Positions 1 to 64,000 of a stretch of 64,000 bases of DNA are shown here, piece by piece (position 1 is the first letter of the stretch; each line of letters starts with the position of its first letter). A program made the position numbers and the translations under genes. The DNA is from Verrucomicrobiales bacterium. Lineage in GTDB: Bacteria > Verrucomicrobiota > Verrucomicrobiia > Verrucomicrobiales > DEV007. The stretch spans positions 1 through 64,000 of the forward strand of contig JAHEJT010000002.1 in NCBI GenBank assembly GCA_024638765.1, read 5' to 3'. The notes beneath the pieces were generated by a model. It made no database searches and was not told the DNA's origin. It saw only the letters and a program-made list of their open reading frames with translations.

Positions 1-1425
1 GATTACGCCTTCTCCCTCCGCGCCCTTGCGGGGAGAGTCCGGCGAATCGTCCTCCTCGCTTTCTCCCTGGTATCCGCCGCGGGAACTTGCCACGCCGGTG
101 GCCGGCGCCGATAGCGAGGGGTAATGCCCCGCGGAAACCCCGGAGGTCGCCGGAAAGAGCGACACCTCCGAGCTCTCAGTCAACATAGTCCCGAATATTC
201 CCACCGGGACGTCCGGGTGGCTGGCGATCTCTTCGGCTTGCCTCTCCTCGACTTCCTCCAGCACCTGTGCCGTGCCGCGCAGCAACCGGGCATGGAAAGC
301 GGCGATCGCCCCCGCGAGAAGAAAATATTCCGTATGATACGCGCGATCAATCATCCAGCTTGAAACCGCGTAGGCAAACAGGATCGCAAACAGCATTCGT
401 CGCACTCGCTCTTGCTCAGTGGCCGCAGTATTCGCCTGGAACAAGGCCCGGAGCCCGCAATAGAGGATGCCGGTATAGAGTAAGAGGCCCGGATATCCGA
501 GATCGGCGCCCACCTTGACGTAACTGCTGTGGGTCGCCTTGGAATACTGTGCTCCCTCCCAGCTGATCACCGCATGAAACTGCTTCCAGCCCTCCCCGTA
601 AGTGCTGGTGCGCGAAACAGTCCTCGCCATCTCCCATGCCAGGAGTCGGCCGACAATGCCTTCATCCGATCTTGTCGCATTGAGCACCTTCATGCGCGGA
701 AGCTGGAAAAGCAGCGTCGTCCCAATGGTAAGCGCCAGCAGGATGATGATCAATTGCACCACCTTGGGCCGGCCGAAAATCATGGAGGCGCAAATGGTGG
801 CAAAACCTGCAAGAAACGCCCCCTTGGATGCCGTCAGGTAAGCGCAATACCCCAGGAGCAAAAAGAGCGGCAGCGAGGCGAACTTGGAGATCAAGGGCCT
901 CCGCCAGAATAATGCAAAATAGACCAGTGGCAGCCCCACGATCACGGTGTGCCCCAGCGCATTGGGATTATTGAAGAGCCACGTATTCAAAGTCAACCGC
1001 CCCCCGAATGCTTCCGTCATCTCCGTGGCTCCCGTGAGGTCGAGGCCCGCGGTGGCGGACACCGCCATCAACGCCACTCCGCAAATCGCTCCCGTCCAGC
1101 AATACAGGTACCGACGCATGCGGCCATAACTGTTCAAAGCCTGCCGCGCCACGAAGTAAAAAGCGAACATCGGCAGCGCAGCCTTGAGCGTCCCAATCGA
1201 ATCCGGCGAAGTGTAAACTATGTAAGCGTAGTAAATGACCATCATCCAATCCAGCGGCGCGCGCAGCAGGTCGTGAGGTTCCACCCCGCGCGGACGGACA
1301 AAAAGACTCACGATCGCCAGACCCATGATCGGGTTGACCACGGAGCGGCCGATCAGGCCCGGAACCCAGTCTTGCGGCCTGATAAAGTAGACAAAGAGGA
1401 AGAGTATCAGCGAAAAGAAATCCAT
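1..1425 (-). CDS. O-antigen ligase/polymerase-like membrane protein (partial, 3' end outside window)
   Basis: The frame opens at ATG 1425 and stays open for 475 codons to the window edge, so the C-terminus is missing. The product is a polytopic inner-membrane protein with about ten hydrophobic segments, beginning MDFFSLILFLFVYFIRPQDW. The order of features matches the Wzy_C/O-antigen ligase family: an Asn-rich NNPNALGH segment, then GRLLAWEMA, then a periplasmic-loop-like THSSYVKVGADLGYPGLLLY. The visible tail after about residue 400 is hydrophilic and Ser/Glu/Pro-rich. It starts 4 bp after the stop of the glycosyltransferase gene, so it is the last visible gene of the exopolysaccharide operon. 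The likely role is joining or polymerising polysaccharide repeat units at the periplasmic face. Ligase and polymerase cannot be told apart from sequence alone. Confidence 0.8.
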   Translation of the reverse strand, partial: MDFFSLILFLFVYFIRPQDWVPGLIGRSVVNPIMGLAIVSLFVRPRGVEPHDLLRAPLDWMMVIYYAYIVYTSPDSIGTLKAALPMFAFYFVARQALNSYGRMRRYLYCWTGAICGVALMAVSATAGLDLTGATEMTEAFGGRLTLNTWLFNNPNALGHTVIVGLPLVYFALFWRRPLISKFASLPLFLLLGYCAYLTASKGAFLAGFATICASMIFGRPKVVQLIIILLALTIGTTLLFQLPRMKVLNATRSDEGIVGRLLAWEMARTVSRTSTYGEGWKQFHAVISWEGAQYSKATHSSYVKVGADLGYPGLLLYTGILYCGLRALFQANTAATEQERVRRMLFAILFAYAVSSWMIDRAYHTEYFLLAGAIAAFHARLLRGTAQVLEEVEERQAEEIASHPDVPVGIFGTMLTESSEVSLFPATSGVSAGHYPSLSAPATGVASSRGGYQGESEEDDSPDSPRKGAEGEGVI

Positions 1426-1429
1426 GGTC

Positions 1430-2617
1430 TCAGGTCCCGCCCCGCCCCGCCATTTTCCGGTAAGTCGACGCGTATCCCGCCGCCATCGAGTCGATCGAAA
1501 AGCTTCTCGCGACTTTTGCCCTCGCTTGCTCTCCCGCCGCCTGCAATTTCTCCGGGCTCTGCAAGCTTCGGCGCACCTCGCGCGCCAACCCTTCCGCATC
1601 GCTGAACGAGGCAAGAAACCCGTTTCTGCCATCGTCGATCAACTCGCTACTCCCAAAGGCGCTCGAGGCCAGCACCGGAACACCGCACGCCATGGCCTCG
1701 AGAATCACATTGGACATTCCTTCGTGCGAAGAGGGCAGCACCATCAAATCCATCACTTGATACCAGGGAGCCGGCTCCGCCTGGTATCCTGCCCAGTGAA
1801 TCCTGGCGGCACTTGGGCTCCTCCCAAGGGCATCGACGACCCGCTCTTTTGCCGCGCCCCCGTCACCCACCACCAGAAGGATCAAGTTCTCCTCCGCAGA
1901 CCCCAGGCGCTCGAAGGCTTCGAGAAGCATTTCGTGCCGCTTCACGGGATCGAAACGCCCGACGATGCCGATGACCCGTGCCCCGGAATCCGCCGGCAAT
2001 CCCAGTGCGGCGCGCAAGACCCCCCGCCGATCACGCGAGACCGGCCGGAACCGCTCGCAATCCACACCGTTCTCGATGACATCGAGCTTCCCGGCCACCG
2101 GCAGGTGATGCCGCTCCAGATCCCGGCCCAGCTCAGTGGACACCGTGTGGATGCCACGGCACCTCCGGTAAAAGAGCTTCCGCTGCCAGAGACGCTTTCG
2201 CCTGAGGTCGTCTCCCTTGAGCTGACCGTGCTCTCCGTGAAGGATCGGAGGCCCCGAGGGGCACGCCAGTGAAGCGTATATCAGCGGCCCCAGATTGTGG
2301 GTGTGGATCACGTCAGGCCCCAACTCGCACGCGAGCCGCCGCAGCCTGGACACCGCTTTCAGGGAAAAACCTGTCTCCCGCCCGAGCACATGCACCCCGA
2401 TGGACTCCTGCAGTCGCGATGCGAATCCTCCTTCCCGTTCCAGGCAACCGATGTGGATGTCAAATCCACCGCCTTGCTGCAACGCGTTGGCGACGTTGAC
2501 GACTCCGTTCTCCATACCCCCGGGCTCCAGGGAATAAACGACATGAAGAACGCAGAGGGGATCCGCCGTGGCCGGGACCGGCGCGGCGGCCAGATCGTTC
2601 TCCGGTAACGCCTTCAC
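1430..2617 (-). CDS. GT4-family glycosyltransferase
   Basis: This is a GT-B glycosyltransferase of the GT4 type that would add a sugar to a lipid-linked exopolysaccharide precursor at the cytoplasmic face of the inner membrane. The N-terminal nucleotide-sugar domain carries the glycine motif in LHVVYSLEPGGMENGVVN, and the C-terminal domain carries the EX7E motif in SHEGMSNVILEAMACGVP. I chose GTG 2617 because the frame continues upstream to 2746 only by overlapping the end of the kinase gene, where the residues look like non-coding shadow. From this start the protein has 395 residues and the gap to the kinase stop is 7 bp. The acceptor sugar cannot be predicted. Confidence 0.85.
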   Translation of the reverse strand: MKALPENDLAAAPVPATADPLCVLHVVYSLEPGGMENGVVNVANALQQGGGFDIHIGCLEREGGFASRLQESIGVHVLGRETGFSLKAVSRLRRLACELGPDVIHTHNLGPLIYASLACPSGPPILHGEHGQLKGDDLRRKRLWQRKLFYRRCRGIHTVSTELGRDLERHHLPVAGKLDVIENGVDCERFRPVSRDRRGVLRAALGLPADSGARVIGIVGRFDPVKRHEMLLEAFERLGSAEENLILLVVGDGGAAKERVVDALGRSPSAARIHWAGYQAEPAPWYQVMDLMVLPSSHEGMSNVILEAMACGVPVLASSAFGSSELIDDGRNGFLASFSDAEGLAREVRRSLQSPEKLQAAGEQARAKVARSFSIDSMAAGYASTYRKMAGRGGT

Positions 2618-2624
2618 ATGCCGG

Positions 2625-4853
2625 TCAGGTCTTCTCCGGAAGCACCAGCTGCCCGTCCGGTTCCTCCCCTGCGTATTGATCGTAATACGCGGCGGAATAG
2701 TAGTAATAATTGTAGTAATTGGACGGCTTCGAGAGATCGACCGCATTCAGCACAAACCCGTAGAAATGCGCGCCCGCTTTCAGAAGCAGCTCGACTGCCG
2801 CCCGCAGATCGCGCTTGGGTGTCCTTTCCGCACGAATCACCACGACCACTCCATCGACGACGCGCTGCAGCGAAGTCGTTTCGCTCAGACCGAGCACCGG
2901 GGGGGTATCCAGGACGATGCGGTCATACCGGGACTTGAGGGCCTCGATAATGGCTTCAAATTTCGGTTTGCACAGAATCTCGGTGCTTCCTGGAATGATC
3001 GGCCCCCGCGGAATCACATCCAAACCCGGGACCTCCGTGGTCTTAATCACGTCCTCGAAAGTCGACCTCCCGGTCAGCAGCGTCGTCATCCCCTCGGAAT
3101 TATCTACTTTGAAAATGCCGTGCATACGGCCGCGGCGCAGATCGGTGTCCAGGACGAGGGTCTTCTCCCCGACAGAACTGAAAGCCCACGCCAGGTTGGC
3201 CGCCTGAGTTGTCTTTCCCTCACTCGGGCGCGCGCTGGTGGTCATAATCACGTGCGCCGCCTCATCCCTCATCTTATTGAGGATGATATTGGCGCGAATG
3301 ATTCGAAAACTTTCCAGGAGGAAATTCGGGATCTTCGAGTCGAGAAAAGGAGAGCGCACGATGTTCTCGAGGTCGTCCCGGTCACACAAGGGCACCAGGC
3401 CGATCCCGGTGATACCGGCAGCGTTTTCCACCTCCTGGAGACGGTGGGAGGAGTCATTGAAAAACTCCATCCCCACCGGCACTCCGACCATGAGCACCAA
3501 TCCCAAAGCCAGCGAAATGTAGACCAGTTTCGTCTTGCTTGGACTGATCGGATCGTCCCGAATTTCCACGAGCCCCAGGTATCTAAGCTCCACAATTTCT
3601 CTTTCCGCCGAGAACTCGAAAGCCGCGATCTTTTCCGACAACTCGATATGGGCTTTGTCCCACGCGAGCTCTCCCTTCTCGAGGATCTCGTAATTCTGAC
3701 GGAAGGCATCGTAATTCTTGCTGACTTCCCGGTATTCAGGCAGCCGCTCCTCCAGGGTTCGAAGGCGGTCCTTCAAACGCACCTCTTCCAGGTCGAACCG
3801 TTCCTTGGCCAGGGTGTATTCCCGCTGCATTCCCTGGCTCACCTCGGCGATCTCCCCCTGCAGGGCCACCATCACGCGGTGTCCGGGTAGATAAGTCCGC
3901 TTTGCTTTTTCCAACTCTTCCTCCAGCCGCCGCTTTTCTTTCTCCAGCTCCTCCCACTTCTCCAACTGCGTCACGCTGGAGGGCACCACGACGACTTCGT
4001 TCTCAATCCGACCACCTTGTGCCGCCGACATTGGAGTGGATCCGACCCGTTTACGCAGCATGGCTCCCACCTCGAGTGGCTGCTGCTTTTCGAATGCGCT
4101 GAATAACGAGAGTTTATCAATCAGCGAAAATTGTCCGCTCTCGACCTGCGGCCGCAGATCCTCGATCAGTCGGAGCCGATGCTTGACGGTGACCATCTCG
4201 CGGGGCACCTCGGTGAGCTGGTTCTGCTCGATAAACATCTCCGTAAACGCGTTCTCCTTCTCAAAATCCACCTTTCGATCAAGGCTCTCATCAAGCTTGC
4301 GCTTGACCTCCCCCAGTTCGGATTCGTAGCGCGTCAGGGCCGATTCGCGGTATTCCCGCCTCATCTTCGATTGATAATCGAGATATTCCTCGATCATCGC
4401 GCGCGGCCACGCCCTTCCAACTTCGCGCGTGTAGGGCCAGATCTCGATCATCATGGTGTTGTTATCGAGAAGTGATACGCGATGATTCCTCAGAAAAGCC
4501 TGCCTGATGGAGCCGTAATCCGTGGTGCCCTGCACCAACCCGAGACGCTCCGCGGTTCTGGTCACCAGGTAACGCGAATTGAGCTGGGAGAGCAGACGCC
4601 GGGTCTTAAGCACGTTTTGCGCCCCGCCTACGTCGGCTTCTTTCGCGATGGGCGAGTCGAGGACCTTAAAATCAACCAGCGACTTGGAATAATAGATAGA
4701 CCGCGCAAAGACATAATAAGCGAGGCCCACGGCAAGGGAGAGCGCCAGGAGCACCAGCATCAGCCTCCAATACTTGATGTATATCAGGGCCGTCGATAGG
4801 GTATGCTGCAGGTTCCCCTTCTTCGGTTGCACCTCTCTGGAGGTAATTGCCAT
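2625..4853 (-). CDS. Wzc-like polysaccharide co-polymerase with BY-kinase domain
   Basis: This is a polysaccharide chain-length regulator fused to a bacterial tyrosine kinase (742 aa). Residues about 30-50 form the first membrane helix, a long coiled-coil periplasmic region follows, and a second helix lies near 460-480. The cytoplasmic kinase domain has Walker A (SARPSEGKTT), Walker A' (VLDTDLRRGR) and Walker B (RIVLDTPP). The C-terminus has the Tyr cluster NYYNYYYYSAAYYDQY, nine tyrosines in 16 residues, which in this family is autophosphorylated to control export. It lies between the Wza-like gene (34-bp spacer) and the GT4 gene. No separate tyrosine phosphatase gene is in the operon; the only such domain in the window is in the fusion at 23681. 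Confidence 0.93.
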   Translation of the reverse strand: MAITSREVQPKKGNLQHTLSTALIYIKYWRLMLVLLALSLAVGLAYYVFARSIYYSKSLVDFKVLDSPIAKEADVGGAQNVLKTRRLLSQLNSRYLVTRTAERLGLVQGTTDYGSIRQAFLRNHRVSLLDNNTMMIEIWPYTREVGRAWPRAMIEEYLDYQSKMRREYRESALTRYESELGEVKRKLDESLDRKVDFEKENAFTEMFIEQNQLTEVPREMVTVKHRLRLIEDLRPQVESGQFSLIDKLSLFSAFEKQQPLEVGAMLRKRVGSTPMSAAQGGRIENEVVVVPSSVTQLEKWEELEKEKRRLEEELEKAKRTYLPGHRVMVALQGEIAEVSQGMQREYTLAKERFDLEEVRLKDRLRTLEERLPEYREVSKNYDAFRQNYEILEKGELAWDKAHIELSEKIAAFEFSAEREIVELRYLGLVEIRDDPISPSKTKLVYISLALGLVLMVGVPVGMEFFNDSSHRLQEVENAAGITGIGLVPLCDRDDLENIVRSPFLDSKIPNFLLESFRIIRANIILNKMRDEAAHVIMTTSARPSEGKTTQAANLAWAFSSVGEKTLVLDTDLRRGRMHGIFKVDNSEGMTTLLTGRSTFEDVIKTTEVPGLDVIPRGPIIPGSTEILCKPKFEAIIEALKSRYDRIVLDTPPVLGLSETTSLQRVVDGVVVVIRAERTPKRDLRAAVELLLKAGAHFYGFVLNAVDLSKPSNYYNYYYYSAAYYDQYAGEEPDGQLVLPEKT

Positions 4854-4887
4854 TACTTATTTCTTCGCTTTTGCGTCGCCGCCAGGA

Positions 4888-5568
4888 TTACAACCCGAAC
4901 ATCTTCTCTTTAACTACCAGGATATCTCCCTCAACGATCGGAAAATCCTGCTCTTCCCCTTCCTTGATGCGCTCCAAATTGACCACGTATTGTTCTTTCT
5001 TGCCGTTGCCGGCGCCGTGCCTCAAGAGAGTAATCCGATTTTCATCCGCAAACCTCGCCAACCCTCCGCAAATCAACAGGGCTTCATATACTCCCGGCGT
5101 CCTTCCCTGGTAGAAGGGCACAATGTGGCGGCCCGGCTTGTTCACCTTGCCACTCAGATAAATCGTCGTCCCCGCGTCCGCATCATTGCGTCTCCCGGCC
5201 GTCCCGTATCCCACGCGGTCGAGTATGACACTCGCAGAGGTCAGCTGCCGGCTTTCCAGCAGCTGCTTGATCTTCCGTTCCGCCTCCGCAAGGCTCAGGC
5301 CATAGACCGGAATTCTTCCGAGTTCCGGAATGATGAGGTCTCCACGCTCCCGCACCCGGTAAGTGCCGTCGAAGGACTTGTCCTCCTTCACAAAAAGCTC
5401 AAGGGAATCCCCAATCCCAATAGGTGCCGCCGTCGCCACCTGCGCATCCGGAAAAGCCCCAGGCGGCGGCCCCGCCAGTTCCTCGTCCCCGCCACCGGCG
5501 CAGCCCCCCAAGCCCAGGGCCGCCACAAGCGAAATGAGTCGGGGTATTACTGCTGTCTGAATCTTCAT
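4888..5568 (-). CDS. Wza-like polysaccharide export lipoprotein
   Basis: The 226-aa product starts with a lipoprotein signal peptide whose lipobox LGLGGC places the lipidated Cys near residue 23. A poly_export domain follows (IGIGDSLELFVKEDKSFDGTYRVRERGDL), then an SLBB-type segment (IYLSGKVNKPGRHIVP) and a C-terminal KEGEEQDFPIVEGDILVVKEK stretch. It is shorter than E. coli Wza (about 380 aa) and lacks the C-terminal helix that forms the outer-membrane pore, like the short export proteins of many exopolysaccharide loci. It probably pairs with the Wzc-like kinase just downstream and with the separate beta-barrel gene upstream. The 180 bp before it contain two GC-rich inverted repeats and no convincing gene. 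Confidence 0.9.
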   Translation of the reverse strand: MKIQTAVIPRLISLVAALGLGGCAGGGDEELAGPPPGAFPDAQVATAAPIGIGDSLELFVKEDKSFDGTYRVRERGDLIIPELGRIPVYGLSLAEAERKIKQLLESRQLTSASVILDRVGYGTAGRRNDADAGTTIYLSGKVNKPGRHIVPFYQGRTPGVYEALLICGGLARFADENRITLLRHGAGNGKKEQYVVNLERIKEGEEQDFPIVEGDILVVKEKMFGL

Positions 5569-5748
5569 TAACCGGGAAAAACCTGGCAGGCTCTCATTCT
5601 AGAGCATCCGCCACAGAGCGCAAACCCCCATTGTCACGAAGCCGCCGGACGGCGCCGGCGGCGACCGGAGGAAAAATCCTCCGAGGACCTGCACCCCGGG
5701 CAATCGTCGGGATCTGAGACGATAACGCGTATAGCCCGGCCCAATCGC

Positions 5749-6639
5749 TTACTTGCCCCCGGAAGTCACCCCCCCATACGACCAAACCCCGTCGGAATTA
5801 TTGCGGACAAACTCTTTGTGCTGGGGTTGCTCGGAAACGGTCACAAGAATGTGATCGAAAGCCGTGCGGAAACGCTTGAAAATCTTGGTCTTACGCGGCG
5901 CTTCCTCCGCTTCGAGCCGGGATGGCTCATCCTTACTCCGATGGGATACCGTTAACAAGATGCGCATATCGCCGGTGTAAGAACCGTTCGCGGAGACACC
6001 CTCCACATAGACGGCGCGGGGCACGATATTGGGAATATTGGCGGGGAAAAGTTCGTCCTCGACGCTCCACTCGTAGAAACGCCGCGTCGGATCCGCAGAA
6101 TCGAGAAGCAGCCTTTGCCGGCTGCGATCAGCCCAAACCCTGACATGAGATGTGCTCGCCGCCTCCTGGTCGAATGAGGCGAATGCCCCGCTCCTGTCGG
6201 CGCGGTTGATCCCGGTGACTTCCAGGGTCACCACCGCGCTGCCTTCGTAATCCACTCGATAAGGGCGGATACGCACGATCAATTGCGAAATCTCGCCTTC
6301 CCCGATCACCAGCCCCGGAGGTGTCTGCTCGAAAGCCCCCCCGTCCGCGGGATCCTCGTTACTGACGACACCATCGTAATTGAGGTCCGCGTCCAAATCG
6401 ATCTTCGCGATTCTCCGCTCGACATCCCTGAACTGATTGCGGCGCTGACCGTAATACTTGTGATAATCCCCGGGAAGATCGCGCATGGTCCTATGGGCGG
6501 TGGTATCGGCTCCCGGGGGATAATCAAACGGTGGAACGGGAACCTCGCCTCCCTGAAGGGCGCTGATCGTCAGCGTCAGCGCGAGACTCAAGGCGAACAG
6601 GGCTGTCCGTCCGATTCCAATTCTAGATTTCGTATTCAT
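5749..6639 (-). CDS. secreted protein with a dockerin-like calcium loop, function unknown
   Basis: The 296-aa protein begins with a clear signal peptide (hydrophobic core ALFALSLALTLTISALQG). I do not recognise the family. Near residues 80-95 there is one loop, DLNYDGVVSNED, that fits the type-I dockerin/EF-hand pattern D-x-N-x-D-G-x-V-x-x-x-D. The rest is rich in beta-forming segments with a QLIVRIRPYRV stretch and a basic patch PRKTKIFKRFR. It lies in the exopolysaccharide operon between the outer-membrane barrel and the Wza-like gene, so a periplasmic or surface role in polysaccharide handling is plausible but unproven. Only one such loop is present; true dockerins have two. Confidence 0.8.
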   Translation of the reverse strand: MNTKSRIGIGRTALFALSLALTLTISALQGGEVPVPPFDYPPGADTTAHRTMRDLPGDYHKYYGQRRNQFRDVERRIAKIDLDADLNYDGVVSNEDPADGGAFEQTPPGLVIGEGEISQLIVRIRPYRVDYEGSAVVTLEVTGINRADRSGAFASFDQEAASTSHVRVWADRSRQRLLLDSADPTRRFYEWSVEDELFPANIPNIVPRAVYVEGVSANGSYTGDMRILLTVSHRSKDEPSRLEAEEAPRKTKIFKRFRTAFDHILVTVSEQPQHKEFVRNNSDGVWSYGGVTSGGK

Positions 6640-6724
6640 GGCTGATCTCCAGTCTTAATGTTAGCTCGGTCAGTGTGGTGATAATTCAGAAAACCCGGTT
6701 TTCTCGGTAAAATTTCCCGCTTAT

Positions 6725-8482
6725 TTAGAATGTCCGCGTCAGAGTCGCGCCGTAAACCTGTTCTTTGAAGTACCGCCCCGGGGTGGTGGTATCAAACTCT
6801 TGATACTGGGCATAAATGGACCCGTAAAGTCTCGATAGTAACCTCATCGTATAACGGATATTGTAAACCACCCGATCGGTGTCCTTGGGAGTGAAATCCC
6901 GCTGCGTCGACTCATAGACAACGCGCGCCGTGATGTGGGAGAAATCTCCCAGTGCCCATCCGAGACTCCCGCCCACCAGCCACAGCTCGCCTTCGCGCCC
7001 CCGGTCGCTTTCCCGGTTATCAATATCCGAGTATTGGGCCCAGCCGCGAGCCCGAATCCGCGGCCCCAACACCTGGCTGAGGGTATAGCGAACGAAACTG
7101 CCCTCGTAATCGTCGTTGATCTCACCGTCGGTAAATACCTGACCCGCGTTGAGCGAGTGCTTGGTCAACGGACCCAACTGGTGAATCAAACCGATGTCCC
7201 AAAGGAAGCGGTCCGTGTCGCTGCCACGACCCGTCCGCCAGCCGTAACCGACCCGGCCCTGGAAGCTCAGATTCTGAAGGAGAGGACCACGCACTCCCAC
7301 GTGCGCCGATTGGCGCGTCGACTCAAAGTCCTCCGGGGCCCGAATGCGATAACTGAAAATGGGTGCAAGCCGCCAGTCCTGCCGGTCGTAAATCAAGTCT
7401 ATGCTTCCAAAATAAACCCCGGAGCGATGGTCAAAACTCGACGTCCTCCACACGTCGCGACGTCTCGCTGCCATCCGCAGCCGCCAGTCGGTTACATCAT
7501 CCCAATAAGCAACGATTCCCACATCGTTGCGAAAGTACAACTGGTCATCGTTGAAATAATCCGTGGCACGCTCGTCCTGCGCGTCAAGCCGGCCGAAACG
7601 ATACCGGCCGGCGCGGTCGATCTCTCCCACTTCCACGTCATCGTAAAGATCCCGGATCCGGTAATAGGTGCGGAATTCGTTATAGGCCAGGAACTCCCAT
7701 TCTCCGATTTGCCGGTCCCACGCCAGCCGCAGGTTCAGACCAGTGTTGAGGCCATTGCCGTTATTGAAGAAAAAGCCCCACCGGTTCGATTCCGGCAAGT
7801 AGTAAACCGTTCCCAAGACCGACAGATAGAGATGGTCTGTCAGCCGCAACAACGCCCGCGACGAGAGGCCGATGATGCCGATCCATCCGTCGGGCGCGAC
7901 CCGGCCGTCGTAGTAATCCCCCCCGTCGAACTCCGTATAAAGGGCGGAGGCCGAAATCCTCAACAGATCGCCGTAAAGCGGACCCAATTTTATGTGCGCC
8001 CGCTCCGGGTTGAAATTGCGGGTAAAGGGAAGACCGAAGTCTATGTAAGCGCCGCCGGACAACTCCTGCACCTCTAACGGGTTGTCCTGCTCCCCGTAGG
8101 CCTTCGAACTGCTGACAAATGGTCCCTGCCTGGGCACAAATGCCCACAGCACATTCTCCATCGGCCCGAAAAACCAGTCGTTGCGCTGGTAGAAATTTTC
8201 CTCAGGCTGCTCGTAATACCAGAGACCCGTCCTCCGAAGGCTCCGGTTGTCCGGCGCCAACATCCTCGTCCCGAGGCTGCGACGATATTCGCCCCCCGAT
8301 TCACTGCCGACATAGTCCTCCTCGATTTGAGTCGGGAAATACTGGTAAGTATCTCCCGGGGCAAATTCCTCATCCTGGGCCAGCACGGCGGACCCAGCCG
8401 CCCATGTCAGCGCGAGCAGCAGAAAAAAACCGCACACCCCTCCTTCACGTCCGCCCTCCGTTCTCAATTCGCGTCGACCCAT
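6725..8482 (-). CDS. outer-membrane beta-barrel protein of the exopolysaccharide operon
   Basis: The 585-aa product has a signal peptide (FFLLLALTWAAGSAVLA) and then many alternating amphipathic strands rich in Tyr, Arg, Asp and Gly. It ends in TLTRTF, the terminal Phe typical of outer-membrane barrels inserted by the Bam complex. The size suggests a barrel of roughly 16-20 strands plus an N-terminal plug or periplasmic part. Since the Wza-like protein here lacks an outer-membrane helix, this barrel is a candidate for the outer-membrane conduit, or for an adhesin anchoring the polymer. That assignment is inference from gene order. Confidence 0.82.
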   Translation of the reverse strand: MGRRELRTEGGREGGVCGFFLLLALTWAAGSAVLAQDEEFAPGDTYQYFPTQIEEDYVGSESGGEYRRSLGTRMLAPDNRSLRRTGLWYYEQPEENFYQRNDWFFGPMENVLWAFVPRQGPFVSSSKAYGEQDNPLEVQELSGGAYIDFGLPFTRNFNPERAHIKLGPLYGDLLRISASALYTEFDGGDYYDGRVAPDGWIGIIGLSSRALLRLTDHLYLSVLGTVYYLPESNRWGFFFNNGNGLNTGLNLRLAWDRQIGEWEFLAYNEFRTYYRIRDLYDDVEVGEIDRAGRYRFGRLDAQDERATDYFNDDQLYFRNDVGIVAYWDDVTDWRLRMAARRRDVWRTSSFDHRSGVYFGSIDLIYDRQDWRLAPIFSYRIRAPEDFESTRQSAHVGVRGPLLQNLSFQGRVGYGWRTGRGSDTDRFLWDIGLIHQLGPLTKHSLNAGQVFTDGEINDDYEGSFVRYTLSQVLGPRIRARGWAQYSDIDNRESDRGREGELWLVGGSLGWALGDFSHITARVVYESTQRDFTPKDTDRVVYNIRYTMRLLSRLYGSIYAQYQEFDTTTPGRYFKEQVYGATLTRTF

Positions 8483-8498
8483 ACCCCCTCTAATTCAA

Positions 8499-8813
8499 TT
8501 ACGAAGTCGCCCCTCCGGTAGCGCGCTTTTTCAATTTCATCGACTTCCCACCCATGAAAACCTTCAGGAAACCGTAATCCTGACGGGTCAGGCAATAGAC
8601 GCAGTAAACCGCGCCCCCCAGCAGGGGCACCATCACCACGAAAGCGACCCAACTCCACTTGGCCCTCCGAGAAATCGGCTGCGAGCAGATACTGAAAAAC
8701 GTACATGCCAGAACCAGCATCCAGACGACAAGTGCGAGCACCGCAATTTCAGGCACCATGTTCTGATACTTCAGCGTCAAAAACCGAAGTCCAAATGTGA
8801 TCAATCCCCGCAT
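8499..8813 (-). CDS. small membrane protein, PLDc_N-like
   Basis: This 104-aa protein has two hydrophobic helices, near residues 20-42 and 52-75. The segment WSWVAFVVMVPLLGGAVYCVYCL resembles the PLDc_N (phospholipase D nuclease N-terminal) helix pair, in which a Trp and a conserved Pro-Leu-Gly turn are followed by a Tyr-containing helix. The tail is basic (KSMKLKKRA). It ends 16 bp before the outer-membrane barrel gene and is probably co-transcribed with it. No catalytic residues are visible; such proteins are usually membrane tethers of unknown role. Confidence 0.65.
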   Translation of the reverse strand: MRGLITFGLRFLTLKYQNMVPEIAVLALVVWMLVLACTFFSICSQPISRRAKWSWVAFVVMVPLLGGAVYCVYCLTRQDYGFLKVFMGGKSMKLKKRATGGATS

Positions 8814-8885
8814 CAGAATCTTCTCAGTCTCGAATCAATACTCTCTCTTTTTTCAAAGCCGGCCGCGTCACGCTCTCTGAATGTT

Positions 8886-9047
8886 TCAACGCAATACTTC
8901 CCTCGGAACAAACTTCTTGTTCCCATGATAATGGTATCCGTAATACTCCGGCTCAGAGGTAAGGGTCTGCTTCTTTAACTCGGCACACGAAACCAGACTC
9001 AATACCCCCATGCAGCCCACAACTAGCAAGATTCGCACCCTCATCAT
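8886..9047 (-). CDS. very small lipoprotein, first gene of the exopolysaccharide operon
   Basis: A 53-codon frame runs from ATG 9047 to TGA 8886-8888. The translation begins MMRVRILLVVGCMGVLSLVSC, a complete lipoprotein signal with lipobox LVSC, and the mature part is only about 33 residues with a Tyr/His-rich patch (EYYGYHYHG). A strong Shine-Dalgarno (GGGGGA) lies 5 bp upstream of ATG 9047, which supports this start over the ATG at 9044. It is the first gene on the minus strand after a 350-bp promoter-sized gap and lies 72 bp before the next gene. The family is not recognised; an entericidin-like or assembly-accessory lipoprotein is possible. Confidence 0.7.
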   Translation of the reverse strand: MMRVRILLVVGCMGVLSLVSCAELKKQTLTSEPEYYGYHYHGNKKFVPREVLR

Positions 9048-9397
9048 TCAGTTCCCCCAACAAGGCCTCTAATCATTCCGCCGACACACTCGCGCCTATT
9101 CGACCAAGGCCGGTTTCCGGTCTTTCCCGCGAAGCACAATTAACTCCATAAAGATGACAAATATTCGATGCCCCGGATGTTGTTGCGTACCGCGTGCTTC
9201 TAAGAGACCTGAATTATTTCCAATCCTTGATTACCAAAGGCTTCCCGCAACGGCGGCCGCCATAAAATCAGGCTACCTCCATTTTCTCATTTTCTATTCT
9301 TATTCTAGCGATTAACGACGAGAGTGCGGTTTTTGTCCACCTGAAAAACGTTTGTTTTTTGGGAGATTCTCCCCCCACCGCTACCCGATAGTTCACC
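9048..9397. promoter_or_regulatory. divergent intergenic region, presumed promoters of the exopolysaccharide operon and of the EEP gene
   Basis: These 350 bp separate the first minus-strand gene of the exopolysaccharide operon from the plus-strand gene at 9398. Base composition is lower in GC than the flanks, with A/T-rich tracts near 9280-9360, as expected for regulatory DNA. I see no open frame of note and no well-matched sigma-70 or sigma-54 promoter I would defend. A short GGGAGA-TT-CTCCC inverted repeat lies at about 9361-9373, just before the EEP start. Confidence 0.4.
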
Positions 9398-10561
9398 GTG
9401 GCAGACCTTGAAAAAACCTTGGATTTCCTTAGTTCTGCGCTTCAAAACGCCGATTCCCGGCGCACTTTCGCCCGCATCCTGAGCCGCACCCTTCGCCTGA
9501 CCCTGGGGGCTATAACCCTCATTTTTATACTGGTTCTATTAGTCCTCGCAATTCTGCTGCACTGGTGGGCCGAAAAAAACGTCTCCCTCGCCTTTTTCAG
9601 CTATCTTCCCCCCCACCTCTGGATCCTCCCCCTCCCTTTTCTCCTCCTACCCTCCCTCCTCGTCTCCCGCAAACTCGCCCTCGTCCAACTCCTCACCGCC
9701 GCGCTCTTCGTTTTCCTTTTCATGGATTGGCAGCCACTCAAAAAACCGGCGCCCCCCAGCGATACCCCCACCCTCTCGATCCTCTCCTACAATCGCGGCC
9801 AGAGCCGCAACCAGAGCCTTCGGCCTTACAAAAGTCGCGTGCAGCCCGACGTGCTCGTCCTCCAGTCCGCCGCCCACCGTGCCCGGCGCTACGCCGTTGC
9901 CGAAGGCTATCAGGATCTCCCTTACAACGCCGAGGCCGGCGAATTTGTCATCCTCAGCAAATTTCCCGTGACCTCTCGCAAACTCATTAATCTCCCCGTG
10001 GGCGAACGCGATCACGATGTCGCCGCCAGATTCGAAATCGATTTCCACGGCACTCCCGTCGCCGTCTACAATGTCCATCTCCCTACTCCCCGCGATGTCC
10101 TCGCCTATTACCGGCGCGGAGCTTTCCTTTACGGAATCATCGGTCTCCCGGGCACCCCCTGGGCCGCGAAACGCGCTGCCAACCAGCGATTCTGGGACCA
10201 CCGCGTCGAACTCGCTACCGCGCTCGCAGCCATCCTGCGGGAAGAACCTTTACCCTGCATCGCGGCCGGCGATTTCAATATGCCGGACCACGGCATGGTT
10301 TACCATCGCTTCGCCCAGGCGCTCAATGACGCTCACGAAGAGGCCGGCAGGGGACTCGGATACACTTTCCCGGGTTATACCAGGAATCCGCTGACGCTGC
10401 GCGGTCCCTGGTTGCGCCTCGACTACGCCTTTTCCAGCGACGCCTGGAAGACGCGCGCCTTCGAAACGGAGAAAGGGCGCGCCTCGCAACACCGCGCCGT
10501 GGCCGCCGTCTTCAGCCTCACTTCACCTTCCCCCGCCGCCGCGCCCTCCGGGAATCCCTGA
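9398..10561 (+). CDS. membrane-anchored endonuclease/exonuclease/phosphatase-fold protein with altered active site
   Basis: The 387-aa protein starts at GTG 9398, has about three membrane helices in residues 30-110 and an EEP (DNase I-like) domain in 125-370, an arrangement like YafD-type proteins. Recognisable motifs are SYNRG (128-134), YNVHLP (His227) and GDFN (291-294). Two hallmark residues differ: the metal-binding Glu of the LQE motif is Ser157 (VLVLQS), and the usual SDH near the C-terminus is SQH (363-365). The protein may therefore be inactive or have different chemistry. It is the first plus-strand gene after the divergent promoter region; its partners are unknown. Confidence 0.8.
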   Translation: MADLEKTLDFLSSALQNADSRRTFARILSRTLRLTLGAITLIFILVLLVLAILLHWWAEKNVSLAFFSYLPPHLWILPLPFLLLPSLLVSRKLALVQLLTAALFVFLFMDWQPLKKPAPPSDTPTLSILSYNRGQSRNQSLRPYKSRVQPDVLVLQSAAHRARRYAVAEGYQDLPYNAEAGEFVILSKFPVTSRKLINLPVGERDHDVAARFEIDFHGTPVAVYNVHLPTPRDVLAYYRRGAFLYGIIGLPGTPWAAKRAANQRFWDHRVELATALAAILREEPLPCIAAGDFNMPDHGMVYHRFAQALNDAHEEAGRGLGYTFPGYTRNPLTLRGPWLRLDYAFSSDAWKTRAFETEKGRASQHRAVAAVFSLTSPSPAAAPSGNP

Positions 10562-10648
10562 AGCGGGCCCCTGATCGGAATTACCGTTTACAGGCTCGCT
10601 CCCCACGCTAAATTGACGGTGCCCCCGCCAGGCACAAGCCCCGCAGAC

Positions 10649-10909
10649 ATGAAAGCACGCACCGAGTCCATCATTCCTCCCGCAAGGCACGCCTTCACCT
10701 TGATTGAAAGCCTCGCCGTCCTCGCAACCATCTTCATCCTCGCTGTGGTTTCCGTCCCGATTTATAGGGTCTACGTGCTCGGCGAAAGCGGCCGCCCTAC
10801 GGCCCCGGACAGCGGAGAGCCAAGCGAAATCCAAAAGCGAAAAACTTACGATCTCCGCTTTGGCGACGATGCCGCCACCCCGGAGAACCCGCCCCCTCCT
10901 CCGCAGTAA
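10649..10909 (+). CDS. small type II/IV pseudopilin-like protein
   Basis: The 86-aa product starts at ATG 10649; the frame can be read from 10613, but the ATG gives a normal prepilin leader. The motif HAFTLIESLAVLATIFIL has the prepilin-peptidase site (basic/polar leader, then Phe, with Glu at +5) followed by a hydrophobic helix. The remaining 50 residues are hydrophilic and end in a Pro-rich tail, so there is no GspG/GspH globular domain. No secretion or pilus genes are adjacent. Orphan genes with this N-terminus are common in Verrucomicrobiota. Confidence 0.65.
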   Translation: MKARTESIIPPARHAFTLIESLAVLATIFILAVVSVPIYRVYVLGESGRPTAPDSGEPSEIQKRKTYDLRFGDDAATPENPPPPPQ

Positions 10910-10940
10910 ATCGCGGAGCCCACGCCTCTGCGTTCCCTCC

Positions 10941-12032
10941 TCACCCGAGACGGTAACGATAGTCGCGAAACTTACCCGCGTCACCTCCCTCGCCGTCTTC
11001 CGCAGCGTGGATCATGTTTACCATCTCGCGGGCGCTGACGTAATGCAGGCGAAAGCCGGTCCGGTCCGCGGAAGCGAACTCCGCAAGAACGTCGTGGAAA
11101 ATCTCCATGGTCGGTCCCTGCAGCATCGCCGAATTGCGCGGCAACGCACCGTGCGTGTGCAGCTTCACAAACCGCCACTCCGGCCGCCGCGCCACACCGA
11201 TTCCCAATCGCAGCCACAAGCACAGGCGGTCGCGCGTGGGAGGATTGGCCATCGTCAAATCCCCGTTTTCAATCCGAGGCGCCAGTCCCCACTTGCGCCG
11301 GCGCCAGTTCAATCCCAGCGGACCCTGCACCAGGAGCAGGTGATCTTCACGTTCCCTCAGGTCGGCTGTGCCCTCGGGAGCGGCCGATACCGGAATCCCT
11401 CCGTCATGCGCCCCCGGCTCCGGGGTACAACCCGCATAGTAAATTGAGTTGATCGTCCGCGTCTGCGTCCGATCCGGCGCGGACGGCATCGTGAAATCCG
11501 CGTAACATCCGCTCGCGCGCAAAACCGCGAGCTCGTTGGCCACGCCGCAGTGCCGTCCCTCGGGATGCGAATTGTGCAGAGCCCAGTTCCCGTGGATGAA
11601 ACCAAACCTCGTCGCTCCCCCTTGGTCCCGGCAAAGGAGCCCATGACGACGAAAGTCTTCTTTGCCGCGCTCCAACGCCTCCCGCAATCCCTCCTCGGTA
11701 TCGTTTTCGTGATGTAAATGGATCTCCACCTCGCTGCCGGTCTCCCCGCACATCTCGGCCAGGGACTGCTGCACGGCTTCGTCGTACTGCTCGATAGGAC
11801 AAAAAAAAGTTTGCCGCGGCCCCACCCCGTCGCTGTCGCGGTAAAGATTCTGGAAGTGCCCCAACCGTTCCCTCCAGCTTGACACCCGCCCCAGGGCGAT
11901 CTCCCGATCCGCTCCGTGCAACGGTTCAAAATGATCGCATACCGCAACGATGAGATCGGTGCACGGCGCACGGGCGAGAGCCTTGTCGCGTCTCAAATAC
12001 GGCACCAGCCAGATGTCGAGAGCCCTCACCAT
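10941..12032 (-). CDS. polysaccharide deacetylase-like (NodB-fold) protein
   Basis: I place the start at ATG 12032 (363 aa), preceded by a purine-rich GGGGAGAGG; longer frames overlap the upstream gene. The beta-strand LIVAVCDHFEP (Asp33) and the HLHHEND motif (His105, His107) match the first Asp and the HxxxH-like metal site of NodB-fold carbohydrate deacetylases, followed by FGFIHGNWALHN. There is no signal peptide, so the protein is cytoplasmic or membrane-associated. It lies 31 bp downstream of the acidic membrane protein gene and probably forms an operon with it. The substrate is unknown; a role in surface glycan modification is inference. Confidence 0.6.
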   Translation of the reverse strand: MVRALDIWLVPYLRRDKALARAPCTDLIVAVCDHFEPLHGADREIALGRVSSWRERLGHFQNLYRDSDGVGPRQTFFCPIEQYDEAVQQSLAEMCGETGSEVEIHLHHENDTEEGLREALERGKEDFRRHGLLCRDQGGATRFGFIHGNWALHNSHPEGRHCGVANELAVLRASGCYADFTMPSAPDRTQTRTINSIYYAGCTPEPGAHDGGIPVSAAPEGTADLREREDHLLLVQGPLGLNWRRRKWGLAPRIENGDLTMANPPTRDRLCLWLRLGIGVARRPEWRFVKLHTHGALPRNSAMLQGPTMEIFHDVLAEFASADRTGFRLHYVSAREMVNMIHAAEDGEGGDAGKFRDYRYRLG

Positions 12033-12063
12033 GATGCGCCTCTCCCCGGGGCCCGGAATGCCC

Positions 12064-13551
12064 TCACAAATTGCCGCCAAGCTCCTCCCGAAGCCGTTCC
12101 CGGTTCTCCTCGAACCACCGGTCGACTTCTTTACCTCCAAAGACCCGGCCCCCGACGTACCCGGCCACCTTCTGGAAACTTCGCGTTGCCTGTTGCAACA
12201 CCGCCAGGTTCGGATCCGTGAGAATACAATCCACCAAGTACTCGCAGGCCTCAAAGGTCCGGTGCATCCCCATCAGCTCGGCCGCCCGCGCCCGCGATTC
12301 CGGGGGCACCGCGCTGGACAAAAGCAAGTTCCCCAACTGTTCCACCGACAACTCCGTGTCGCTGGTCAAGGTGGGATCAATCAAATCCATCGGGATCCCG
12401 CGATAACGCATAGCCGCCGTCCGCACATACACGGATTCCACCCGGATAATCTCCGAATTAGCCGCCGTTTTCAGCATCAGCGAGGCCGATTCGTTGAACG
12501 CTTTGTCCAACTGGCTGTATGCAAAACGGCTGCCCGTGGATATGGCTTCGTCGGCATAACTCGAGAGACGCTGCCTCTTTTCGACCATTTCCAATCGCCG
12601 CTCCAACGACTCCAAACTCGATTCTTCTTCGCCCCCGGAATCACCGCCCTCGATGGGCTCCGCCGCTTTCGCCGGCTCTTCGCGCTCCCCCGCCGTGGCG
12701 GCATTCGCCCCGCTACCGGCGGATCCCGCGCTCCCCGAAGTTTCGACATTCTGCGTGATGATCGCGCCTGGCACTTCTTCTTTCGCTTCGCCCGCCTCGA
12801 CAGCCCGCCCCTCAATCTGCTCCGCCAATCGCGCCGAAGCCGCGCCCATCTCGGCGACCTGCCCTTCGATCGTGCGCACGGTGTCCATCAATTGCTCGTT
12901 TCGATAATAAAGATAACCGACGCCGGAGAGCAGGGCCGCAATCAAGATCCACAACCCGATTGGCAGACCCCTCGAACGCGTTGCGGCTTTGCCCTCCGCG
13001 GAGGTCTCGGCGCCCGAATCCCCGGATTCCGCCTGTCCAAGAATCGGCACCAGCTTGGGCCGCTCCCGTTCAGAATCTTCGTCCAGGCTCGCCGCTTCCT
13101 CCTCGAGCGCTTCCGCAAAATCTGCGTCCTCTTGCCCCCCTTCCGGCGCTCCCTCGAAATAATCCCCGCTCTTTTCCTCCGCAGCGAGGGCTTCTTCTTC
13201 CTCCCCCTCCTCCCAGACTTCGGAGAGACTCTCGCCCGGCGCAGCCAAAGACTCCTCCTCCTCCTCAAGCGATTCCCCCTCCAAACTGGGGCTCTCCTCC
13301 GCCACCTCGGCGCCCGCGTCCTCGGTGACCTCCTCCGGTTGCTCGACCACTTCGATCATCTCCTCGACTTCGCCCTCGACCACAGGCGCCTCCCGCGCCA
13401 CCGGCGCGTCCCCGGCGCCGGAATCGTCTACCTCCAGATCGAGACTCAGGTCGCTTTCGGGCTCCCCCAAGGCACCCGACTCGCCCGCGGAAGATTCCGC
13501 GGCCTCTTCGGGGCCCGTCTCTCCCGGGGATTTCGCGCTTCTTCTCATCGA
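12064..13551 (-). CDS. acidic single-pass membrane protein, function unknown
   Basis: I chose ATG 13551 (MRRSAKSPGETGPEEAAES), giving about 495 aa; a longer frame from 13611 adds only Arg-rich residues. Residues 1-180 are extremely acidic (long runs of Glu, Asp, Ser) and low-complexity, one membrane helix follows (LPIGLWILIAALLSGVGYLYY), then a coiled coil (MDTVRTIEGQVAEMGAASARL), a second acidic linker, and a C-terminal folded part of about 150 residues (SRFAYSQLDKAFNES onward) that looks HEAT-like. It has no recognised family. The deacetylase-like gene starts 31 bp downstream. Confidence 0.7.
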   Translation of the reverse strand, partial: SMRRSAKSPGETGPEEAAESSAGESGALGEPESDLSLDLEVDDSGAGDAPVAREAPVVEGEVEEMIEVVEQPEEVTEDAGAEVAEESPSLEGESLEEEEESLAAPGESLSEVWEEGEEEEALAAEEKSGDYFEGAPEGGQEDADFAEALEEEAASLDEDSERERPKLVPILGQAESGDSGAETSAEGKAATRSRGLPIGLWILIAALLSGVGYLYYRNEQLMDTVRTIEGQVAEMGAASARLAEQIEGRAVEAGEAKEEVPGAIITQNVETSGSAGSAGSGANAATAGEREEPAKAAEPIEGGDSGGEEESSLESLERRLEMVEKRQRLSSYADEAISTGSRFAYSQLDKAFNESASLMLKTAANSEIIRVESVYVRTAAMRYRGIPMDLIDPTLTSDTELSVEQLGNLLLSSAVPPESRARAAELMGMHRTFEACEYLVDCILTDPNLAVLQQATRSFQKVAGYVGGRVFGGKEVDRWFEENRERLREELGGNL

Positions 13552-13780
13552 CTGTCGTGTCCTGCCTTCGGTCCGGCGTCGGAATATCACCCTGCCGAGC
13601 CGTCCCCGCAACGGCGGAGGAACTACCCCCTAACGGATCAGATTTTTCCGGAATTTCCAGAAACATTTCCAAGAAAGCCCGCGCGGACCCCGGGCGCCCG
13701 CATTTGTCGAAAAAGCCGTTCCCACCTGAATCACAAGGAAGTAAGGTCCAAAACCGCGACCTCTTCAGACTAATCCGCAC

Positions 13781-15898
13781 ATGTCCGCTCCTCTCTCACA
13801 GCCCCCATTTCTCCAGCGCCCGACGGTCTTGGGCCTGCTTCTTTTCGGGCTGACCCTCCTCGCCTTTGCCCCCGGTTTCAACGGCGATTTCATCTGGGAT
13901 GACGACATCACGATCACCAACAACCCGATGGTCAAACTGCCTCTCGGAGAAGGTTTGGCCTATATTTGGTTCTCCACGCATCCGACCGATTATTACCCGC
14001 TGACGTGGTCGTCCTTCTGGCTGGAGTGGAGACTCTGGGGCGCCAATCCCGCCGGGTACCACGCGGTCAACATCATCCTGCACGCTTTGAGCGCCATAAT
14101 CTTCTGGCGCATCCTAACCGTCCTCCGTGTCCCCGGCGCCTGGATTGCAGCTTTCCTCTTCGCCGTCCACCCGATCTGCGTGGACTCGGTCGTCTGGATA
14201 TCGCAGCGCAAGAACACGCTTTCCATGCTCTTCTACGCGCTGACGCTCCTCGCTTATCTCAGGTTCGATGAAAGCGGAAAGAGGTCGCTCCTCTGGCTCT
14301 CCCTGATCTCCTTCGCCGCGGCTCTGCTCAGTAAGACCTCCATCATCGGCACCCCCGTCGTCATCCTCTGTCTCTTGTGGTTCAAGCACGGACGCGTCCC
14401 CTTGCGCAGCGCCTCGAAGCTGGCTCCGTTCTTCCTCCTCGCCGCCGGCGCCGCGTTCATGACGCTCTGGTTCCAGGGCAAGGTGCTTGGATACGGCGCG
14501 GATTCGGGAAACGCCGCGGGCGCCACCATCCTCAAAGAACTGACATCCATCAACAGCGAGGAAATCAACGTCCTCGAGCGCATCCTCCTCGTCGGTCATG
14601 TCTACTGGTTTTACTTCCTCAAAATCCTTCTCCCCCAGGGCATCAGCATGGTCTACCATACTTGGCAGGTGTCCGCCTCGCGCCCGGCCGCGTGGCTTCC
14701 GACCCCGCTCCTCGCGGCCGCTCTCGCCGCCACTTTTCACTTTCACAAGAAGATCGGCCGCGGCCCCTTCGCGGCCCTGGCTTACCTGGTCGCGGCGCTC
14801 TTCCCGGTATTGGGAATCTTCTCCATGTCCTATCACCATTACAGCTGGGTCGCCAATCACCTCGGCTATGTCGCCGTCCCCGGCGTCGTCGCCCTTGCCA
14901 CCGGGCTCGCAGCCTCTGCGTTCTCGAAGGCGGGCGACTCTCTTCCGCGCGCCGCGCCCGCCGTCGTCGCAGGCCTCGTCGCCGTCGGCTTGGCCTGGTC
15001 AACCTGGAACCGCGCCGGTTTATACATCGATCCCGTCAATCTCTGGAAAGACACCATTGCCAAGAGCCCTCGCGCCACGGCCGGATTCAACGAACTCGGA
15101 ATCGTTTACATTAACCGCCAGCAATACCCGGAGGCCAAGGACGCTCTCGTCAAGGCCATCGAACTGGACCCGCGCTTCGCCAAACCTCACAACAACCTCG
15201 GCACGGTCTATTCTTACACAGGTGAAAATGAACTCGCGATCGAGGAATTCAAGAAAGCTATCGAACTGAATCCGCTCGATGCCGATGCCACCGGAAACCT
15301 CGGCCTCCTCTACTTCCGAACCGGCAAACCGGAGAAAGCTCTGGAGTGTTACCACCGGGCCCTGGAGTTCCGCCTCATGAGTCCCACCACCTACTTCAAC
15401 ATGGGACTTACTTACAGAAGCCTCGGCCGTGCCCAGGAAGCTTTCGATGCCTATGCGCGCGCCGTCGAAATGGCCCCGCAAAACGCCGTCTTCCATTCCG
15501 AATTCGGCAGCTTTCTCTACTCACAAAAACAGTTCCCCCGCGCTTTGCATCACCACCTCATCGCCATCCAACTCGATCCGGACCGGGTGAATTCCACCAA
15601 CGCCGCCGCCTGGATCCTTGCCACCAACGCCGACGCCCGCTTGCGCGATGGACAGCGCGCCCTCCAGCTGGTCGAACACACGCAATCCATCCTCGGGGAG
15701 AAGAAGCCCCCCAGCCACCTGATCACACGGGCCGCCGTCCTCGCCGAGCTGGGACGCTTCCAGGAAGCCGTCGCCGTCGTCGCCGAAGTTATCAGGCACG
15801 CCGAAGCCACCGGCGACCAGGCCCTGCTGGAACGTGCCCGCATAGACCTCGCGATCTACCAGTCGCAAAAGCCCTACCGTGAGGGCGGCGCACCCTGA
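13781..15898 (+). CDS. TMTC-like polytopic membrane protein with C-terminal TPR repeats
   Basis: The 705-aa protein has about ten membrane helices in residues 15-420, followed by four or five tetratricopeptide repeats (from GFNELGIVYINRQQYPEAKDA to about residue 640). The N-terminal part matches TMTC/GT-C-like proteins: an acidic DDDITITNNP loop after the first helix, the HPICVDSVVWISQRKN segment, and YHAVNIILHAL. In eukaryotes the related TMTC proteins are O-mannosyltransferases; bacterial members are of unproven function but probably transfer sugars from a lipid carrier at the periplasmic face. It is transcribed divergently from the acidic protein gene across a 229-bp gap and ends 57 bp before the isomerase gene. 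Confidence 0.82.
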   Translation: MSAPLSQPPFLQRPTVLGLLLFGLTLLAFAPGFNGDFIWDDDITITNNPMVKLPLGEGLAYIWFSTHPTDYYPLTWSSFWLEWRLWGANPAGYHAVNIILHALSAIIFWRILTVLRVPGAWIAAFLFAVHPICVDSVVWISQRKNTLSMLFYALTLLAYLRFDESGKRSLLWLSLISFAAALLSKTSIIGTPVVILCLLWFKHGRVPLRSASKLAPFFLLAAGAAFMTLWFQGKVLGYGADSGNAAGATILKELTSINSEEINVLERILLVGHVYWFYFLKILLPQGISMVYHTWQVSASRPAAWLPTPLLAAALAATFHFHKKIGRGPFAALAYLVAALFPVLGIFSMSYHHYSWVANHLGYVAVPGVVALATGLAASAFSKAGDSLPRAAPAVVAGLVAVGLAWSTWNRAGLYIDPVNLWKDTIAKSPRATAGFNELGIVYINRQQYPEAKDALVKAIELDPRFAKPHNNLGTVYSYTGENELAIEEFKKAIELNPLDADATGNLGLLYFRTGKPEKALECYHRALEFRLMSPTTYFNMGLTYRSLGRAQEAFDAYARAVEMAPQNAVFHSEFGSFLYSQKQFPRALHHHLIAIQLDPDRVNSTNAAAWILATNADARLRDGQRALQLVEHTQSILGEKKPPSHLITRAAVLAELGRFQEAVAVVAEVIRHAEATGDQALLERARIDLAIYQSQKPYREGGAP

Positions 15899-15955
15899 TC
15901 ACCCCTTTCCTTGCACGCTTGCACTCCCACGCGATTTCACCTTTAGTGGGCGCTT

Positions 15956-16807
15956 ATGAAAATCGGCTTCAACCTCCTGCTCTGGACCACTCACGTCGTC
16001 GAAGAAAACTTCGCCGTCCTCAATGATCTCAAGAAGACGGGATACGACGGCGTCGAAATTCCGATCTTTGACGTCAGCGATCCCGATCACTTCAAGAATA
16101 TCGGCCGCGCCATCAGCGATAGCGGTCTTCTCTGCACGGGGGTCGGCGTTTGCCCGGACCAGGCGCATAGCTTCATCAGTCCCAACGCCTCCGACCGCCA
16201 GGGGGCGATCGATCATTTGAAAAATGTCCTTGAGTGCGGTCATCACGCCGGCATCGAAAACTTTTGCGGTCCCTTTTACCAGGAACTCGGCAACTTCACC
16301 GGCGAACCGCCCACCGAAGTTGAAAAAGCCCACGCCGCCGAAGGCCACCGCGTCATCGCCGATTTTGCCCAGGAAGCCGGCATCCGCCTCACCGTGGAAT
16401 CTCTCAACCGCTTCGAAGCGCATTTCCTCAACACCATCGACGACGCGGCCGCATACGTGAAGCGGGTCAATCACCCGAATTTCTTCACGATGTACGACAC
16501 TTTCCACGCCAATATCGAAGAAAAGGATCCCCTCGCCGTCATCGAACCCAATATCGACGTCATCAAACACGTCCACATCTCCGCCAATGACCGTGGCACT
16601 CCCGGTAAAGATCATACTCCCATCCCCGAAACGATCGCCCTCTTCAAGAAGAACGGATACGACCAGTGGTTCACCATCGAGGCTTTCGGCCGGGCCCTCC
16701 CGGACCTCGCCGCCGCCACCTGCGTCTGGCGAGATTTCTTTCCGAATGCCGAAGAAGTCTACGAATTCGGCTTCCAAACCATCGCGAATTCGTGGGACAA
16801 GGCCTGA
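15956..16807 (+). CDS. TIM-barrel sugar phosphate isomerase/epimerase (tagatose/psicose epimerase-like)
   Basis: The 283-aa product belongs to the AP_endonuc_2 superfamily of xylose-isomerase-like TIM barrels. Metal and catalytic positions of the D-tagatose/D-psicose 3-epimerase group are visible: the first Glu in LTVESLNRFE, Asp in MYDTFHANIEE, His in HVHISANDRGTPGKDH and the last Glu in FTIEAFG. It probably isomerises or epimerises a keto-sugar in the cytoplasm. It opens a plus-strand run with the DUF1080-ThuA gene and the Gfo/Idh oxidoreductase, a set often found in breakdown of oxidised sugars and inositols. The exact substrate is open. Confidence 0.87.
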   Translation: MKIGFNLLLWTTHVVEENFAVLNDLKKTGYDGVEIPIFDVSDPDHFKNIGRAISDSGLLCTGVGVCPDQAHSFISPNASDRQGAIDHLKNVLECGHHAGIENFCGPFYQELGNFTGEPPTEVEKAHAAEGHRVIADFAQEAGIRLTVESLNRFEAHFLNTIDDAAAYVKRVNHPNFFTMYDTFHANIEEKDPLAVIEPNIDVIKHVHISANDRGTPGKDHTPIPETIALFKKNGYDQWFTIEAFGRALPDLAAATCVWRDFFPNAEEVYEFGFQTIANSWDKA

Positions 16808-16963
16808 GCCCGGCATCGGAGAGAGCGGGTCGGATCCTCGCCACCCCCCGCCGTCCCGCCACCGCATGAAAGATTTGCCCCGGGTTTGCCGTTCTCTTTG
16901 CAGGTGCTACCCTGCCCAACCCCGGTCTCTCGCGCCGATGTCATTCCGCAACCCTCCTCGAAC

Positions 16964-18568
16964 ATGAAGTCTCTCTATCTCTCTCTCCTGGCCGCCACCT
17001 GCATCGTTTCCGCTTTGCTCATCGCCAATGCCGCGCCGCCGAAAGGCGGACCACCCAGGGAACAGGAGACCGTCACCAAACAGGGATTTGTCCCCATCTT
17101 CAATGGCACCGATCTCACCGGTTGGGAAGGCGACCCCGGCCTCTGGCGCGTGGAAGACGGCGCCCTCACCGGGGAAACCGGCGACGGCGATCCCATTCCC
17201 TACAACAAGTTTCTCATCTGGAAGGACGGGGAACTCGATGATTTTGAACTCAAAGTCGAATACCGCATTTTCTCCGGCAACTCCGGCATCCAATACCGCG
17301 GCTTTCTACTGCCCGATACGGAGTTCGGCGTGGGCGGATATCAGGCCGATCTCGAGCCCGGCGATAAGTGGTCCGGAACCAATTACGGAGAAAAATTTCG
17401 CGGCATTCTCGCAAAGCGCGGGCAGAAAACCGTGATCGGAGCCGACGGGAAGCCCGAGGTCGTCGGTGAACTCGGGGATCCCGCCAAACTCCAGGCCCAC
17501 ATCGTCAAGGACGACTGGAACCAATACCACATCATCGCGCGCGGCCATCACCTCATCCAGAAAATCAACGGCGTCGTCATGTCGGAAGTCACCGACAACG
17601 ATGAAAAGACACGGCGGCGCGCGGGCCTTCTCGCGTTTCAATTGCACAAAGGTCCCGCCATGAAGGTCCAGTTCCGCAATGTCCGGCTCAAGCGCTTGCC
17701 CCTCGAAGACAAGAAAAAGGTCGTCTTTGTGGCGGGAACTCCCAGTCACGGCCCCGGCGCCCACGAGCATAACGCCGGCTGCCTGCTCCTCGCCCGCCTC
17801 CTCAACGAAACCATCGGCGATCGCATCCACGCGGCCGTTTTCAAAAACGGCTGGCCGGCCGACCCCACCGCTTTCCAGAACGCCGACGCCCTCGTCATGT
17901 TCTGTGACGGCGGCTCCCGCCACGTCGGATACTGGCACCGGCGCCAGATCAATTACCTCGCTTCCCGCGGGGTCGGCCTCGGCGCCATCCACTATGCCGT
18001 CGAAATGACCCCCGATGAATCCAATGCCGATCTCATCTCCTGGATCGGCGGCGCTTTCGAGACCAATTACTCCGTCAACCCCCATTGGGAAGCTGATTTC
18101 ACCGAATTCCCGAATCATCCGGCCGCCGCCGGCGTCAAACCTTTTGCCGTCAATGACGAGTGGTATTTCAACATGCGCTTCCTCGATGAAATGAAAGGGG
18201 TCACCCCGATCCTCAGCGCGATTCCGCCGGATTCCACCATGGACCGCCCGGATGGACATCACTCCGGTAATCCCGCGGTCCGGGCCATGGTCGCCAAGAA
18301 ACTTCCCCAACACGTCGCCTGGGTCGTGGAGCGAGACGACGGAGGCCGCGGCTTTGGATTTACGGGCGCCCACTTCCACGACAACTGGGCCGATGACAGT
18401 TTCCGCAAAGCCGCCCTCAATGCCATCACCTGGATCGCCGGCGCCAAAGTCCCCGGGGACGGGGTGACGACGCCGACCCCCACGGAGGCAGAGCTTCTCG
18501 CAAACCTCGATCCGCGCCAGCAGAAACGGAAACCAAGACCGAAAAAACCCGCGCAATCCAAGCCGTAA
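16964..18568 (+). CDS. secreted DUF1080 (3-keto-disaccharide hydrolase) and ThuA-like fusion protein
   Basis: The start is set at ATG 16964, which yields a clean signal peptide (MKSLYLSLLAATCIVSALLI), while the frame from 16886 does not; the product has 534 aa. Residues about 35-245 are a DUF1080 domain (FVPIFNGTDLTGWEG, SGNSGIQYRGF, GGYQADLEPG), a concanavalin-like fold now linked to hydrolysis or elimination of 3-keto-glycosides. Residues about 250-500 are a ThuA-like glutamine-amidotransferase-fold domain (KVVFVAGTPSHGPGAHEHNAG). The C-terminal tail is Lys/Pro-rich. The periplasmic location and the oxidoreductase downstream fit an extracytoplasmic 3-keto-sugar pathway. Confidence 0.88.
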   Translation: MKSLYLSLLAATCIVSALLIANAAPPKGGPPREQETVTKQGFVPIFNGTDLTGWEGDPGLWRVEDGALTGETGDGDPIPYNKFLIWKDGELDDFELKVEYRIFSGNSGIQYRGFLLPDTEFGVGGYQADLEPGDKWSGTNYGEKFRGILAKRGQKTVIGADGKPEVVGELGDPAKLQAHIVKDDWNQYHIIARGHHLIQKINGVVMSEVTDNDEKTRRRAGLLAFQLHKGPAMKVQFRNVRLKRLPLEDKKKVVFVAGTPSHGPGAHEHNAGCLLLARLLNETIGDRIHAAVFKNGWPADPTAFQNADALVMFCDGGSRHVGYWHRRQINYLASRGVGLGAIHYAVEMTPDESNADLISWIGGAFETNYSVNPHWEADFTEFPNHPAAAGVKPFAVNDEWYFNMRFLDEMKGVTPILSAIPPDSTMDRPDGHHSGNPAVRAMVAKKLPQHVAWVVERDDGGRGFGFTGAHFHDNWADDSFRKAALNAITWIAGAKVPGDGVTTPTPTEAELLANLDPRQQKRKPRPKKPAQSKP

Positions 18569-18653
18569 TGGGCCGGGATCGAGAGCCGGATCGCTCCCTC
18601 TTCCCCTTGCATCGTAATGAATACGACAGTTTGCCCCGCGAATAATCCTATTT

Positions 18654-20030
18654 ATGAAGGACCAGAAATCAGATTCTCTAGACCACGCCAAGACCGGCAC
18701 AAGCCGCCGGAAGTTTATCGGAGGCGGCGCCGCCGCTGCGGCCGGCACGGCCCTTTCTTCTGTTTCCGTCGCCACCCATGCCCATGCCGCCGGCAGTGAT
18801 TCCCTCAAGGTCTCCCTTGTCGGATGCGGAGGCCGCGGCCGCGGAGCCTCGGCGCAGCACCTTCTCAATGAAGGGACCGAACTGGTTGCCATGGCCGACA
18901 TTTACCGCCATCGCATCGATGAAGGCTACGACATCATCACCAAGGAAGTCGCCAAGAAAGGTCCGGGCAAAGTCAAGGTGTCCGAAGACAACAAGCTCGT
19001 GGGCCTCGACGCTTACAAAGAGGCCATCGAGAAAGCGGATACCGTCATCCTCACCACCCCTCCCGGATTCCGCCCCATGATGTTCGAATACGCGGTGGAA
19101 GCCGGGAAAAATATTTTCATGGAGAAACCGGTCGCCACCGACGCCAAAGGATACCGCCGCGTCATGGCCGCCGCCAAACAAGCCGACAAAAAGGGACTCA
19201 AAGTCGTCTGCGGCCTGCAGCGCCGTTACCAGGATCATTACATCCAGGCGTTCGAGGAAGTTAAGAGCGGCAAGATCGGACGCATCACCGCCGCCCAATC
19301 TTACTGGAACAGCGGCGGCGTCTGGACCCGTCCGCGCGCTTCCATGGCGGAATTCCTGGGACGCGAACCCACCGAGATGGAATATCAACTCTACAACTGG
19401 TATTACTTCAATTGGGTCTGCGGAGACCACATCTGCGAGCAGCACATCCACAACCTCGACGTCATCAACTGGTTCACGGGAGATAAACCGCCGGTCAAAG
19501 CCCAGGGCATGGGCGGCCGGGAAGTTCGCACCGGTCCCGATACCGGTGAAATCTTCGACCACCATTACGTCGAGTTTCAATACGAGAACGGCGTTTACAA
19601 CAACAGCCAGTGCCGCCATCAGCCCGGCTGTGCCAACAAGGTCGCCGAAACTCTCATCGGCACCAAGGGTCGTCTCGAACTCAGCAACAAGGGCGGCGGC
19701 ATGTTCTATGACCACAAGGGCAATGTCACCGACCGCGTCAGAATCAACGACGTGCGCAACCCGTACGAAGTCGAACACGCAGAACTGGTGAAACACATCC
19801 GCCAGAACCAACCCGTCAACGATGCCTATTACACCGCGAAAAGCACCATGACCGCGATCCTCGGCCGTTACGCGACCTACAGCGGCAAGGAAGTCACCTG
19901 GGAAGAGGCCGCCAAATCCCAAGTCGACCTTTTCCCGGACGATCTCGCCTGGGACGCCGATCCCAAGCTCATGCCGGATGCCGACGGAAATTACCCCGTC
20001 GCCATTCCCGGCGTCAGCAAGATCTTCTAG
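18654..20030 (+). CDS. Tat-exported Gfo/Idh/MocA-family oxidoreductase
   Basis: The 458-aa protein carries a twin-arginine signal (TSRRKFIGGGAAAAAGTAL), so it is exported folded with its cofactor. The Rossmann motif is VSLVGCGGRGRGAS, and the EKPV motif (FMEKPVATDAKG), typical of Gfo/Idh enzymes, contains the catalytic Lys. The C-terminal half has the family's beta-sheet domain. It is 85 bp downstream of the DUF1080-ThuA gene. The likely activity is NAD(P)-dependent oxidation or reduction of a sugar in the periplasm, supplying or using the 3-keto intermediate. It ends 26 bp before an intrinsic terminator. Confidence 0.9.
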   Translation: MKDQKSDSLDHAKTGTSRRKFIGGGAAAAAGTALSSVSVATHAHAAGSDSLKVSLVGCGGRGRGASAQHLLNEGTELVAMADIYRHRIDEGYDIITKEVAKKGPGKVKVSEDNKLVGLDAYKEAIEKADTVILTTPPGFRPMMFEYAVEAGKNIFMEKPVATDAKGYRRVMAAAKQADKKGLKVVCGLQRRYQDHYIQAFEEVKSGKIGRITAAQSYWNSGGVWTRPRASMAEFLGREPTEMEYQLYNWYYFNWVCGDHICEQHIHNLDVINWFTGDKPPVKAQGMGGREVRTGPDTGEIFDHHYVEFQYENGVYNNSQCRHQPGCANKVAETLIGTKGRLELSNKGGGMFYDHKGNVTDRVRINDVRNPYEVEHAELVKHIRQNQPVNDAYYTAKSTMTAILGRYATYSGKEVTWEEAAKSQVDLFPDDLAWDADPKLMPDADGNYPVAIPGVSKIF

Positions 20031-20056
20031 CACTCCAAAAAATCCATGTCTTCAAG

Positions 20057-20099
20057 AAAAGCGGTGCCCCTTCCCAGGGACGCCGCTTTTTCTTTCTTC
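20057..20099 (+). terminator. intrinsic terminator after the sugar cluster
   Basis: AAAAGCGG at 20057-20064 pairs with CCGCTTTT at 20083-20090, with an inner CCC/GGG extension, and is followed by a T-rich tail to 20099. It sits 26 bp after the Gfo/Idh stop, which suggests that the isomerase, DUF1080-ThuA and oxidoreductase genes share this end. Confidence 0.8.
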
Positions 20100-20147
20100 T
20101 CCCCCGGATTTGGTTCCTAATCAGGATACGCCGAAGGAGGCATCTCT

Positions 20148-20462
20148 ATGGAAAAAGTCTACCGCCTGGTTGAATACACCGTCCGCCCGGAAACCATGAT
20201 CCCCCCCGTGGAGAAGGCCATGAAGGAATTCGCCGCCGCCGTCCGTAACCAGTTTCCCAATTGCCTCTGGCTCACCACGAAAAAAGAGGGCGAAGAGGGC
20301 CATTACTTCACCCTCATCGTCGCTCCGGACGAAGAGATCGAACAGAAGCTACTCGAATCCGAGGCCAGCGTGAAGTTTGCCGAAATCCTGCGAGCCAACA
20401 CCCACGAGGAACCCCGCTGGACCTCCCTGCAGATCACCGCCCGCAGCCACGACGTGCCGTGA
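20148..20462 (+). CDS. small protein, possibly dimeric alpha/beta-barrel (ABM-like)
   Basis: The 104-aa soluble protein begins MEKVYRLVEYTVRPETM, preceded by a good Shine-Dalgarno (GGAGG at about 20136-20140). The pattern of a beta-strand, a helix (VEKAMKEFAAAVRNQF), two strands (CLWLTTKKE, HYFTLIVAP) and a second helix resembles the ferredoxin-like fold of antibiotic-biosynthesis-monooxygenase domains. No catalytic motif is visible. It lies alone after the terminator. Confidence 0.6.
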   Translation: MEKVYRLVEYTVRPETMIPPVEKAMKEFAAAVRNQFPNCLWLTTKKEGEEGHYFTLIVAPDEEIEQKLLESEASVKFAEILRANTHEEPRWTSLQITARSHDVP

Positions 20463-20513
20463 TCACGGGAACGAATCTCCCTCCGGATTAGTGCGCACCC
20501 AGGCCCGCCCCCT

Positions 20514-20984
20514 ATGCAGCCTTCCATCATCCTGCTGCTTCTCCTTTTCATTGGTTTGGCCGCCCTCGCGTATTACCTCAGCTTCGTCCAGCCGCCCCGG
20601 TGCTTGAGTCACCTGTCCAGGCGGGCCTTCCCCGTCTACCTTCTCCTCATCGCCTTCACCATCTGGGCACTCTCCCGCCAGGCCACGGATCAGTCCCGTC
20701 TGGAAGCCCTCGGCCTCATCGCGCACCCCTCGCTCGAGCATTCCATCGGCGTCCCCGCCGGCCCCGGCATTGACCCCACCTGGGTATTCCACGCCTCCAC
20801 ACCACCCCGCGCCATCCTGGAGTTTTACCGGAACCAGGAAAACCGCGAGGGCTGGTCCCTGCGCAGCGATAACTCTCCCCTCATGCTGGTCCTCGAAAAA
20901 GAAGACCGCCGCCTCACTATTGCCGCCACCGAAAAACCTGGGGACGCCGCCACGGTGTCCTTTCTCCTCTCGGAGACTCGCTGA
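20514..20984 (+). CDS. membrane-anchored protein of unknown function
   Basis: The 156-aa product has an N-terminal helix (IILLLLLFIGLAALAYYLSF), a second helix around residues 40-55, and a soluble C-terminal domain containing AILEFYRNQENREGWSLRS. This last stretch resembles small periplasmic domains in which a residue pair is tested for distance between helix and sheet. No family is recognised. It is convergent with the next gene, with 20 bp between stops. Confidence 0.6.
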   Translation: MQPSIILLLLLFIGLAALAYYLSFVQPPRCLSHLSRRAFPVYLLLIAFTIWALSRQATDQSRLEALGLIAHPSLEHSIGVPAGPGIDPTWVFHASTPPRAILEFYRNQENREGWSLRSDNSPLMLVLEKEDRRLTIAATEKPGDAATVSFLLSETR

Positions 20985-21004
20985 AGCCGCAGCCTCGCGC
21001 CGGT

Positions 21005-21472
21005 TCAATCACTCCCCGGTTCAGATTCCACCCCGCCGGCGCCGCTGTTCCTATCGCGTTCCTCCCGAAGGCCCTTCAGCGCCAGACCCGCACCCGCGGC
21101 GAACATCACGATCATCATCATCAGGTGAGACGACTTCATGTCGAAACGGAATCGCAGTCTGCTCACCATCTCAATAATCACGATGGCCAGGCCCACCCAG
21201 AACAATACCCAACCCCATTTGAGGCGCGCATTATAAAACAAGGCCACCAGTCCAATGAAGAACGGCACAAAGATAATCCCCATCGAGGTCGTCTCCATGG
21301 CGCCGCCACCCCGGCGTCCATACCCGTGCATGGCGCCGGATACCGCCCCGAATCCGCTGGATACCACGCGGACGGAATCAAAAAAAAGCCACACGGACAC
21401 CACACAAAGCAGGCATCCGATAATGAACTTGGCGGTCCCGCCCTCTGTGCCCCCCGGATTCATGCAGGCCAT
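21005..21472 (-). CDS. multi-pass membrane protein of unknown function
   Basis: The 155-aa product has about four hydrophobic helices (FIIGCLLCVVSVWLFF; MGIIFVPFFIGLVALFY; WGWVLFWVGLAIVIIEM; LMMMIVMFAAGAGLAL). A Gly/Arg-rich loop follows the first helix and a Glu/Arg-rich tail ends the protein. I do not recognise it. It is one of three successive minus-strand membrane protein genes and could be co-transcribed with the gene upstream. Confidence 0.65.
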   Translation of the reverse strand: MACMNPGGTEGGTAKFIIGCLLCVVSVWLFFDSVRVVSSGFGAVSGAMHGYGRRGGGAMETTSMGIIFVPFFIGLVALFYNARLKWGWVLFWVGLAIVIIEMVSRLRFRFDMKSSHLMMMIVMFAAGAGLALKGLREERDRNSGAGGVESEPGSD

Positions 21473-21512
21473 TCAATATCACAAAGAGACGCAAAATCCA
21501 ACCACACTCTCT

Positions 21513-22271
21513 TCACGCCCCTTTTTTATCGGAATCAATAGCACCGCCTCCACCAGACGGGGAAGACGCCCCCGCCTCCCTCACGAGGATCCGCGTCTCG
21601 CCGGCCAGATACTCCAGCAATGCCAGCAGGAAGACCGTGGCTCCCAGCATCTCCATGGTTTCTTCCACCAGGTCGATGAGGCCGTACCCCAGGTTGTGAG
21701 TCCCGTAATTATCGGTCCAATATCCCAGGAACAATTCCACTCCCATGGCTCCCCCCACGTAAACGCATCCCGCCAGGATGAACCGGTTGCAGAGCCAGCG
21801 CGGCAGCTTCATCAGGAATTTGATGTAGAAAAGACCAAACGTCAGGACGACCACCGCCCCGGGAATGACCCAATCGTAATAGAGAAAGCCACCCCCCGCC
21901 TCTACCAGACGGCCCGCGTATTCGTGAATCGATACCGTCTCATCGATGGAGATATAGATAAAGGCTGCACTCAGTCCCCACCAATACCCCACGTGAATCG
22001 CACCCTGCCGGCGGCGCACCGAAGCGATCAACGCCAGCGTTATCCCGCTGACCAGCAGTAATCCCGCGGAATACCAGGTCGGCACGTTCTTTTCGTAACT
22101 CAGACTGAACATCTGAGAGATGTAAGTGCGCTCATGAAACAGCACGTACTTATGCAGCTCGGAAGCCAGTCCCGCGGCCGCCAGGAAGAAGGGCATCGGC
22201 ATGAGCACGCGCTGCAGCAAGCCCAGTGGCGCTTCGTAGGGTACCGTCGCTGGGGAACTCTCCTGGCTCAT
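21513..22271 (-). CDS. polytopic membrane protein of unknown function
   Basis: Start set at ATG 22271 (MSQESSPATVPYEAPLG), giving 252 aa; a GTG frame extends to 22325. About seven helices are visible. The acidic residues inside or beside helices (SIDETVSIHEYAG, DLVEETMEMLGATVFLLALLE) are striking and resemble conserved hypothetical membrane proteins in which paired Glu residues mark a heme- or metal-like site. The C-terminal tail is short and hydrophilic. No function is assigned. Confidence 0.65.
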   Translation of the reverse strand: MSQESSPATVPYEAPLGLLQRVLMPMPFFLAAAGLASELHKYVLFHERTYISQMFSLSYEKNVPTWYSAGLLLVSGITLALIASVRRRQGAIHVGYWWGLSAAFIYISIDETVSIHEYAGRLVEAGGGFLYYDWVIPGAVVVLTFGLFYIKFLMKLPRWLCNRFILAGCVYVGGAMGVELFLGYWTDNYGTHNLGYGLIDLVEETMEMLGATVFLLALLEYLAGETRILVREAGASSPSGGGGAIDSDKKGA

Positions 22272-22361
22272 CCTTATTCCAGCTCTCGGCTTCCCTCCCG
22301 GCGACTCCCTGATGACATCCTCCACTCTCCTGATGACGGAGATCGCTTTCCCACAATTCCG

Positions 22362-23444
22362 TCAGACCTGCTTCTTGCGAACTGACCAGATGAATCCGTC
22401 GTACCAGAAATGCATGATCGACACCACCATCACAAAACAGAAGGCCCAATCATTGCTCATATCCGTCGTTTCCGCCCAGATACCATAGGCAAACGCCACC
22501 AGCAGGAATAACGTAAACGCCGCCGGTTTGCCCCAGGAGATTTTCGAAAGCCCGAACACAGACTGGATGTTCTTCTTCTCGCTCCACCACACGATCGCGA
22601 AATACTGAAGCGCGTGAAAGAAATTCATGATGAAGAACGCCTCGCCGAACGTGTTGAAACCCCAGGTGTAAATGGAGCAGATACCCGTCGACGCCAGCAA
22701 TGCCACTTTCTGATAGGAGACCTTGTAACCTTGCTTGTAGAGCTTCCGGTAAGCGTAGACATAATAGACGATAAAGGGGGTCCCCACCAGGACCAGGGCC
22801 CAGGTCAGATACCTCTGATGCGACATCGTGAACGCGGGAATCGCCGTGAAGAACATCGAGCCGACCTTTTCGAAGTCCTCGAAATCTTCGATGTGTAACA
22901 TCAAGGTCGCCCCCGCCAGGATCGGGCCCGCGTAAAGCAGCATGTTCAGAAATACGTCCAGCCGGCGTCCCATCTTGGGATCATTACCCGCTTTCATGTC
23001 GTAAATGCGCCCGATCCCGAAGGTTTGCAGCGCAGAATGATAAACGTCCCACCAAGTCGCCAACACCGCCACCGATACGGCCACCCAATCCGAAATCATC
23101 ATCGAACTGAAAAGGACAATCGGCACCGCCACGAAGCGTGCCGGGTGCAGCCGGAAGATCTGCTTGTTCCCATGGCTCCGAAAAAAGACGATGAAGAGGT
23201 GCGCCATGATGAAGGTGCCGATAAAAATATGCACCGGCGTGCCCTCGTCGCCCAGGAACTGGACCTCTTCGTGCGCCCAACGCCAACTCGAGATCAGCAC
23301 CCCGATGATGAGGGCGATCAACGGTGAAAAGATCAGCAAAATCCTGTCTGCCGCGGCGTTGATGAAATATCCACTCCGCGCTGAAGCGGAAGGATCCTTA
23401 GCCGCGGCCTGGGGCGCGGTGGCAACGTTCGTCTCGGGGGGCAT
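22362..23444 (-). CDS. polytopic membrane protein with HFWYDGFIW motif, function unknown
   Basis: I chose ATG 23444 (MPPETNVATAPQAAAKDPS), giving 360 aa; the frame upstream to 23681 is Gly/Arg-rich and overlaps the divergent fusion gene. About ten helices are predicted, with intramembrane His residues in HIFIGTFIMAHLFIVFFRSH, TWWDVYHSALQTFGIGRIYD and FFHALQYFAIVWW, and a C-terminal MHFWYDGFIWSVRKK. The repeated His-containing helices suggest heme or metal binding, but this is inference. It is divergent from the phosphatase-RpiB-SHMT gene across 236 bp. Confidence 0.68.
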   Translation of the reverse strand: MPPETNVATAPQAAAKDPSASARSGYFINAAADRILLIFSPLIALIIGVLISSWRWAHEEVQFLGDEGTPVHIFIGTFIMAHLFIVFFRSHGNKQIFRLHPARFVAVPIVLFSSMMISDWVAVSVAVLATWWDVYHSALQTFGIGRIYDMKAGNDPKMGRRLDVFLNMLLYAGPILAGATLMLHIEDFEDFEKVGSMFFTAIPAFTMSHQRYLTWALVLVGTPFIVYYVYAYRKLYKQGYKVSYQKVALLASTGICSIYTWGFNTFGEAFFIMNFFHALQYFAIVWWSEKKNIQSVFGLSKISWGKPAAFTLFLLVAFAYGIWAETTDMSNDWAFCFVMVVSIMHFWYDGFIWSVRKKQV

Positions 23445-23680
23445 GGAGGGGCCTCTATTGCAAGCGGTGAGTGGGGGAGATATCCTACCACCCTGCCCCC
23501 CTTTTTCAACCTTTCCCAGCAAAATTAGGATACGCCCCCGCCCCCCCTGAAGATGCGGATTCCGGCCCCTGATCCCATCCCTCCGGCACCCCCTGCCCCC
23601 GGACTCTGCCGGTTTGACTTCCCCATCTGTCCGTCCAATAATGCCCACGCCCCCGCCGCGAGAAATCTGAGGATATTCCA

Positions 23681-25876
23681 TTGAAGCACGTCCTTTTTGT
23701 CTGCACCGGCAATATCTGTAGAAGCCCCATGGCGGAAGCTCTCTTCCGCAAAGATATCGAGGTTTCCAGCGGAATTTCCGCCTCCTCCGCCGGCATCAGC
23801 GCCGCCGACGGCGCACCCCCCAGCGACCACGCTGTGGACGTGCTCCGGGATGAGGGCATCGATATCTCGGGTTTGCGCAGCTCCAGCCTGATGCGCGGAC
23901 TCGTCGACAAGGCCTCCTACATTTTCGCCATGACCCGGGCCCATAAGGAGGCCATCGAACACCTCTACCCTTCCGCCGCCGAAAAAACTTTTCTCGTTTG
24001 CGAGTTCTGCGATCCCGCGGAAATCGTATCTATCGATGTGCCGGACCCCATCGGACTGGGCAGAGACGCCTATGCCGCCACCCGCGATCAACTCAAAAAA
24101 GCCATGCCCGGCATCCACCGGTTCATCCGACAAACAACCAACTCCATGAGCGATAAATCCGAAAGCGCCGCCACCCTCACCGACTCTCCTCCCCGCAGCC
24201 ACCCCCTGCCCACTGTCGTCATCGGAGCGGATCACGGAGGCTTCAAGCTCAAGGAATCCCTCATCCAGTACCTGCGGGGGAAAGGCCACGACGTCGAAGA
24301 CCTGGGCACGCATTCCTCCGAATCAGTCGATTATCCCGACCTTGCCCACGCCGTCTGCCGTGACGTCGCAGACCGCGGACACGACTTCGGCATCCTTGTC
24401 TGCACCACGGGAATCGGCATGAGCATCACCGCCAACCGTTACCAGGATATCCGGGCCTCTCTTGTCACCGACGCCGAGACCGCCCGTCTCACCCGGCGAC
24501 ACAACGATTCCAACGTCCTCTGTCTTGGCGGCTCCGGCGTCTCGGAAGAGGACGCCCGGAAGATTGCGGACGCTTACCTCGAGACCTCCTTCGAAGGCGG
24601 CCGTCACGAACGCCGCCTCCTCAAAGTGGATCCCGGGGGCTCCCCCGCGCTCGAATCCGTGGATCCCCAGGTCTCCGCCGCCATCCAGGCCGAACTCGCG
24701 CGCCAGCGGGATCACATTGAACTGATCGCCTCTGAGAATTTCGCCAGCGCCGCAGTCCGCGAAGCCCAGGGCTCCGTCCTCACCAACAAGTATGCCGAGG
24801 GCTATCCCCGAAAAAGATGGTACGGCGGCTGCGAAAACGTCGATACCGTGGAACAACTCGCCATCGACCGCGCCTGCAAACTCTTTGGCGCGCAATTCGC
24901 CAACGTCCAGCCCCATAGCGGTTCCCAGGCCAACGCCGCCGTTTACTTCGCCTTCCTGGAACACGGCGACATCATCCTCACCATGGATCTTGCCCACGGG
25001 GGCCATCTCACGCACGGACATCCGAAAAATTTCTCGGGCATGTTTTACAAAGTCGTCCATTACGGAGTCTCGAAGGAAAACGAGCACATCGACTACGATC
25101 AAATCCAGAAGCTCGCGCAGGAATCCAAGCCCAAGATGATCACCGCCGGCGCTTCCGCTTACTCGCGGATCATCGATTTCCCCAGATTGCGCCAGATCGC
25201 CGACAGCGTGAACGCCCTTCTCTTTGTCGATATGGCGCACATCGCCGGACTCGTGGCCGCCGGAGTCCATCCTTCACCGATCCCACACGCCCACTTCGTG
25301 ACCTCGACCACTCACAAGAGCCTGCGCGGGCCCCGCGGAGGCGTCATCCTCACCAATGACGAGGAATACGCCAAGAAAATCGATTCCATGGTGTTCCCCG
25401 GCTCCCAGGGAGGCCCGCTCGAACACGTCATCGCCGCCAAGGCCGTCTGCTTCCTCGAAGATCTCCAGCCGGAATTTAAAGAATACGCCGCGCAGATCGT
25501 GCGCAACTCCCAAGCCCTTGCCTCCGCCCTCACTGCCAGGGGTTACCGCATCGTTTCCGGGGGCACCGACAATCACCTCTTCATGGTCGATGTCCGCCCC
25601 CAGGATCTAAACGGCAAGGAAGCCCAGGAAGCCCTCGATAAAGCCGGGATCACCATCAACAAGAACGCCATCCCCTTCGATACCCTTTCTCCTTTCAAAG
25701 CGGGCGGCATCCGCATCGGAACCCCCGCCGTCACCAGCCGCGGGATGAAAGAACCCGAAATGGAATCCATCGCCGCCCTTATCGACGAAGCCCTTACCCA
25801 CCGGACAGACGACCGGCGCCTCGCCGCCATCCAACAGCAAGTCGTGGACCTGAATCGCGGCTTCCCGCTCCCGTGA
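23681..25876 (+). CDS. triple fusion: low-molecular-weight tyrosine phosphatase, ribose-5-phosphate isomerase B, serine hydroxymethyltransferase
   Basis: One uninterrupted 731-aa frame joins three enzymes. Residues 1-152 are a low-molecular-weight protein tyrosine phosphatase with the P-loop CTGNICRS (Cys8, Arg14) and the acid DP motif near 122. Residues 178-315 are RpiB ([13 protein letters not shown]; catalytic Cys241 in [13 protein letters not shown]). Residues about 325-731 are SHMT with the PLP-lysine in [14 protein letters not shown] (Lys546) and full length at the C-terminus. The linkers are short (153-177 and 316-324). A Met at residue 156 could be an internal start, but no stop separates the parts. 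The parts match neighbours in the Bacillus ywlE-ywlF-ywlG-glyA region. Ile12 at the position of YwlE Thr11 argues for Tyr rather than Arg phosphatase activity. Confidence 0.93.
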
Positions 25877-26003
25877 GCATAGTGTGCGGTGGCCGGTGTT
25901 CAGACGTGGGGCTACACCGATTGACACCAAGGCTGATGATATGCCGGCCGGGACTGGCGGGAGACGGTAGAGAGCACAATGCAGGTTGCAGTCTGCTGAT
26001 TGC

Positions 26004-26031
26004 CGAACACTGAACACCGAACACCGAACAC
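26004..26031. repeat. 7-bp tandem repeat tract upstream of zwf
   Basis: Four 7-bp units, (C/T)GAACAC, run from 26004 to 26031 and end 9 bp before the zwf start codon. The tract occupies the place of the ribosome-binding region. It belongs to the set of degenerate heptanucleotide tracts found at several gene edges in this window. The stretch 25877-26003 before it holds no gene. Confidence 0.8.
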
Positions 26032-26040
26032 CCCTCCGCC

Positions 26041-27573
26041 ATGGAAACCAACCCCTTCCGCGAAGACCTCGTCTCCAGGCTCAGTCCCCAGCCCTGCACC
26101 ATCGTCATCTTCGGCGCCACCGGGGATCTCACCCACCGGAAACTCGTCCCCGCCCTCTATAATATCGCCGCCGACGGCGATCTCCCTCCCGGCGTCCGTG
26201 TCGTCGGTTTCGCCCGGCGCGACAAATCCGATGAAGTCTTCCGCGCGGAACTGGAAAATGCCAACCGGAAGTTGTCGCGCCAAGGCCATCACGACGAACT
26301 GTGGGCCAATTTCAGCCGCTCCATCCGGTACCACCGCAGCGAATTCCAGGACCTCGAGGGCTATCACTCGCTCGCGAAACTCCTCAAAGATTTCGACGCG
26401 CAAAACGGCGGCACCTGCAATCGCCTCTTTTATCTCGCTTCCGCACCCGAGTTCTTCGACGACATCCTCCTTCATCTCAAGGAATCGGCGCTCAACGAGG
26501 CTGCCGGGGATGGCTGGTCGCGCGTCGTCGTGGAAAAACCCTTCGGCACCGATCTTCCCACCGCCCAGCACCTTAATTCCGTGGTCAATCTGACGTTCGA
26601 GGAAAGCGACACTTACCGCATCGATCATTATCTCGGAAAGGAAACCGCCCAGAACATCATGGTCCTGCGCTTCGCCAATGCGATTTTTGAGCCGCTCTGG
26701 AACAACCGCCACATCGATCACGTCCAGATCACGTGCGCGGAGAATCTCGGCATGACCGGCGGCCGCGGCGGTTATTACGACAAATCCGGCGCCCTCAGGG
26801 ACATGGTGCAGAACCACCTCCTCCAGCTTCTCAGCCTGGTGGCCATGGAACAACCCACCGATCTCAGCGCCGATGGAGTCCGCGATGAAAAAGTAAAGGT
26901 CTTGCGCTCCCTGCGCCGCTGGTCGGATCCCGCAGAGGTTGCCTCAAACGTGGTGCGCGCCCAATACACCGCCGGAGCCGTCGACGGACAAAGAGCGGCG
27001 GCATACCGCGAGGAAGATCGCGTCAATCCCGAGTCCATGACTGAGTCCTACGTCGCCCTGCGCATCCTCATCGACAACTGGCGCTGGTCCGGCGTCCCTT
27101 TCTATGTCCGCATGGGCAAACAGCTTCCCAAGAAAGCCACCGAGATCTCGGTCCACTTTAAGGAACCGCCGCCCGTCCTTTTCAACGTCATGCCCGTCAC
27201 CGCCCGCAAAAATGTCCTCGTGATCCGCATTCAGCCGGAGGAGGGCATCTCTTTGCGCATGCTTTCCAAAATCCCCGGGCCCGCCCTGCGTATGGAACCG
27301 GTCAAAATGGACTTCCATTACAAGACTTCCTTCGGGAAAGCCAGCCCGGAGGCTTACGAACGGCTCCTCCTCGACGCCATGGCCGGGGACGCCACTCTCT
27401 TCGCCCGGCGCGACGAAGTGGAGACAGCCTGGAAATTTATCGACGATATTGAGCACGCCTGGCATCAGTCCGATGAACCGCCGCCCATGGCGGAGTATCC
27501 CGCCGGCTCCTGGGGACCCAAAGAAGCCGACGATCTCCTCCAGCAGGACAACCGCGTCTGGAGAAGAATCTAG
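26041..27573 (+). CDS. zwf: glucose-6-phosphate 1-dehydrogenase
   Basis: The 510-aa cytoplasmic enzyme oxidises glucose 6-phosphate to 6-phosphogluconolactone and yields NADPH. The Rossmann motif IVIFGATGDLTHRKLVPALY, the substrate-binding signature YRIDHYLGKETAQN and a downstream GGRGGYYDKSGALRDMVQNH block are all present, and the length is normal for the family. It lies 164 bp after the RpiB/SHMT fusion and is followed by opcA, so the pentose-phosphate enzymes cluster here. A heptanucleotide repeat tract directly precedes the start codon, and no clear Shine-Dalgarno is seen. Confidence 0.96.
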   Translation: METNPFREDLVSRLSPQPCTIVIFGATGDLTHRKLVPALYNIAADGDLPPGVRVVGFARRDKSDEVFRAELENANRKLSRQGHHDELWANFSRSIRYHRSEFQDLEGYHSLAKLLKDFDAQNGGTCNRLFYLASAPEFFDDILLHLKESALNEAAGDGWSRVVVEKPFGTDLPTAQHLNSVVNLTFEESDTYRIDHYLGKETAQNIMVLRFANAIFEPLWNNRHIDHVQITCAENLGMTGGRGGYYDKSGALRDMVQNHLLQLLSLVAMEQPTDLSADGVRDEKVKVLRSLRRWSDPAEVASNVVRAQYTAGAVDGQRAAAYREEDRVNPESMTESYVALRILIDNWRWSGVPFYVRMGKQLPKKATEISVHFKEPPPVLFNVMPVTARKNVLVIRIQPEEGISLRMLSKIPGPALRMEPVKMDFHYKTSFGKASPEAYERLLLDAMAGDATLFARRDEVETAWKFIDDIEHAWHQSDEPPPMAEYPAGSWGPKEADDLLQQDNRVWRRI

Positions 27574-27788
27574 TTACCGAGAGAAAAACCACGAAGAGAC
27601 ACGAAGAGACACTCATTGGGATATCATCATTTCGTCATAAAGGCCCTCACCCTCCGCGTCTATCCGCGGTGCTCTCCCATAAGAAATTCGTGCAAATTCG
27701 TGTCCATTCGTGGTTTTCCATCTCTGAACCCCGCATCATCCCCGGCAAAACATCTTTAGCGTCTTTCGCGTATTTCGCGGTCTAAAAA
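27574..27788. repeat. zwf-opcA spacer made of CGTGTCC/CGCGGT phrase repeats
   Basis: The spacer consists largely of phrase-like repeats: ACGAAGAGACACGAAGAGAC at about 27590-27609, then tracts resembling CCGCGTCTATCCGCGGT, ATTCGTGTCCATTCGTGGTT and TTTCGCGTATTTCGCGGT. The last copy runs straight into the opcA start (CGCGGTCTAAAAA then ATG). No gene is present. The same repeat class occurs at 54404-54689. Confidence 0.75.
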
Positions 27789-28922
27789 ATGCCTCCCGAC
27801 GTCGAAACCCTCAACTCCCAGGAACTCGAGCAGCTGCGCGCCTGCCACCTCGGGAAAGAGGTCGCGGTCGCGGACATCGGGCGGGAATTCAGCCAGCTCT
27901 GGGACCAGGACGAGACCGCCACCAGGGCCTCCTTGATCAATTTCGCCATTTACAATGAGCAACTGGGCGCACTGCTCGAAAATACCCGGCTCATCCAGGA
28001 AATCACCCTGGAACACGCCTGCCGCGCCCTTCTCATCATGTCCCTCCCCGGAAAAAAAGCCCACCGTGTCCGCGCCTGGATCACCGCCCATTGCCAACTC
28101 GACGCGGCTGGCAAAAAGGTCGCGTGCTCCGAACAGGTCGCCTTTCTCGTCGAAGGAACCGACAGCGACCTCATCCGCAACATCGTCTTCGCCCACCTCG
28201 ATTCGGATCTCCCCCTCGTCCTCTGGTGGCAGGGCGCTCTCAATGCCCGCTTCGAAGAACGCCTCTACAGCAGCGTCGACCGCCTCATCGTAGACAGCGC
28301 TTCCTGGGAAGATCCGCAGGCCGGATACAATACTCTCGTTTCCGCCCTGGAGAACGATCGCTCCCGCTTCATCGTCCATGATCTCGCCTGGACCCGCAGC
28401 TACCAGTTTCGGATCGCGCTCGCCAGCTGCTTCGACGACCCCGCCCTGCGCTCCCGCCTCTCCGCGGTCGACTCGGTGGCCATGGAAACGGCCGCAGGTC
28501 ACGAGACGGCCGCCCTGCTGCTCCTGGGCTGGCTCGCGGCTCAGTCCGGTTGGAGCCTCAAGGAGACCCATCTGGTTTCGGGCACCCATACCTGCACATT
28601 CGAGAAGGAAGATCCCGGCACCCAGGTGCGCGCCCAGATCACCGCCGTGAAGCTCGCCGCCCCCCTCCAGTTCTTGAAAATTTCGGGCGGCGATTTCTCC
28701 GTCGCGATCAAGCGGGAGTTAGATTGCGACTTCCTCCAGGTTGCGTATGCGCTTCAGGACAGAAAGGAGAGCCGCATCCTGCCCGCTGCCGGCACGGATC
28801 TCGTCGATCTCGTCAGCGGCCAGCTCATGCGCGGCGGCAACAACCAGCTCTTCTTCAAGATCCTCCCCTCCTTCCGCGCCCTCCTGCAGAGCAGTGATCA
28901 GGTATCAGGTATCGGGGATTAG
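27789..28922 (+). CDS. opcA: OpcA-like glucose-6-phosphate dehydrogenase assembly protein
   Basis: The 377-aa protein matches the OpcA family, which in cyanobacteria and actinobacteria assembles or activates glucose-6-phosphate dehydrogenase. Typical features are the central LPLVLWWQGALN segment and the DSASWEDP motif that follows RLIVDSAS. It lies directly after zwf, as is usual for this family. The start codon follows a CGCGGT-type repeat with no Shine-Dalgarno. The last residues, DQVSGIGD and the stop, are encoded by a CAGGTAT heptanucleotide tract, so the C-terminus has been rewritten by the repeat. Confidence 0.88.
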   Translation: MPPDVETLNSQELEQLRACHLGKEVAVADIGREFSQLWDQDETATRASLINFAIYNEQLGALLENTRLIQEITLEHACRALLIMSLPGKKAHRVRAWITAHCQLDAAGKKVACSEQVAFLVEGTDSDLIRNIVFAHLDSDLPLVLWWQGALNARFEERLYSSVDRLIVDSASWEDPQAGYNTLVSALENDRSRFIVHDLAWTRSYQFRIALASCFDDPALRSRLSAVDSVAMETAAGHETAALLLLGWLAAQSGWSLKETHLVSGTHTCTFEKEDPGTQVRAQITAVKLAAPLQFLKISGGDFSVAIKRELDCDFLQVAYALQDRKESRILPAAGTDLVDLVSGQLMRGGNNQLFFKILPSFRALLQSSDQVSGIGD

Positions 28923-28938
28923 GTGCCAGGTGCCCCGA
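28899..28938. repeat. 7-bp tandem repeat tract overlapping the opcA stop codon
   Basis: CAGGTAT is repeated at 28899-28905 and 28906-28912, followed by degenerate units and GGTGCCA/GGTGCCC. The units encode the last residues of OpcA and its TAG stop. The core is the reverse complement in pattern of the CCCGATA tract at 29227, so the two tracts bracket the region in opposite orientation. Confidence 0.75.
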
Positions 28939-29226
28939 TAGAATCAGGATTTCGCTCCGCTCAATATCCAGTCTGCCCTGCGCGTTAGCGCGCAATAAAA
29001 ACCGAAGGCACAATGCAGATCGCGACACTGCCATGGCGCGTTAGCGCATAATTAAAGGCGAAGCCTACTTGCAGAGCGTGCTAAATGCAGGATAAAGGAG
29101 CGAGGTATCTATCATGACTAGGATCAACAACCTGCCGTAGGCAGGATGATTTCTGATCCAAAAAGATCCTTTGCGGCCCTCTGCGCTTCTTCGCGTCTTT
29201 GCGTTGAGTCTCTCTCCATCCCGCAT
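28939..29226. other. opcA-smpB convergent spacer with small hairpins
   Basis: This convergent spacer has no gene. It holds two related short hairpins, TGCGCG-TTAG-CGCGCA at about 28978-28993 and a GCGC-GTTA-GCGC copy near 29037-29048, each followed by A-rich sequence and an AAGGCGAAGCC-like or CCGAAGGC motif. A CTTTGCGGCCCTCTGCGC...CTTCGCGTCTTTGCG phrase repeat follows near 29169-29203. No T-rich terminator tail is seen. Confidence 0.6.
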
Positions 29227-29258
29227 CCCGATACCCGATACCCGGCGGCGAAGCCGCC
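29227..29258. repeat. 3'-end element: triloop hairpin plus 7-bp units, abutting the smpB stop
   Basis: The hairpin GGCGGC (29244-29249), loop GAA, GCCGCC (29253-29258) ends at the base before the smpB stop codon. Two CCCGATA units (29227-29233, 29234-29240) lie on its other side. In smpB sense the order is stop, hairpin with TTC loop, then GGGTATCGGGTAT. Four similar elements occupy the same position at other minus-strand genes. Confidence 0.8.
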
Positions 29259-29717
29259 CTACTTCCCCTTATTAAACCGCGCCATCTCCCGCGCCGCTTC
29301 GCGCTCCGAGATCTTTTTCTTCAAATCCTGCCGCTTGTCGCGGGCCGCCTTGCCCCGGCCCAACCCTAACTCCACCTTGAGCCGGCGGTTCTTCCAGTAA
29401 ACGCGCAGGGCCACCGCCGCCAGTCCCTTCTCCGCAATCTGTGAGCTCAGCTTGTCGATCTCTTTGCGGTGAAGCAGCAACCGCCGCGGCCGCTTGGACT
29501 CGTGCTGCTCATGGCTGGCCTGCGCATAGGGCTGGATATCGCAGCCGTAAAGAAATACCTGGCCCCCTTCCACCCGCGCGAACGCATCCCCAATGTTGAT
29601 GTGTCCCGCGCGAACCGATTTCACTTCGGTCCCCCGCAACTCGATCCCGGCCTCAAACTTGCCCAGGATCTCGTAGTCGCGGAGCGCCTTCCGGTTCTTG
29701 GCAACCTCAGGCTTCAT
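29259..29717 (-). CDS. smpB: SsrA-binding protein SmpB
   Basis: The 152-aa protein binds tmRNA and delivers it to stalled ribosomes. It contains the family hallmarks: KALRDYEILGKFEAGIELRGTEVKSVR near the N-terminus, GDAFARVEGGQVFLYGCDIQPY, KRPRRLLLHRKEID, and the basic tail RDKRQDLKKKISEREAAREMARF that reaches the decoding centre. The length is normal. It lies 82 bp downstream of rpoZ on the same strand. No tmRNA gene is visible nearby. Confidence 0.97.
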   Translation of the reverse strand: MKPEVAKNRKALRDYEILGKFEAGIELRGTEVKSVRAGHINIGDAFARVEGGQVFLYGCDIQPYAQASHEQHESKRPRRLLLHRKEIDKLSSQIAEKGLAAVALRVYWKNRRLKVELGLGRGKAARDKRQDLKKKISEREAAREMARFNKGK

Positions 29718-29799
29718 GTGCCTCCGCGATCATTACGCGCCGGGACCGGGAGGCCGTATCCTCGACTCTTCCGGCCGAAGACTCCTGGATAAACGTCCC

Positions 29800-30012
29800 T
29801 TATTCGGACGATTCTTCTTCACTCTCATCGAGAGCCACTTTCCCCTCGATGATTTCCGTCAAAGCGATGTCCGCTTGGCCCATTCTTCCGGTCAACCTGA
29901 TCAACGGCGGACGGCCCATATTCAGCTGACGCACCCGCTTGGAGACCATGTTGATCAATACCGGGGCATCCGGTATGATTTCCGACGCCTTTTCAACTAA
30001 GTCACTTCTCAT
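29800..30012 (-). CDS. rpoZ: RNA polymerase omega subunit
   Basis: From ATG 30012 the 70-aa product reads MRSDLVEKASEIIPDAPVLI, followed by NMVSKRVRQLNMGRPPLI and ADIALTEIIEGKVAL. This matches RpoZ, in which the conserved R-V-Q-L-G-RPP...A-EI-GKV pattern contacts the beta' C-terminus. A GGAG lies 9 bp before this ATG; a frame from 30093 adds unlikely residues. The tail is acidic (DESEEESSE). It is upstream of smpB and probably co-transcribed with it. Confidence 0.9.
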   Translation of the reverse strand: MRSDLVEKASEIIPDAPVLINMVSKRVRQLNMGRPPLIRLTGRMGQADIALTEIIEGKVALDESEEESSE

Positions 30013-30614
30013 AGGTGGTTTGCTCCCATGACCCGGCAGATTCGCCGCAGGCTCAGAATTTCCCTCAAAGGTCACTATGTTGGGAGCGGACATGGTGGTT
30101 CAGGTGTATGAATGCTGTGGAAACGCTGGGATCTGGTATCGCCCGGAAGGGATCCGGCACGGAACAAGGGAAGAAAGCGCATACCACATCGTGGAGCATA
30201 CACAACTTTTTTGTTTGGGAAATGGGAATATTTTCCGAAAAGCTCCTGGCCCCCCCGGATCCTCCCGGGAGCCTCTTCCCCCCGAACGCGGCATCCGGGT
30301 AATACGCTTGAGAGAGGCTTCGCCGGGCGGACTCCACGGCCGGACCTCCCGGCCACCGGCGGAAGCCCGGTAAATCAGGTCCCGGGCATAGGCGTCAGGG
30401 CGGCCGGTCTCCACGGGTCTCCCCCTCTTGCGGACGGTCTCGGCCCCCTTTCGCGCCTGGCGCACCAACTCGTCCTCCCTGATGGCCCGAAAACGCCTCG
30501 CGTCCATCCCGACTCGGGCTGCCTCGGGATCCCGTGCCTGCACTAGCCGGATGCGCAGCTGTCAATTCGCATCCAGCCGCCCACCGTCACGATCGGGCGG
30601 CCGATTCCTCGCCC
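30013..30614. other. rpoZ-yidC spacer, no convincing gene
   Basis: These 602 bp hold overlapping frames on both strands but none with a recognisable product. A minus-strand frame at 30100-30543 starts GTG and has GC-rich third positions in its first 70 codons, yet its translation is Arg-rich and loses coding character toward its end. The part near 30180-30250 is A/T-rich and could carry the rpoZ-smpB promoter. I did not recognise an RNA gene. Confidence 0.45.
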
Positions 30615-32462
30615 TTACTTTCTGCGCTTCCTTTTCTGCGCTTTGCTCTTGGTATGCTGCGGTCCCTGACCCGCCACCTTGGTCCTGTTCTTGGCTTGCT
30701 CCATCAGGTTGGAAGTCCCTCCGGGCTTATCCTTTTTCTTGACCAGCTCCGGCTCGGGAAGCCGCCCCATGTACCAAGTCTGCCCGATGCTGAAAATATT
30801 CTGCGCCGTCCAGTAAAGTGCCAGTGCCGACGCGAAATTATAGCAGATGAAAAGAAAGATCACCGGCATGAACATGAAGATTCGCTGCTGCGTTTTGTCC
30901 CCGGATTTGGGCGCCACCTTCATCTGAATCAGCATAGTCACCGCCATCAACAACGGCATCAGGTTGAAGGGCAGATCCCCCAGGAAAGGAATCCGGAACA
31001 ACGTGTCGGGCATCGACAGGTCCTGCACCCAGAGAAATCCCTCGTGTCGCAGCTCCACCGCCGACTGCAGCATCCGGTAAAATCCCAGAAAGATGGGCAG
31101 CTGCAAGAAGGCCGGGAGACATCCTCCGAAGGGATTCACTCCGTAATCCTTGTAAAGAGCCATCATTTCCTGGTTCAGCTTCTGGGGATCGTCGGGATAC
31201 TTCTCCTTGAGCTCCGCCATCTTCGGCGATAAGGACGCCATCCGTTTCATGGTCCGCGTGGATTTGGCATGCAGCGGCCAGATCAGGATTCGAATCACGA
31301 AGGTGATGATGAGAATCGCGATCCCGAAACTCCCCACCTTGCCCTCGAGAAATACCAGCGCCCGCACCAGGAGCCGGCTCACCGGGGCCACCACCCAGCC
31401 CAGGACCGGAAAGTTTCCGTAATTCATGATCTCACGGCGATCCTTGCCCAGATTATTCAGCCGGGCGTACTCTTTTGGCCCCAGGTAAATCTCGTAAGAA
31501 AAACTCGACTGCTGCCCCCGTCCCAATCGGATCTCCGGCAGGCCAACCCCACCCTGAATCGCGTGCAAGGGCTTGGCCCCGCGCCGTGCCTCCGGATACC
31601 CCTTCAACTCGACCGGAAAACGACTGGCCCAGATTTCCCCCGGCGCCGGCGCCCGGGAGGTCACCAGGATCGCGTAAAACTGATTCATGACTCCGGCCCA
31701 AATCAACCCGTCGGCCGATTGCTGCAGCAGCTCTTTCTCCTCGCTGAACTGGACAATGAAGCGCCGCGCGTTAAAGAAACTCACGGGCTTGTAACGCATC
31801 TCCTTGTAGTCTCTCCAGGCGAATCCAGTCTGCTGGGGCCACTCTGCAGGGTGCAAGGGCGCCAGCGCCCCGGTGTAAAGGGACACATCTTTCCGCACGT
31901 AATCCTTGGATCCCCCGTTGACCATAGTGATATCCAGATCAATCAAGTACCCGTCCGCGTCCTCGCCGTCAGGCACTGAATAGCGCTTGGTAATGCGAAT
32001 TCCATCCGCATCGGTCCTCTCGAAGACCACCTCTCGGTCGTCGTGCCTCACGACGGTGAAAGCCTGCGACTCGATAGACCCGGCGCCGCTCGCCAGCGCC
32101 CCTACGGGGCCGGGCCCGTGCTCATTGAGGATAATGGACCCGTTTGGTTCCAAGGTCGCGGCGTGCTCCAGAAGCTCCGCTTTCACGATTCCACCCCCGA
32201 GGTTCGAGAACTCGAAAACCGCCTTATCGGTCTTCAGCTGCAGCGTCCGCTCCTCGGCCCCCGCCGCGGGGGCTGGCGACTCCGAAGGTGCCTGCGTGGG
32301 CATTCCACGCTCCGCCGGGGAAGGGGTTTCCGCAACCGCCTCCGGCGCGGCTTCACCAGGCGCCGCCGCCGGCGGCGGCTGCATGCTGCGCATCATGTAG
32401 GGCGTGTAGAGCACAATCCCTACCGCACAGAGAATCACAACGATCCAGCCCTTACGATCCAT
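30615..32462 (-). CDS. yidC: membrane protein insertase YidC
   Basis: The 615-aa protein inserts and folds inner-membrane proteins with or without SecYEG. It has an N-terminal helix (WIVVILCAVGIVLYTPYMM), a large periplasmic P1 domain (about residues 80-340), and the C-terminal five-helix core with PLHAKSTRTMKRMASLSPKM, YGVNPFGGCLPAFLQLPIF and FNLMPLLMAVTML. The tail is Lys/Arg-rich (TKSKAQKRKRRK), as in ribosome-binding YidC variants. It lies 102 bp downstream of rnpA, the classic rpmH-rnpA-yidC order; no yidD gene is found between them. Confidence 0.97.
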   Translation of the reverse strand: MDRKGWIVVILCAVGIVLYTPYMMRSMQPPPAAAPGEAAPEAVAETPSPAERGMPTQAPSESPAPAAGAEERTLQLKTDKAVFEFSNLGGGIVKAELLEHAATLEPNGSIILNEHGPGPVGALASGAGSIESQAFTVVRHDDREVVFERTDADGIRITKRYSVPDGEDADGYLIDLDITMVNGGSKDYVRKDVSLYTGALAPLHPAEWPQQTGFAWRDYKEMRYKPVSFFNARRFIVQFSEEKELLQQSADGLIWAGVMNQFYAILVTSRAPAPGEIWASRFPVELKGYPEARRGAKPLHAIQGGVGLPEIRLGRGQQSSFSYEIYLGPKEYARLNNLGKDRREIMNYGNFPVLGWVVAPVSRLLVRALVFLEGKVGSFGIAILIITFVIRILIWPLHAKSTRTMKRMASLSPKMAELKEKYPDDPQKLNQEMMALYKDYGVNPFGGCLPAFLQLPIFLGFYRMLQSAVELRHEGFLWVQDLSMPDTLFRIPFLGDLPFNLMPLLMAVTMLIQMKVAPKSGDKTQQRIFMFMPVIFLFICYNFASALALYWTAQNIFSIGQTWYMGRLPEPELVKKKDKPGGTSNLMEQAKNRTKVAGQGPQHTKSKAQKRKRRK

Positions 32463-32564
32463 TGCCCTGGCCTCTCCCGTCGCGGTAAGCTCTCTCCCTG
32501 GTATCCGCCAAACCCGATTGGCTCACATCAGTTTTCATGTGCGGACTCCCCTCCGGTATCGTTC

Positions 32565-32939
32565 TCATCGATCGGCGGCCTTACCCGGCAGAATCCCCCC
32601 CTTTGAGGCCAGCCGAATCCATTCTTCGCGCAATTCCTCGAATCCGGCTTTGCCCGCAGCGACTCTGGTGATCGTCACAATGTAATGTCCCGGCGATAAT
32701 TCGGACCCGATTTCCTGGATAACTCCCCGGATTTGCCGGCGCAACCGGATACGCCGCACCGCCTTCCCCACCCGTTTCGGAGTGATGATACCGAATCTAC
32801 AGCAAGTGAGGTCCGAGTCACGGAGAAAGGCGAGCACCAGGTATTTGCCTCGCAGAGATTCACCGTCGCGCCGCACCCGGAGGAACTCCCGCCGGTGACG
32901 CATCCTCGTGGAGCGCGGCATCTTCATGAGTGCTGCCAT
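32565..32939 (-). CDS. rnpA: ribonuclease P protein component
   Basis: The 124-aa basic protein partners the RNase P RNA in 5' maturation of tRNAs. The RNP-box region reads ITPKRVGKAVRRIRLRRQIR, with the preceding FLRVRRDGESLRGKYLVLAFL. Possible starts are ATG 32939, 32927 and 32921; I keep the first. It is 62 bp downstream of rpmH. No RNase P RNA gene was recognised in the window. Confidence 0.94.
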   Translation of the reverse strand: MAALMKMPRSTRMRHRREFLRVRRDGESLRGKYLVLAFLRDSDLTCCRFGIITPKRVGKAVRRIRLRRQIRGVIQEIGSELSPGHYIVTITRVAAGKAGFEELREEWIRLASKGGILPGKAADR

Positions 32940-33001
32940 GCCGGAGATCCGTCATGAGTTCTCCCCCGGTAAAGACTCGCCGCGCGGCGCGGCCGGAATT
33001 C

Positions 33002-33175
33002 TCAGCCCTTGGTGTGACGCGCGTAATGAATTTCCGCCCCCTTTGGAATGAGCCGGCTCCGGCCCTTCTGACGACGACGTCGGATAATATCCCGGCCGCT
33101 CTTGGTTTTCATCCGCGCCCGAAACCCGTGCTGGCGCTTGCGGCTTCTCTTGGATGGCTGGTAGGTGCGTTTCAT
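33002..33175 (-). CDS. rpmH: 50S ribosomal protein L34
   Basis: The 57-aa product begins [20 protein letters not shown] and continues [20 protein letters not shown], an almost canonical L34. It is about ten residues longer than the usual 44-47 because of a C-terminal extension ([16 protein letters not shown]). The start is ATG 33175; a frame from 33217 adds residues not found in the family. It heads the rpmH-rnpA-yidC group. dnaA and an origin, often upstream, are not present here. Confidence 0.95.
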
Positions 33176-33645
33176 AGTGTTGGGAGATAATTGAAATTCC
33201 GGTGCGGGTGGGGCCATGAGGGAACGAGACCACTCCGCCGTCCGCGTCCGCGCCGTGGATCGGATCCCTCCGCCGCGAAAAAGAGGTGTAAACTACCGTT
33301 TCCGCCGGGTTTGTCAACACGGGAGAAACCGCCCCCCAGGATCCCCTCTGGAGCCGAGATCCGGGATTGCGGGCCCCCAAAAATCCCCTCCGATCCCGGC
33401 CCGGCCCGAGACGACATCCAAGGGCGCAAGGGACCGGATCAGGTTTCCGGAGGTCACCCCCGGAGGCGCGGGGATCGCTCCCGGCCGGAAGGAAAAACCG
33501 GGGAGAGGTTCGGGAAAGTGAAAGGGCCCGGAAACCTGAGTTCCCGGGCCCTCCACAACTGCCTAAACAATCCAGCGCTACGAAGTTATGTGTAGATAGC
33601 TACGAAGTGCTGTTAATTCCTTGATAAGTTAATAAGGCTATTAGG
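33176..33645. other. rpmH upstream region with a strong GC hairpin
   Basis: These 470 bp carry no gene. At 33522-33551 an AGGGCCCGG-type arm pairs with its partner across a CTGA loop, a 13-bp stem with one mismatch; it lies downstream of the histone-like gene and may terminate it, though the T-tail is weak. From about 33577 to 33645 the sequence becomes A/T-rich and contains GCTACGAAGT twice (33577 and 33599). The rpmH promoter should lie within 33180-33300. Confidence 0.5.
33522..33551 (-). terminator. possible terminator hairpin downstream of the histone-like gene
   Basis: The inverted repeat AGGGCCCGGAAAC-CTGA-GTTCCCGGGCCCT forms a 13-bp stem with a single mismatch. On the minus strand it lies about 95 bp after the histone-like stop and is followed by TTTCACTTTCCC, a modest T-rich tail. 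Confidence 0.45.
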
Positions 33646-34077
33646 TTATCTCCTTCTTTTCTTAGCCGCTTTCCGCTTGGCGGGGCGCCTCTTGGCGGCC
33701 TTGCGCTTGGTGGTCTTGCGCTTGGCGGCTTTTCTTTTAGCCTTGCGCTTCGGCGCTTTCCGCTTGGCGGCCTTGCGCTTGGTCTTACGCTTGGCTGCTT
33801 TGCGCTTGGCCTTGCGTCTCGGCGCTTTGCGCTTGGCTGCTTTGCGCTTGGCCTTGCGTTTCGGCGCTTTGCGCTTGGCCTTGCGTTTCGGCGCTTTGCG
33901 CTTGGCCTTGCGTTTCGGCGCTTTGCGCTTGGCTGCTTTGCGCTTGGCCTTGCGTTTCGGCGCTTTGCGTTTGGCCTTGCGTTTCGGCGCTTTGCGCTTC
34001 GCGGCCTTACGCCTTGGCGCCTTTCTTTTCACCGCCCTTCTGCGCGGTGCCTTTCTTTTGGATGCTTTCTTTTTCAC
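33646..34077 (-). CDS. histone H1-like Lys/Arg/Ala-rich repeat protein
   Basis: The 143-aa product is almost wholly built of KRKAP and KRKAK units (for example APKRKAKRKAPKRKAK), with more than half of residues Lys or Arg. It resembles eukaryotic H1 tails and bacterial Hc1/Hc2-like and AlgP-like proteins that coat DNA. The start is GTG 34077, since no ATG precedes it in frame before a stop at 34123-34125. The coding DNA is a set of near-identical 15-30 bp direct repeats, so copy number may vary by slippage. It lies downstream in the same direction as nothing else obvious; the role in nucleoid compaction is inferred. Confidence 0.88.
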   Translation of the reverse strand: MKKKASKRKAPRRRAVKRKAPRRKAAKRKAPKRKAKRKAPKRKAKRKAAKRKAPKRKAKRKAPKRKAKRKAPKRKAKRKAAKRKAPRRKAKRKAAKRKTKRKAAKRKAPKRKAKRKAAKRKTTKRKAAKRRPAKRKAAKKRRR

Positions 34078-34854
34078 GGTTGTTTTCTTCTTATTAACGC
34101 TGTTTGCTTGCGTGGCTTTTTTTTACTTATTTTTGCGAGCGCTGTCACGAACGTTTTTGCAAGAAAATCGAAGGACTTGGTTGACTTTATTCAACGGAGT
34201 TCCCCGCTCTCCTCAACAATGACTCCGACAGGACTCGAAAATTATTCCCATCAAAGGGCGCTTGCCCGCCGCCGCGGTGCACGCGGCACACTAACAAACA
34301 TCCCTCTGTCTTGGCTCTTATCTTGGAAAGAACAGCTTGCCGAACCATTACCGGGGAAAGTCCTCAAGATCTCTGCACGGCCCCCATCGGGATTCTCAAA
34401 GCGGCGCCCCATCCCTCGGACGAAACTCTTGCCCGCTTTGCCTTCCTCTTGAGTTCAAGTTTCTCTCAGACGTTCCTGGTCAGTTCTGCTTCGACTGGAC
34501 CATGCTTAATCGAGAAGGCTGAATGAGGTCAAGAGAATTATTTAAGAAGTCTTGATTTTTTACGTCGAGATATTTGCGCGCTCCCCTCCCCCGCACGCTC
34601 GACTCACCCCGGCCTCCCATCCCCTTCCCCATCTTCCATTTGCCCTAACATTGTGCCCTAATGAGGGCCGCCGCTTGCGCGTGACACCGAAAAATCAAGG
34701 GTCAAATCGGTTTACCGCAGCGCGCCCACTTCGCGCCGGCTTCCCCGGCAACAGGAAATCTCCCCGCTTCGAGTCCCAAGGAAACACCCTCGCGCCACCC
34801 CGTAATCACCCCCCTCTGCCCCCAGAAAAAAAAATCGCGAAAAAAAGCGTCCGT
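34078..34854. other. long non-coding spacer between the histone-like gene and ispH
   Basis: These 777 bp hold no frame I would defend. The part 34080-34200 is A/T-rich and should contain the histone-like promoter. A short plus-strand frame at 34311-34526 has no start context and no family. The region 34540-34560 has a T-rich run. I looked for RNase P RNA and tmRNA signatures here and did not find them, although a GGGGAAAGTCC motif occurs at 34349-34359. Confidence 0.4.
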
Positions 34855-36114
34855 TCACACCGCGAGCACTTCCTGCGCACTAATCCCCCTCAACTCGAAT
34901 ACCCTCAGAATCGTCTCCTCAATGAGATTGTTGGGACACGATGCCCCCGCCGTGATCCCAACCGTGACCGGCCCCTCCCCCAACAGCTTCTCGGAGTAAG
35001 CCGTCTTCTCCGTGCGGTCGCATAGATCGAAATGAACGATCTCCGAGAGCGATTTCAGGCATTGCGCGTCCCGGATAAAAAAAGAAGGCAGCTCTTCCTG
35101 CCCTATTTCCACGAGATGACCCGTGTTCGAACTGTTGTATCCCCCCACCACCAAGAGCAGGTCCATCGGCTGCTTCAGCATCTCAAAGAGCGCATCCTGA
35201 CGCTCCTGGGTGGCCCCGCAAATGGTGTCGAAGGATCGGAAATGATTCGACAGCTCCGCTCCACTGTAGCGGGAAGCCAGCGTCCGCTGGAGCCGGCGCT
35301 GAATTTCCTCGGTCTCCGACTTCAACATCGTCGTCTGGTTGGCGACGCCAATGTTCAAGAGATGCTTGTCGGGATCGAATCCCTCCGAGTAACAGCCCTC
35401 GAACTCCTTGAGAAATTCCTCCCGATCTCCCCCCCGGCAAATGTATTCGCACACGTAATCGACCTCCTCCAGAGTCAGCAGAATGAGATAGTGCCCGTTC
35501 CCATCCTCCCCCAGCGCCCGCGATGCCGTCGCCCGCGTCTCCTCGTGCGACGCTTTGCCATGGATGATGGAAGTCCGTGCTTCCCGCGCGTTGGCCTTGA
35601 CACGCTTCCAGACGCTCATCACGTCCCCGCAGGTGGTATCGACAATCACGCACCCCCGCTCGCGCAGGGTCTCCATGATTGAGGTCTGGGCGCCGAAAGC
35701 CGGCACGATTACGACGTCACTTTCGCCGAGGTTCTCGAGAACGTCCTCCATCCCCTCCCCATCCAGGCGCCGGATCCCCATTTCCTCCAGCTGCCGGTTG
35801 ACCTCCGGATTGTGAATAATCTCTCCAATCAGGTAGATATTGCTCTCCTCGAAAACTTTCCGTGCCGCGTATGCCAGGTCGATGGCCCGTTCCACCCCGT
35901 AACAGAATCCAAATTGCTGGGCCAGGCGCACCGTCGTTCCCTGGATCGACAAAACCCCCTCGTGCTCCCGCAACTTCTCCACCACCAAGCTTCGATAGTG
36001 CTCCTCCACCTCCGCCTTGACCCGCTCCATCACCTCGGGCGTACGGACGTTTACCCGGCGCCGGGGCTTCGCCCCCGCCTTCTCCCCGCTCTTTTCTGCA
36101 GCGTTCGATCGCAT
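34855..36114 (-). CDS. ispH: 4-hydroxy-3-methylbut-2-enyl diphosphate reductase, long form
   Basis: The 419-aa enzyme makes IPP and DMAPP in the last step of the MEP pathway and carries a [4Fe-4S] cluster. Cluster cysteines are seen in FGFCYGVERAI, DTTCGDVMSVWKRV and TAGASCPNNLIEE, and HGKASHEETRATA and NYNSSNTGHL-type motifs are present (VVGGYNSSNTGHLVEI). It is about 100 residues longer than E. coli IspH, like plant, cyanobacterial and some PVC enzymes, with an N-terminal extension of about 70 residues and insertions near DREEFLKEFEGCYSEGF. It is transcribed away from the sigma-54 activator. Confidence 0.95.
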   Translation of the reverse strand: MRSNAAEKSGEKAGAKPRRRVNVRTPEVMERVKAEVEEHYRSLVVEKLREHEGVLSIQGTTVRLAQQFGFCYGVERAIDLAYAARKVFEESNIYLIGEIIHNPEVNRQLEEMGIRRLDGEGMEDVLENLGESDVVIVPAFGAQTSIMETLRERGCVIVDTTCGDVMSVWKRVKANAREARTSIIHGKASHEETRATASRALGEDGNGHYLILLTLEEVDYVCEYICRGGDREEFLKEFEGCYSEGFDPDKHLLNIGVANQTTMLKSETEEIQRRLQRTLASRYSGAELSNHFRSFDTICGATQERQDALFEMLKQPMDLLLVVGGYNSSNTGHLVEIGQEELPSFFIRDAQCLKSLSEIVHFDLCDRTEKTAYSEKLLGEGPVTVGITAGASCPNNLIEETILRVFELRGISAQEVLAV

Positions 36115-36479
36115 CCTTCACTCCTGCGCACCAGGCCGGCCCGCGCCCTACCCTCGCCGAAAAAAGGGCGCCCCGCGACCCATCAATCTCTCTCTTTGTC
36201 CGAACATCTCTCCGCATCCCCTCCACCGAAACCCAGAGTCCCAGTGTCTCCGCCTGCCACAGACGATGCTCAAAAAACGGGCCCCCCGCTAAGGCGACAC
36301 TCAGCGCTCTGGCGACACTCCGGGAAAGGGCCTATCCCCTAACGCAGGAACCGGAGCCGGGCAACACCCGTTTTCCCGAGTAAATCACCCGCTGCCCCCT
36401 TGCGATGACTAATTATAAGAAAAAGTTTAAAAATCTATAAAAACTTGATATTTCTGGACCGCAAAAAAGTGAGTTTTCT
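36115..36479. other. upstream region of ispH
   Basis: These 365 bp contain no gene. The ispH-proximal part is C/T-rich; from about 36400 onward the DNA is A/T-rich (TAATTATAAG, then runs of A and T) and could hold divergent promoters for ispH and the transcript ending at 36604. No operator-like palindrome was seen. Confidence 0.4.
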
Positions 36480-36604
36480 TGACTATTAATGTTGACCTAC
36501 ACTCCCATCGTGTTAATTTGATTACGGTTATTCCTTGGAGTAACTATTTGTTTGTGTTTCATGTTTCCAGATTGCTTAGCCCTTCGGGGCTAAGCATTTT
36601 TTTT
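36480..36604 (+). ncRNA. candidate small RNA or 5' leader ending in an intrinsic terminator
   Basis: An A/T-rich stretch ends in a perfect intrinsic terminator with no coding gene upstream on the plus strand. TTGACT at 36479-36484 and TTGACC at 36491-36496 are possible -35 elements, and TAATTT about 16 bp after the latter could act as -10, giving a transcript of roughly 80-100 nt. The segment contains a GGAGTAAC-like sequence but no convincing reading frame. It could be a free-standing small RNA or an attenuator for the sigma-54 activator gene, which starts 68 bp later. Confidence 0.5.
36573..36604 (+). terminator. perfect intrinsic terminator (UUCG tetraloop) upstream of the sigma-54 activator
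   Basis: TGCTTAGCCC (36573-36582) pairs perfectly with GGGCTAAGCA (36587-36596) around a TTCG loop and is followed by eight T (36597-36604). It is oriented with the plus strand. ispH is divergent and ends far away, so this terminator does not belong to any visible upstream coding gene. Confidence 0.93.
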
Positions 36605-36671
36605 GCCCTCTTCCCCAAATCCCTGTCGTCCCCCCAGGCGATAAGCGCTATCTTCGCCCAGCGGAAGACTT

Positions 36672-38147
36672 ATGCCTGCCGACCCTCTTCGCATCCTCAT
36701 CGTCGATGCCAACCGTGGCGACGCCAGCCGCCTCCAACACAGCCTGGATTCCCACGGTTTCGCATCCACCCACCGCGCTCGCGGCAAGGATGCCCTCGCC
36801 CTCGCCCTCACCGGGGGATTTGAGGCCGTCATCACCGAATCCGATCTGGAAGACGATAGCGGGCTCAGCCTCATCTCCCAATTGCACTCCAAGCTGCCCC
36901 GTGTCCCCGTCATCATGCTGACTCACAAAGAAGCCAGCAATACCGCCATCGAAGCCATCAAGAGCGGCGCCTACGACTACCTCCAGAAACCCGCCGATTT
37001 CGAAGAACTCGTGCGCATCCTCCGCGAAGCGATTTCCAGCGCCCGCCGGATGTCGAAGCCCGTCGAAATCGGCCAGGTCTACCCGGAGCAGGACACCATC
37101 CTGGGCCACAGCCGGCTCATGACCGAAGTCTACAAAGAACTCGGCCGCGTCGCGTCCAAACCCGTCACAGTGCTCATCCGCGGCGAAACCGGCACCGGCA
37201 AGGAACTCATCGCCCGCGCTATTTACCAACACGGTCACCGCCCTCAAAAGCCGTTCGTCGCCATCAACTGCGCCGCCATCCCCGCCCCCCTGCTGGAGGC
37301 GGAACTCTTCGGACACGAAAAGGGCGCTTTTACCGGAGCGGATAAACTCCGCATCGGCCGCTTCGAACAAGCCCATAACGGCACCCTTTTCCTGGATGAA
37401 ATCGGCGACATGGACCTTCACCTGCAAGCCAAACTGCTCCGCGTGCTCCAGGAAAAAAGGATCCGCCGCGTCGGTGGCGTCCACGAAATTCCCGTCGATG
37501 TCCGCATCATCGCCGCCACCCATCGGGACCTCGAGGAGATGATCGACGCCGGCACCTTCAGGCCCGATCTGTATTACCGCCTAAACGTTGCCGCCATCAA
37601 TATCCCTCCCCTCCGCAACCGCCGGGAAGATCTCCCCCCGCTCGTGGAACATTACCTGCAGCATTACGGAGAGGAATACGCCATCGACTATCCCTCGATC
37701 ACTTCCCAAGGCCTCAAGTTTCTTGAGCAACAGGACTGGCCAGGAAACGTCCGGCAACTCCAGAACGTCCTCCGCAAAGCCCTGCTGGGATCCCGCGGTT
37801 ATCCCATCGGATGGACCGCCCTGCGCGATATCTACGAGGAATCCCAGGCCGGACCCGCCACCCACAGCGGTAACGCCTCTCTCCGCCAACTCGTCGCCGA
37901 TACGCTGCAACAGGCCGCCGAGGGTGAGCTGCCTGCGGTCTATCCCGTCCTCGTGGAAACTCTGGAGCGCGAACTGCTCGCCGCCGCCATCAAACGCTCG
38001 GGCGGCAACCAGGCCCAGGCCGCCCGCTGGCTCGGCATTTCCCGATTCACCCTCCGGGAAAAACTCCACCGCTATCAACTCCACCCCGGCTCTTCGAGTT
38101 CCAAAGAAGATCCCCCGGGAGAAAAACCTGCCAGCGGCGCTTCTTGA
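36672..38147 (+). CDS. sigma-54-dependent response regulator (NtrC type) with altered receiver
   Basis: The 491-aa regulator has a receiver domain (3-125), an AAA+ sigma-54 activator domain (about 135-370) and a Fis-type helix-turn-helix (about 435-475). Walker A is GETGTGKE, Walker B FLDEIGDM, and the sigma-54 contact loop GAFTGA is intact. In the receiver, the phospho-acceptor Asp is replaced by Glu56 ([12 protein letters not shown]), and the acidic pair at the N-terminus is D12-A13, while the KP motif (YLQKPAD) is kept. It may therefore act as constitutively on or respond to another signal. No histidine kinase is adjacent. A GGAAG Shine-Dalgarno precedes ATG 36672. Confidence 0.93.
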
Positions 38148-38155
38148 AATTTTGA

Positions 38156-39163
38156 CTATCCGATCCGCTCCCCGCGGTCCCGGAACCACTTGCGCGTCGC
38201 CCTCCCGTATTCCGCGTAGGTCCCCACCCGCTTCTCCAGCTTGCTCCGAAATGATTTCCGCACCGGACCCCCGGATCCGGCCCGCGGCCCCTCAATCAGC
38301 GCGACGATCAAGTCCACCAGCGATTCCGCGTCCCGGAGCGATACGTATTCAGATTCGATCGCTCCCTCCGGACCACAGTTGTGATAATTCCCCAGGAGAA
38401 TCGAGAGACCGGCCGAAGCGATCCCATAGGCCTGAAAGGCCGAGGCCTCACACGAACCACCGTCGAGCAGGAGTCGCTGCACCTCGATTCCACGCTCTCG
38501 CGCCGTCTCTGCGATGGCACGCGTCGCGGCGTCGTCAAAAATCGAGAGCCGGTCTCCCACGCGCAATACCGGCCCCCCGCCCATGCACGCTTCCCCCACC
38601 GGCGAGCTCGTTTCAAGCGAGACGAAGACCACGCTTTTTGGCAGTGGCCACCGCCGGGCCAGATGGATCGCGCCGACAAATCCCACCTCTTCCGCGCGGG
38701 TAAAAATGCCGTAACAGACGCCCTTCACCTCCCGCCTCTCGAGCTCTGCGAAGAGACCCACGATGGTCCCGCAATTGATGAGATCATCGCAGGCGCGCGA
38801 GTAAATCAGCCCGTCGCGCACCTCCATCGCGGGCAGGCGCCACATCCCGAACTCACCGAATTCCTCGATGTCCGGATCTTTCAGGTATTCCGCGGGCACT
38901 CCACCGAGAAACTCCCATCCTGCGCCTCTCTCTTTGCGCACCCAACCGGGGTGATCCATGTGCGCCCCGAAGGCATACCCCGCCCGCTTGCGCCCTCGAC
39001 GATAGCTGGCGATCAGGTTTCCAAAATCATCTTCCTCCACCCGCACGTGCGGAAACTCCCGCAACAACCTCAGCAGCGCGTCCCTCACAAAATACTCGTG
39101 GAATGGCGCGGTCGGGCTGTCCAGAATCTCTTTGAGAATTTTTTCCAGTTTCTGCCCGTCCAT
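38156..39163 (-). CDS. M42-like zinc metallopeptidase
   Basis: The 335-aa cytoplasmic protein resembles M42 aminopeptidases (FrvX/YsdC group), usually dodecameric. Metal and catalytic residues are visible in order: GAHMDHPG, SRACDDLINC (bridging Asp), TRAEEVGFVGA (catalytic Glu pair), VSLETSS, and the last His in LLGNYHNCGPEG. It cleaves amino acids or short acyl groups from peptides; the substrate is unknown. Its gene converges with the sigma-54 activator, 8 bp between stops, and is divergent from the acyltransferase gene (78-bp gap). Confidence 0.88.
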   Translation of the reverse strand: MDGQKLEKILKEILDSPTAPFHEYFVRDALLRLLREFPHVRVEEDDFGNLIASYRRGRKRAGYAFGAHMDHPGWVRKERGAGWEFLGGVPAEYLKDPDIEEFGEFGMWRLPAMEVRDGLIYSRACDDLINCGTIVGLFAELERREVKGVCYGIFTRAEEVGFVGAIHLARRWPLPKSVVFVSLETSSPVGEACMGGGPVLRVGDRLSIFDDAATRAIAETARERGIEVQRLLLDGGSCEASAFQAYGIASAGLSILLGNYHNCGPEGAIESEYVSLRDAESLVDLIVALIEGPRAGSGGPVRKSFRSKLEKRVGTYAEYGRATRKWFRDRGERIG

Positions 39164-39241
39164 GCCGAATCAACCCGGTTACCGCGCTCCCCACGGTTGA
39201 CCTCTGCTCCTCCACAATCTATGGAGTGAATCCTGTTCCCG

Positions 39242-40222
39242 ATGATATCCCCTTGGAAGAAAATTCGCTACCGCATCGAGTGGCTCGCCGTGCTCTTCAT
39301 CTCACGGGTAATTCCTCTCCTTCCGCGCCGGAGCGTCCTGCTCCTGGCCCGGCTCCTCGGCCCCATCGGCTACTTTTTCGATTCCCACGGCCGCACCACC
39401 ACTCTCCAGAATCTGAACTCGGTCTACGGCCCCAATAAATCGCCCGCCGAGATCAAACGCATCGCCCGCGGCTGTTACTGCAGTTTCGCGCGGACGTTCT
39501 GTGATCAATTCTGGACCACGCGCCTGAACCGGGACAATTTCCAGGATTTTTGCCGGTATGAATTCGCGGACCACGACGCCTTCGAGGCCGCCCGGCAAAG
39601 CGGCGCCATCTGGGTCACCCCTCATTACGGAAATTTCGAATGGATCAGCCTCTGCATCGGTTACCTCGACCTCCCCTTCTGCATCGTGACCCAGGAATTC
39701 AAGAATCCGTTGCTCACCGATCTATTCAAAAGAAACCGCGAGCACAGCGGTCACACCGTGATCCCGCAACAGCGCTCCATGATCCGCCTCTATAAGCATC
39801 TGCAGAATCACGGGCACGCCGCCTTCCTCACCGATCTCACTGTCCCTCCCGGGAAAGCCGCCACCGTCATCAACTGTATGGGACTCAAGACCTGCGTCAC
39901 CACCCTCCACGGGGCCCTGGCCCACAAGAGCCGTCTCCCCGTCATCCCCGGGATTTCCATTCCCCAGCCCGACGGCACTTACCTCATGCGCGTCCTCCCG
40001 CCTTTGCAGATCTCAGCCAATTCCACCGTCCGCGAAATCGCCCAGCAATGCTGGGACGCCTTCGAGCCCACGATCCGCGAACATCCCGAGCACTGGATCT
40101 GGATGTACAAACACTGGCGATACCGCCCGCCCGGCAATCATGCCCGCTACCCCGCTTACGCCAACCCCTCGAAAAAATTCGCCCGGCTCCTCGAAAATAC
40201 CGGTGCGGGAGGAGACAGCTAA
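39242..40222 (+). CDS. LpxL/HtrB-type lipid A biosynthesis acyltransferase-like protein
   Basis: The 326-aa protein has an N-terminal hydrophobic anchor (WLAVLFISRVIPLLP) and the family's catalytic HX4E motif in TPHYGNFEW. The later segments QQRSMIRLYKHLQNHGHAAFLTDLTV and the C-terminal PEHWIWMYKHWRYRP (Trp-rich, with WxWxHxRW) also fit. It transfers an acyl chain at the inner membrane, most likely to lipid A or another glycolipid; no lpx genes are nearby, so the acceptor is uncertain. Confidence 0.88.
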   Translation: MISPWKKIRYRIEWLAVLFISRVIPLLPRRSVLLLARLLGPIGYFFDSHGRTTTLQNLNSVYGPNKSPAEIKRIARGCYCSFARTFCDQFWTTRLNRDNFQDFCRYEFADHDAFEAARQSGAIWVTPHYGNFEWISLCIGYLDLPFCIVTQEFKNPLLTDLFKRNREHSGHTVIPQQRSMIRLYKHLQNHGHAAFLTDLTVPPGKAATVINCMGLKTCVTTLHGALAHKSRLPVIPGISIPQPDGTYLMRVLPPLQISANSTVREIAQQCWDAFEPTIREHPEHWIWMYKHWRYRPPGNHARYPAYANPSKKFARLLENTGAGGDS

Positions 40223-40282
40223 GTCCCGGGTAGATGCACCAAGCGTCATCGGGAGTAAATCGTCTCTCGATCGCCTTCCTCC

Positions 40283-40336
40283 CGATAACTGGTCACCAAT
40301 AACGGATAACCCGGCGAAGCCGCAAGCCGCCGCCGC
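40283..40336. repeat. 3'-end element: triloop hairpin plus 7-bp units, abutting the pseudopilin stop
   Basis: The stem CGGC (40312-40315), loop GAA and GCCG (40319-40322) is followed by a GCC-rich stretch up to the pseudopilin stop codon at 40337-40339. On the other side lie ATAACTG, GTCACCA, ATAACGG and ATAACCC units. In the gene's sense the order is stop, hairpin, then GGTTATCCGTTATTGGTGACC. It resembles the elements at 29227, 44336, 56240 and 61297. Confidence 0.75.
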
Positions 40337-40999
40337 CTAAAAGAAGGAACACACGTCGTCGGAGCCCCTGTAATTGCCGTTCCCCTTGCGCCCCATCTCC
40401 TTGTCCTCACCGTAAGACAGAATCAAGATTCCTCCCAGATTCCTGAAGACACCCGCATCCGTAACTTCCATGTCCTCGTAATCGAACATCTCGTTTTCGG
40501 ACGCGTCAATCTCGTCGTTGTAATCGGTGTCCAGCAGGATCCGGAATTCGTTCCCCCAGATATCGAAATACCTGCCGTCTTCGGCAATCCCTCCCCGCGG
40601 GGATTCACCGGATCCCCGGGCCTCCTTCACGTTGGTGAGAAAGACGATTCGCTTTGGGTTGAGGCGATGCCCGCTGTTCCATCCCGCGTCTTCCGCCAGG
40701 AGCACGTACATTAAATCACCCGTGTTCGCGCTTCCCCCCTCGCCGACCATCACATCTCTACCCTGCATGTCCTCTTCAACCGGGTATCGGCCGTATTCAT
40801 TGTAATACTCCGCGATGGCGATGCGCAGTTGCTGAATCTCGTTCTTGGTGGCAGTCTTCCGCGCCGCCCGCAGGATCCCCGGTCCAGCCGCAAAGATTAC
40901 TCCCGCCAGGATCGCGACGATCAGCATGACAACCAGCAATTCCAAAAGGGTAAACGCGCGCGCATCTCTACGGGATCGCAGGGCTGAGGACATTTTCAT
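40337..40999 (-). CDS. type II secretion pseudopilin-like protein (GspG-like)
   Basis: The 220-aa product has the prepilin N-terminus ARAFTLLELLVVMLIVAILAGVIFAAG with Glu at +5, a long helix (ATKNEIQQLRIAIAEYYNEYGRYP) and a C-terminal globular part with calcium-site-like DTDYNDEIDASENEMFDYED and an FDIWGNEFRI motif. The Y-YPxxx and DxWGxxxxY/F pattern matches major pseudopilins. No gsp genes are adjacent, so it is an orphan; such genes are numerous in Verrucomicrobiota. The mature protein would be membrane-anchored by its first helix. Confidence 0.88.
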   Translation of the reverse strand: MKMSSALRSRRDARAFTLLELLVVMLIVAILAGVIFAAGPGILRAARKTATKNEIQQLRIAIAEYYNEYGRYPVEEDMQGRDVMVGEGGSANTGDLMYVLLAEDAGWNSGHRLNPKRIVFLTNVKEARGSGESPRGGIAEDGRYFDIWGNEFRILLDTDYNDEIDASENEMFDYEDMEVTDAGVFRNLGGILILSYGEDKEMGRKGNGNYRGSDDVCSFF

Positions 41000-41117
41000 T
41001 TATCGATCTCCTTGAGTCTGGGGTTGAGGGTCTTGCACTCCTTCTTCCGGCCCACACCAAAGCGGCCGGGAAATGAAGCGAGGTATTTTCAAAACATAGA
41101 CAGGGAAATGGCGCCGA

Positions 41118-41777
41118 TCAACGGCGAAATCCCTCCTTAAATCCACCCTGGTCCCCTCTCCCGAGCAATGGCTGCACCAGCAGCCAAAACACCGCTGGCA
41201 AGAGGATACTCAACGCTATCGCCGGCACCGGGTGCCGGTTCCCCGTCTCCCCCACCGCCGCGAACGCAAACCCCATCGGGATGCACCCGCACGCCAGCGC
41301 CGCGAAAAATCTTCTCGCCGGCATCCGCGTCAATCCCGCCATACACGCCACCACCTCCGGCAGCAACGGAAGCCAGCGTGACAAAGCTACCAGCCAACCG
41401 CCTGCCCGCGCGAAAAGACGTTCCCCCTCGCGCAATCCTTTTTCCCCCGCCAGCATCACCGCCGCCCTCCGGCCCAACATCCGGCACAAACCGTATGCCA
41501 GGCTCCCCGCCAGAAAAGATCCCGACGCCGCCAGCAGACCTCCCCACCACGCCCCGTAGACGTATCCAAGCGCGGACATCACCACCGTCGACGGCAGGGG
41601 AAGCACCAGGTCGAGCACCAGCAGGATCAATCCCGCCGCCCAGGCCCAACTCCCGTACGCCCGCAGCCAGCTCACCGATCCTTCCCGGTCGAATATCTCC
41701 GTAAACTGCTCCCCCCAGATCAGAAACGGAATCAGCACCAGCACCGCCAGCACCAGAAATATCCAGAACACACGCAT
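41118..41777 (-). CDS. TVP38/TMEM64 (VTT-domain) membrane protein
   Basis: I set the start at ATG 41777 (MRVFWIFLVLAVLVLIPFLI), giving 219 aa; longer frames translate the heptanucleotide repeat region. The VTT/SNARE-associated domain is recognisable from LPSTVVMSALGYVYGAWWGGLLAASGSFLAGS and the Gly-rich re-entrant segments, with RWLPLLPEVVACMAGLTRMP later. Related DedA/VTT proteins act in lipid or solute transport across the membrane. It lies back-to-back with the PNPOx-fold gene. Confidence 0.82.
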   Translation of the reverse strand: MRVFWIFLVLAVLVLIPFLIWGEQFTEIFDREGSVSWLRAYGSWAWAAGLILLVLDLVLPLPSTVVMSALGYVYGAWWGGLLAASGSFLAGSLAYGLCRMLGRRAAVMLAGEKGLREGERLFARAGGWLVALSRWLPLLPEVVACMAGLTRMPARRFFAALACGCIPMGFAFAAVGETGNRHPVPAIALSILLPAVFWLLVQPLLGRGDQGGFKEGFRR

Positions 41778-41784
41778 CCTCAGA

Positions 41785-41973
41785 AGAGTGAAAAGTAAAA
41801 AGTAGGAAAGTAAAAGGTTCCGGAGCGGTAACTTTTCACTCAATGCAGGGCAAGCATCGGACGGAAAACAACCGGCACTTTGAGCGAAAATGAAGTCGGC
41901 CCGGAGGTATGGCCGCACCACATCGGGATTCTTTACTTTTTACTTTCCCACTTTTTACTTTTTACTCTATTTC
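41785..41973. repeat. pair of inverted 7-bp repeat tracts between divergent genes
   Basis: AAAGTA-type units fill 41785-41816 and TTTTACT-type units fill 41931-41973, the second being the reverse complement of the first in pattern. They flank a 114-bp centre and sit within 10 bp of the start codons of the VTT gene (41777) and the PNPOx gene (41976). They replace the normal ribosome-binding regions of both genes. Confidence 0.85.
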
Positions 41974-41975
41974 CA

Positions 41976-42425
41976 GTGCCCTCTCCCGCCCCCATCGATC
42001 CCGCCGATCTCCCCGCACTCGCCCGTGACACCATCGCCGCCGCGAAATTTCCCCAGCTCGCCACTATCGACGGCGATCAACCCCGCCTCCGGCCCGTCTC
42101 GCCCGTCCGCACCGACGGCTTCACGATTTACGTCGCCAATCTCCGGCAATATTCCAAGACCGCCGAAATCGCCGCCAATCCCAAGGTGGAACTCTGTTAC
42201 CTCGACCCCGACCACAACCAGGTCCGCATCACCGGGACCGCGGAAATCCTCGAGGACGAGGCCCTCCTCCGCGAAATCTGGGACGGTAACGCCCTCCTCC
42301 GCCAATACCTGGGCACCCCCGACAATCCCGAGCTCATCATTTACAGGATCATCCCCAGCCGCGTCCGTTACATGCGCGAATGGGCCCTCGAATACCACGA
42401 GGTCCCCCTGACCGAAACATCCTGA
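41976..42425 (+). CDS. pyridoxamine 5'-phosphate oxidase-fold protein
   Basis: The probable start is GTG 41976 (VPSPAPIDPADLPALARD), directly after a heptanucleotide tract; upstream codons come from that repeat. The 149-aa product has the FMN-binding split-barrel pattern: FPQLATIDGDQPRLRPVSP, IYVANLRQYSKTAEIAANPKVEL and VRITGTAEILED. Such proteins reduce flavins, heme products or other small substrates; true PdxH motifs are not evident. A 47-bp stretch at its 3' end (42361-42407) is repeated in diverged form at 43771-43817. Confidence 0.8.
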   Translation: MPSPAPIDPADLPALARDTIAAAKFPQLATIDGDQPRLRPVSPVRTDGFTIYVANLRQYSKTAEIAANPKVELCYLDPDHNQVRITGTAEILEDEALLREIWDGNALLRQYLGTPDNPELIIYRIIPSRVRYMREWALEYHEVPLTETS

Positions 42426-42431
42426 TCAACG

Positions 42432-43661
42432 TCAGTCCAGAAGGTGAGGTCGGTCCTCGAGAATCGTCAGAATCGCCTCCGCAGCCACTCGTCCCCCCAC
42501 AACATTGGGGTGCATTTCATCCGGCGCATAAAGCGTCTTCGGGGTCCGGGCGCCATCCGCATCGCGGGCGCGCCGCGCCGCGTAATCACGCCCGAAATAC
42601 TCCGAAAAACGAAAACTGGATATCCCGTGTGCCTCTCCCAGCTCTTCGACCACCAGCCGCCGGCCCTCGGGCACGGGATAAGGGTGGGCCGATTGAAAGC
42701 CTTCCACGTCGTAAATGCCATCCTCCCTGAAGCTAGGCCAGATTCCGATGATCACGTCGAACCTCTCCTCCGCGCTCAGCGCTTTCAACATCGGCAAACC
42801 GGCATGCACATTGCTTGCAACCCCCGCAGGATTGGCGTTCAGGGCCTCGAGATGCTTGCGGAGCGTCGCGGACGAATCCCGACCCGATTTTAGAATCTCC
42901 CAAAACCTGTCCGGATCAGAGGCATAAATGCTCCAGACATATTCTCCTGCAACCTCCTGAAGACCCAGGTAAGTGCGAATCTGAAACAGGTTGTACTTTG
43001 TGCCCAGATAACGGAAGAGATGCGAATGGAGGAAAAAAAATTGCACCGTCCGCGGCAACGAGGCGCGCCCCACTTCGTTGTTCAAATTCGAGTAGTCGTT
43101 CCCGACGAACACAAGGATGACAAGGTCCGGTGAGTATGGAAGGCCAAACTCCTTCAAGAGCTCCACTTCCCCTCGCGTGCAATACCCCGGAATCCCCATG
43201 TTGAGCACTTCGATATTGCGCGGAGCCAACAGCTTTTCCAGCTGACGCGAGATCGTGTCATCGATCGATTCAGTGAACTCGTCGGACGCGACGACCGAAT
43301 CGCCCAATAAGATGATTCGCTTCGTGCCCGCCGGCTTGTCGAAATTCCGCTCCACATCCCGGAAGCCTTGGGAATTGGTTGCCGCATGAGTGATCCCGCC
43401 GATCTTGCGCCGAAGGTTCTTCTTATAGAGATACCCCAGGTAAGGATTATCGGATACACGAAAGCCCGATTGCATCCCCCCGGGATCGATGCGCCACATC
43501 TTCGGGGCCAGGCCCAGCAGCCGCACCCCCAACTCGCTCAACACTAAGGCAACCAGAAGCGCGCCGGCCAAAAGCACGCACTTGAATACCAGGCGGTGAA
43601 GCCTCGGTCTCTTTTCCGGGCCGTTGCCTGAATTTGATTGCGATTCCTGATCCGCGGTCAC
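42432..43661 (-). CDS. membrane-anchored SGNH/GDSL-family hydrolase
   Basis: The 409-aa protein from GTG 43661 has a membrane helix (VLLAGALLVALVLSELGVRLL) and an SGNH fold: GDS in ILLGDSVVASDEF (Ser nucleophile), Gly in NMGIPGYCTRGE, Asn in FVGNDYSNL, and the D-x-x-H pair in PDEMHPN. It is probably an esterase acting on periplasmic glycans or lipids, such as removal or transfer of acetyl groups. A second possible start is GTG 43682. The gene is flanked by diverged copies of a 47-bp sequence (42361 and 43771), suggesting that it entered by insertion or duplication. Confidence 0.82.
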   Translation of the reverse strand: MTADQESQSNSGNGPEKRPRLHRLVFKCVLLAGALLVALVLSELGVRLLGLAPKMWRIDPGGMQSGFRVSDNPYLGYLYKKNLRRKIGGITHAATNSQGFRDVERNFDKPAGTKRIILLGDSVVASDEFTESIDDTISRQLEKLLAPRNIEVLNMGIPGYCTRGEVELLKEFGLPYSPDLVILVFVGNDYSNLNNEVGRASLPRTVQFFFLHSHLFRYLGTKYNLFQIRTYLGLQEVAGEYVWSIYASDPDRFWEILKSGRDSSATLRKHLEALNANPAGVASNVHAGLPMLKALSAEERFDVIIGIWPSFREDGIYDVEGFQSAHPYPVPEGRRLVVEELGEAHGISSFRFSEYFGRDYAARRARDADGARTPKTLYAPDEMHPNVVGGRVAAEAILTILEDRPHLLD

Positions 43662-43770
43662 TGCTCCGAATCCATACGTCACTTTCTTATAACCGGCGCA
43701 GTTGCTGTGAGGCCAGTCGAAGATCTGCCGGTCGTCATAACTTCGGCCCGCCGGCGGCGATGGCGCGAGC

Positions 43771-43817
43771 GCGTCCGTTACACGCCCGCGTGGGCCCTCG
43801 ATCACGATGAGGTCCCC
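43771..43817 (+). pseudogene. remnant of a PNPOx-gene 3' end
   Basis: This 47-bp stretch matches 42361-42407 at 39 of 47 positions with no gaps and keeps the frame: RVRYTPAWALDHDEVP against RVRYMREWALEYHEVP. The upstream part of the gene is missing, so it is a fragment of a second PNPOx-type gene rather than a working copy. It lies on the far side of the SGNH gene. Confidence 0.7.
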
Positions 43818-43832
43818 TGGCCCTCTCGGCGC

Positions 43833-44315
43833 TCAGCCTGCAATCCCGGACCCCGAACCTTTCCCGAACCGTTCCGCCAGGATCTGTGCCCGGTGATCGA
43901 AAATGTGCGCCAGCTTGCGCCGCACATAGAGCGCGTGGGCAATCTCCCCCAGGAACCCGAACCCCACCTCGTAGCGGATCGTGTCCCGCATCCGGATGCC
44001 CTCCCCCTCGGGCTCGAAGCTATGCCGATGATGCCAGGACCGGTAAGGCCCCACTTTCTGCACGTCCACGAACTCCCGCCCCTCGCCCACCTCCTCGATC
44101 TCTGAGACCCACTTCGTCCACACCAGCGGCGCCACCCGTACCCGGTATTCGATCACCTGTCCCTCGAACATTCTCTCGGAGTCCAGCGACACAATCCGAA
44201 ACTTCAAGTCCGGCGGCGTGATCTCCTCCAGATTGCGCGGGCTGGAAAAAAATGCCCACGCCTCTTCCGGCGAAACCGGCAGCACCTGCTCGCGCTCGAG
44301 AGTATGAATCGCCAT
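43833..44315 (-). CDS. SRPBCC-fold protein
   Basis: The 160-aa soluble protein begins MAIHTLEREQVLPVSPEEAW, then AFFSSPRNLEEITPPDLKFRIV, the typical N-terminus of SRPBCC/START-like ligand-binding proteins (COG4276-like). The DVQKVGPYRSWHHRHSFEP stretch with Trp-His-His lies where the cavity opens, and RDTIRYEVGFGFLGEI follows. The ligand is not known. It is 20 bp upstream of nothing on its strand and may be co-transcribed with the GNAT gene region behind it. Confidence 0.8.
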   Translation of the reverse strand: MAIHTLEREQVLPVSPEEAWAFFSSPRNLEEITPPDLKFRIVSLDSERMFEGQVIEYRVRVAPLVWTKWVSEIEEVGEGREFVDVQKVGPYRSWHHRHSFEPEGEGIRMRDTIRYEVGFGFLGEIAHALYVRRKLAHIFDHRAQILAERFGKGSGSGIAG

Positions 44316-44335
44316 GTCGTTTAGAAGCTGCCCCC

Positions 44336-44378
44336 CTCACCACTCACCAATAACCCGGCGCGCAGCGCCGCCGCCCCC
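44336..44378. repeat. 3'-end element: triloop hairpin plus 7-bp units near the GNAT stop
   Basis: CGGCGC (44356-44361), loop GCA, GCGCCG (44365-44370) forms a perfect 6-bp stem, ending 8 bp before the GNAT stop codon at 44379-44381. CTCACCA, CTCACCA and ATAACCC units lie on the other side. In the gene's sense: stop, hairpin with TGC loop, then GGTTATTGGTGAGTGGTGAG. Confidence 0.8.
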
Positions 44379-44840
44379 TCACGGAGTCCAACGATACCGG
44401 CGCTTGAAACGGGATCCCCGGGCGTAATGAGAATCATCCCCAGGCACCGGCACCTCCTCCAGGAACTCCGCTCCCAGCTTTTCGATCGTCTTCACCGAAG
44501 CATAATTATCCGGATCAGAGGTGATAATCACCGAGTCATATACCGACCGGACAAAAGGCGCCAGCGCCCGGCAGGCGTGGCGTGCGAACCCCTGCCCCCG
44601 GAACTCTTCCACCACTGCGTACCCGATATGACCCGCGCAAAGCCGCACGTGACGGGTGTCCCCCACCCGAAAACTGATGTGGCCGGCTTCGTTCCCCTCG
44701 CGATCCTCAATCCGAAAATAATACGCCGGCACATGCCCCGCTTCGGAATCCCCGGGAATCAACCGCTCAAAACACAGCGATACGGGCCCCGCCGCAAGCA
44801 GCGGGGGTGGTATCGGACAGGTTGTCGCCGCGCTACTCAT
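44379..44840 (-). CDS. GNAT-family N-acetyltransferase
   Basis: The 153-aa cytoplasmic protein has the GNAT acetyl-CoA motif FRGQGFARHA following the beta-strand HIGYAVVEE, and the usual later VIITSDPDNYASVKTIEKLGAEFLEE helix-strand pair. The closest groups acetylate protein N-termini or antibiotics (RimJ-like). The start codon ATG 44838-44840 lies in the first unit of the GTCTCAT/GTCTCAC repeat tract, and a hairpin-heptamer element abuts the stop, so both ends of the gene are repeat-derived. Confidence 0.85.
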   Translation of the reverse strand: MSSAATTCPIPPPLLAAGPVSLCFERLIPGDSEAGHVPAYYFRIEDREGNEAGHISFRVGDTRHVRLCAGHIGYAVVEEFRGQGFARHACRALAPFVRSVYDSVIITSDPDNYASVKTIEKLGAEFLEEVPVPGDDSHYARGSRFKRRYRWTP

Positions 44841-44904
44841 GTCTCATGTCTCACGTCTCAAGTCTCACGTCTCAAGTCTCACGTCTCACGTCTCACGTCT
44901 CACG
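44841..44904. repeat. 7-bp tandem repeat tract filling the TerC-GNAT spacer
   Basis: Nine consecutive units of GTCTCAC, with GTCTCAT and GTCTCAA variants, run from 44841 to 44903. The tract contains the TGA stop of TerC (44900-44902) and reaches the start codon of the GNAT gene (44838-44840), so the whole spacer is repeat DNA. Confidence 0.92.
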
Positions 44905-45685
44905 AAGCGCCCGCGGGATGCCCCTCGGCATGCGCTTTGATCGCCAGGATCTTCTTCCGGTACCGGCTTTGGACGATGTCCGAAAACACCAGCACGCCGA
45001 TCACGAAATAAAACGTCATCTTGGTCATGGGCACAATCTCCTTGCCGAAGAGCTTCAGGTGCGCCAGGTGGCCGCCTTCCGTCAACAGCATGATCCCCAC
45101 CACGAACAAAATAAACAGCCCCATCACCTCGTACATCCGGTTCTTCTCCAGGAATGACGAGACGTGATCCGCCAGCCAGATCATCAATACCCCGCCGATC
45201 ATGATCGCCGTGGCCATCACCCAGAACACATCGCTCAGCGCCATCGCGCTCAGGATGGAATCAAAGGAAAACACCAGGTTCATTAGCACGATCCAGAAGA
45301 TGACTTTCCCGGCGGAACCCGGTTTCTTCTTTTCGTCATCAAAATGTTCGACCCCCATCATGTGAAAGATTTCCTTGGTGGCCGTGTATATGATGAGAAC
45401 CCCGCCCAGCAGAACGATGATACAGTGTACATTAAACGTGCCCTCTACGATGCTGCCCAGGTGAATCCCGAAAATCGGGTCCTGAAAATACTGAATCACC
45501 GACATCAGGGTGAACAGCAACACGATGCGCAGCAGGATCGCGATCCCGATCCCCAAGCGTCGCACCATCGCCCGCTTTTCCTCGGGCGCCCGCTTTGACT
45601 CCAGGGAGATGTAGAGCAGGTTGTCGAATCCCAGCACCGCCTGCAATATAATGAGCAGGCCCAGCGTAATCAGGTTATCTATCAT
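44900..45685 (-). CDS. TerC-family membrane protein
   Basis: The 261-aa protein has about seven helices and the TerC signatures: FDNLLYISLESKRAPEEKRA with the Asp-Asn in the first helix, and MNLVFSFDSILSAMALSD with the second acidic site. Members are linked to manganese export and metal loading of exoproteins or to tellurite resistance. The last codons (GAS and TGA) run into a heptanucleotide tract. I checked the 143 bp upstream for a yybP-ykoY manganese riboswitch, which controls many TerC genes, and did not find a convincing one. Confidence 0.93.
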   Translation of the reverse strand: MIDNLITLGLLIILQAVLGFDNLLYISLESKRAPEEKRAMVRRLGIGIAILLRIVLLFTLMSVIQYFQDPIFGIHLGSIVEGTFNVHCIIVLLGGVLIIYTATKEIFHMMGVEHFDDEKKKPGSAGKVIFWIVLMNLVFSFDSILSAMALSDVFWVMATAIMIGGVLMIWLADHVSSFLEKNRMYEVMGLFILFVVGIMLLTEGGHLAHLKLFGKEIVPMTKMTFYFVIGVLVFSDIVQSRYRKKILAIKAHAEGHPAGAS

Positions 45686-45828
45686 TGCGCGTCGAAATAA
45701 TTAGTTTGCTTCAAATTGGCCGTAGTAGCCGCGCGCATGATACCGCACCGAAACCGCGGATGCGATCCCGAACTCGCCTGGCCCGGTGCATCTCGATTCC
45801 GGCGCCGCCGGACCCGCGAACCCTCCCA

Positions 45829-46227
45829 TCACTGCGTTGCCAACAGCAGTTTGCCGTTGGAGATGGTCAGTTTTTCCACCGCCCGGGCCTGCTCCTCGGC
45901 GCCCAATCCCGTAAGACCGAAATGCGATCCGTTAAACGGGCTCGACGGGTCGTCGATGCGATGGCCTTCCACGATCAGACGGACCGTTTCCGCGACGTCC
46001 CCGCCAGCTTGCGCCACGAAATCCCATCCCGCCTGCTGGGCGCTGCCGCAGAGACGCACCAGGCTCTGCGCTGTCACCGTGTCCGCCATCCCCTGCGGGT
46101 TGCTGTATTCCGGCGCAATCGTCATGTCCTGACCGCAGCCCGCCGCCACCACCAGGACGGCAGCCACCGCTGCGATCCTCCACACGCCCGATGTGCGCCA
46201 ATCTCCACGACCTCTTCCTGCACTCAT
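45829..46227 (-). CDS. small lipoprotein of unknown function
   Basis: The 132-aa product starts at ATG 46227, which overlaps the previous gene's TGA in an ATGA arrangement, so it is translationally coupled to the hydrolase gene. The signal (WRIAAVAAVLVVAAGC) ends in a lipobox with Cys, so the mature protein is a periplasmic or outer-membrane lipoprotein of about 100 residues (SLVRLCGSAQQAGWDFVAQAGGDVAETVRLI...). No family is recognised. Confidence 0.72.
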   Translation of the reverse strand: MSAGRGRGDWRTSGVWRIAAVAAVLVVAAGCGQDMTIAPEYSNPQGMADTVTAQSLVRLCGSAQQAGWDFVAQAGGDVAETVRLIVEGHRIDDPSSPFNGSHFGLTGLGAEEQARAVEKLTISNGKLLLATQ

Positions 46228-46979
46228 TTCTTTGTCAACCATTTGATCCCCTCCTTGATACTACCGAAAATATCTCCATGCCAGCCGTGCCCCCCTTCGT
46301 AAGTTTCCAACTTCACGTCCGCCCCATGCTCCGCAAGCGCTTTCGCCGCATGCTCCGCCATCGGGTAAGGACAAACGCTGTCCTCTTTCGAATGAAAAAG
46401 ATAATAGCGATGCCCCGCCGCCCCGCTCAAGTCCGGAAGCCGTTCAGGCTTGAATACGGACATCGCGATGAACGCACCGGCGATCTCGTCGCTTCGCAAC
46501 GACGCTGCATAAGCCGCGGGCCCGCCCGATGACCACGAAAGACTGTAAATCTGGGAAACGTCAATCTCCTGCCGGGAGCGCACGTCCCGGATCACCGCTT
46601 CCAGAAACTCTTCCGTCGTGAATTCCATCCCCGGCGTCCCGCTCTTCTCCGTCGGCCAGATGATCTTCTGGTCGTCCGCCCAGCTGGGACTCACCAACTG
46701 CGCCACCAGAAATTCCCCGCCCAGCGCCACGCGCGCCATGTTCTTCACGAACGGATGAAAATCCGCCGACCCGCTTCCCCCCGGCATCACCAGCAGTAGC
46801 TTGGACTCGCCCCGCGACGCTCGCTCTGTGTCCGGCCGAATCAGGAAGTAGCGCTGCATCGAGTCGCCGCCGATCGCGATCTTCTCCGACGTCACCTCCG
46901 CCGCGGCAACGGGCCGGGAAGCGAAGGGGACAGAAAGGACGAAAGGGACAATCAACCTTAGAAACCGGCCGGCGCTCAT
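46224..46979 (-). CDS. secreted alpha/beta hydrolase (esterase/PHB depolymerase-like)
   Basis: The 251-aa product has a signal peptide (FLRLIVPFVLSVPFASRPVAAA) and an alpha/beta-hydrolase fold. The nucleophile elbow reads SLSWSSGG, a variant of G-x-S-x-G with Ser at the first position; acid and base are plausible in FHSKEDSVCPYP and GGHGWHGD. The oxyanion region MPGGSGSADFHPF precedes it. The likely substrate is an ester or polyester outside the cytoplasm. It overlaps the downstream lipoprotein gene by 4 bp. Confidence 0.82.
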   Translation of the reverse strand: MSAGRFLRLIVPFVLSVPFASRPVAAAEVTSEKIAIGGDSMQRYFLIRPDTERASRGESKLLLVMPGGSGSADFHPFVKNMARVALGGEFLVAQLVSPSWADDQKIIWPTEKSGTPGMEFTTEEFLEAVIRDVRSRQEIDVSQIYSLSWSSGGPAAYAASLRSDEIAGAFIAMSVFKPERLPDLSGAAGHRYYLFHSKEDSVCPYPMAEHAAKALAEHGADVKLETYEGGHGWHGDIFGSIKEGIKWLTKK

Positions 46980-47026
46980 TGGCTATTCCTGCTTCCTGAA
47001 TACGGGACGCGCATCGTCCTCAGTGC

Positions 47027-47410
47027 TTACGGCGCATACAATGCCGCCACCGCCCCCGCGGGATCGCGAAAAACGCAGACGCGCCCCCCGCCCATGTCCC
47101 GCGGCCCGTCGATAATCTCTCCCCCCGCCGCGACGCACTTCCGTGCGCCCTCATCGGCGTCGGCCACCGTGATGTAAATCAGCCACTGCGGCGGCAGCTT
47201 GGCGTTCTCGCCCCGCGCATGACAGATCCCAGCCACCACCTCGTCCTCGCTGCCCGGCACCGCTGCCGCGTAATCCGAATAGCCCCCCATCTCCACCGGC
47301 CGCAACTCCCACCCGGCCACTTCCCGGTAAAACTCCCCCACCGCCTCCGCATCCGGCACCGTCAAATCCCTCCACATGATCGTCCCCGGCCTCGGCGCAT
47401 CTTCACTCAT
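47027..47410 (-). CDS. VOC-superfamily (glyoxalase-like) protein
   Basis: The 127-aa soluble protein starts at ATG 47410 (MSEDAPRPGTIMWRDLTVPD) with GGGG 7 bp upstream; a GTG frame adds four residues. The VOC pattern is clear: DAEAVGEFYREVAGWELRPVEM, the metal- or ligand-binding WLIYITVADADEGA, and CVFRDPAGAVAALY. Candidates include lactoylglutathione-lyase-like or antibiotic-resistance-like enzymes; the substrate is unknown. Confidence 0.85.
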   Translation of the reverse strand: MSEDAPRPGTIMWRDLTVPDAEAVGEFYREVAGWELRPVEMGGYSDYAAAVPGSEDEVVAGICHARGENAKLPPQWLIYITVADADEGARKCVAAGGEIIDGPRDMGGGRVCVFRDPAGAVAALYAP

Positions 47411-47847
47411 GGCGGTCCCCACCCTAGCGCCGTCACCCCGCCGGGGCGAGAGCGAAAACAGCCCTCCTCCTCCCCCGAATCCCGCAATTCCAACTCCAAC
47501 TCCTCCTACTCCTCCTTACTCCTCCTGCGCCCCATGCGCCCCATGCGCCCCATGCGACTTATCCGGCAAACGTCCGCCGTCCCGGGATGTAACATTTTTT
47601 CATACAATTGTATGAAAAAATGTTACATCTCGAATCAGGTTTCCCTACCCCTTATTCATTGATCGGGCTTCCCTCCCATCCGTATTGCCTGGCCAAAACC
47701 CGTCCCTCCCTGGCACGCCCGCACACGGAAGTTGTGCTCCTCCCCTTTCGAGCAAATACTCAAGTCACCACATCACCACCCACCACCAAGCAAAAGGCCA
47801 CTCCCGGTTCCGATGCGAAGTGGGTTTGGTGTGCGCAGCCACAGCCG
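47411..47847. other. VOC-APC spacer with GC-rich phrase repeats and a palindrome
   Basis: No gene is seen. The part near the VOC start (47480-47540) contains phrase repeats (AACTCCAACTCCTCCTACTC, then CATGCGCCCCATGCGCCCCATGC). A 44-bp perfect palindrome lies at 47586-47629 inside a short A/T-rich island. Plus-strand frames across the region have no family resemblance. Confidence 0.5.
47586..47629. promoter_or_regulatory. 44-bp perfect palindrome, possible operator or cruciform site
   Basis: The sequence from 47586 to 47629 equals its own reverse complement, with core CATACAATTGTATG and outer arms ATGTAACAT/ATGTTACAT. Runs of six T and six A flank the core. It lies 176 bp upstream of the VOC start and 218 bp beyond the APC stop. 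It lacks the terminal T-run of an intrinsic terminator, so a dimeric-regulator operator or a replication- or recombination-related site is more likely. Confidence 0.75.
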
Positions 47848-49164
47848 TCAGGTGTCCCGAACGGACTTTCTGCTCAGCCAGTAAACGGGCAGGCCGAGCA
47901 GGCAGATACCGAGAGCGGCGCAGGCAATAAGAGGCTTGTAGGTGACGGCACTGTATATGAGGAAGGCGCACACCGTACAGAAAGCCAGAGTGCTCAGGGG
48001 ATAGCCGGTGACGCGGTAGGGGCGGTGCGCGGAAGGATCCTTCCTGCGGAGGACCATCACGGACAGGCTGGTGGCCAGGTAAAAGGTGTAAACCGCCGGC
48101 GCAGTGTAGATGATGGTGTCGATGAACGATCCGAGCAGGAAAATTAGAAGGATAGCGATGGCGCCCTGGACGAGGAGGGCGGACATGGGCGTGCCGGTGA
48201 GGGGATGCCATTTCCCCAGGACCCGAAACGTGCGGTGATCCTTGCCCAGGGCGTAGGAGATTCTGGCGCCGGCAAAAATAAGGCCGTTGACGGCGCCGAG
48301 GGCGGAGATGCAGATGAGAGCACCGATCAGTTGTCCGCCCACCTCGGGAAAGACCGTGGCGACGGCGTCGGTGGCGACCGCTTGGGAATTGGCCAAACCG
48401 GCATAGCCTAGCGCATAGAGAAAAGCGCCGTTTACGAGGAGATAAAGAACCGTGACCGAGATGGTTCCGAGGAGCAGCGCGCGGACGATATTGCGGTTGG
48501 GGTTTCTCACTTCCGCCGCCACGTAAGCCATTTCGTTCCAGCCGCCGAAGACGAAGAGGACAAAAATCAGGGCCAGGCTGGGGGGCAGCGACTCCGCCGG
48601 TTCCGTCGACACCGTCCCCGCGGGGGCGACTAGGGCGATCCCGACGATGGCCAAGAGTCCAAGCGCCTTGGCCGTCGTGAGGAGGTTCTGGGTCCACTTG
48701 CCTTCGCGCACCCCTAGCACATTGAGGGCGGTCAGCACGATCACGGCGGCCACGGCAAAAATCCTCAGGCTGTATGGTTCCAACGGCCCGGTGAACGGAT
48801 CGAAGATGGTGCGGGCGTAGATGGCGAAGGCGAATGCCATGACGGCGATGTCTCCTGGCCGGACCACCGTCAGCTGCATCCAGCCGAAGAGAAACCCGGC
48901 CCAGGGACCATAAGCGCGGTTCAGGTAAACGTAGTCGCCGCCTTCCTCGGGATAGGCTGTAGCGAGTTCCGCATAGGCGAAGGCGCCACAGAGCGAGAGC
49001 AGTCCGCCAATGGTCCAGATCGCCAAGACACCCCAAGCGCTGCCTGCTCCTTTTGCGATGTCCGGAGCCATCTGATAAATGCCGGCACCGATTATAATGC
49101 CGACAATCAGGCAGGTGGAATCGAAAAGAGACAGTTCCTTCTTGGGCTGGGTGGATGAACTCAT
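47848..49164 (-). CDS. APC-family amino acid permease
   Basis: The 438-aa protein from ATG 49164 (MSSSTQPKKELSLFDSTCLI) has twelve predicted helices. The family motifs are IVGIIIGAGIYQMAP in helix 1 and the conserved glycine-rich FVFGGWNEMAYVAAEVRNPN segment of helix 6. It imports or exchanges amino acids or related amines across the inner membrane; the precise substrate is unknown. A longer frame from 49281 adds a basic leader without support. Confidence 0.92.
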   Translation of the reverse strand: MSSSTQPKKELSLFDSTCLIVGIIIGAGIYQMAPDIAKGAGSAWGVLAIWTIGGLLSLCGAFAYAELATAYPEEGGDYVYLNRAYGPWAGFLFGWMQLTVVRPGDIAVMAFAFAIYARTIFDPFTGPLEPYSLRIFAVAAVIVLTALNVLGVREGKWTQNLLTTAKALGLLAIVGIALVAPAGTVSTEPAESLPPSLALIFVLFVFGGWNEMAYVAAEVRNPNRNIVRALLLGTISVTVLYLLVNGAFLYALGYAGLANSQAVATDAVATVFPEVGGQLIGALICISALGAVNGLIFAGARISYALGKDHRTFRVLGKWHPLTGTPMSALLVQGAIAILLIFLLGSFIDTIIYTAPAVYTFYLATSLSVMVLRRKDPSAHRPYRVTGYPLSTLAFCTVCAFLIYSAVTYKPLIACAALGICLLGLPVYWLSRKSVRDT

Positions 49165-49393
49165 CGTATGCGCGGCTGCGTGTCGGATTAGAACTCCGAT
49201 GGATGGGGGCGTAAAGCAGGATTTCCAAAGGCTCGTCTCTCGCATCACGCGCAATTCTGTCTCTGCGCCGGCAGGACGCATGCGCTCTTAATAGGCAATC
49301 TCTCACATGCAAAGAAAACTATCGTGTTACCTCGTCGTTGCAGTGTGTCTTAGAGTTTTCCTTGCCAAAACTGATAGGCATTAATACCTTGAA

Positions 49394-50404
49394 ATGATGA
49401 TCGAGAGCTTTGTCTATGTGGTTTGTCGCCTTGCCAAAGTGACAGGGCGTCACTCTTTCGTCCCCGCCGTTGCCTGCCGATCCTTGCCGACGATCGGTCC
49501 GGTGTCGACGGCGAAGGTGAACCGGTTTCGCGTCGTTCGTTGTTGTTGCCTCATTGGGGTCATGGCCGCTATGGCGGCCAATATCTCTTGTGAGGACCGG
49601 ACTGACGCTGCCGCGGCGGACGCGGGCGAAGAAGCTAAGTCAACCCAGAAATCCTACCCCGACTCGTTTAAGGAGGCCTACCCTGAGCCTGAGAATGAGC
49701 AATTCCCCGGCACGAATTATTTCCCGGAAGGCGACGCGGAGCTTCAACGCCTGTATGAGCGCTTTCGAGCGAAGGCCTCATGGCATTTCGAGGACTGGTT
49801 TATTCGCGACTTCTTCACCGGGAAGCGGGGCGGCTACTTTGTGGACGTGGGCGCCGGCCACTTCGGGAATGGTAACAACACGTATGCCCTTGAAAAGGCG
49901 CTGGAATGGCGCGGCATCGCGATCGACGCGCTAGAGAGGTATCGCCCGGACTACGAGACGCACCGTCCCATGACGAAGTTCTTCTGCAATTACGTTTCGG
50001 ACCGTTCCACGGGCAAAAAGGATTTCTATGTAACCAATATACCGGGAATGTCGAGCGGCGTAATCAAGAACCCCGCGGGAGGCGGGATCGAGGCGACGAT
50101 CGAGGTGCCGGAGATTACCCTTAACCAACTGCTCGATGGGGAAGGAGTGAAAAAGATCGACTTCCTCTCAATGGACATCGAGGGGGCCGAACCCGCAGCA
50201 CTGCGCGGGTTTGATATCAAACGGTTCCAGCCGGCGCTCGTGTGCATCGAGTTGACCGATCGGAAATCCGATAAGAAAGAGTTCGTCGAGGGCTACTTCG
50301 CGAACAATGGTTACGTGAAGATCGAACTCTGGTCACGCATAGACAGGTATAACACTTACTTTGCCCATGAGAGCTCACTGAAGGGCGCTCAGAAACAGGA
50401 GTGA
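49394..50404 (+). CDS. FkbM-family methyltransferase with a predicted lipoprotein signal
   Basis: The 336-aa frame contains a methyltransferase domain of the FkbM type: YFVDVGAGHFGNGNNTYALE (SAM motif), MTKFFCNYVSD, EITLNQLLDGEGVKKIDFLSMDIEGAE, and a C-terminal NGYVKIELWSRIDRYN. The unusual part is the N-terminus: from GTG 49517 (VNRFRVVRCCCLIGVMAAMA) a lipobox AANISC would make it a lipoprotein. SAM-dependent chemistry outside the cytoplasm would be unexpected. Base usage in this region is less GC-rich than in neighbours, so recent transfer is possible. Start is uncertain between 49394 and 49517. Confidence 0.75.
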   Translation: MMIESFVYVVCRLAKVTGRHSFVPAVACRSLPTIGPVSTAKVNRFRVVRCCCLIGVMAAMAANISCEDRTDAAAADAGEEAKSTQKSYPDSFKEAYPEPENEQFPGTNYFPEGDAELQRLYERFRAKASWHFEDWFIRDFFTGKRGGYFVDVGAGHFGNGNNTYALEKALEWRGIAIDALERYRPDYETHRPMTKFFCNYVSDRSTGKKDFYVTNIPGMSSGVIKNPAGGGIEATIEVPEITLNQLLDGEGVKKIDFLSMDIEGAEPAALRGFDIKRFQPALVCIELTDRKSDKKEFVEGYFANNGYVKIELWSRIDRYNTYFAHESSLKGAQKQE

Positions 50405-50670
50405 GGGTCCTGCGTGGATAGTTGCGGGCTTCGGGGACAGCTTAGCAGGCGCGACGGCGGCGCGGGAAAGCCCTTTTTGTCCCTGAGATTGCGTGGCTGA
50501 ATCCATATCGGCATCGAGCGGGACGGGACGGTGGCACCCCCCGCCCCCTCCTTCTCACGAGAGGGGCGAAACCCTGCCAGTAGCTACCCCTCGACCGCCC
50601 AGAGTGGCATGGGAATGGCAAGGGATCTAAGGCGAAAAAACCTGCCGCGCGCAACTCCCTGAGGAAAAAG

Positions 50671-50744
<74 letters not shown>

Positions 50745-51151
50745 ATTTCCGGGGAAAACAGGGGCCCGAAAGCCCCGCCGCGGAGCGCTTATTTCGCACG
50801 ATTCCACCCCCCTGGCAAGCCGTTTTTAGGCGCCGAGACTCGATTTAACAGGAGAAAACAGAGGAAACAGAGGGTTTTTCAATTCTCAGTTCCCTCCGTT
50901 GCCTCCTGTTCAAAAAAACTCCTGTCACTTCGTGGGAACCTGTTCCGATGCTGGCAGGATTCGTGGCGCTAACCCTCCTCTCCCTCACCTATTTCTGAAT
51001 CCTAATCTGAAACTCCCTGTTTCTTCTGTTACCCCCTGTTCAAAAAAATTCGTGTCTCTTCGTGTCCATTTATCCCAGCCCTGCGGTCTGGGCTCTGCGG
51101 TCAGGCTCCGCTTTTCTTTGCGCGCTCCGCGCAGGGCAGTGTGGTTGTTCC
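50745..51151. repeat. spacer with phrase repeats downstream of the AraC gene
   Basis: Two related copies occur: TTCCCTCCGTTGCCTCCTGT followed by a run of A and an ACTTCGTG phrase (about 50889-50932), and TTTCTTCTGTTACCCCCTGT followed by a run of A and a CTCTTCGTGTCC phrase (about 51019-51066). They resemble the CGTGTCC-type phrases at 27574-27788. No gene is present. Confidence 0.6.
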
Positions 51152-51922
51152 TCATCGAAACCGCTTCCGATACGCCAGCGGCGTCAAACCCGTCACCTTC
51201 CGGAAGTGCCGCGTAAAATGACTCTGATCGTAAAAACCCGACGCAATCGCAATCTCCCCGACACTGCCCTCGCTCTCGGTCAACAGCCGCTGCGCCTCCT
51301 GGACGCGCCGCTTCTGCAAATACTCCGTCGGCGACATCTTCAAGAGCGCCTGGAACTGCCGGTTGAAATGTGTCGACGATAATCCCGCCAGCCCGGCCAT
51401 TTCCTCCATCGATATCTTTTCCGTGTAATGCCCGTCGATATGCCGGATCACCGGCGCCAGCTCGCGGAAATACGCTTCCTGATCCTGCGGCGTCGCAATC
51501 GGATACATCACCCCCGCAATCCCCAGTACCTCTCCCGCCGGCCCAAGGAGCGGCGTCTTCGTCGACACATACCAGCGCGGCGCGCCCCGCACCTGCGGCA
51601 CCAGCCAGACCTGGTTTGGAATCGGCTTCCGCAACTCCATCACCCGGCGGTCCTCGGCCAGGTAAGCCTCTGCCAGCGCCGGCGGTTGTAATTCGCGATC
51701 GGTCCGCCCCAACACATCCTCTTCCCGCGCAAGCTTGAAAATCTCCGCGAGCGTGGCCCGGTTGACGCGCACATACCGGCTCTCGGCGTCCTTGGCGTAA
51801 AAATACGCCGACGGCAGATACTCGAAAAGCTCCATCACGCCGAGCGCATTCGGGTTCTTCTCGAAGAACGCCTCCTGGAATTCCTTCCCGGACAATCCAT
51901 CCATCATGGTCAAATCATACAA
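51152..51922 (-). CDS. AraC-family regulator with N-terminal PAS domain
   Basis: The 256-aa protein has a PAS/PAC-like sensor part in residues 20-145 (YFYAKDAESRYVRVNRAT, VLGRTDRELQP, RWYVSTKTPLLGPAGEVLGIAGV) and two helix-turn-helix motifs of the AraC type in 165-255 (SMEEMAGLAGLSSTHFNRQF; SVGEIAIASGFYDQSHFTRHF). PAS-AraC proteins sense small molecules or redox state. It is divergent from the PSD1 gene (78-bp gap) and a likely regulator of the PSD1-DUF1501 pair. No ligand can be named. Confidence 0.93.
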   Translation of the reverse strand: MYDLTMMDGLSGKEFQEAFFEKNPNALGVMELFEYLPSAYFYAKDAESRYVRVNRATLAEIFKLAREEDVLGRTDRELQPPALAEAYLAEDRRVMELRKPIPNQVWLVPQVRGAPRWYVSTKTPLLGPAGEVLGIAGVMYPIATPQDQEAYFRELAPVIRHIDGHYTEKISMEEMAGLAGLSSTHFNRQFQALLKMSPTEYLQKRRVQEAQRLLTESEGSVGEIAIASGFYDQSHFTRHFRKVTGLTPLAYRKRFR

Positions 51923-52000
51923 AATCAGCTATGCTGTTTACAAGACATCCCGGGGCGCCGGCTCTATATGTAGAGGTAAGGAGCCGATTCCCTCCCGTCC

Positions 52001-54403
52001 ATGAAACCAATCATACTCTTCCTCTTTCTCGTTTTCGCCACCTCCACCCTCGCTGCGGAAAAAAACGCTCCCGCGCCCGGCCACGCGAAACAGATGGCCC
52101 GCTCCTTGCAGCTCTTCAACTCCGAGGTCCGCCCGCTCCTCAAACGCAACTGCATCAATTGCCACGGCGGTGACAAAATCCGCTCCGGCCTGAATCTCAA
52201 CTCCCGCGAAGGCCTCCTCAAGGGCGGCGATACCGGACCCGCCGTCGTCCCCGGCGACGCCGCCAATAGCCTCTTCATCGCCCTCATCGAACACCGCGAA
52301 GAACCCTTCATGCCCAAGAGCGACGAAAAGAAACTCGACGCCGAACAAATCACGACCCTCGCCGAATGGATCGACACCGGCGCCGCTTACGCCAAACCCA
52401 TCCTCAATCCCGAAGAAGCCGCCTCCTCCGACGGCCCCATGATCGTCACCGACGAGGACCGCGATTTCTGGTCCTTTCGCCCCCTCTCGCAAACGGTCCC
52501 GCCACGAAAATCCGAGGCTGGCTGGGCCCGTAACGCCATTGATGACTTCGTCGCCGCGAAACACGCAGAACACGGCCTCAAACCCAACCCCGAAGCCGAC
52601 CCCCGCAAACTCGTCCGCCGCATCCACTTCGACCTCATCGGCCTGCCACCGACCCCAAAGGAAGTCGAAGACTTCGTCACTTCAACAATCAACAATCAAC
52701 AGTCAGCAATCAGCAATCTCATCGACGCGCTCCTCGCCTCCCCCCGTCACGGCGAAAAATGGGCGCGCCACTGGCTCGACGTCGCGCGCTTCGCGGAGAG
52801 CCACGGGTTCGAGCAGGATTACAGCCGCCCCTACGCCTACCATTACCGCGACTTCGTCATCCGTGCCTTCAACCAAGACATGCCCTACGACCAATTCGTC
52901 AAATGGCAACTCGCCGGCGACGAGCTCGCCCCCGGCAACCCGCTCGCCATGATGGCCACCGGCTTCCTCGGCGCCGGCGTCTTCCCCACCCAGCTCACCG
53001 AAAAGGAATTCGAGTCCTCCCGCTACGATGAACTCGACGACATGGCCGCCACCACCGGGACCGCCTTTCTCGGGCTCACCATCGGCTGCGCCCGCTGCCA
53101 CGATCACAAGTATGACCCCATCCCCGTAAACGACTACTACCGCCTCATCTCCACCTTCACCACCACCATCCGCAGCGAAGTTTTCGTCCCCGCGGACCCC
53201 GCCGCCGCCAAACGCGAACTCGATGCCTGGGAAAAGAAAAAATCCTCCCTCGTCGCAACCGTCGAAAAAGCCAAGTCCCCCGCCGATAAGAAAAAGGCCG
53301 ATGCCGCCCTCAAGAGTCACCTCGAAGAAAAACCGCCCCCCGGCACCGCAAAGGTTCAGATCACCGGCGAAGGCTATCCCAAGACAAAACACCACGCCGA
53401 CGGCCGCGGCTTCCCCCACTTCTACCCCGAAACATATCATCTCAACCGCGGCGACGTTCTCCAGAAGGGCGCGGTCGCCGAGCCGGGCGTCCTCCAGGTC
53501 CTCCTGCGCGACGACAGGAAGGCATCCCACTGGCGCACAACTCCACCTCCAGGCGCCCGCTTCAGCGGACATCGAAGTTCTCTCGCCAACTGGATCACCG
53601 ACTCCGAACACGGCGCCGGTCACCTCCTCGCGCGCGTCATCGTCAATCGTCTCTGGCACCACCACTTCGGCCGCGGCATCGTCGCCACCCCCAGCGACTT
53701 CGGCCTCCAGGGGATGCGCCCCTCCCACCCCGAACTCCTCGATTACCTCGCCGGCGAGCTCATCCGCAATGGGTGGCGCCTCAAACCGATCCACAAGCAC
53801 ATTCTTCTCAGCGCGACCTGGCGCCAGGCATCAACCCCCGATCCCGCCATGGCGCGTCTCGACCCCGACAACCGTTACCTCTGGCGCTTTACCCCACGCC
53901 GCCTCGAAGCCGAAAACATCCGCGACAGCCTCCTCACCCTCGCCGGCACCCTCGACACGGAGATGTACGGCCCGGGCTCCCTCGACCCCGGCAACCCGCG
54001 CCGCAGTATCTATCTCTTCATCAAGCGCAGCCAGCTCATCCCCATGATGCAGGTCTTCGACACCCCGGAACCCCTCGTCGGCCAGGGCAGCCGCCCCAGC
54101 ACGACCATCGCCCCGCAGGCCCTCGTCTTCATGAACAACACCGACGTGCGCACATGGACCGACGCTTTCGCCCAACGCCTCGACAAGCACTACCCCGATT
54201 CCCTCGAAGCTGCCGTCACCGAAGGATACCGCATTGCCCTCGGCCGGCCGCCCGCGCAAACCGAGTTCAAACAATCCGTCACCTTCCTCGAAGACCAGCT
54301 CGTCGATTACAAGCACGCCCCCCGCACCGACGCGAGACTCCTCGCCCTCGGCGATTTCTGCCAGGTCCTCGTCAGCCTCAACGAGTTCGCTTACATAGAA
54401 TAG
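52001..54403 (+). CDS. PSCyt1-DUF1549-DUF1553 protein (PSD1 family)
   Basis: The 800-aa protein has a signal peptide (PIILFLFLVFATSTLAA), a planctomycete cytochrome c-like PSCyt1 domain in about 35-125 with CINCHG (CxxCH heme site), a DUF1549 domain in about 175-390 with a second CxxCH (GCARCHDHKYDP), and a DUF1553 domain in about 510-770. In PVC bacteria these are paired with DUF1501 proteins and are linked to extracellular sulfated or complex polysaccharide use. It is paired here with the DUF1501 gene 287 bp downstream. Between VEDFVTS and LIDALLASPRHG a heptanucleotide tract encodes TINNQQSAISN in frame. Confidence 0.94.
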   Translation: MKPIILFLFLVFATSTLAAEKNAPAPGHAKQMARSLQLFNSEVRPLLKRNCINCHGGDKIRSGLNLNSREGLLKGGDTGPAVVPGDAANSLFIALIEHREEPFMPKSDEKKLDAEQITTLAEWIDTGAAYAKPILNPEEAASSDGPMIVTDEDRDFWSFRPLSQTVPPRKSEAGWARNAIDDFVAAKHAEHGLKPNPEADPRKLVRRIHFDLIGLPPTPKEVEDFVTSTINNQQSAISNLIDALLASPRHGEKWARHWLDVARFAESHGFEQDYSRPYAYHYRDFVIRAFNQDMPYDQFVKWQLAGDELAPGNPLAMMATGFLGAGVFPTQLTEKEFESSRYDELDDMAATTGTAFLGLTIGCARCHDHKYDPIPVNDYYRLISTFTTTIRSEVFVPADPAAAKRELDAWEKKKSSLVATVEKAKSPADKKKADAALKSHLEEKPPPGTAKVQITGEGYPKTKHHADGRGFPHFYPETYHLNRGDVLQKGAVAEPGVLQVLLRDDRKASHWRTTPPPGARFSGHRSSLANWITDSEHGAGHLLARVIVNRLWHHHFGRGIVATPSDFGLQGMRPSHPELLDYLAGELIRNGWRLKPIHKHILLSATWRQASTPDPAMARLDPDNRYLWRFTPRRLEAENIRDSLLTLAGTLDTEMYGPGSLDPGNPRRSIYLFIKRSQLIPMMQVFDTPEPLVGQGSRPSTTIAPQALVFMNNTDVRTWTDAFAQRLDKHYPDSLEAAVTEGYRIALGRPPAQTEFKQSVTFLEDQLVDYKHAPRTDARLLALGDFCQVLVSLNEFAYIE
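52682..52716. repeat. 7-bp tandem repeat tract inside the PSD1 coding sequence
   Basis: Five units of TCAACAA/TCAACAG/TCAGCAA type run from 52682 to 52716 and are translated in frame as part of a linker in the DUF1549 domain. Family members normally have an Asp/Ala-rich segment at this position, so the repeat appears to be inserted or to have replaced it. It belongs to the heptanucleotide class seen at gene edges elsewhere in the window. Confidence 0.85.
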
Positions 54404-54689
54404 AAACCGCTAATGAACGCTAATTTATTTGCTTTCTAATGGACCTGTCTTTCGAATCTGAATCTCTGAGACTTCGCGTCAATTCGCGTTCATTCGCGGT
54501 TAAAAAAATCTGTGCCCTCTGCGTCTTCTGCGGTTAAAAATTCTGCGTCCTCTGCGTAATCTGCGGTTAAAAATCCTTTCCTTAAAAAATCCGCGTCATC
54601 CGCGTAATCCGCGGTCATTAAATCTGCAGTTAAAAAAATCGGTGTAAATCCGTGTAAATCTGTGGTTCCAAAATCCGCGGTCCAAGAAA
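54404..54689. repeat. PSD1-DUF1501 spacer made of CGCGTC/CGCGGTTAAAA phrase repeats
   Basis: The spacer is a series of phrases ending in GCGGTTAAAA, for example TTCGCGTTCATTCGCGGTTA at about 54485-54504, TCTGCGTCTTCTGCGGTTAA, TCTGCGTAATCTGCGGTTAA and TCCGCGTAATCCGCGGTC, then CGTGTAAATCTGTGGTT. The last copy runs into the DUF1501 start (CCGCGGTCCAAGAAA then ATG). No gene and no Shine-Dalgarno are seen. Confidence 0.88.
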
Positions 54690-56165
54690 ATGAACCTCTA
54701 CAATCGTCGTGACTGGTTAAAACGCGCCGGCAACGGGCTCGGCATGCTCGGGCTCGCGTCCCTCCTCAAGGAGGAAGGCCTTCTCGTTTCCGAAGCGGAC
54801 GCCGCCCTCCGAACTGCCAACCCGCTGCTTTCCCGGAAGCCGCACTTCAGCGGGCGCGCCAAGTCGGTCATCTGGCTCTTCATCAACGGCGGGCCCAGCC
54901 ACGTCGACACCTGGGATTACAAACCCGCTTTGGAGAAATACGACGGCAAAGAACTCGAGGGCTTCGATAAGGAGACCGGCTTCTTCTCCAAACAGGTGGG
55001 GCCCCTCATGAAGTCGCCCTTCGAATTCAACCCCCGCGGCCAGTGCGGCAAGATGGTCTCGGAACTCTTCCCGGCGCTCGGAGAGCACGTCGACAAGATG
55101 GCCTTCATCCATTCCGGGCACACCGAGTCGAACAACCACAGCCCCGCGCTCTTCATGATGAACTGCGGTCTGCCGCGCATGGGGCATCCCTGCGCGGGTT
55201 CCTGGGTCACTTACGGTCTCGGCTCCGAGAGCCGCAACCTGCCGGCGTTTGTCGTCATGTCCGATCCCCTCGACCGCGGCCTTCCCAAGGGCAGCGCCGC
55301 GAACTGGGGTGCCGGCTTCCTCCCGAGCGTCTACCAGGGCACCTGGCTCAAACCCAAGGGCGATCCCATCGAAAACCTCCATCGGCCCGCCCACATGGAG
55401 GACGCCCACCAGCGCCGCCAGCTGGATCTCCTGAAACGCCTTAACCGCGAACACCTCGCAACTCGATTGCAGAGCCGCGCCGCGGGCGCCAATGCCAGTC
55501 CGGTTACGGACGACCTCAATGCGCGCATCGAGAGCTTTGAACTCGCCTATCGCATGCAACAAAACGCCCCCGAGGCGCTCGACATCGATTCCGAGCCCGA
55601 ACACATCAAGAAACTTTACGGTCTCGGCGAGGAACGCTGCGATCATTTCGCGCGCCAGTGCCTCACCGCGCGGCGCATGGTGGAGCGCGGCGTGCGTTTC
55701 GTCCAAATTTACTCCGGCGGCATGGAAAACCAACGCTCCTGGGACGGGCATAAGGACATCGTGGGAAATCACTCGCAGTTCGCCGGCGAAACCGACACGC
55801 CCATCGCAGGTCTCCTCGCCGACCTCGAGCAGCGCGGCCTGCTCGACGAAACCCTCGTCATCTGGGGAGGCGAATTCGGCCGCCTGCCACTTTCACAAAC
55901 CGGCGACAAACCCGGACGCGATCACAATCCGCACGCCTTCACGACATGGATGGCGGGTGGCGGCGTCAAGGGCGGCGTCACCTACGGCGAAACCGACGAG
56001 ATCGGCCACAAAGCCGAAGTCGACAAGGTGCACGTCAATGACCTGCACGCCACGATTCTTCACCTGCTCGGTCTCGACCACAAGAAACTCACCTTTAAAC
56101 ACAACGGCCGCCGCTTCAGGCTCACGGACGTGGGTGGAGAGGTCATCCAGGCGATTCTGGCGTGA
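54690..56165 (+). CDS. DUF1501-domain protein (secreted sulfatase-like)
   Basis: The 491-aa protein has a Tat-like N-terminus (NRRDWLKRAGNGLGMLGLASL), so it may be exported folded. The DUF1501 domain, of the alkaline phosphatase/sulfatase superfamily, shows SVIWLFINGGPSHVDTWDYKP, SHTESNNHSPALFMM-like AFIHSGHTESNNHSPA, and HNPHAFTTWMAGGGVKGG. It forms the usual PVC partner of the PSCyt1-DUF1549-DUF1553 protein. The start codon follows a CGCGGT repeat with no visible Shine-Dalgarno. Confidence 0.94.
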   Translation: MNLYNRRDWLKRAGNGLGMLGLASLLKEEGLLVSEADAALRTANPLLSRKPHFSGRAKSVIWLFINGGPSHVDTWDYKPALEKYDGKELEGFDKETGFFSKQVGPLMKSPFEFNPRGQCGKMVSELFPALGEHVDKMAFIHSGHTESNNHSPALFMMNCGLPRMGHPCAGSWVTYGLGSESRNLPAFVVMSDPLDRGLPKGSAANWGAGFLPSVYQGTWLKPKGDPIENLHRPAHMEDAHQRRQLDLLKRLNREHLATRLQSRAAGANASPVTDDLNARIESFELAYRMQQNAPEALDIDSEPEHIKKLYGLGEERCDHFARQCLTARRMVERGVRFVQIYSGGMENQRSWDGHKDIVGNHSQFAGETDTPIAGLLADLEQRGLLDETLVIWGGEFGRLPLSQTGDKPGRDHNPHAFTTWMAGGGVKGGVTYGETDEIGHKAEVDKVHVNDLHATILHLLGLDHKKLTFKHNGRRFRLTDVGGEVIQAILA

Positions 56166-56239
56166 GACGGTGTCAGTCTGCCTGGAGGGCAATGCTTTGT
56201 GATTGCCGTGGCGGTTGCGACAAAGCGCAACCCTCCATC

Positions 56240-56276
56240 AAACCCAATAACTAGTAACGCGCGCGCAGCGCGCACC
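56240..56276. repeat. 3'-end element: triloop hairpin plus 7-bp units, abutting the parB stop
   Basis: GCGCGC (56259-56264), loop GCA, GCGCGC (56268-56273) forms a perfect 6-bp stem 3 bp before the parB stop codon at 56277-56279. AATAACT and AGTAACG units lie on the other side. In the gene's sense: stop, hairpin with TGC loop, then GTTACTAGTTATTGGG. Confidence 0.8.
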
Positions 56277-57188
56277 CTAATCCCTCTTCACCCCCATCAC
56301 GTCGAGAACCCGGTCCAGATCGTCGTTCCCGTAATACAGGATCTCGATCCTACCCTTCTTCTCCCCATGATGGAGCCTTACCTTGGTGGAAAAATGCGCC
56401 TGGAGCTTCTCTTCCAGGTGTTTGACCGCGGAAGAAACCTGCCCGCCCTGCGTCTTGGAGCGCGCAATCTTCCTCGAGGGCATCAGCTGATCTGAGACCA
56501 GCTTTTCCGTGGCGCGCACGGTAAGATTCTTCTTCACCACTCCCTGCGCAATCAGTCTCTGTGACTCCTGATCCTTGATCCCAAGGATAGCTTTGGCGTG
56601 ACCCACGGAAAGTAATTGCCCGGAAACCAGATCCTGGACTTCAGAGTGGAGATCGAGCAACCGCATCGAGTTTGCAATCGTCGCCCGGTTCTTGCCGACG
56701 CGCTGGGCAATATCTTCCTGGCGCATCTGAAAATCGCGCGCCAGTCGCACGTAAGCTTCAGCTTCTTCGATCGGATTGAGATCTTCGCGCTGCAGATTTT
56801 CGATGAGCGCGATCTCCAGGACCTCGCGGTCGGAGGCCACCCGGATGATCACCGGCACTTCGTCGAGATCGAGCTTTTTGGCTGCGCGCCAGCGCCGTTC
56901 CCCCGCAATAAGTTCCAGCTTTGTGTCGACCTCGCGCACGATCAGGGGCTGGATAACCCCGTGCTCCCGGATGGAATCGACAAGCTCTTCCAATTGCTCG
57001 TCGTTGAAGTGTTTCCGCGGTTGTAGCGGGCTGGGTGTCACCACGGAAAGGTGGACATGCTTGACCCGCTCACCGCTCGCAGGATCGGATGCGGCAAGCA
57101 CGTGGGAAGCACCGGCTGCGGGGGGTGCGGCCGCGGGGTTCCCCTTGATCAGCGCATCTAATCCTTTGCCCAGAGCTTGCTTTGCCAT
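56277..57188 (-). CDS. parB: chromosome-partitioning protein ParB
   Basis: From ATG 57188 (MAKQALGKGLDALIKGNPAA) the 303-aa protein has the ParB pattern: the PSPLQPRKHFNDEQLEELVDSI N-terminal segment, the CTPase/clamp GERRWRAAKKL box (ELIAGERRWRAAK), the ENLQREDLNPIEEAEAY stretch, a helix-turn-helix (QEDIAQRVGKNRATIANSMRLL) and a C-terminal dimer domain. It would load at parS sites near the origin. parA is not adjacent here, and no parS-like GTTTCACGTGAAAC sequence was seen. A frame to 57230 adds residues with no support. Confidence 0.95.
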   Translation of the reverse strand: MAKQALGKGLDALIKGNPAAAPPAAGASHVLAASDPASGERVKHVHLSVVTPSPLQPRKHFNDEQLEELVDSIREHGVIQPLIVREVDTKLELIAGERRWRAAKKLDLDEVPVIIRVASDREVLEIALIENLQREDLNPIEEAEAYVRLARDFQMRQEDIAQRVGKNRATIANSMRLLDLHSEVQDLVSGQLLSVGHAKAILGIKDQESQRLIAQGVVKKNLTVRATEKLVSDQLMPSRKIARSKTQGGQVSSAVKHLEEKLQAHFSTKVRLHHGEKKGRIEILYYGNDDLDRVLDVMGVKRD

Positions 57189-57426
57189 AGGGAGTGAAGC
57201 GTAGGAAAGCGCGATAGCGATGGCAAACACGAATCACGCATTCGTGACATTCATCGGGGAAAAAAATTTCGCCCTTGTCCTGGGGCCAACCATCGCTCAC
57301 GATGGAAAGTCCGTCGCACCGGATGGCCGCAGCGCTCCGTCCGGCATCATTGCGCTTGCAAGCGCGCTCGAGAAATCCCCGGCCGTCACCGTGACCCCCT
57401 TGGGGGAAAGGCTCCCGCCAGGATCA

Positions 57427-57795
57427 TTACTCCTGAATGAAGCGGATCGTGCCCTTGGCCGCCTCGCGTTCCATGGCGGCGTGCTGCTCGTCGGTGCACG
57501 ACGAGTCGATAGGAGCATCGGGAGCGGCTTCCCTGGCGTCGAGGAGGCCTTTCTCGACAAGGTATTGTTCCACTTCCTCGCCACTCACGTCTGCAAGCAT
57601 CTCCCCGTTGACTTCGACACAGGGAGAAAGCGGCTGGCCGCTCTTCTGCTCCATCTCCCAGCGAAAGGCCGGGTTCTGGATGATGTCCTTCTCTTCGAAG
57701 GAAAGATCGTATTTGCGCATGATCGCGCGGACGCCCTCACTCCATCCGCAATGCGTCTTCAAGTAAGCGATGATATTCAGTTCTTCGGCAGCCAT
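57427..57795 (-). CDS. glutaredoxin-like protein with CGWS motif
   Basis: The 122-aa protein begins MAAEELNIIAYLKTHCGWSE. The active-site position carries C16-G-W-S instead of CPYC or CGFS, so it is monothiol. The thioredoxin fold follows, with cis-Pro in GQPLSPCVEVNGE (preceded by a Ser and followed by Cys), and a Glu/Ala-rich C-terminal tail. It is 87 bp downstream of the rpsA stop and ends 238 bp before parB. It might bind a Fe-S cluster or act with a thioredoxin reductase; this is inference. Confidence 0.82.
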   Translation of the reverse strand: MAAEELNIIAYLKTHCGWSEGVRAIMRKYDLSFEEKDIIQNPAFRWEMEQKSGQPLSPCVEVNGEMLADVSGEEVEQYLVEKGLLDAREAAPDAPIDSSCTDEQHAAMEREAAKGTIRFIQE

Positions 57796-57882
57796 GGTTC
57801 AATACTTGGAAATAATTCAAGAGGGCACGTTTTCCGCCATCGGAACTATCGACCCCATTATACGGCCGGTCCGGGCAGAATG

Positions 57883-59640
57883 CTACTTGCTTTCGGAGCT
57901 TTCCTCGACTTCCTCGGACTTCTTGGCCTTTTCTTCGCCCGCGGGAACCGTCCCTTCGCCGGGACGGTATTCCTCGGTCACGGTCGCCATATTGAAGGCG
58001 TGCTCCAGCCCAACCAGATCGGCGCTCGGCCGCAGGGCTTCGAAAGCCTTGGTCTCTCTTTCGAGCTCTTCTTCGGAGTAATCGGCCGCTTTGATGGACA
58101 ACCCGATGCGCCGCTCCAGCCTGTCGACCTTGATGACGCGCGCTTCCACATCGTCGCCGACCTTGAGGACGTCCTTGACCTTGTTAATGTGCTCTTCGCT
58201 GAGCTGAGAAATATGCACCAGCCCGTCAATGTCGTCCTGCAATTGAATGAAGGCTCCAAAACTGGCGATCTTCGCCACGGTGCCCTTGACCAGGTCGCCC
58301 ACCTTGAACTTGTCGGCGATTTCCTCCCAGGGATCGGTTTCCAGCTGCTTGATCCCAAGACTGATCCGGTGATTGGTCTTGTCGATGTCGATGACGATCG
58401 CTTCGACCTCTTCGCTCTTCTTGAGAATCTCGCTGGGGTGATTGATCTTGCGTGTCCAGCTCAAGTCCGAGACGTGAATCATACCGTCGATCCCGTCTTC
58501 CAATTCCACAAAGGCGCCGTAAGCAGTCAGGTTGCGCACCTTGCCCTTGATCTTGGTGCCTATGGGGTAACGCGTTTCAATGTCATCCCAGGGATTGGGC
58601 TCGAGCTGCCGGACCCCAAGCGAAATCTTCTGCTCTTCTTTGTTTACGGATAACACCACCGCTTCGATTTCCTGATCGACTGCCAGAACGTCAGAGGGCC
58701 GCGTGATGCGCTTGGTCCAGGAAAGCTCCGAAACGTGAATCAGACCCTCCACGCCGTCTTCCAATTCCACGAATGCGCCATACGGCACCAGCTTGGTGAT
58801 CTTGCCTTTGACCTGGCCGCCCGTCGGGAACCGCGATTCGATGTTTTCCCAGGGATTGGGTTGCAGCTGCTTCAACCCGAGCGACACGCGCTCTTTCTCG
58901 CGGTTCACGTCCAGGATCTGCACCTCGATCTTCTGACCGATGGCCAGCATCTCGCTGGGATGATTGATGCGTCCCCAGCTCATGTCGGTGATGTGGAGTA
59001 ACCCGTCCATACCGCTGAGGTCCACGAAGGCGCCAAAGTCCGTGAGGTTCTTGACGATGCCCTCGACCCGGTCGTCGATCGTAACGCCCTCGAGAAACTT
59101 CTGGCGCTGCTCCGCGCGTTCCGCCTCGATGACTTCACGGCGGCTCAAAACGATGTTCTTCCGGTCGTCATTGATTTTGACGATCTTGAACTCGTAAACG
59201 TTCCCCACGTATTCGTTGAGATCCTTGGGCGGTATAATGTCGATCTGCGATCCAGGCAGGAATGCCTCCACGCCTACATTCACCATGAGCCCGCCTTTGA
59301 CCACGGACTTGACCTTCCCTTTCACCAGGCCGCCCTCCTGGAACACCTTGACGATCTTGTCCCAGTTCTGCTTGTGCGCAGCCTTCTCTTTCGAGAGCAC
59401 CACCATGCCCTCGTCGTTCTCCAGGCGCTCGAGAAGCACCTCAATTTCATCTCCAACCGCGAATTCCTCGTCTTCAAACTCGGAGATGGGTATGGCTCCC
59501 TCCGATTTGTATCCAATATCGACGAGCACGACCTGGGATTTGATTTCGAGAACGCGACCCTTTACGATCGAGTTTTCGCGGAATTCACGAAAATTCTTGT
59601 TAATGAGCTCCAAGAGCTCGGAGCTTGCGGTGGTTACCAT
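57883..59640 (-). CDS. rpsA: 30S ribosomal protein S1
   Basis: The 585-aa protein has six S1 (OB-fold) RNA-binding repeats, recognised by regularly spaced VKGxVxxxxxYGAFVELEDGVEGLIHVSELSW segments and their homologues. It starts at ATG 59640 (MVTTASSELLELINKNFREF). The tail is acidic and Ser-rich (EEKAKKSEEVEESSESK). S1 brings mRNA to the ribosome, which matters here because several neighbouring genes lack a visible Shine-Dalgarno sequence. It is divergent from the TIGR02597-like gene. Confidence 0.97.
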   Translation of the reverse strand: MVTTASSELLELINKNFREFRENSIVKGRVLEIKSQVVLVDIGYKSEGAIPISEFEDEEFAVGDEIEVLLERLENDEGMVVLSKEKAAHKQNWDKIVKVFQEGGLVKGKVKSVVKGGLMVNVGVEAFLPGSQIDIIPPKDLNEYVGNVYEFKIVKINDDRKNIVLSRREVIEAERAEQRQKFLEGVTIDDRVEGIVKNLTDFGAFVDLSGMDGLLHITDMSWGRINHPSEMLAIGQKIEVQILDVNREKERVSLGLKQLQPNPWENIESRFPTGGQVKGKITKLVPYGAFVELEDGVEGLIHVSELSWTKRITRPSDVLAVDQEIEAVVLSVNKEEQKISLGVRQLEPNPWDDIETRYPIGTKIKGKVRNLTAYGAFVELEDGIDGMIHVSDLSWTRKINHPSEILKKSEEVEAIVIDIDKTNHRISLGIKQLETDPWEEIADKFKVGDLVKGTVAKIASFGAFIQLQDDIDGLVHISQLSEEHINKVKDVLKVGDDVEARVIKVDRLERRIGLSIKAADYSEEELERETKAFEALRPSADLVGLEHAFNMATVTEEYRPGEGTVPAGEEKAKKSEEVEESSESK

Positions 59641-59922
59641 GAGAACGGGTTAAGGTTGGTTGTTTGGTTGATTCGGACGTCCGATTTTGCCCCTTTTTCC
59701 ACGAGTCCATGGGGCGCCTGCCGCTCGCGGAAGGGGCTTAACATAGAGCCTGCCGCCCCGATGGCAAGGATATTTCTGGACCGCCACCGGCGCCTCAAGG
59801 CGACCTCGAAACCTCCGGCCGACAGCCAAAATTGCCTTGCTCCACTCCGGGAAAATTGGGATGCTTCATTGCACTGCTCCCCCCGGGCTTCCCTTATCCG
59901 CCCATTGGCACGCCTCCAACCC

Positions 59923-61041
59923 ATGAAAACGATCACTTTTTTCATGAAAACCATCTCCTTTTACTCGTTTCTCCCACTGGTCTTCCTCGCCGCACTCGCC
60001 CTTGCCGGAACCATGCATCCGGCCCAGGCCCAAACGGCCTCTGATGTCTACGGTGAGATCACGATCCGGGTCGCAGGGGCTCCCAGCGCCGGTGCTAGCC
60101 GCTTCTCTGCGGTCTCGCCCACCCTCGTGAATCGTGCCGAGCTCCGTCGAAATGTTCTCTCCTCCACGGCCGGTTCCCTGACCCTGGAGGGCACTGCCCC
60201 CATGAGTCCTGGTTCCTTCGATGAATCCTCCTTTGGAGAGCCGCGTTATTATGTCGAGATCACCACCGGGGATTTTGCCGGCGCCTGGACGGATATCCTC
60301 AGCAACACCGCCGATACCCTCACTACCAGTGATGATCTCACGCCTTTCCTCGATAGCGACGGCAATCCCGCCACCCTGGATGCGGCGACCATTCGCAAGC
60401 ACGTCACCATCGCGGAATTCCTGGGCCCGAATAACGAAGCCGGACTGGGCGTCGACCCTGGAATGGCGTCGGGCGATGAAGTCATCGTTTTCGAGTCCGG
60501 AACGGCAGGCACAACAAAGCTGTTCTTCTTTCCTGAAATCCCCGAACTCGCTCCCGGCGTGGGAAATTACTGGGTCGACTCGAGCTATAACAATCGGAAC
60601 GAAATGCCCATCCCACCCCATCAAGGGCTCTTCATTAAACGCAAGCAGGTGGGCGACATTACATTTAAGAGGAGCGGATACGTGAAGACGGGGCCCACTC
60701 TTCTGAAAATTGAAGAGGGCCCGAATTTCATGGGGCTCGTTCACCCCATTGGAGAAGATGATGCTCAGAACCCAGTCTTCACGCTAGGTTCCTCCACTCT
60801 TGCTGATGTGCTGGGCAGTGGTGGAACTATCCTGGAGGCAGATAACGTTGTATTGTTCCGGGAAGATGGCACGACGAATACTTTCTTCCATGTGCCTCCT
60901 TTTCTCGGCGGCACTTGGGTCAACGACTCTTTCGAGAACGCCGACGATGTCGTCCTCGAAGAGGGCACCGCGATTTACGTGAGACGCAAGAGTGCAGCCA
61001 CCAACTGGGTGGTCCCGCCCGTCGCCATCGCTGCTCCCTGA
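59923..61041 (+). CDS. secreted TIGR02597-like protein
   Basis: The likely start is ATG 59923 (MKTITFFMKTISFYSFLPLV), giving 372 aa; ATG 59944 is an alternative. A signal peptide ends in the region AGTMHPAQA. The mature part has repeated glycine-rich beta-strand features, including FFFPEIPELAPGVGNYWVDSS, PIPPHQGLFIKRKQVGDITF and VYVRRKSAATNWVVPP. I recognise this as close to the TIGR02597 family, which I associate with Verrucomicrobiota and which has no known function. It faces tRNA-Gln convergently. Confidence 0.72.
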   Translation: MKTITFFMKTISFYSFLPLVFLAALALAGTMHPAQAQTASDVYGEITIRVAGAPSAGASRFSAVSPTLVNRAELRRNVLSSTAGSLTLEGTAPMSPGSFDESSFGEPRYYVEITTGDFAGAWTDILSNTADTLTTSDDLTPFLDSDGNPATLDAATIRKHVTIAEFLGPNNEAGLGVDPGMASGDEVIVFESGTAGTTKLFFFPEIPELAPGVGNYWVDSSYNNRNEMPIPPHQGLFIKRKQVGDITFKRSGYVKTGPTLLKIEEGPNFMGLVHPIGEDDAQNPVFTLGSSTLADVLGSGGTILEADNVVLFREDGTTNTFFHVPPFLGGTWVNDSFENADDVVLEEGTAIYVRRKSAATNWVVPPVAIAAP

Positions 61042-61142
61042 AAAGAAGGTCCTTCTACCACTTCCCTCTCCCCTCTTCTGCCCGGGACGGAAGACCCGCC
61101 ACGCAGACGCTGCCGGCGCAAATTCGTCAGCCACCGCCATGG

Positions 61143-61214
61143 CTACCCCGCAAGGACTCGAACCTTGAATAGCTGAACCAAAATCAGCTGTGTTACCAAT
61201 TACACCACGGGGTA
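61143..61214 (-). tRNA. tRNA-Gln (anticodon TTG)
   Basis: On the minus strand the acceptor stem TACCCCG pairs with CGGGGTA, the anticodon loop TTTTGGT lies between GCTGA and TCAGC, giving anticodon TTG, and the TPsiC arm reads AAGGTTCGAGTCCTT. The length is 72 nt. It lies between the convergent TIGR02597-like gene and the gpmI region. Confidence 0.94.
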
Positions 61215-61296
61215 TTCGCGGTCACGGCAATGCCTAAATAAATCCCCCGCCCACAAAATTCAAGCACGGGGTGCGCGATTTCCACCCGCCGCCATA

Positions 61297-61331
61297 CAAC
61301 GATCAACCAATAACGCAGGCGAAGCCCGCTC
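61297..61331. repeat. 3'-end element: triloop hairpin plus 7-bp units, abutting the gpmI stop
   Basis: GC-A-GGC (61315-61320), loop GAA and GCC-C-GC (61324-61329) forms a stem with one mismatch, 2 bp before the gpmI stop codon at 61332-61334. ATCAACC/AATAACG-type units lie on the other side. In the gene's sense: stop, hairpin with TTC loop, then GTTATTGGTTGATCG. Confidence 0.72.
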
Positions 61332-62915
61332 TCACCCCACTGCCGCCCCTTTCCGCACCAGCAGGGAACTCCCGGCCATCGCTTCCGGCTTCTCCAGCCC
61401 GAGCATGTCCAGCAAGGTGGGCGCGATGTCAGCCAGAACTCCGTCCTGCAATCCGACCTCCGCCGCATCCGCCCCCACGTAAAACAAATGCACCGGAAAA
61501 GTCGTGTGCGCCGTGTGCGGCGATCCGTCGGGATTGCGCATGTACTCGCAATTTCCGTGATCCGCGGTGATCAATAGACTTCCTCCCAGGCGCATCGTCT
61601 CATCCACCACCGCTTTCAATCCTGCGTCCACCGTTTCCACCGCCACGATCGCCGCTTTGACGTCTCCGGTGTGTCCCACCATGTCCGGATTCGCGTAATT
61701 CAGAATCACCAGATCATACTTCCGCAACCTCTCCACCACCTTCTGCGTGACTTCGGGCGCACTCATCTCGGGCTGCAGATCGTAGGTCGCCACCTTTGGT
61801 GAGGGCACGATTTCGCGGTCTTCCCCCTCAAAAGGCTCCTCCAAACCCCCGTTGAAGAAATAAGTTACGTGGGGATATTTTTCGGTTTCGGCTATCCGCA
61901 GCTGCTTGAGCCCCGCCCGGGCTACCACTTCCCCGAGGACATCACTCATCGTCTCCGGAGGAAATACCACCGGACAATCATAGGTCTCATCGTACTCCGT
62001 CAACGTCACGTAATGCACCCTCGGCCAACCCTCGCGGTCAAAACCGTCAAATCCTTCATCAAGAAAAGCATTCGACAACTGCCGCGCGCGGTCGGCGCGA
62101 AAATTGAAAACGATCACCACGTCGTCGTCTTCGATGCGCTGGCCCCCGGCCGGCGAATCAGACCCCACCTCGCAACTGCCGGCTTCCCGGAAAAGGATCG
62201 GGAGAAGAAACTCGTCCGTCTTGTCTTCCCGGTAACGTTCACGGACCGCTTCCGAAGGCAGCACGTCCATACATTCACCCTTGCCGTGCACGATCGCATC
62301 CCACGCCAGCTTGGTGCGATCCCATCGCTTGTCGCGGTCCATGGCATAATACCGCCCCACCACCGTGATGATTCTCGCGCCGAATGGCGCCAACCTGTCC
62401 TCGCACTCGGAAAGATATCCCGCGCCTCCGGTCGGCGATGTATCCCGCCCGTCGGTAATGGCATGCACAAAGAGATCCCGGCAGCCGGCTTCGTAAGCCG
62501 CGCCCGCCAACGCCGCGAGCTGATCCTGGTGGCTGTGCACCCCGCCGTCGGAAAGTAACCCGATGAAATGCAGGCGCCGCCCCTGGCGCGCCCGGGAAAA
62601 CGCATCGCGAAGCACCGCGTTATCCGAAAGCTTGCCCTCCTCGATCGTCTTGTTGATGCGGGTAAGATCCTGGTAAACGATGCGGCCCGCACCCAGGTTC
62701 ATGTGACCCACCTCGGAGTTTCCCATCTGTCCCTCGGGCAACCCTACCTCCAGCCCGCTCGTCGCCACGTGACTGTACGGATATTCTGCGAAAAGTTCTT
62801 CATGAAAAGGAGTCTTCGCCTGAAGCACGGCGTTGCCGTCCTTCTCCTTCGTGCTCTCACCCCCGGGGTTGTCGCCCCAGCCGTCGCGGATTACTAATAC
62901 AACAGGTTTTGCCAT
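61332..62915 (-). CDS. gpmI: 2,3-bisphosphoglycerate-independent phosphoglycerate mutase
   Basis: The 527-aa enzyme from ATG 62915 (MAKPVVLVIRDGWGDN) interconverts 3- and 2-phosphoglycerate using two Mn ions. Hallmarks are VLVIRDGWGDNPGG, the phospho-Ser in GQMGNSEVGHMNLGAGR, AITDGRDTSP, FNFRADRARQLS, and YANPDMVGHTGD with the later ITADHGNCE. The length is standard. A longer frame to 62930 is possible. It is followed at its stop by a hairpin-heptamer element. Confidence 0.96.
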   Translation of the reverse strand: MAKPVVLVIRDGWGDNPGGESTKEKDGNAVLQAKTPFHEELFAEYPYSHVATSGLEVGLPEGQMGNSEVGHMNLGAGRIVYQDLTRINKTIEEGKLSDNAVLRDAFSRARQGRRLHFIGLLSDGGVHSHQDQLAALAGAAYEAGCRDLFVHAITDGRDTSPTGGAGYLSECEDRLAPFGARIITVVGRYYAMDRDKRWDRTKLAWDAIVHGKGECMDVLPSEAVRERYREDKTDEFLLPILFREAGSCEVGSDSPAGGQRIEDDDVVIVFNFRADRARQLSNAFLDEGFDGFDREGWPRVHYVTLTEYDETYDCPVVFPPETMSDVLGEVVARAGLKQLRIAETEKYPHVTYFFNGGLEEPFEGEDREIVPSPKVATYDLQPEMSAPEVTQKVVERLRKYDLVILNYANPDMVGHTGDVKAAIVAVETVDAGLKAVVDETMRLGGSLLITADHGNCEYMRNPDGSPHTAHTTFPVHLFYVGADAAEVGLQDGVLADIAPTLLDMLGLEKPEAMAGSSLLVRKGAAVG

Positions 62916-62996
62916 CTCTGGTCGTAACATCCGTATATCAGAGCCACCTTACAAGTACAAGAGCGCGAAAATTCCGCCCCGCCGCCATCCCTTGGT

Positions 62997-63797
62997 TCAG
63001 ACACCCCCAATCCCGGGGGTCGCCGCGAGAAGTTCCCGCATCAACTCATGCCGCGGGGAATTCAAGATCGATTCCAGGGGCCCGGATTCCACAATCACTC
63101 CACCCTCCAGCAACGCAAGGCGATCAGCTACGCGGTAGGCAACCCGGAAATCACGAGTCGTCAACAGCATCGCCACCCCGGTCTGTTCCGTTAATTCGCC
63201 CAGCAATCCCAACACCATCTCCTGGCTGGCCTGGTCCAGCTGCGAAGTCGGTTCGTCTGCAAGAATCAGCTGCGGCAGAGTCGAAAACGCAATCGCGATC
63301 AATATCCGCATTCTTAGAACCGAATCCAACTCACCCGGCATGGCCGTAAGGCTCACCTCAGGCTCCGGCACTCCCGCCTTACTCAGCCAATGCACCATCT
63401 CCTCTCGGGCGTCGACCAGTTCGGGCCGATGACAGATGAGCACGTCTTTCATTTGTGCGCCCACGGAAACGTGCGGATACAGCCCCAACTCCGCGTCTCC
63501 AAACAAGTAACTGATTCGACCGCCCCGCAACCTCCGCAGCCTCGCCGTCCGCGCCTTGAGAAGGTTGCGGGCGTCTCCGCGCAAGTGCACTTTCCCCCTG
63601 GTCTTACCGCGGAAGCCGAGTCCCGTGATCGCACGCAACACCAGCGATTTACCACAGCCCGTCTCCCCGAGAAGCGCAAGCGTCTCTCCATCGTGAATTT
63701 CGAAACTGACTCCCCGCAGGATTTCCCGCCTCCGCGCCAACCGGCTAGGCAGGCTCATCTCGAGGTCTATTACCGTTAGTAACGCGTCCGTTTGCAT
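62997..63797 (-). CDS. ABC transporter ATPase (OppD/DppD-like) with degenerate motifs
   Basis: The start is ATG 63797 (MQTDALLTVIDLEM), giving 266 aa; upstream frame reading overlaps the permease end. Walker A is GETGCGKS (44-51) and Walker B is LILADEPTSQLD (177-188), so nucleotide binding is expected. The Q-loop reads SYLFGD with Gly100 in place of Gln, the LSGGQ signature is replaced by MPGELDSVL (153-161), and the switch His is Arg215 (TTRDF). This suggests a non-canonical or regulatory ATPase half-site. It lies 13 bp downstream of the permease gene. Confidence 0.88.
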   Translation of the reverse strand: MQTDALLTVIDLEMSLPSRLARRREILRGVSFEIHDGETLALLGETGCGKSLVLRAITGLGFRGKTRGKVHLRGDARNLLKARTARLRRLRGGRISYLFGDAELGLYPHVSVGAQMKDVLICHRPELVDAREEMVHWLSKAGVPEPEVSLTAMPGELDSVLRMRILIAIAFSTLPQLILADEPTSQLDQASQEMVLGLLGELTEQTGVAMLLTTRDFRVAYRVADRLALLEGGVIVESGPLESILNSPRHELMRELLAATPGIGGV

Positions 63798-63810
63798 TGA
63801 TCTCACCAAC

Positions 63811-64000
63811 TCAGGCGTTGAGAAGTCGACGATACCCGCGCAGCCGCGCCCCGGCAAACGCACGACCACAGTATGCCAGAAAAAGCAGAAGGGTGAGTAC
63901 GGCGCCGGGCGCCACGATCAACCAGGGCGCGTCCAGCAGGTAGTCGTGCCCCTCCGCAAGCACCGCCCCAAGTCCCGCGCTTGGCCTGCCCTGGGTGCCC
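63811..64000 (-). CDS. peptide-type ABC transporter permease (DppC-like, 5' end outside window)
   Basis: The frame closes at TGA 63811-63813 and remains open to the right edge. The visible 62 residues include LAEGHDYLLDAPWLIVAPGAVLTLLLFLAYCGRAFAGARLRG, which matches the C-terminus of DppC/OppC permeases (pattern W-x-x-PGxx...Gxxxxx-G-x-R-x-x-R-R). It precedes the ATPase gene in the same direction, so the pair forms a peptide- or nickel-type ABC importer. Confidence 0.72.
   Translation of the reverse strand, partial: GTQGRPSAGLGAVLAEGHDYLLDAPWLIVAPGAVLTLLLFLAYCGRAFAGARLRGYRRLLNA

Follow-up and report, generated by a model that had tools for sequence, protein, structure and literature searches.

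Heptanucleotide tandem repeats in intergenic DNA are known from cyanobacteria as short tandemly repeated repetitive (STRR) sequences, and the arrays analyzed here resemble them in being intergenic tandem heptamers. Earlier work took up heptamers at gene borders unit by unit and species by species, with explanations specific to the unit, such as quadruplexes or a TAACTGA-binding regulator. Rehm et al. (2015, PMC4692102) describe the G-rich heptamers GGGAATC in Xanthomonas and GGGGA(C/T)T in Nostoc, for which quadruplexes are suggested. According to the descriptions given there, these repeats have 7-bp units, are mostly intergenic and are spread over the genome, as is the case here. They lie at most 50 bp from genes, in sense orientation after stops and antisense before starts, which is the polarity found here, and convergent inverted pairs likewise occur in Xanthomonas. 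In contrast, one G4-forming unit was studied per species, whereas 67 units coexist here, nearly all of them unable to form G4. Positions in Xanthomonas are mostly conserved between two species, whereas those described here are lineage-specific. The stop hairpin present here receives no mention in the descriptions of the Xanthomonas and Nostoc repeats in that report.

MacGregor (2015, PMC4679880) describes a second system, direct repeats of TAACTGA in Beggiatoaceae and in some Cyanobacteria and Bacteroidetes. On the opposite strand, this unit reads TCAGTTA and so corresponds to the TCAGTTA (GTTATCA) family found here. As described there, the repeats mostly lie a short way before starts, oriented as here, occasionally occur reversed after a stop, and are matched in some relatives by shorter repeat-free spacers, again as here. 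Related heptamers are rarely repeated in the Beggiatoaceae genome, however, whereas many units coexist here, and the start side prevails there, whereas stop and start sides are about equally occupied here. A hairpin composite like that of the present genome is not described with the TAACTGA repeats in that account. REP/BIME sequences with RAYT transposases (e.g. PMC2817692) are short extragenic palindromes near gene ends, as here. RAYT-like Y1_Tnp genes do occur in this genome but, unlike in REP/RAYT systems, the arrays do not flank them, and the composites have neither a fixed palindrome sequence nor the common GTAG/GGAG head of the REP type. The layout thus matches that of the Xanthomonas, Nostoc and Beggiatoaceae repeats; what is new is the number of units in one genome, the abutment of a hairpin and the evidence for insertion from ortholog comparison.

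Composites in the window and hairpins at stop codons

The window, a stretch of 64,000 nucleotides, lies on contig C184 of an uncultured Verrucomicrobiota genome (5.43 Mb, 309 contigs). It contains five composites, all on the minus strand, in which the stop codon is followed 0-14 bp on by a GC hairpin whose loop is TTC or TGC and, 0-2 bp after the hairpin, by 7-bp repeats. The original prediction had placed such elements, at 29227, 40283, 44336, 56240 and 61297, directly after five stops at distances of 0 to 14 bp. All five were found: the hairpin lies 0 bp from the stop in smpB, 14 bp in a pseudopilin gene, 8 bp in a GNAT gene, 3 bp in parB and 2 bp in gpmI (gene names as in the original prediction).

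The smpB hairpin, GGCGGC-TTC-GCCGCC (29244-29258, minus strand), directly follows the TAG stop (29259-29261) and is abutted by the array GGGTATC GGGTATC GGGATGC GGGATGG (29216-29243, minus strand). The pseudopilin hairpin, CGGC-TTC-GCCG (40312-40322, minus strand), lies 14 bp after the TAG stop (40337-40339) and precedes the degenerate heptamers GGTTATCCGTTATTGGTGACCAGTTATCGG (40282-40311, minus strand). Eight bp after the TGA stop of the GNAT gene (44379-44381) lies CGGCGC-TGC-GCGCCG (44356-44370, minus strand), followed by GGTTATT GGTGAGT GGTGAGG (44335-44355, minus strand). The parB hairpin has a core of GCGCGC around TGC (56261-56273, minus strand), its stem extending to 6-7 bp, 3 bp after the TAG stop (56277-56279), with the two degenerate heptamers GTTACTA GTTATTG beyond (56244-56258, minus strand). 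The gpmI hairpin, GCGGGC-TTC-GCCTGC with one G-U pair (61315-61329, minus strand), stands 2 bp after the TGA stop (61332-61334) and is followed by the degenerate heptamers GTTATTG GTTGATC GTTG (61297-61314, minus strand). Only the smpB array passes the threshold of the genome scan, the other four being short or degenerate. The gpmI of the window has its nearest matches in Verrucomicrobiota and shares 71% identity with Roseibacillus and an Akkermansiaceae MAG.

An Rfam scan of the window gives only two tRNAs above the gathering score; the composites match no family, and a known RNA family was rejected as an explanation. Further arrays in the window have other settings. A TGAGACG-type array without a hairpin (44835-44906, minus strand) contains the stop codon (44900-44902) of a gene that ends within it, so some arrays overlap the stop itself. 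A GTGTTCG array (26003-26034, minus strand) lies 6 bp upstream of a plus-strand start, its G-rich strand pointing outward from the gene. Between two divergent genes, AAAAAGT units form an inverted pair of arrays, with a left arm (41783-41804, plus strand) whose G-rich strand points outward and a right arm (41950-41970, minus strand). Another short-period intergenic repeat family, CGCAAAGACGCGAAGAAGCGCAGAG / CCGCAGAGATCGCAGAGGACGCAGA, occurs in the window at 29165-29208, just below 69481 in C184 and just below 5141 in contig C157.

For the genome-wide tests, a sample of 1.06 Mb was taken as stretches of the genome. Long contigs and contigs with pattern matches were favored, and array densities are therefore biased upward and to be read as upper estimates; the tests of polarity, position and pairing should escape this sampling bias. 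A simple codon-usage caller yielded 776 genes in the sample, with start positions that are consequently approximate. Since runs of N adjoin or interrupt heptamer arrays (C157 at 32610-32842; contig C92 near 29077), arrays may break the assembly and be undercounted.

Hairpins were scored when a stem of at least 5 bp lay at most 8 bp from the stop, and arrays when located at 8-30 bp. In the sample, a hairpin was present at 15 of the 40 stops with an array versus 47 of the 507 without (Fisher p = 5.6e-6), an excess over chance. The corresponding count is two of 33 at starts with an array, and shuffles give 1.2 of 40 (maximum 5). When a stem of at least 4 bp is accepted, there are 18 composites with 18 different stems, in agreement with the predicted conservation of pairing between differing stems; in this set, the median distance from the hairpin end to the array start is -1 bp. 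The predicted lack of a T-tail also holds: no T-run follows the hairpin at any of the five window composites, and no T-rich tail was found at the 15 array-linked hairpins of the sampled genome. Stop hairpins also occur at approximately 8% of the stops in two GC-rich relatives, so that the hairpin on its own is ordinary; here, it is stop-specific and tied to arrays. The GC palindrome after the stop is most likely a predicted RNA stem-loop that would form or protect the mRNA 3' end, a role that fits hairpins that follow stops, not starts, and keep their pairing. If the stop hairpins set mRNA 3' ends, this system may show how operons are split. Other short palindromes straight after stops occur genome-wide, namely CGGCGGCAGGATGCCGCCG, GACAGGCATCCTGCCTGTC and GTAGC-headed hairpins (e.g. 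C157 53065-53130 and 66119-66168), and are possibly REP-like families.

Heptamer arrays and spacer organization

At high stringency (strict), 77 intergenic arrays of period 7 were found in the 1.06 Mb sample versus 11 in coding sequence, and any other period, the harmonic 14 excepted, gave at most nine strict intergenic arrays. Moderate stringency yields a set of 127 intergenic arrays in the same sample, with 67 distinct units such as GGAAGAT, GTTATCA, GTTATTA, GAGTAGT, GTGTTCA and TTAGCAT. No unit dominates the genome, the most common one accounting for 13 of the 127 arrays. The single GTTATTG-type repeat of the original prediction was thus not recovered as such; the GTTAT-type family, with 183 two-unit matches genome-wide, is one family among many. 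Formation of G-quadruplexes was rejected as a common property, since four G3 tracts occur in only six of the 127 arrays; four G2 tracts occur in 21 of them.

Arrays lie at most 25 bp from a stop in 49 cases and at most 25 bp from a start in 42. This proximity persists in spacers longer than 400 bp: of the 33 arrays there, 20 have a gene edge no more than 25 bp away, versus an expected 3.2 (maximum 10 in 1000 random placements). Within 25 bp of the gene, the strand read outward is the G-rich one in a ratio of 41:6 at stops and 38:3 at starts. The elements had been predicted to sit exactly at gene ends and possibly to target stop codons. The former stands for the hairpin, which is specific to stops, but not for the arrays, which are about as common at starts; the latter is contradicted by their near-equal occurrence on both sides with mirrored polarity. 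Within arrays, unit identity falls from 6.28/7 at a separation of 1 to 3.89/7 at a separation of 13, neighbors being most alike. Because of this decay with separation, growth of the arrays by local 7-bp duplication with errors is supported.

Adjacent arrays of opposite polarity in one spacer face each other ('><') in 26 cases and point apart ('<>') in one. The units of facing partners match at 5.38/7 versus 4.05 in shuffles (sd 0.20, maximum 4.73 in 2000). Viewed across the spacer, 15 cases have arrays on both sides where 7.1 are expected, with a unit similarity of 5.8 versus 3.88 under the null. Across the gene, no coupling was found (six both-sided versus 5.9 expected, similarity 4.17), and array partners across the gene, as in an mRNA circularization idea, were rejected. 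Coupling across the spacer and none across the gene identify the spacer as the unit of organization. For many arrays, all five window composites included, no partner arm was detected. Eight of 11 facing-pair spacers fold into long stems markedly better than shuffles (z -2.7 to -5.7).

Comparison with relatives

Spacers were compared at two clear junctions and a weaker third. The plsY-gpsA spacer measures 130 bp here and consists of an array, a core and an inverted array, versus -8 to 97 bp in 29 relatives. The batA-batB spacer, with arrays, measures 197 bp versus -4 to 132 bp in 25 relatives, and in many of these the two genes share 4 bp; the array-free junction just upstream of batA in the same operon is unchanged, at -8 bp here and a median of -1 bp in 14 relatives. 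The weaker case is purF-purD, with a hairpin and arrays, which spans 383 bp here versus 6-68 bp in six relatives and 195 and 723 bp in two more. A similar hairpin directly after the purF stop is absent in all eight of these relatives. The composite after gpmI is likewise present in no relative compared, and an ancient gene-specific element at gpmI was rejected. Given these absences after gpmI and purF, the hairpin may have arrived along with the array, perhaps not being independent of the insertion.

The core of the plsY-gpsA spacer is single-copy genome-wide; where the other tested cores have matches elsewhere, these are mainly due to arrays or to a separate MITE-like repeat. A multi-copy core was rejected: the motif TGAAAATGGA, just inside the array in three GTTA-type insertions, is common to these three inserts only and there is no other homology. 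Since plsY-gpsA and batA-batB nearly touch in relatives and are separated here by 130 and 197 bp with arrays, array-flanked spacers were inserted in this lineage, although the inserts do not all derive from one sequence. Cores that are not copies of one element leave a classical transposon family unsupported. The original prediction of a mobile repeat therefore survives in part: array-core-array insertions are lineage-specific, but the proposed targeting of stop codons was not found.

The GGAAGAT array has 40 matches in this genome, one match in one of 58 other genomes of the family and single matches in three of 288 other genomes of the phylum. Five relatives from the family together contain three strict period-7 arrays in 400 kb. 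Judged by these genome comparisons, the boom in arrays is lineage-specific. Sparse heptamer arrays of other units (GATTCAA, CACTCCG, ATCTGCT) occur in other Verrucomicrobiota, with 13 in 1.37 Mb, and period 7 is still ahead of the other tested periods in Roseibacillus ishigakijimensis (locus L081) and eight other loci.

Origin of the array-flanked spacers

We lean, if only slightly, towards reading the composite as a stop hairpin plus one arm of an inserted heptamer-flanked spacer. The DNA inserted between neighboring genes would read 5'-(G-rich heptamers)n - core - (reverse-complement heptamers)n-3', and its insertion is shown at the two operon junctions plsY-gpsA and batA-batB. Each arm would have grown by error-prone local tandem duplication of 7 bp, as supported by the decay in unit identity. 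The arms would be inverted copies of each other, through terminal inverted repeats or hairpin-templated copying, and would therefore share one unit. On this view they would be the two ends of one event, which may have left terminal repeats, made snap-back copies or added sequence at 3' ends. The insert would land in a spacer of near-zero length and its arms would stop at the first selected base, be it the stop codon, the 3' hairpin or the start region; such landing would produce both the apparent targeting of gene ends and a G-rich strand that runs out of the gene.

Pure replication slippage, in which heptamer tracts in spacers expand neutrally because a step of 7 bp suits the polymerase and no insertion takes place, would account for the decay of identity with distance, as predicted for local duplication, and is compatible with the diversity of units; for heptamers, Rehm et al. 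(2015, PMC4692102) cite a hypothesis of polymerase contact. We nevertheless judge slippage rather unlikely, as it predicts neither the outward polarity and the hugging of gene edges in long spacers, nor the matched inverted partners across the spacer, nor the presence of non-repetitive cores at places where relatives have almost no spacer. A non-autonomous MITE-like element, with the arrays as terminal inverted repeats moved by some transposase that recognizes G-rich sites spaced by 7 bp, would explain the inverted matched ends, their fixed polarity, the presence or absence of an insertion at orthologous sites where the genes of relatives touch (plsY-gpsA and batA-batB, with purF-purD weaker) and the motif TGAAAATGGA common to three GTTA-type insertions. 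Such an element is also rather doubtful given interiors that are not homologous, with unrelated cores that are single-copy where tested genome-wide. Target-site duplications were looked for by eye and nothing obvious was seen, and RAYT genes are not associated with arrays: the genome has 18 Y1_Tnp hits with an array at one of the 18 flanks, so that both the link to a REP-type transposase raised in the original prediction and a RAYT/REP origin were dropped.

A selected regulatory element would consist of protein- or structure-binding mRNA sites, i.e. sites for a translation regulator at starts and a 3'-end element at stops, or of G-quadruplexes. TAACTGA repeats near start codons have been proposed as post-transcriptional sites (PMC4679880) and G4 repeats have been proposed near genes (PMC4692102), and the strong long stems of eight of the 11 tested facing pairs would suit such a function. 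It is quite unlikely, however, in view of the 67 units with few G3 or G2 tracts, the lack of conservation of arrays at orthologous places and a mirrored polarity that gives opposite RNA sequences at start and stop ends. Transcription termination, either Rho-dependent or intrinsic without a tail, would be consistent with stop-specific hairpins, and the GNAT hairpin is a nominal terminator-like match. Besides the missing T-tails, the sense strand after stops is C-poor, which is the opposite of a rut site, 43 of the 127 units are without a YC dimer on the C-rich strand, and arrays stand before starts too; we consider a terminator very unlikely and rejected a Rho rut site because of the wrong strand after stops and the one third of units without a YC dimer. 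Highly improbable, too, is that the arrays are scars of a DNA break whose two 3' ends each received the same 7-nt unit and were then joined around filler DNA. The addition would be templated or self-primed and telomerase-like in effect, and since both 3' strands would carry the same G-rich unit, it would yield the '><' polarity and coupling across the spacer instead of the gene; spacers would then be made de novo between genes. Ku was not detected in this genome (93% complete) and was found in one of 40 family genomes, which leaves Ku-dependent end joining unsupported as a driver and means that the break-scar process would differ from ordinary NHEJ.

The many units of this genome, with a common 7-bp step, a common polarity and a mirrored layout, make a unit-specific function unlikely as the general cause of gene-border heptamers and suggest instead that one shared process creates spacers between genes in bacteria.

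The MITE-like repeat mentioned above is a separate element of approximately 150 bp whose ends are inverted and read TTGTCATCCCGAGCGGAGTCGAGGGATC; examples lie at 12558 and 12687 in contig C92 (locus L065). Its ends occur 46 times in the first 746 kb, all intergenic and often nested in heptamer-flanked spacers.

Follow-up and report, generated by a model that had tools for sequence, protein, structure and literature searches.

The 64,000-nucleotide stretch of Verrucomicrobiales DNA analysed here (the window) carries, at 36526-36604 (+), a predicted small RNA (sRNA) gene, and its sequence strongly supports an independent gene over a leader belonging to the sigma-54 activator that follows it. Judging from genome comparisons, it represents a previously uncatalogued sRNA family that is kept across family f1 of Verrucomicrobiales. 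We give a probability of roughly 0.6 to the joint reading that this is a stand-alone sRNA gene whose unpaired linker acts in trans as an antisense region. The RNA would probably silence other genes through base-pairing with their mRNAs, the targets being putative. The features of the region are as follows.

34855-36114 (−): ispH (LytB), PF02401; divergent conserved neighbour, outside the RNA
36492-36497 (+): predicted −35 element, TTGACC; an equivalent TTGA[CT] is found in 54 of 56 distinct copies
36514-36519 (+): predicted −10 element, TAATTT, 16 nt past the −35 element; placed from aligned copies
36526-36604 (+): predicted transcript, a small RNA of ~79 nt; start taken from the promoter, end from the terminator
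36526-36545 (+): 5′ hairpin with a CUUG loop; from the fold and the pair count of helix 1
36546-36572 (+): unpaired G/U-rich linker; from the fold and the alignment
36573-36604 (+): intrinsic terminator, 10-bp stem, UUCG loop, T8; from the pair count of helix 2
36672-38147 (+): sigma-54 activator, PF00158 + PF00072 + PF02954; downstream gene, not a conserved partner

Terminator, hairpins and predicted promoter

The sequence-only reading of this region had described a perfect 10-bp stem with a UUCG loop and eight T, into which no coding gene ends on the plus strand. Both observations were confirmed: the stem (TGCTTAGCCC/GGGCTAAGCA), the loop TTCG and the eight T occupy exactly 36573-36604 (+), ispH lies on the minus strand, and the activator starts at 36672. 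On the two strands of the window, a hairpin of this type (perfect 10-bp stem, seven or more T among the eight bases after it) was found once; 60 dinucleotide-shuffled versions of the window gave one in total. Folding of the presumed transcript (36518-36604) gave −25.6 kcal/mol versus −14.7 for shuffles (z = −4.0; 0/200 as good).

Possible −35 and −10 elements had been proposed as well; a promoter is indeed supported by comparison with related copies, but the earlier placement was rough, and the supported boxes are those at 36492-36497 and 36514-36519. In the stretch where the −35 element is expected, TTGAC occurs in 51 of the 56 distinct copies, versus 3.5% of shuffled stretches, and 16 is the commonest spacing between the two boxes (42/56 copies). 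Alignment of 54 copies on the −35 element gave T 0.70, A 0.81 and final T 0.94 for the −10 element, and revealed a conserved CTTAA in the spacer. In the window copy, the −35 element and the 16-nt spacing are retained, whereas the CTTAA is missing; its −10 TAATTT is a weak match to TATAAT, and a plain consensus promoter scan did not list TTGACC-N16-TAATTT. Its −35 element sits 35 nt before the GTTA of the 5′ hairpin, as in one relative counted by hand. The form across f1 is TTGACA-N16-TAnnnT, and the promoter would be of the sigma-70 type and the RNA's own.

To find relatives, a DNA search was carried out with 36395-36615 as the query against 95 genomes (E <= 1). It matched 64 of them, many of the weak matches being chance, and the good matches centred on query positions 145-173, which correspond to the linker. 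Of 45 copies compared, from 43 loci, 43 share an architecture composed of a TTGAC box, 16-17 nt, a TAnnnT box, a 5′ hairpin, the linker, a terminator hairpin and a T-run. The two exceptions are a copy cut by a contig end (L008) and one with no clear terminator (L016); a further locus (L044, genome G027) has no proper linker.

The alignment of the 43 copies (A1; L008 and L016 left out) yielded two hairpins in RNAalifold, with compensatory changes in 16/16 predicted pairs. When one pair was added to these, 93.5% of the 719 cells in the resulting 17 pairs were paired, two-sided changes occurred in 16 of the 17, and the two-sided cells amounted to 125 versus a shuffled mean of 38.8. As a control, the partners were slid by 1 to 3 columns, and pairing fell to 26-46%. 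In the 5′ hairpin (helix 1), 98.1% of cells are paired and 4/5 pairs show two-sided changes; in the terminator (helix 2), the corresponding values are 91.5% and 12/12. From the compensatory changes and the drop in the slid control we conclude, therefore, that the hairpins keep their form and not their sequence. The terminator sequence changes among copies while the linker stays nearly invariant: GTTTGTGTTTC (36550-36560) is identical in 43/43 rows of A1, and the consensus UGUUUGUGUUUC[A/G]UGUUUC varies very little across the f1 copies. This constancy is partly a selection effect, because the relatives were found through the linker; covariation and synteny are free of that effect.

These alignments also bear on the idea that the element forms the 3′ end of an overlooked gene for a small protein, which we regard as scarcely credible. 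A possible start, [A/G]TG, is present within the linker of 55/56 copies, but the frame lengths range from 2 residues to open-ended with no conserved frame, and the changes at paired positions are compensated. The frame opened by this [A/G]TG was rejected as a candidate, since it is not conserved and stops after 2 residues in 10/56 copies.

Genomic place and distribution

The surroundings of the RNA were compared at 54 distinct loci. Upstream, ispH is present and divergent in 45, and a gene for an L,D-transpeptidase-like lipoprotein lies between ispH and the RNA in 43. Downstream, the next recognised gene is on the opposite strand in 31/54 loci, with an oxidoreductase-like gene (20/54) or an M42 peptidase gene (11/54) in that orientation, and the sigma-54 activator follows in 3/54. 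The transpeptidase and oxidoreductase names are our own readings of the sequences, aided for the transpeptidase by similarity to a PF03734 protein. The ispH side is largely conserved and the downstream gene varies; thus, the position of the RNA is linked to the ispH side, not to whatever gene comes next.

The sequence-only reading had left a choice between an independent small RNA and a leader attenuating the activator. A leader would stop transcription early unless a signal permits read-through, and in the window 67 nt do separate the T-run from the start of the activator, which has the same orientation; the activator also follows the RNA in two other loci (L061 and L068). However, with so few activator-linked loci and so many opposite-strand ones, synteny largely refutes this proposal, and the consensus structure consists of one terminator and one 5′ hairpin, with no alternative antiterminator. 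We therefore consider a leader highly improbable. A search for covarying homologues upstream of the same activator had been suggested; covarying homologues were found, but most of them are not upstream of it. The independent small RNA is strongly supported at the sequence level by the conserved predicted promoter, the covarying hairpins, the conserved linker, the conserved place beside ispH and a genome (G018) in which three copies stand in tandem, each behind a promoter of its own. The locus has a predicted promoter of its own and an intrinsic terminator, with no coding gene between them, as is characteristic of a stand-alone sRNA gene, and it has a covarying RNA structure conserved in several species.

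Other observations were made on the neighbouring genes. The receiver domain of the activator, aligned with 1zy2, has Glu at the position of the phospho-acceptor Asp, so the protein may work without phosphorylation; its relative in L061 seems to retain Asp. The best promoter-like match of 30000-44000, TTTATA-N18-TATAAT at 36412-36441 (−), is directed at ispH, whose leader would then be ~300 nt long. A histone-like ORF with Lys/Ala/Arg repeats occupies 33646-34077 (−).

The covariance model R1, whose alignment includes the window copy itself, gives 77.9 bits at 36526-36604 and detects one other element in the same genome, a weak paralog on contig C92 (32.4 bits). This paralog (L144; G000 C92:17842-17926) shows a 5′ hairpin, a linker rich in UGUUU (ATTTGTTGTGTGTTTTGTGTTTCCAGG) and a terminator, with no clear −35 element. 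Among the 386 genomes of an order-wide scan (E <= 0.01), 70 matched, comprising 56 of the 74 listed f1 genomes and 14 from outside the family. One f1 match (G572, 29.9 bits) was dropped because its sequence has no linker and consists of the terminator only, which leaves 55/74 listed genomes and 15/18 f1 genera as members. A phylum-wide scan of 387 genomes, in which the window's own genome was the sole f1 member listed, gave 9 matches and nothing outside f1 above 27.7 bits.

The weak matches outside f1 (14 order-wide and 8 phylum-wide genomes, two of them shared) were all read, and none of these 20 was counted as a member; most of them are terminators that immediately follow a gene, and a GU-rich run is present in some. 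In L152 and L153 (family f2), L268, L270 and L274, runs such as TTGTTGTTTGTTTCGTGTTTTGG lie directly between the stop codon and the terminator, and they are possibly 3′UTR relatives of the linker or chance occurrences among many terminators.

The pattern TGTTTGTGTTTCRTGTTTC was also searched in the named genome collection, where it occurred in 51 contigs. Of these, 41 scored at least 39.4 bits, and their titles name Verrucomicrobiota groups: one is Akkermansia muciniphila, and most are Verrucomicrobiales or Akkermansiaceae MAGs. The other ten (Haliea, Spirochaetales, Planctomycetota, Ignavibacteria, Phycisphaerae) have flanks without the architecture and score <= 25.3 bits, and we discarded them as chance or repeats. 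Second copies were seen in two further cases: one is truncated in the linker and lies 17 kb from the main copy (L158), and in genus g18 the second copy has no 5′ hairpin (L145, L146).

An unselected check on the linker bias was provided by 13 ispH loci from the 18 of 74 f1 genomes without a model match. A decayed linker-like sequence was present at the expected place in 2/13; in 8/13 the transpeptidase gene is present and the RNA absent, and 3/13 are incomplete (one without upstream sequence, two ending early).

Candidate function of the linker

According to the antisense reading, the sRNA would be transcribed from its own sigma-70-type promoter and ended by the intrinsic terminator, which would form the 3′ hairpin, while the 5′ hairpin would stabilise the RNA. 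Acting in trans, the unpaired linker would then probably block translation by base-pairing with C/A-rich sequences on or close to ribosome-binding sites and start codons, which is the way in which R1 of GcvB works. The complement of the linker, GGAAAC-AUG-AAACAC, could be read as a weak Shine-Dalgarno sequence, a start codon and the Lys/His codons of a signal-peptide N-terminus; for 36554-36568, the exact reverse complement is GGAAACATGAAACAC. Hfq (PF17209) was found in 0/57 genomes, including the window's own, and in 5/14 control genomes. Since no Hfq gene was found, the RNA would have to work without Hfq.

To look for an excess of pairing at gene starts, we used a sample of 37 stretches from the window's own genome plus the window, together with 19 stretches of genome G057, and a simple gene-start caller of our own. 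Ten of the own-genome contigs had been picked because they contained complement matches; L216, L222 and L223, which belong to these ten, were removed before the test. RNAduplex counts at 414 and 250 starts showed no excess over shuffles that keep the ATG. Matches to the 17-mer with <= 5 mismatches at starts numbered 12 versus 7.8 (51/400 controls as high), and a second count gave 7 versus 4.5 (78/400 controls as high); neither is significant. At the starts of the neighbouring L,D-transpeptidase genes, pairing exceeds that of shuffles by a small margin only (40 loci, mean z −0.53), and for three genes of the window (ispH, the activator and the histone-like gene) the linker shows no advantage over shuffles.

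Places complementary to the linker were also located. The 17-base complement occurs at 26 places in the own genome, including the RNA itself and the paralog, and 17 of the 24 others were fetched; the 15-base complement was searched in 20 genomes, and 23 of the non-self places were fetched. The complements often coincide with the starts of signal-peptide genes, a coincidence with ATG starts that is largely explained by the presence of AUGAAA in the pattern. The variant GGMMMMATGAAACAM, tested in 20 genomes, gave 11 places, of which two are the RNA itself; two of the remaining nine are exact complements, and both belong to genus g12. In these two loci (L182, L183), GGAAACATGAAACAC covers the start codon of a candidate target. 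Their products are homologous exported Secretin_N-like proteins with 43% identity (Pfam match below the curated cut-off). The candidate comes from two related species, and the homologues of the protein in the stretches examined are domain relatives only. In another genome (L181, G011), a gene for a YkuD L,D-transpeptidase lipoprotein has a near complement, GAAACATGAAACACC, at its start codon; this is the same kind of gene as the usual neighbour of the RNA.

A broader proposal is that the RNA is an Hfq-independent global riboregulator of Verrucomicrobiales, whose GU-rich linker reads the GGAAAC-AUG-AAA-CAC starts of many exported-protein mRNAs; we consider it doubtful at best. If it were true, a single seed would recognise the ribosome-binding site, the start codon and the first Lys/His codons of signal-peptide genes.

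The main rival to antisense pairing is that the linker is a protein-binding site, and that the RNA acts by titrating or carrying an RNA-binding protein instead of pairing with mRNAs. Near-invariance over ~20 nt agrees with it, as does the repeat UGUUUG-UGUUUC-RUGUUUC, with UGUUU units ~6-7 nt apart. Two further points speak for a protein: the complement is not enriched at starts, and in the C92 and g18 copies the linker is still rich in UGUUU although the remainder has changed. Nevertheless, no candidate protein was identified, and the RNA is single-copy in most genomes, unlike known titrating RNAs, which carry many sites. In addition, R1 of GcvB shows that conservation of this kind also fits pairing with multiple targets (PMC3879156). 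On balance, protein binding seems to us rather unlikely, and antisense pairing remains the preferred reading. In either case, the fact that the linker is invariant has to be explained, whether by many targets or by a dedicated protein.

Comparison with known systems

At gathering thresholds, Rfam 15 returned two tRNAs only for the whole window, and all matches at the locus were below threshold. The best weak matches to sRNAs were SprD (RF01828; 20.9 bits versus a gathering score of 100) and DsrA (RF00014; 12.1 bits versus 60). The RNA is a member of neither family, and the matches probably reflect the layout of hairpin, linker and terminator. GcvB, which we take to be RF00022, was absent among the Rfam matches for 36380-36680 with E up to 10, none of which reached the gathering score.

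In the accessible text of the literature on sRNAs, Hfq, transcription start sites and structured RNAs in Verrucomicrobia and Akkermansia (including PMC8040213, PMC4782308 and PMC9029176, with subscription journals and preprints outside the scope), such an RNA is not described. Table 1 of a 2022 review based on Rfam gives 8 distinct annotated sRNAs for the Planctomycetes-Verrucomicrobia-Chlamydiae group versus 345 for Proteobacteria (PMC9029176). A family-wide covarying sRNA in genomes without detectable Hfq offers a concrete entry to post-transcriptional control in these bacteria, and the RNA lends itself to deletion, to probing and to use as bait.

Within the PVC group, the accessible text on the Chlamydia sRNA IhtA describes a repressor of hctA translation that carries a stretch complementary to the first 6 nt of this target, and the RNA proposed here would resemble it as a translational repressor (PMC3469542). 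It differs from IhtA in that it has no Rfam match and its linker pairs with the histone-like gene of the window no better than with shuffles. GcvB is larger than the RNA described here, which has ~80 nt and two hairpins, and it acts with Hfq, whereas no Hfq gene was found in the genomes analysed here. The likeness to GcvB concerns its R1 region, described in the accessible text as highly conserved, unstructured and GU-rich: like R1, the linker is conserved, unstructured and GU-rich, and its complements would likewise be CA-rich and lie in or next to ribosome-binding sites (PMC3879156).
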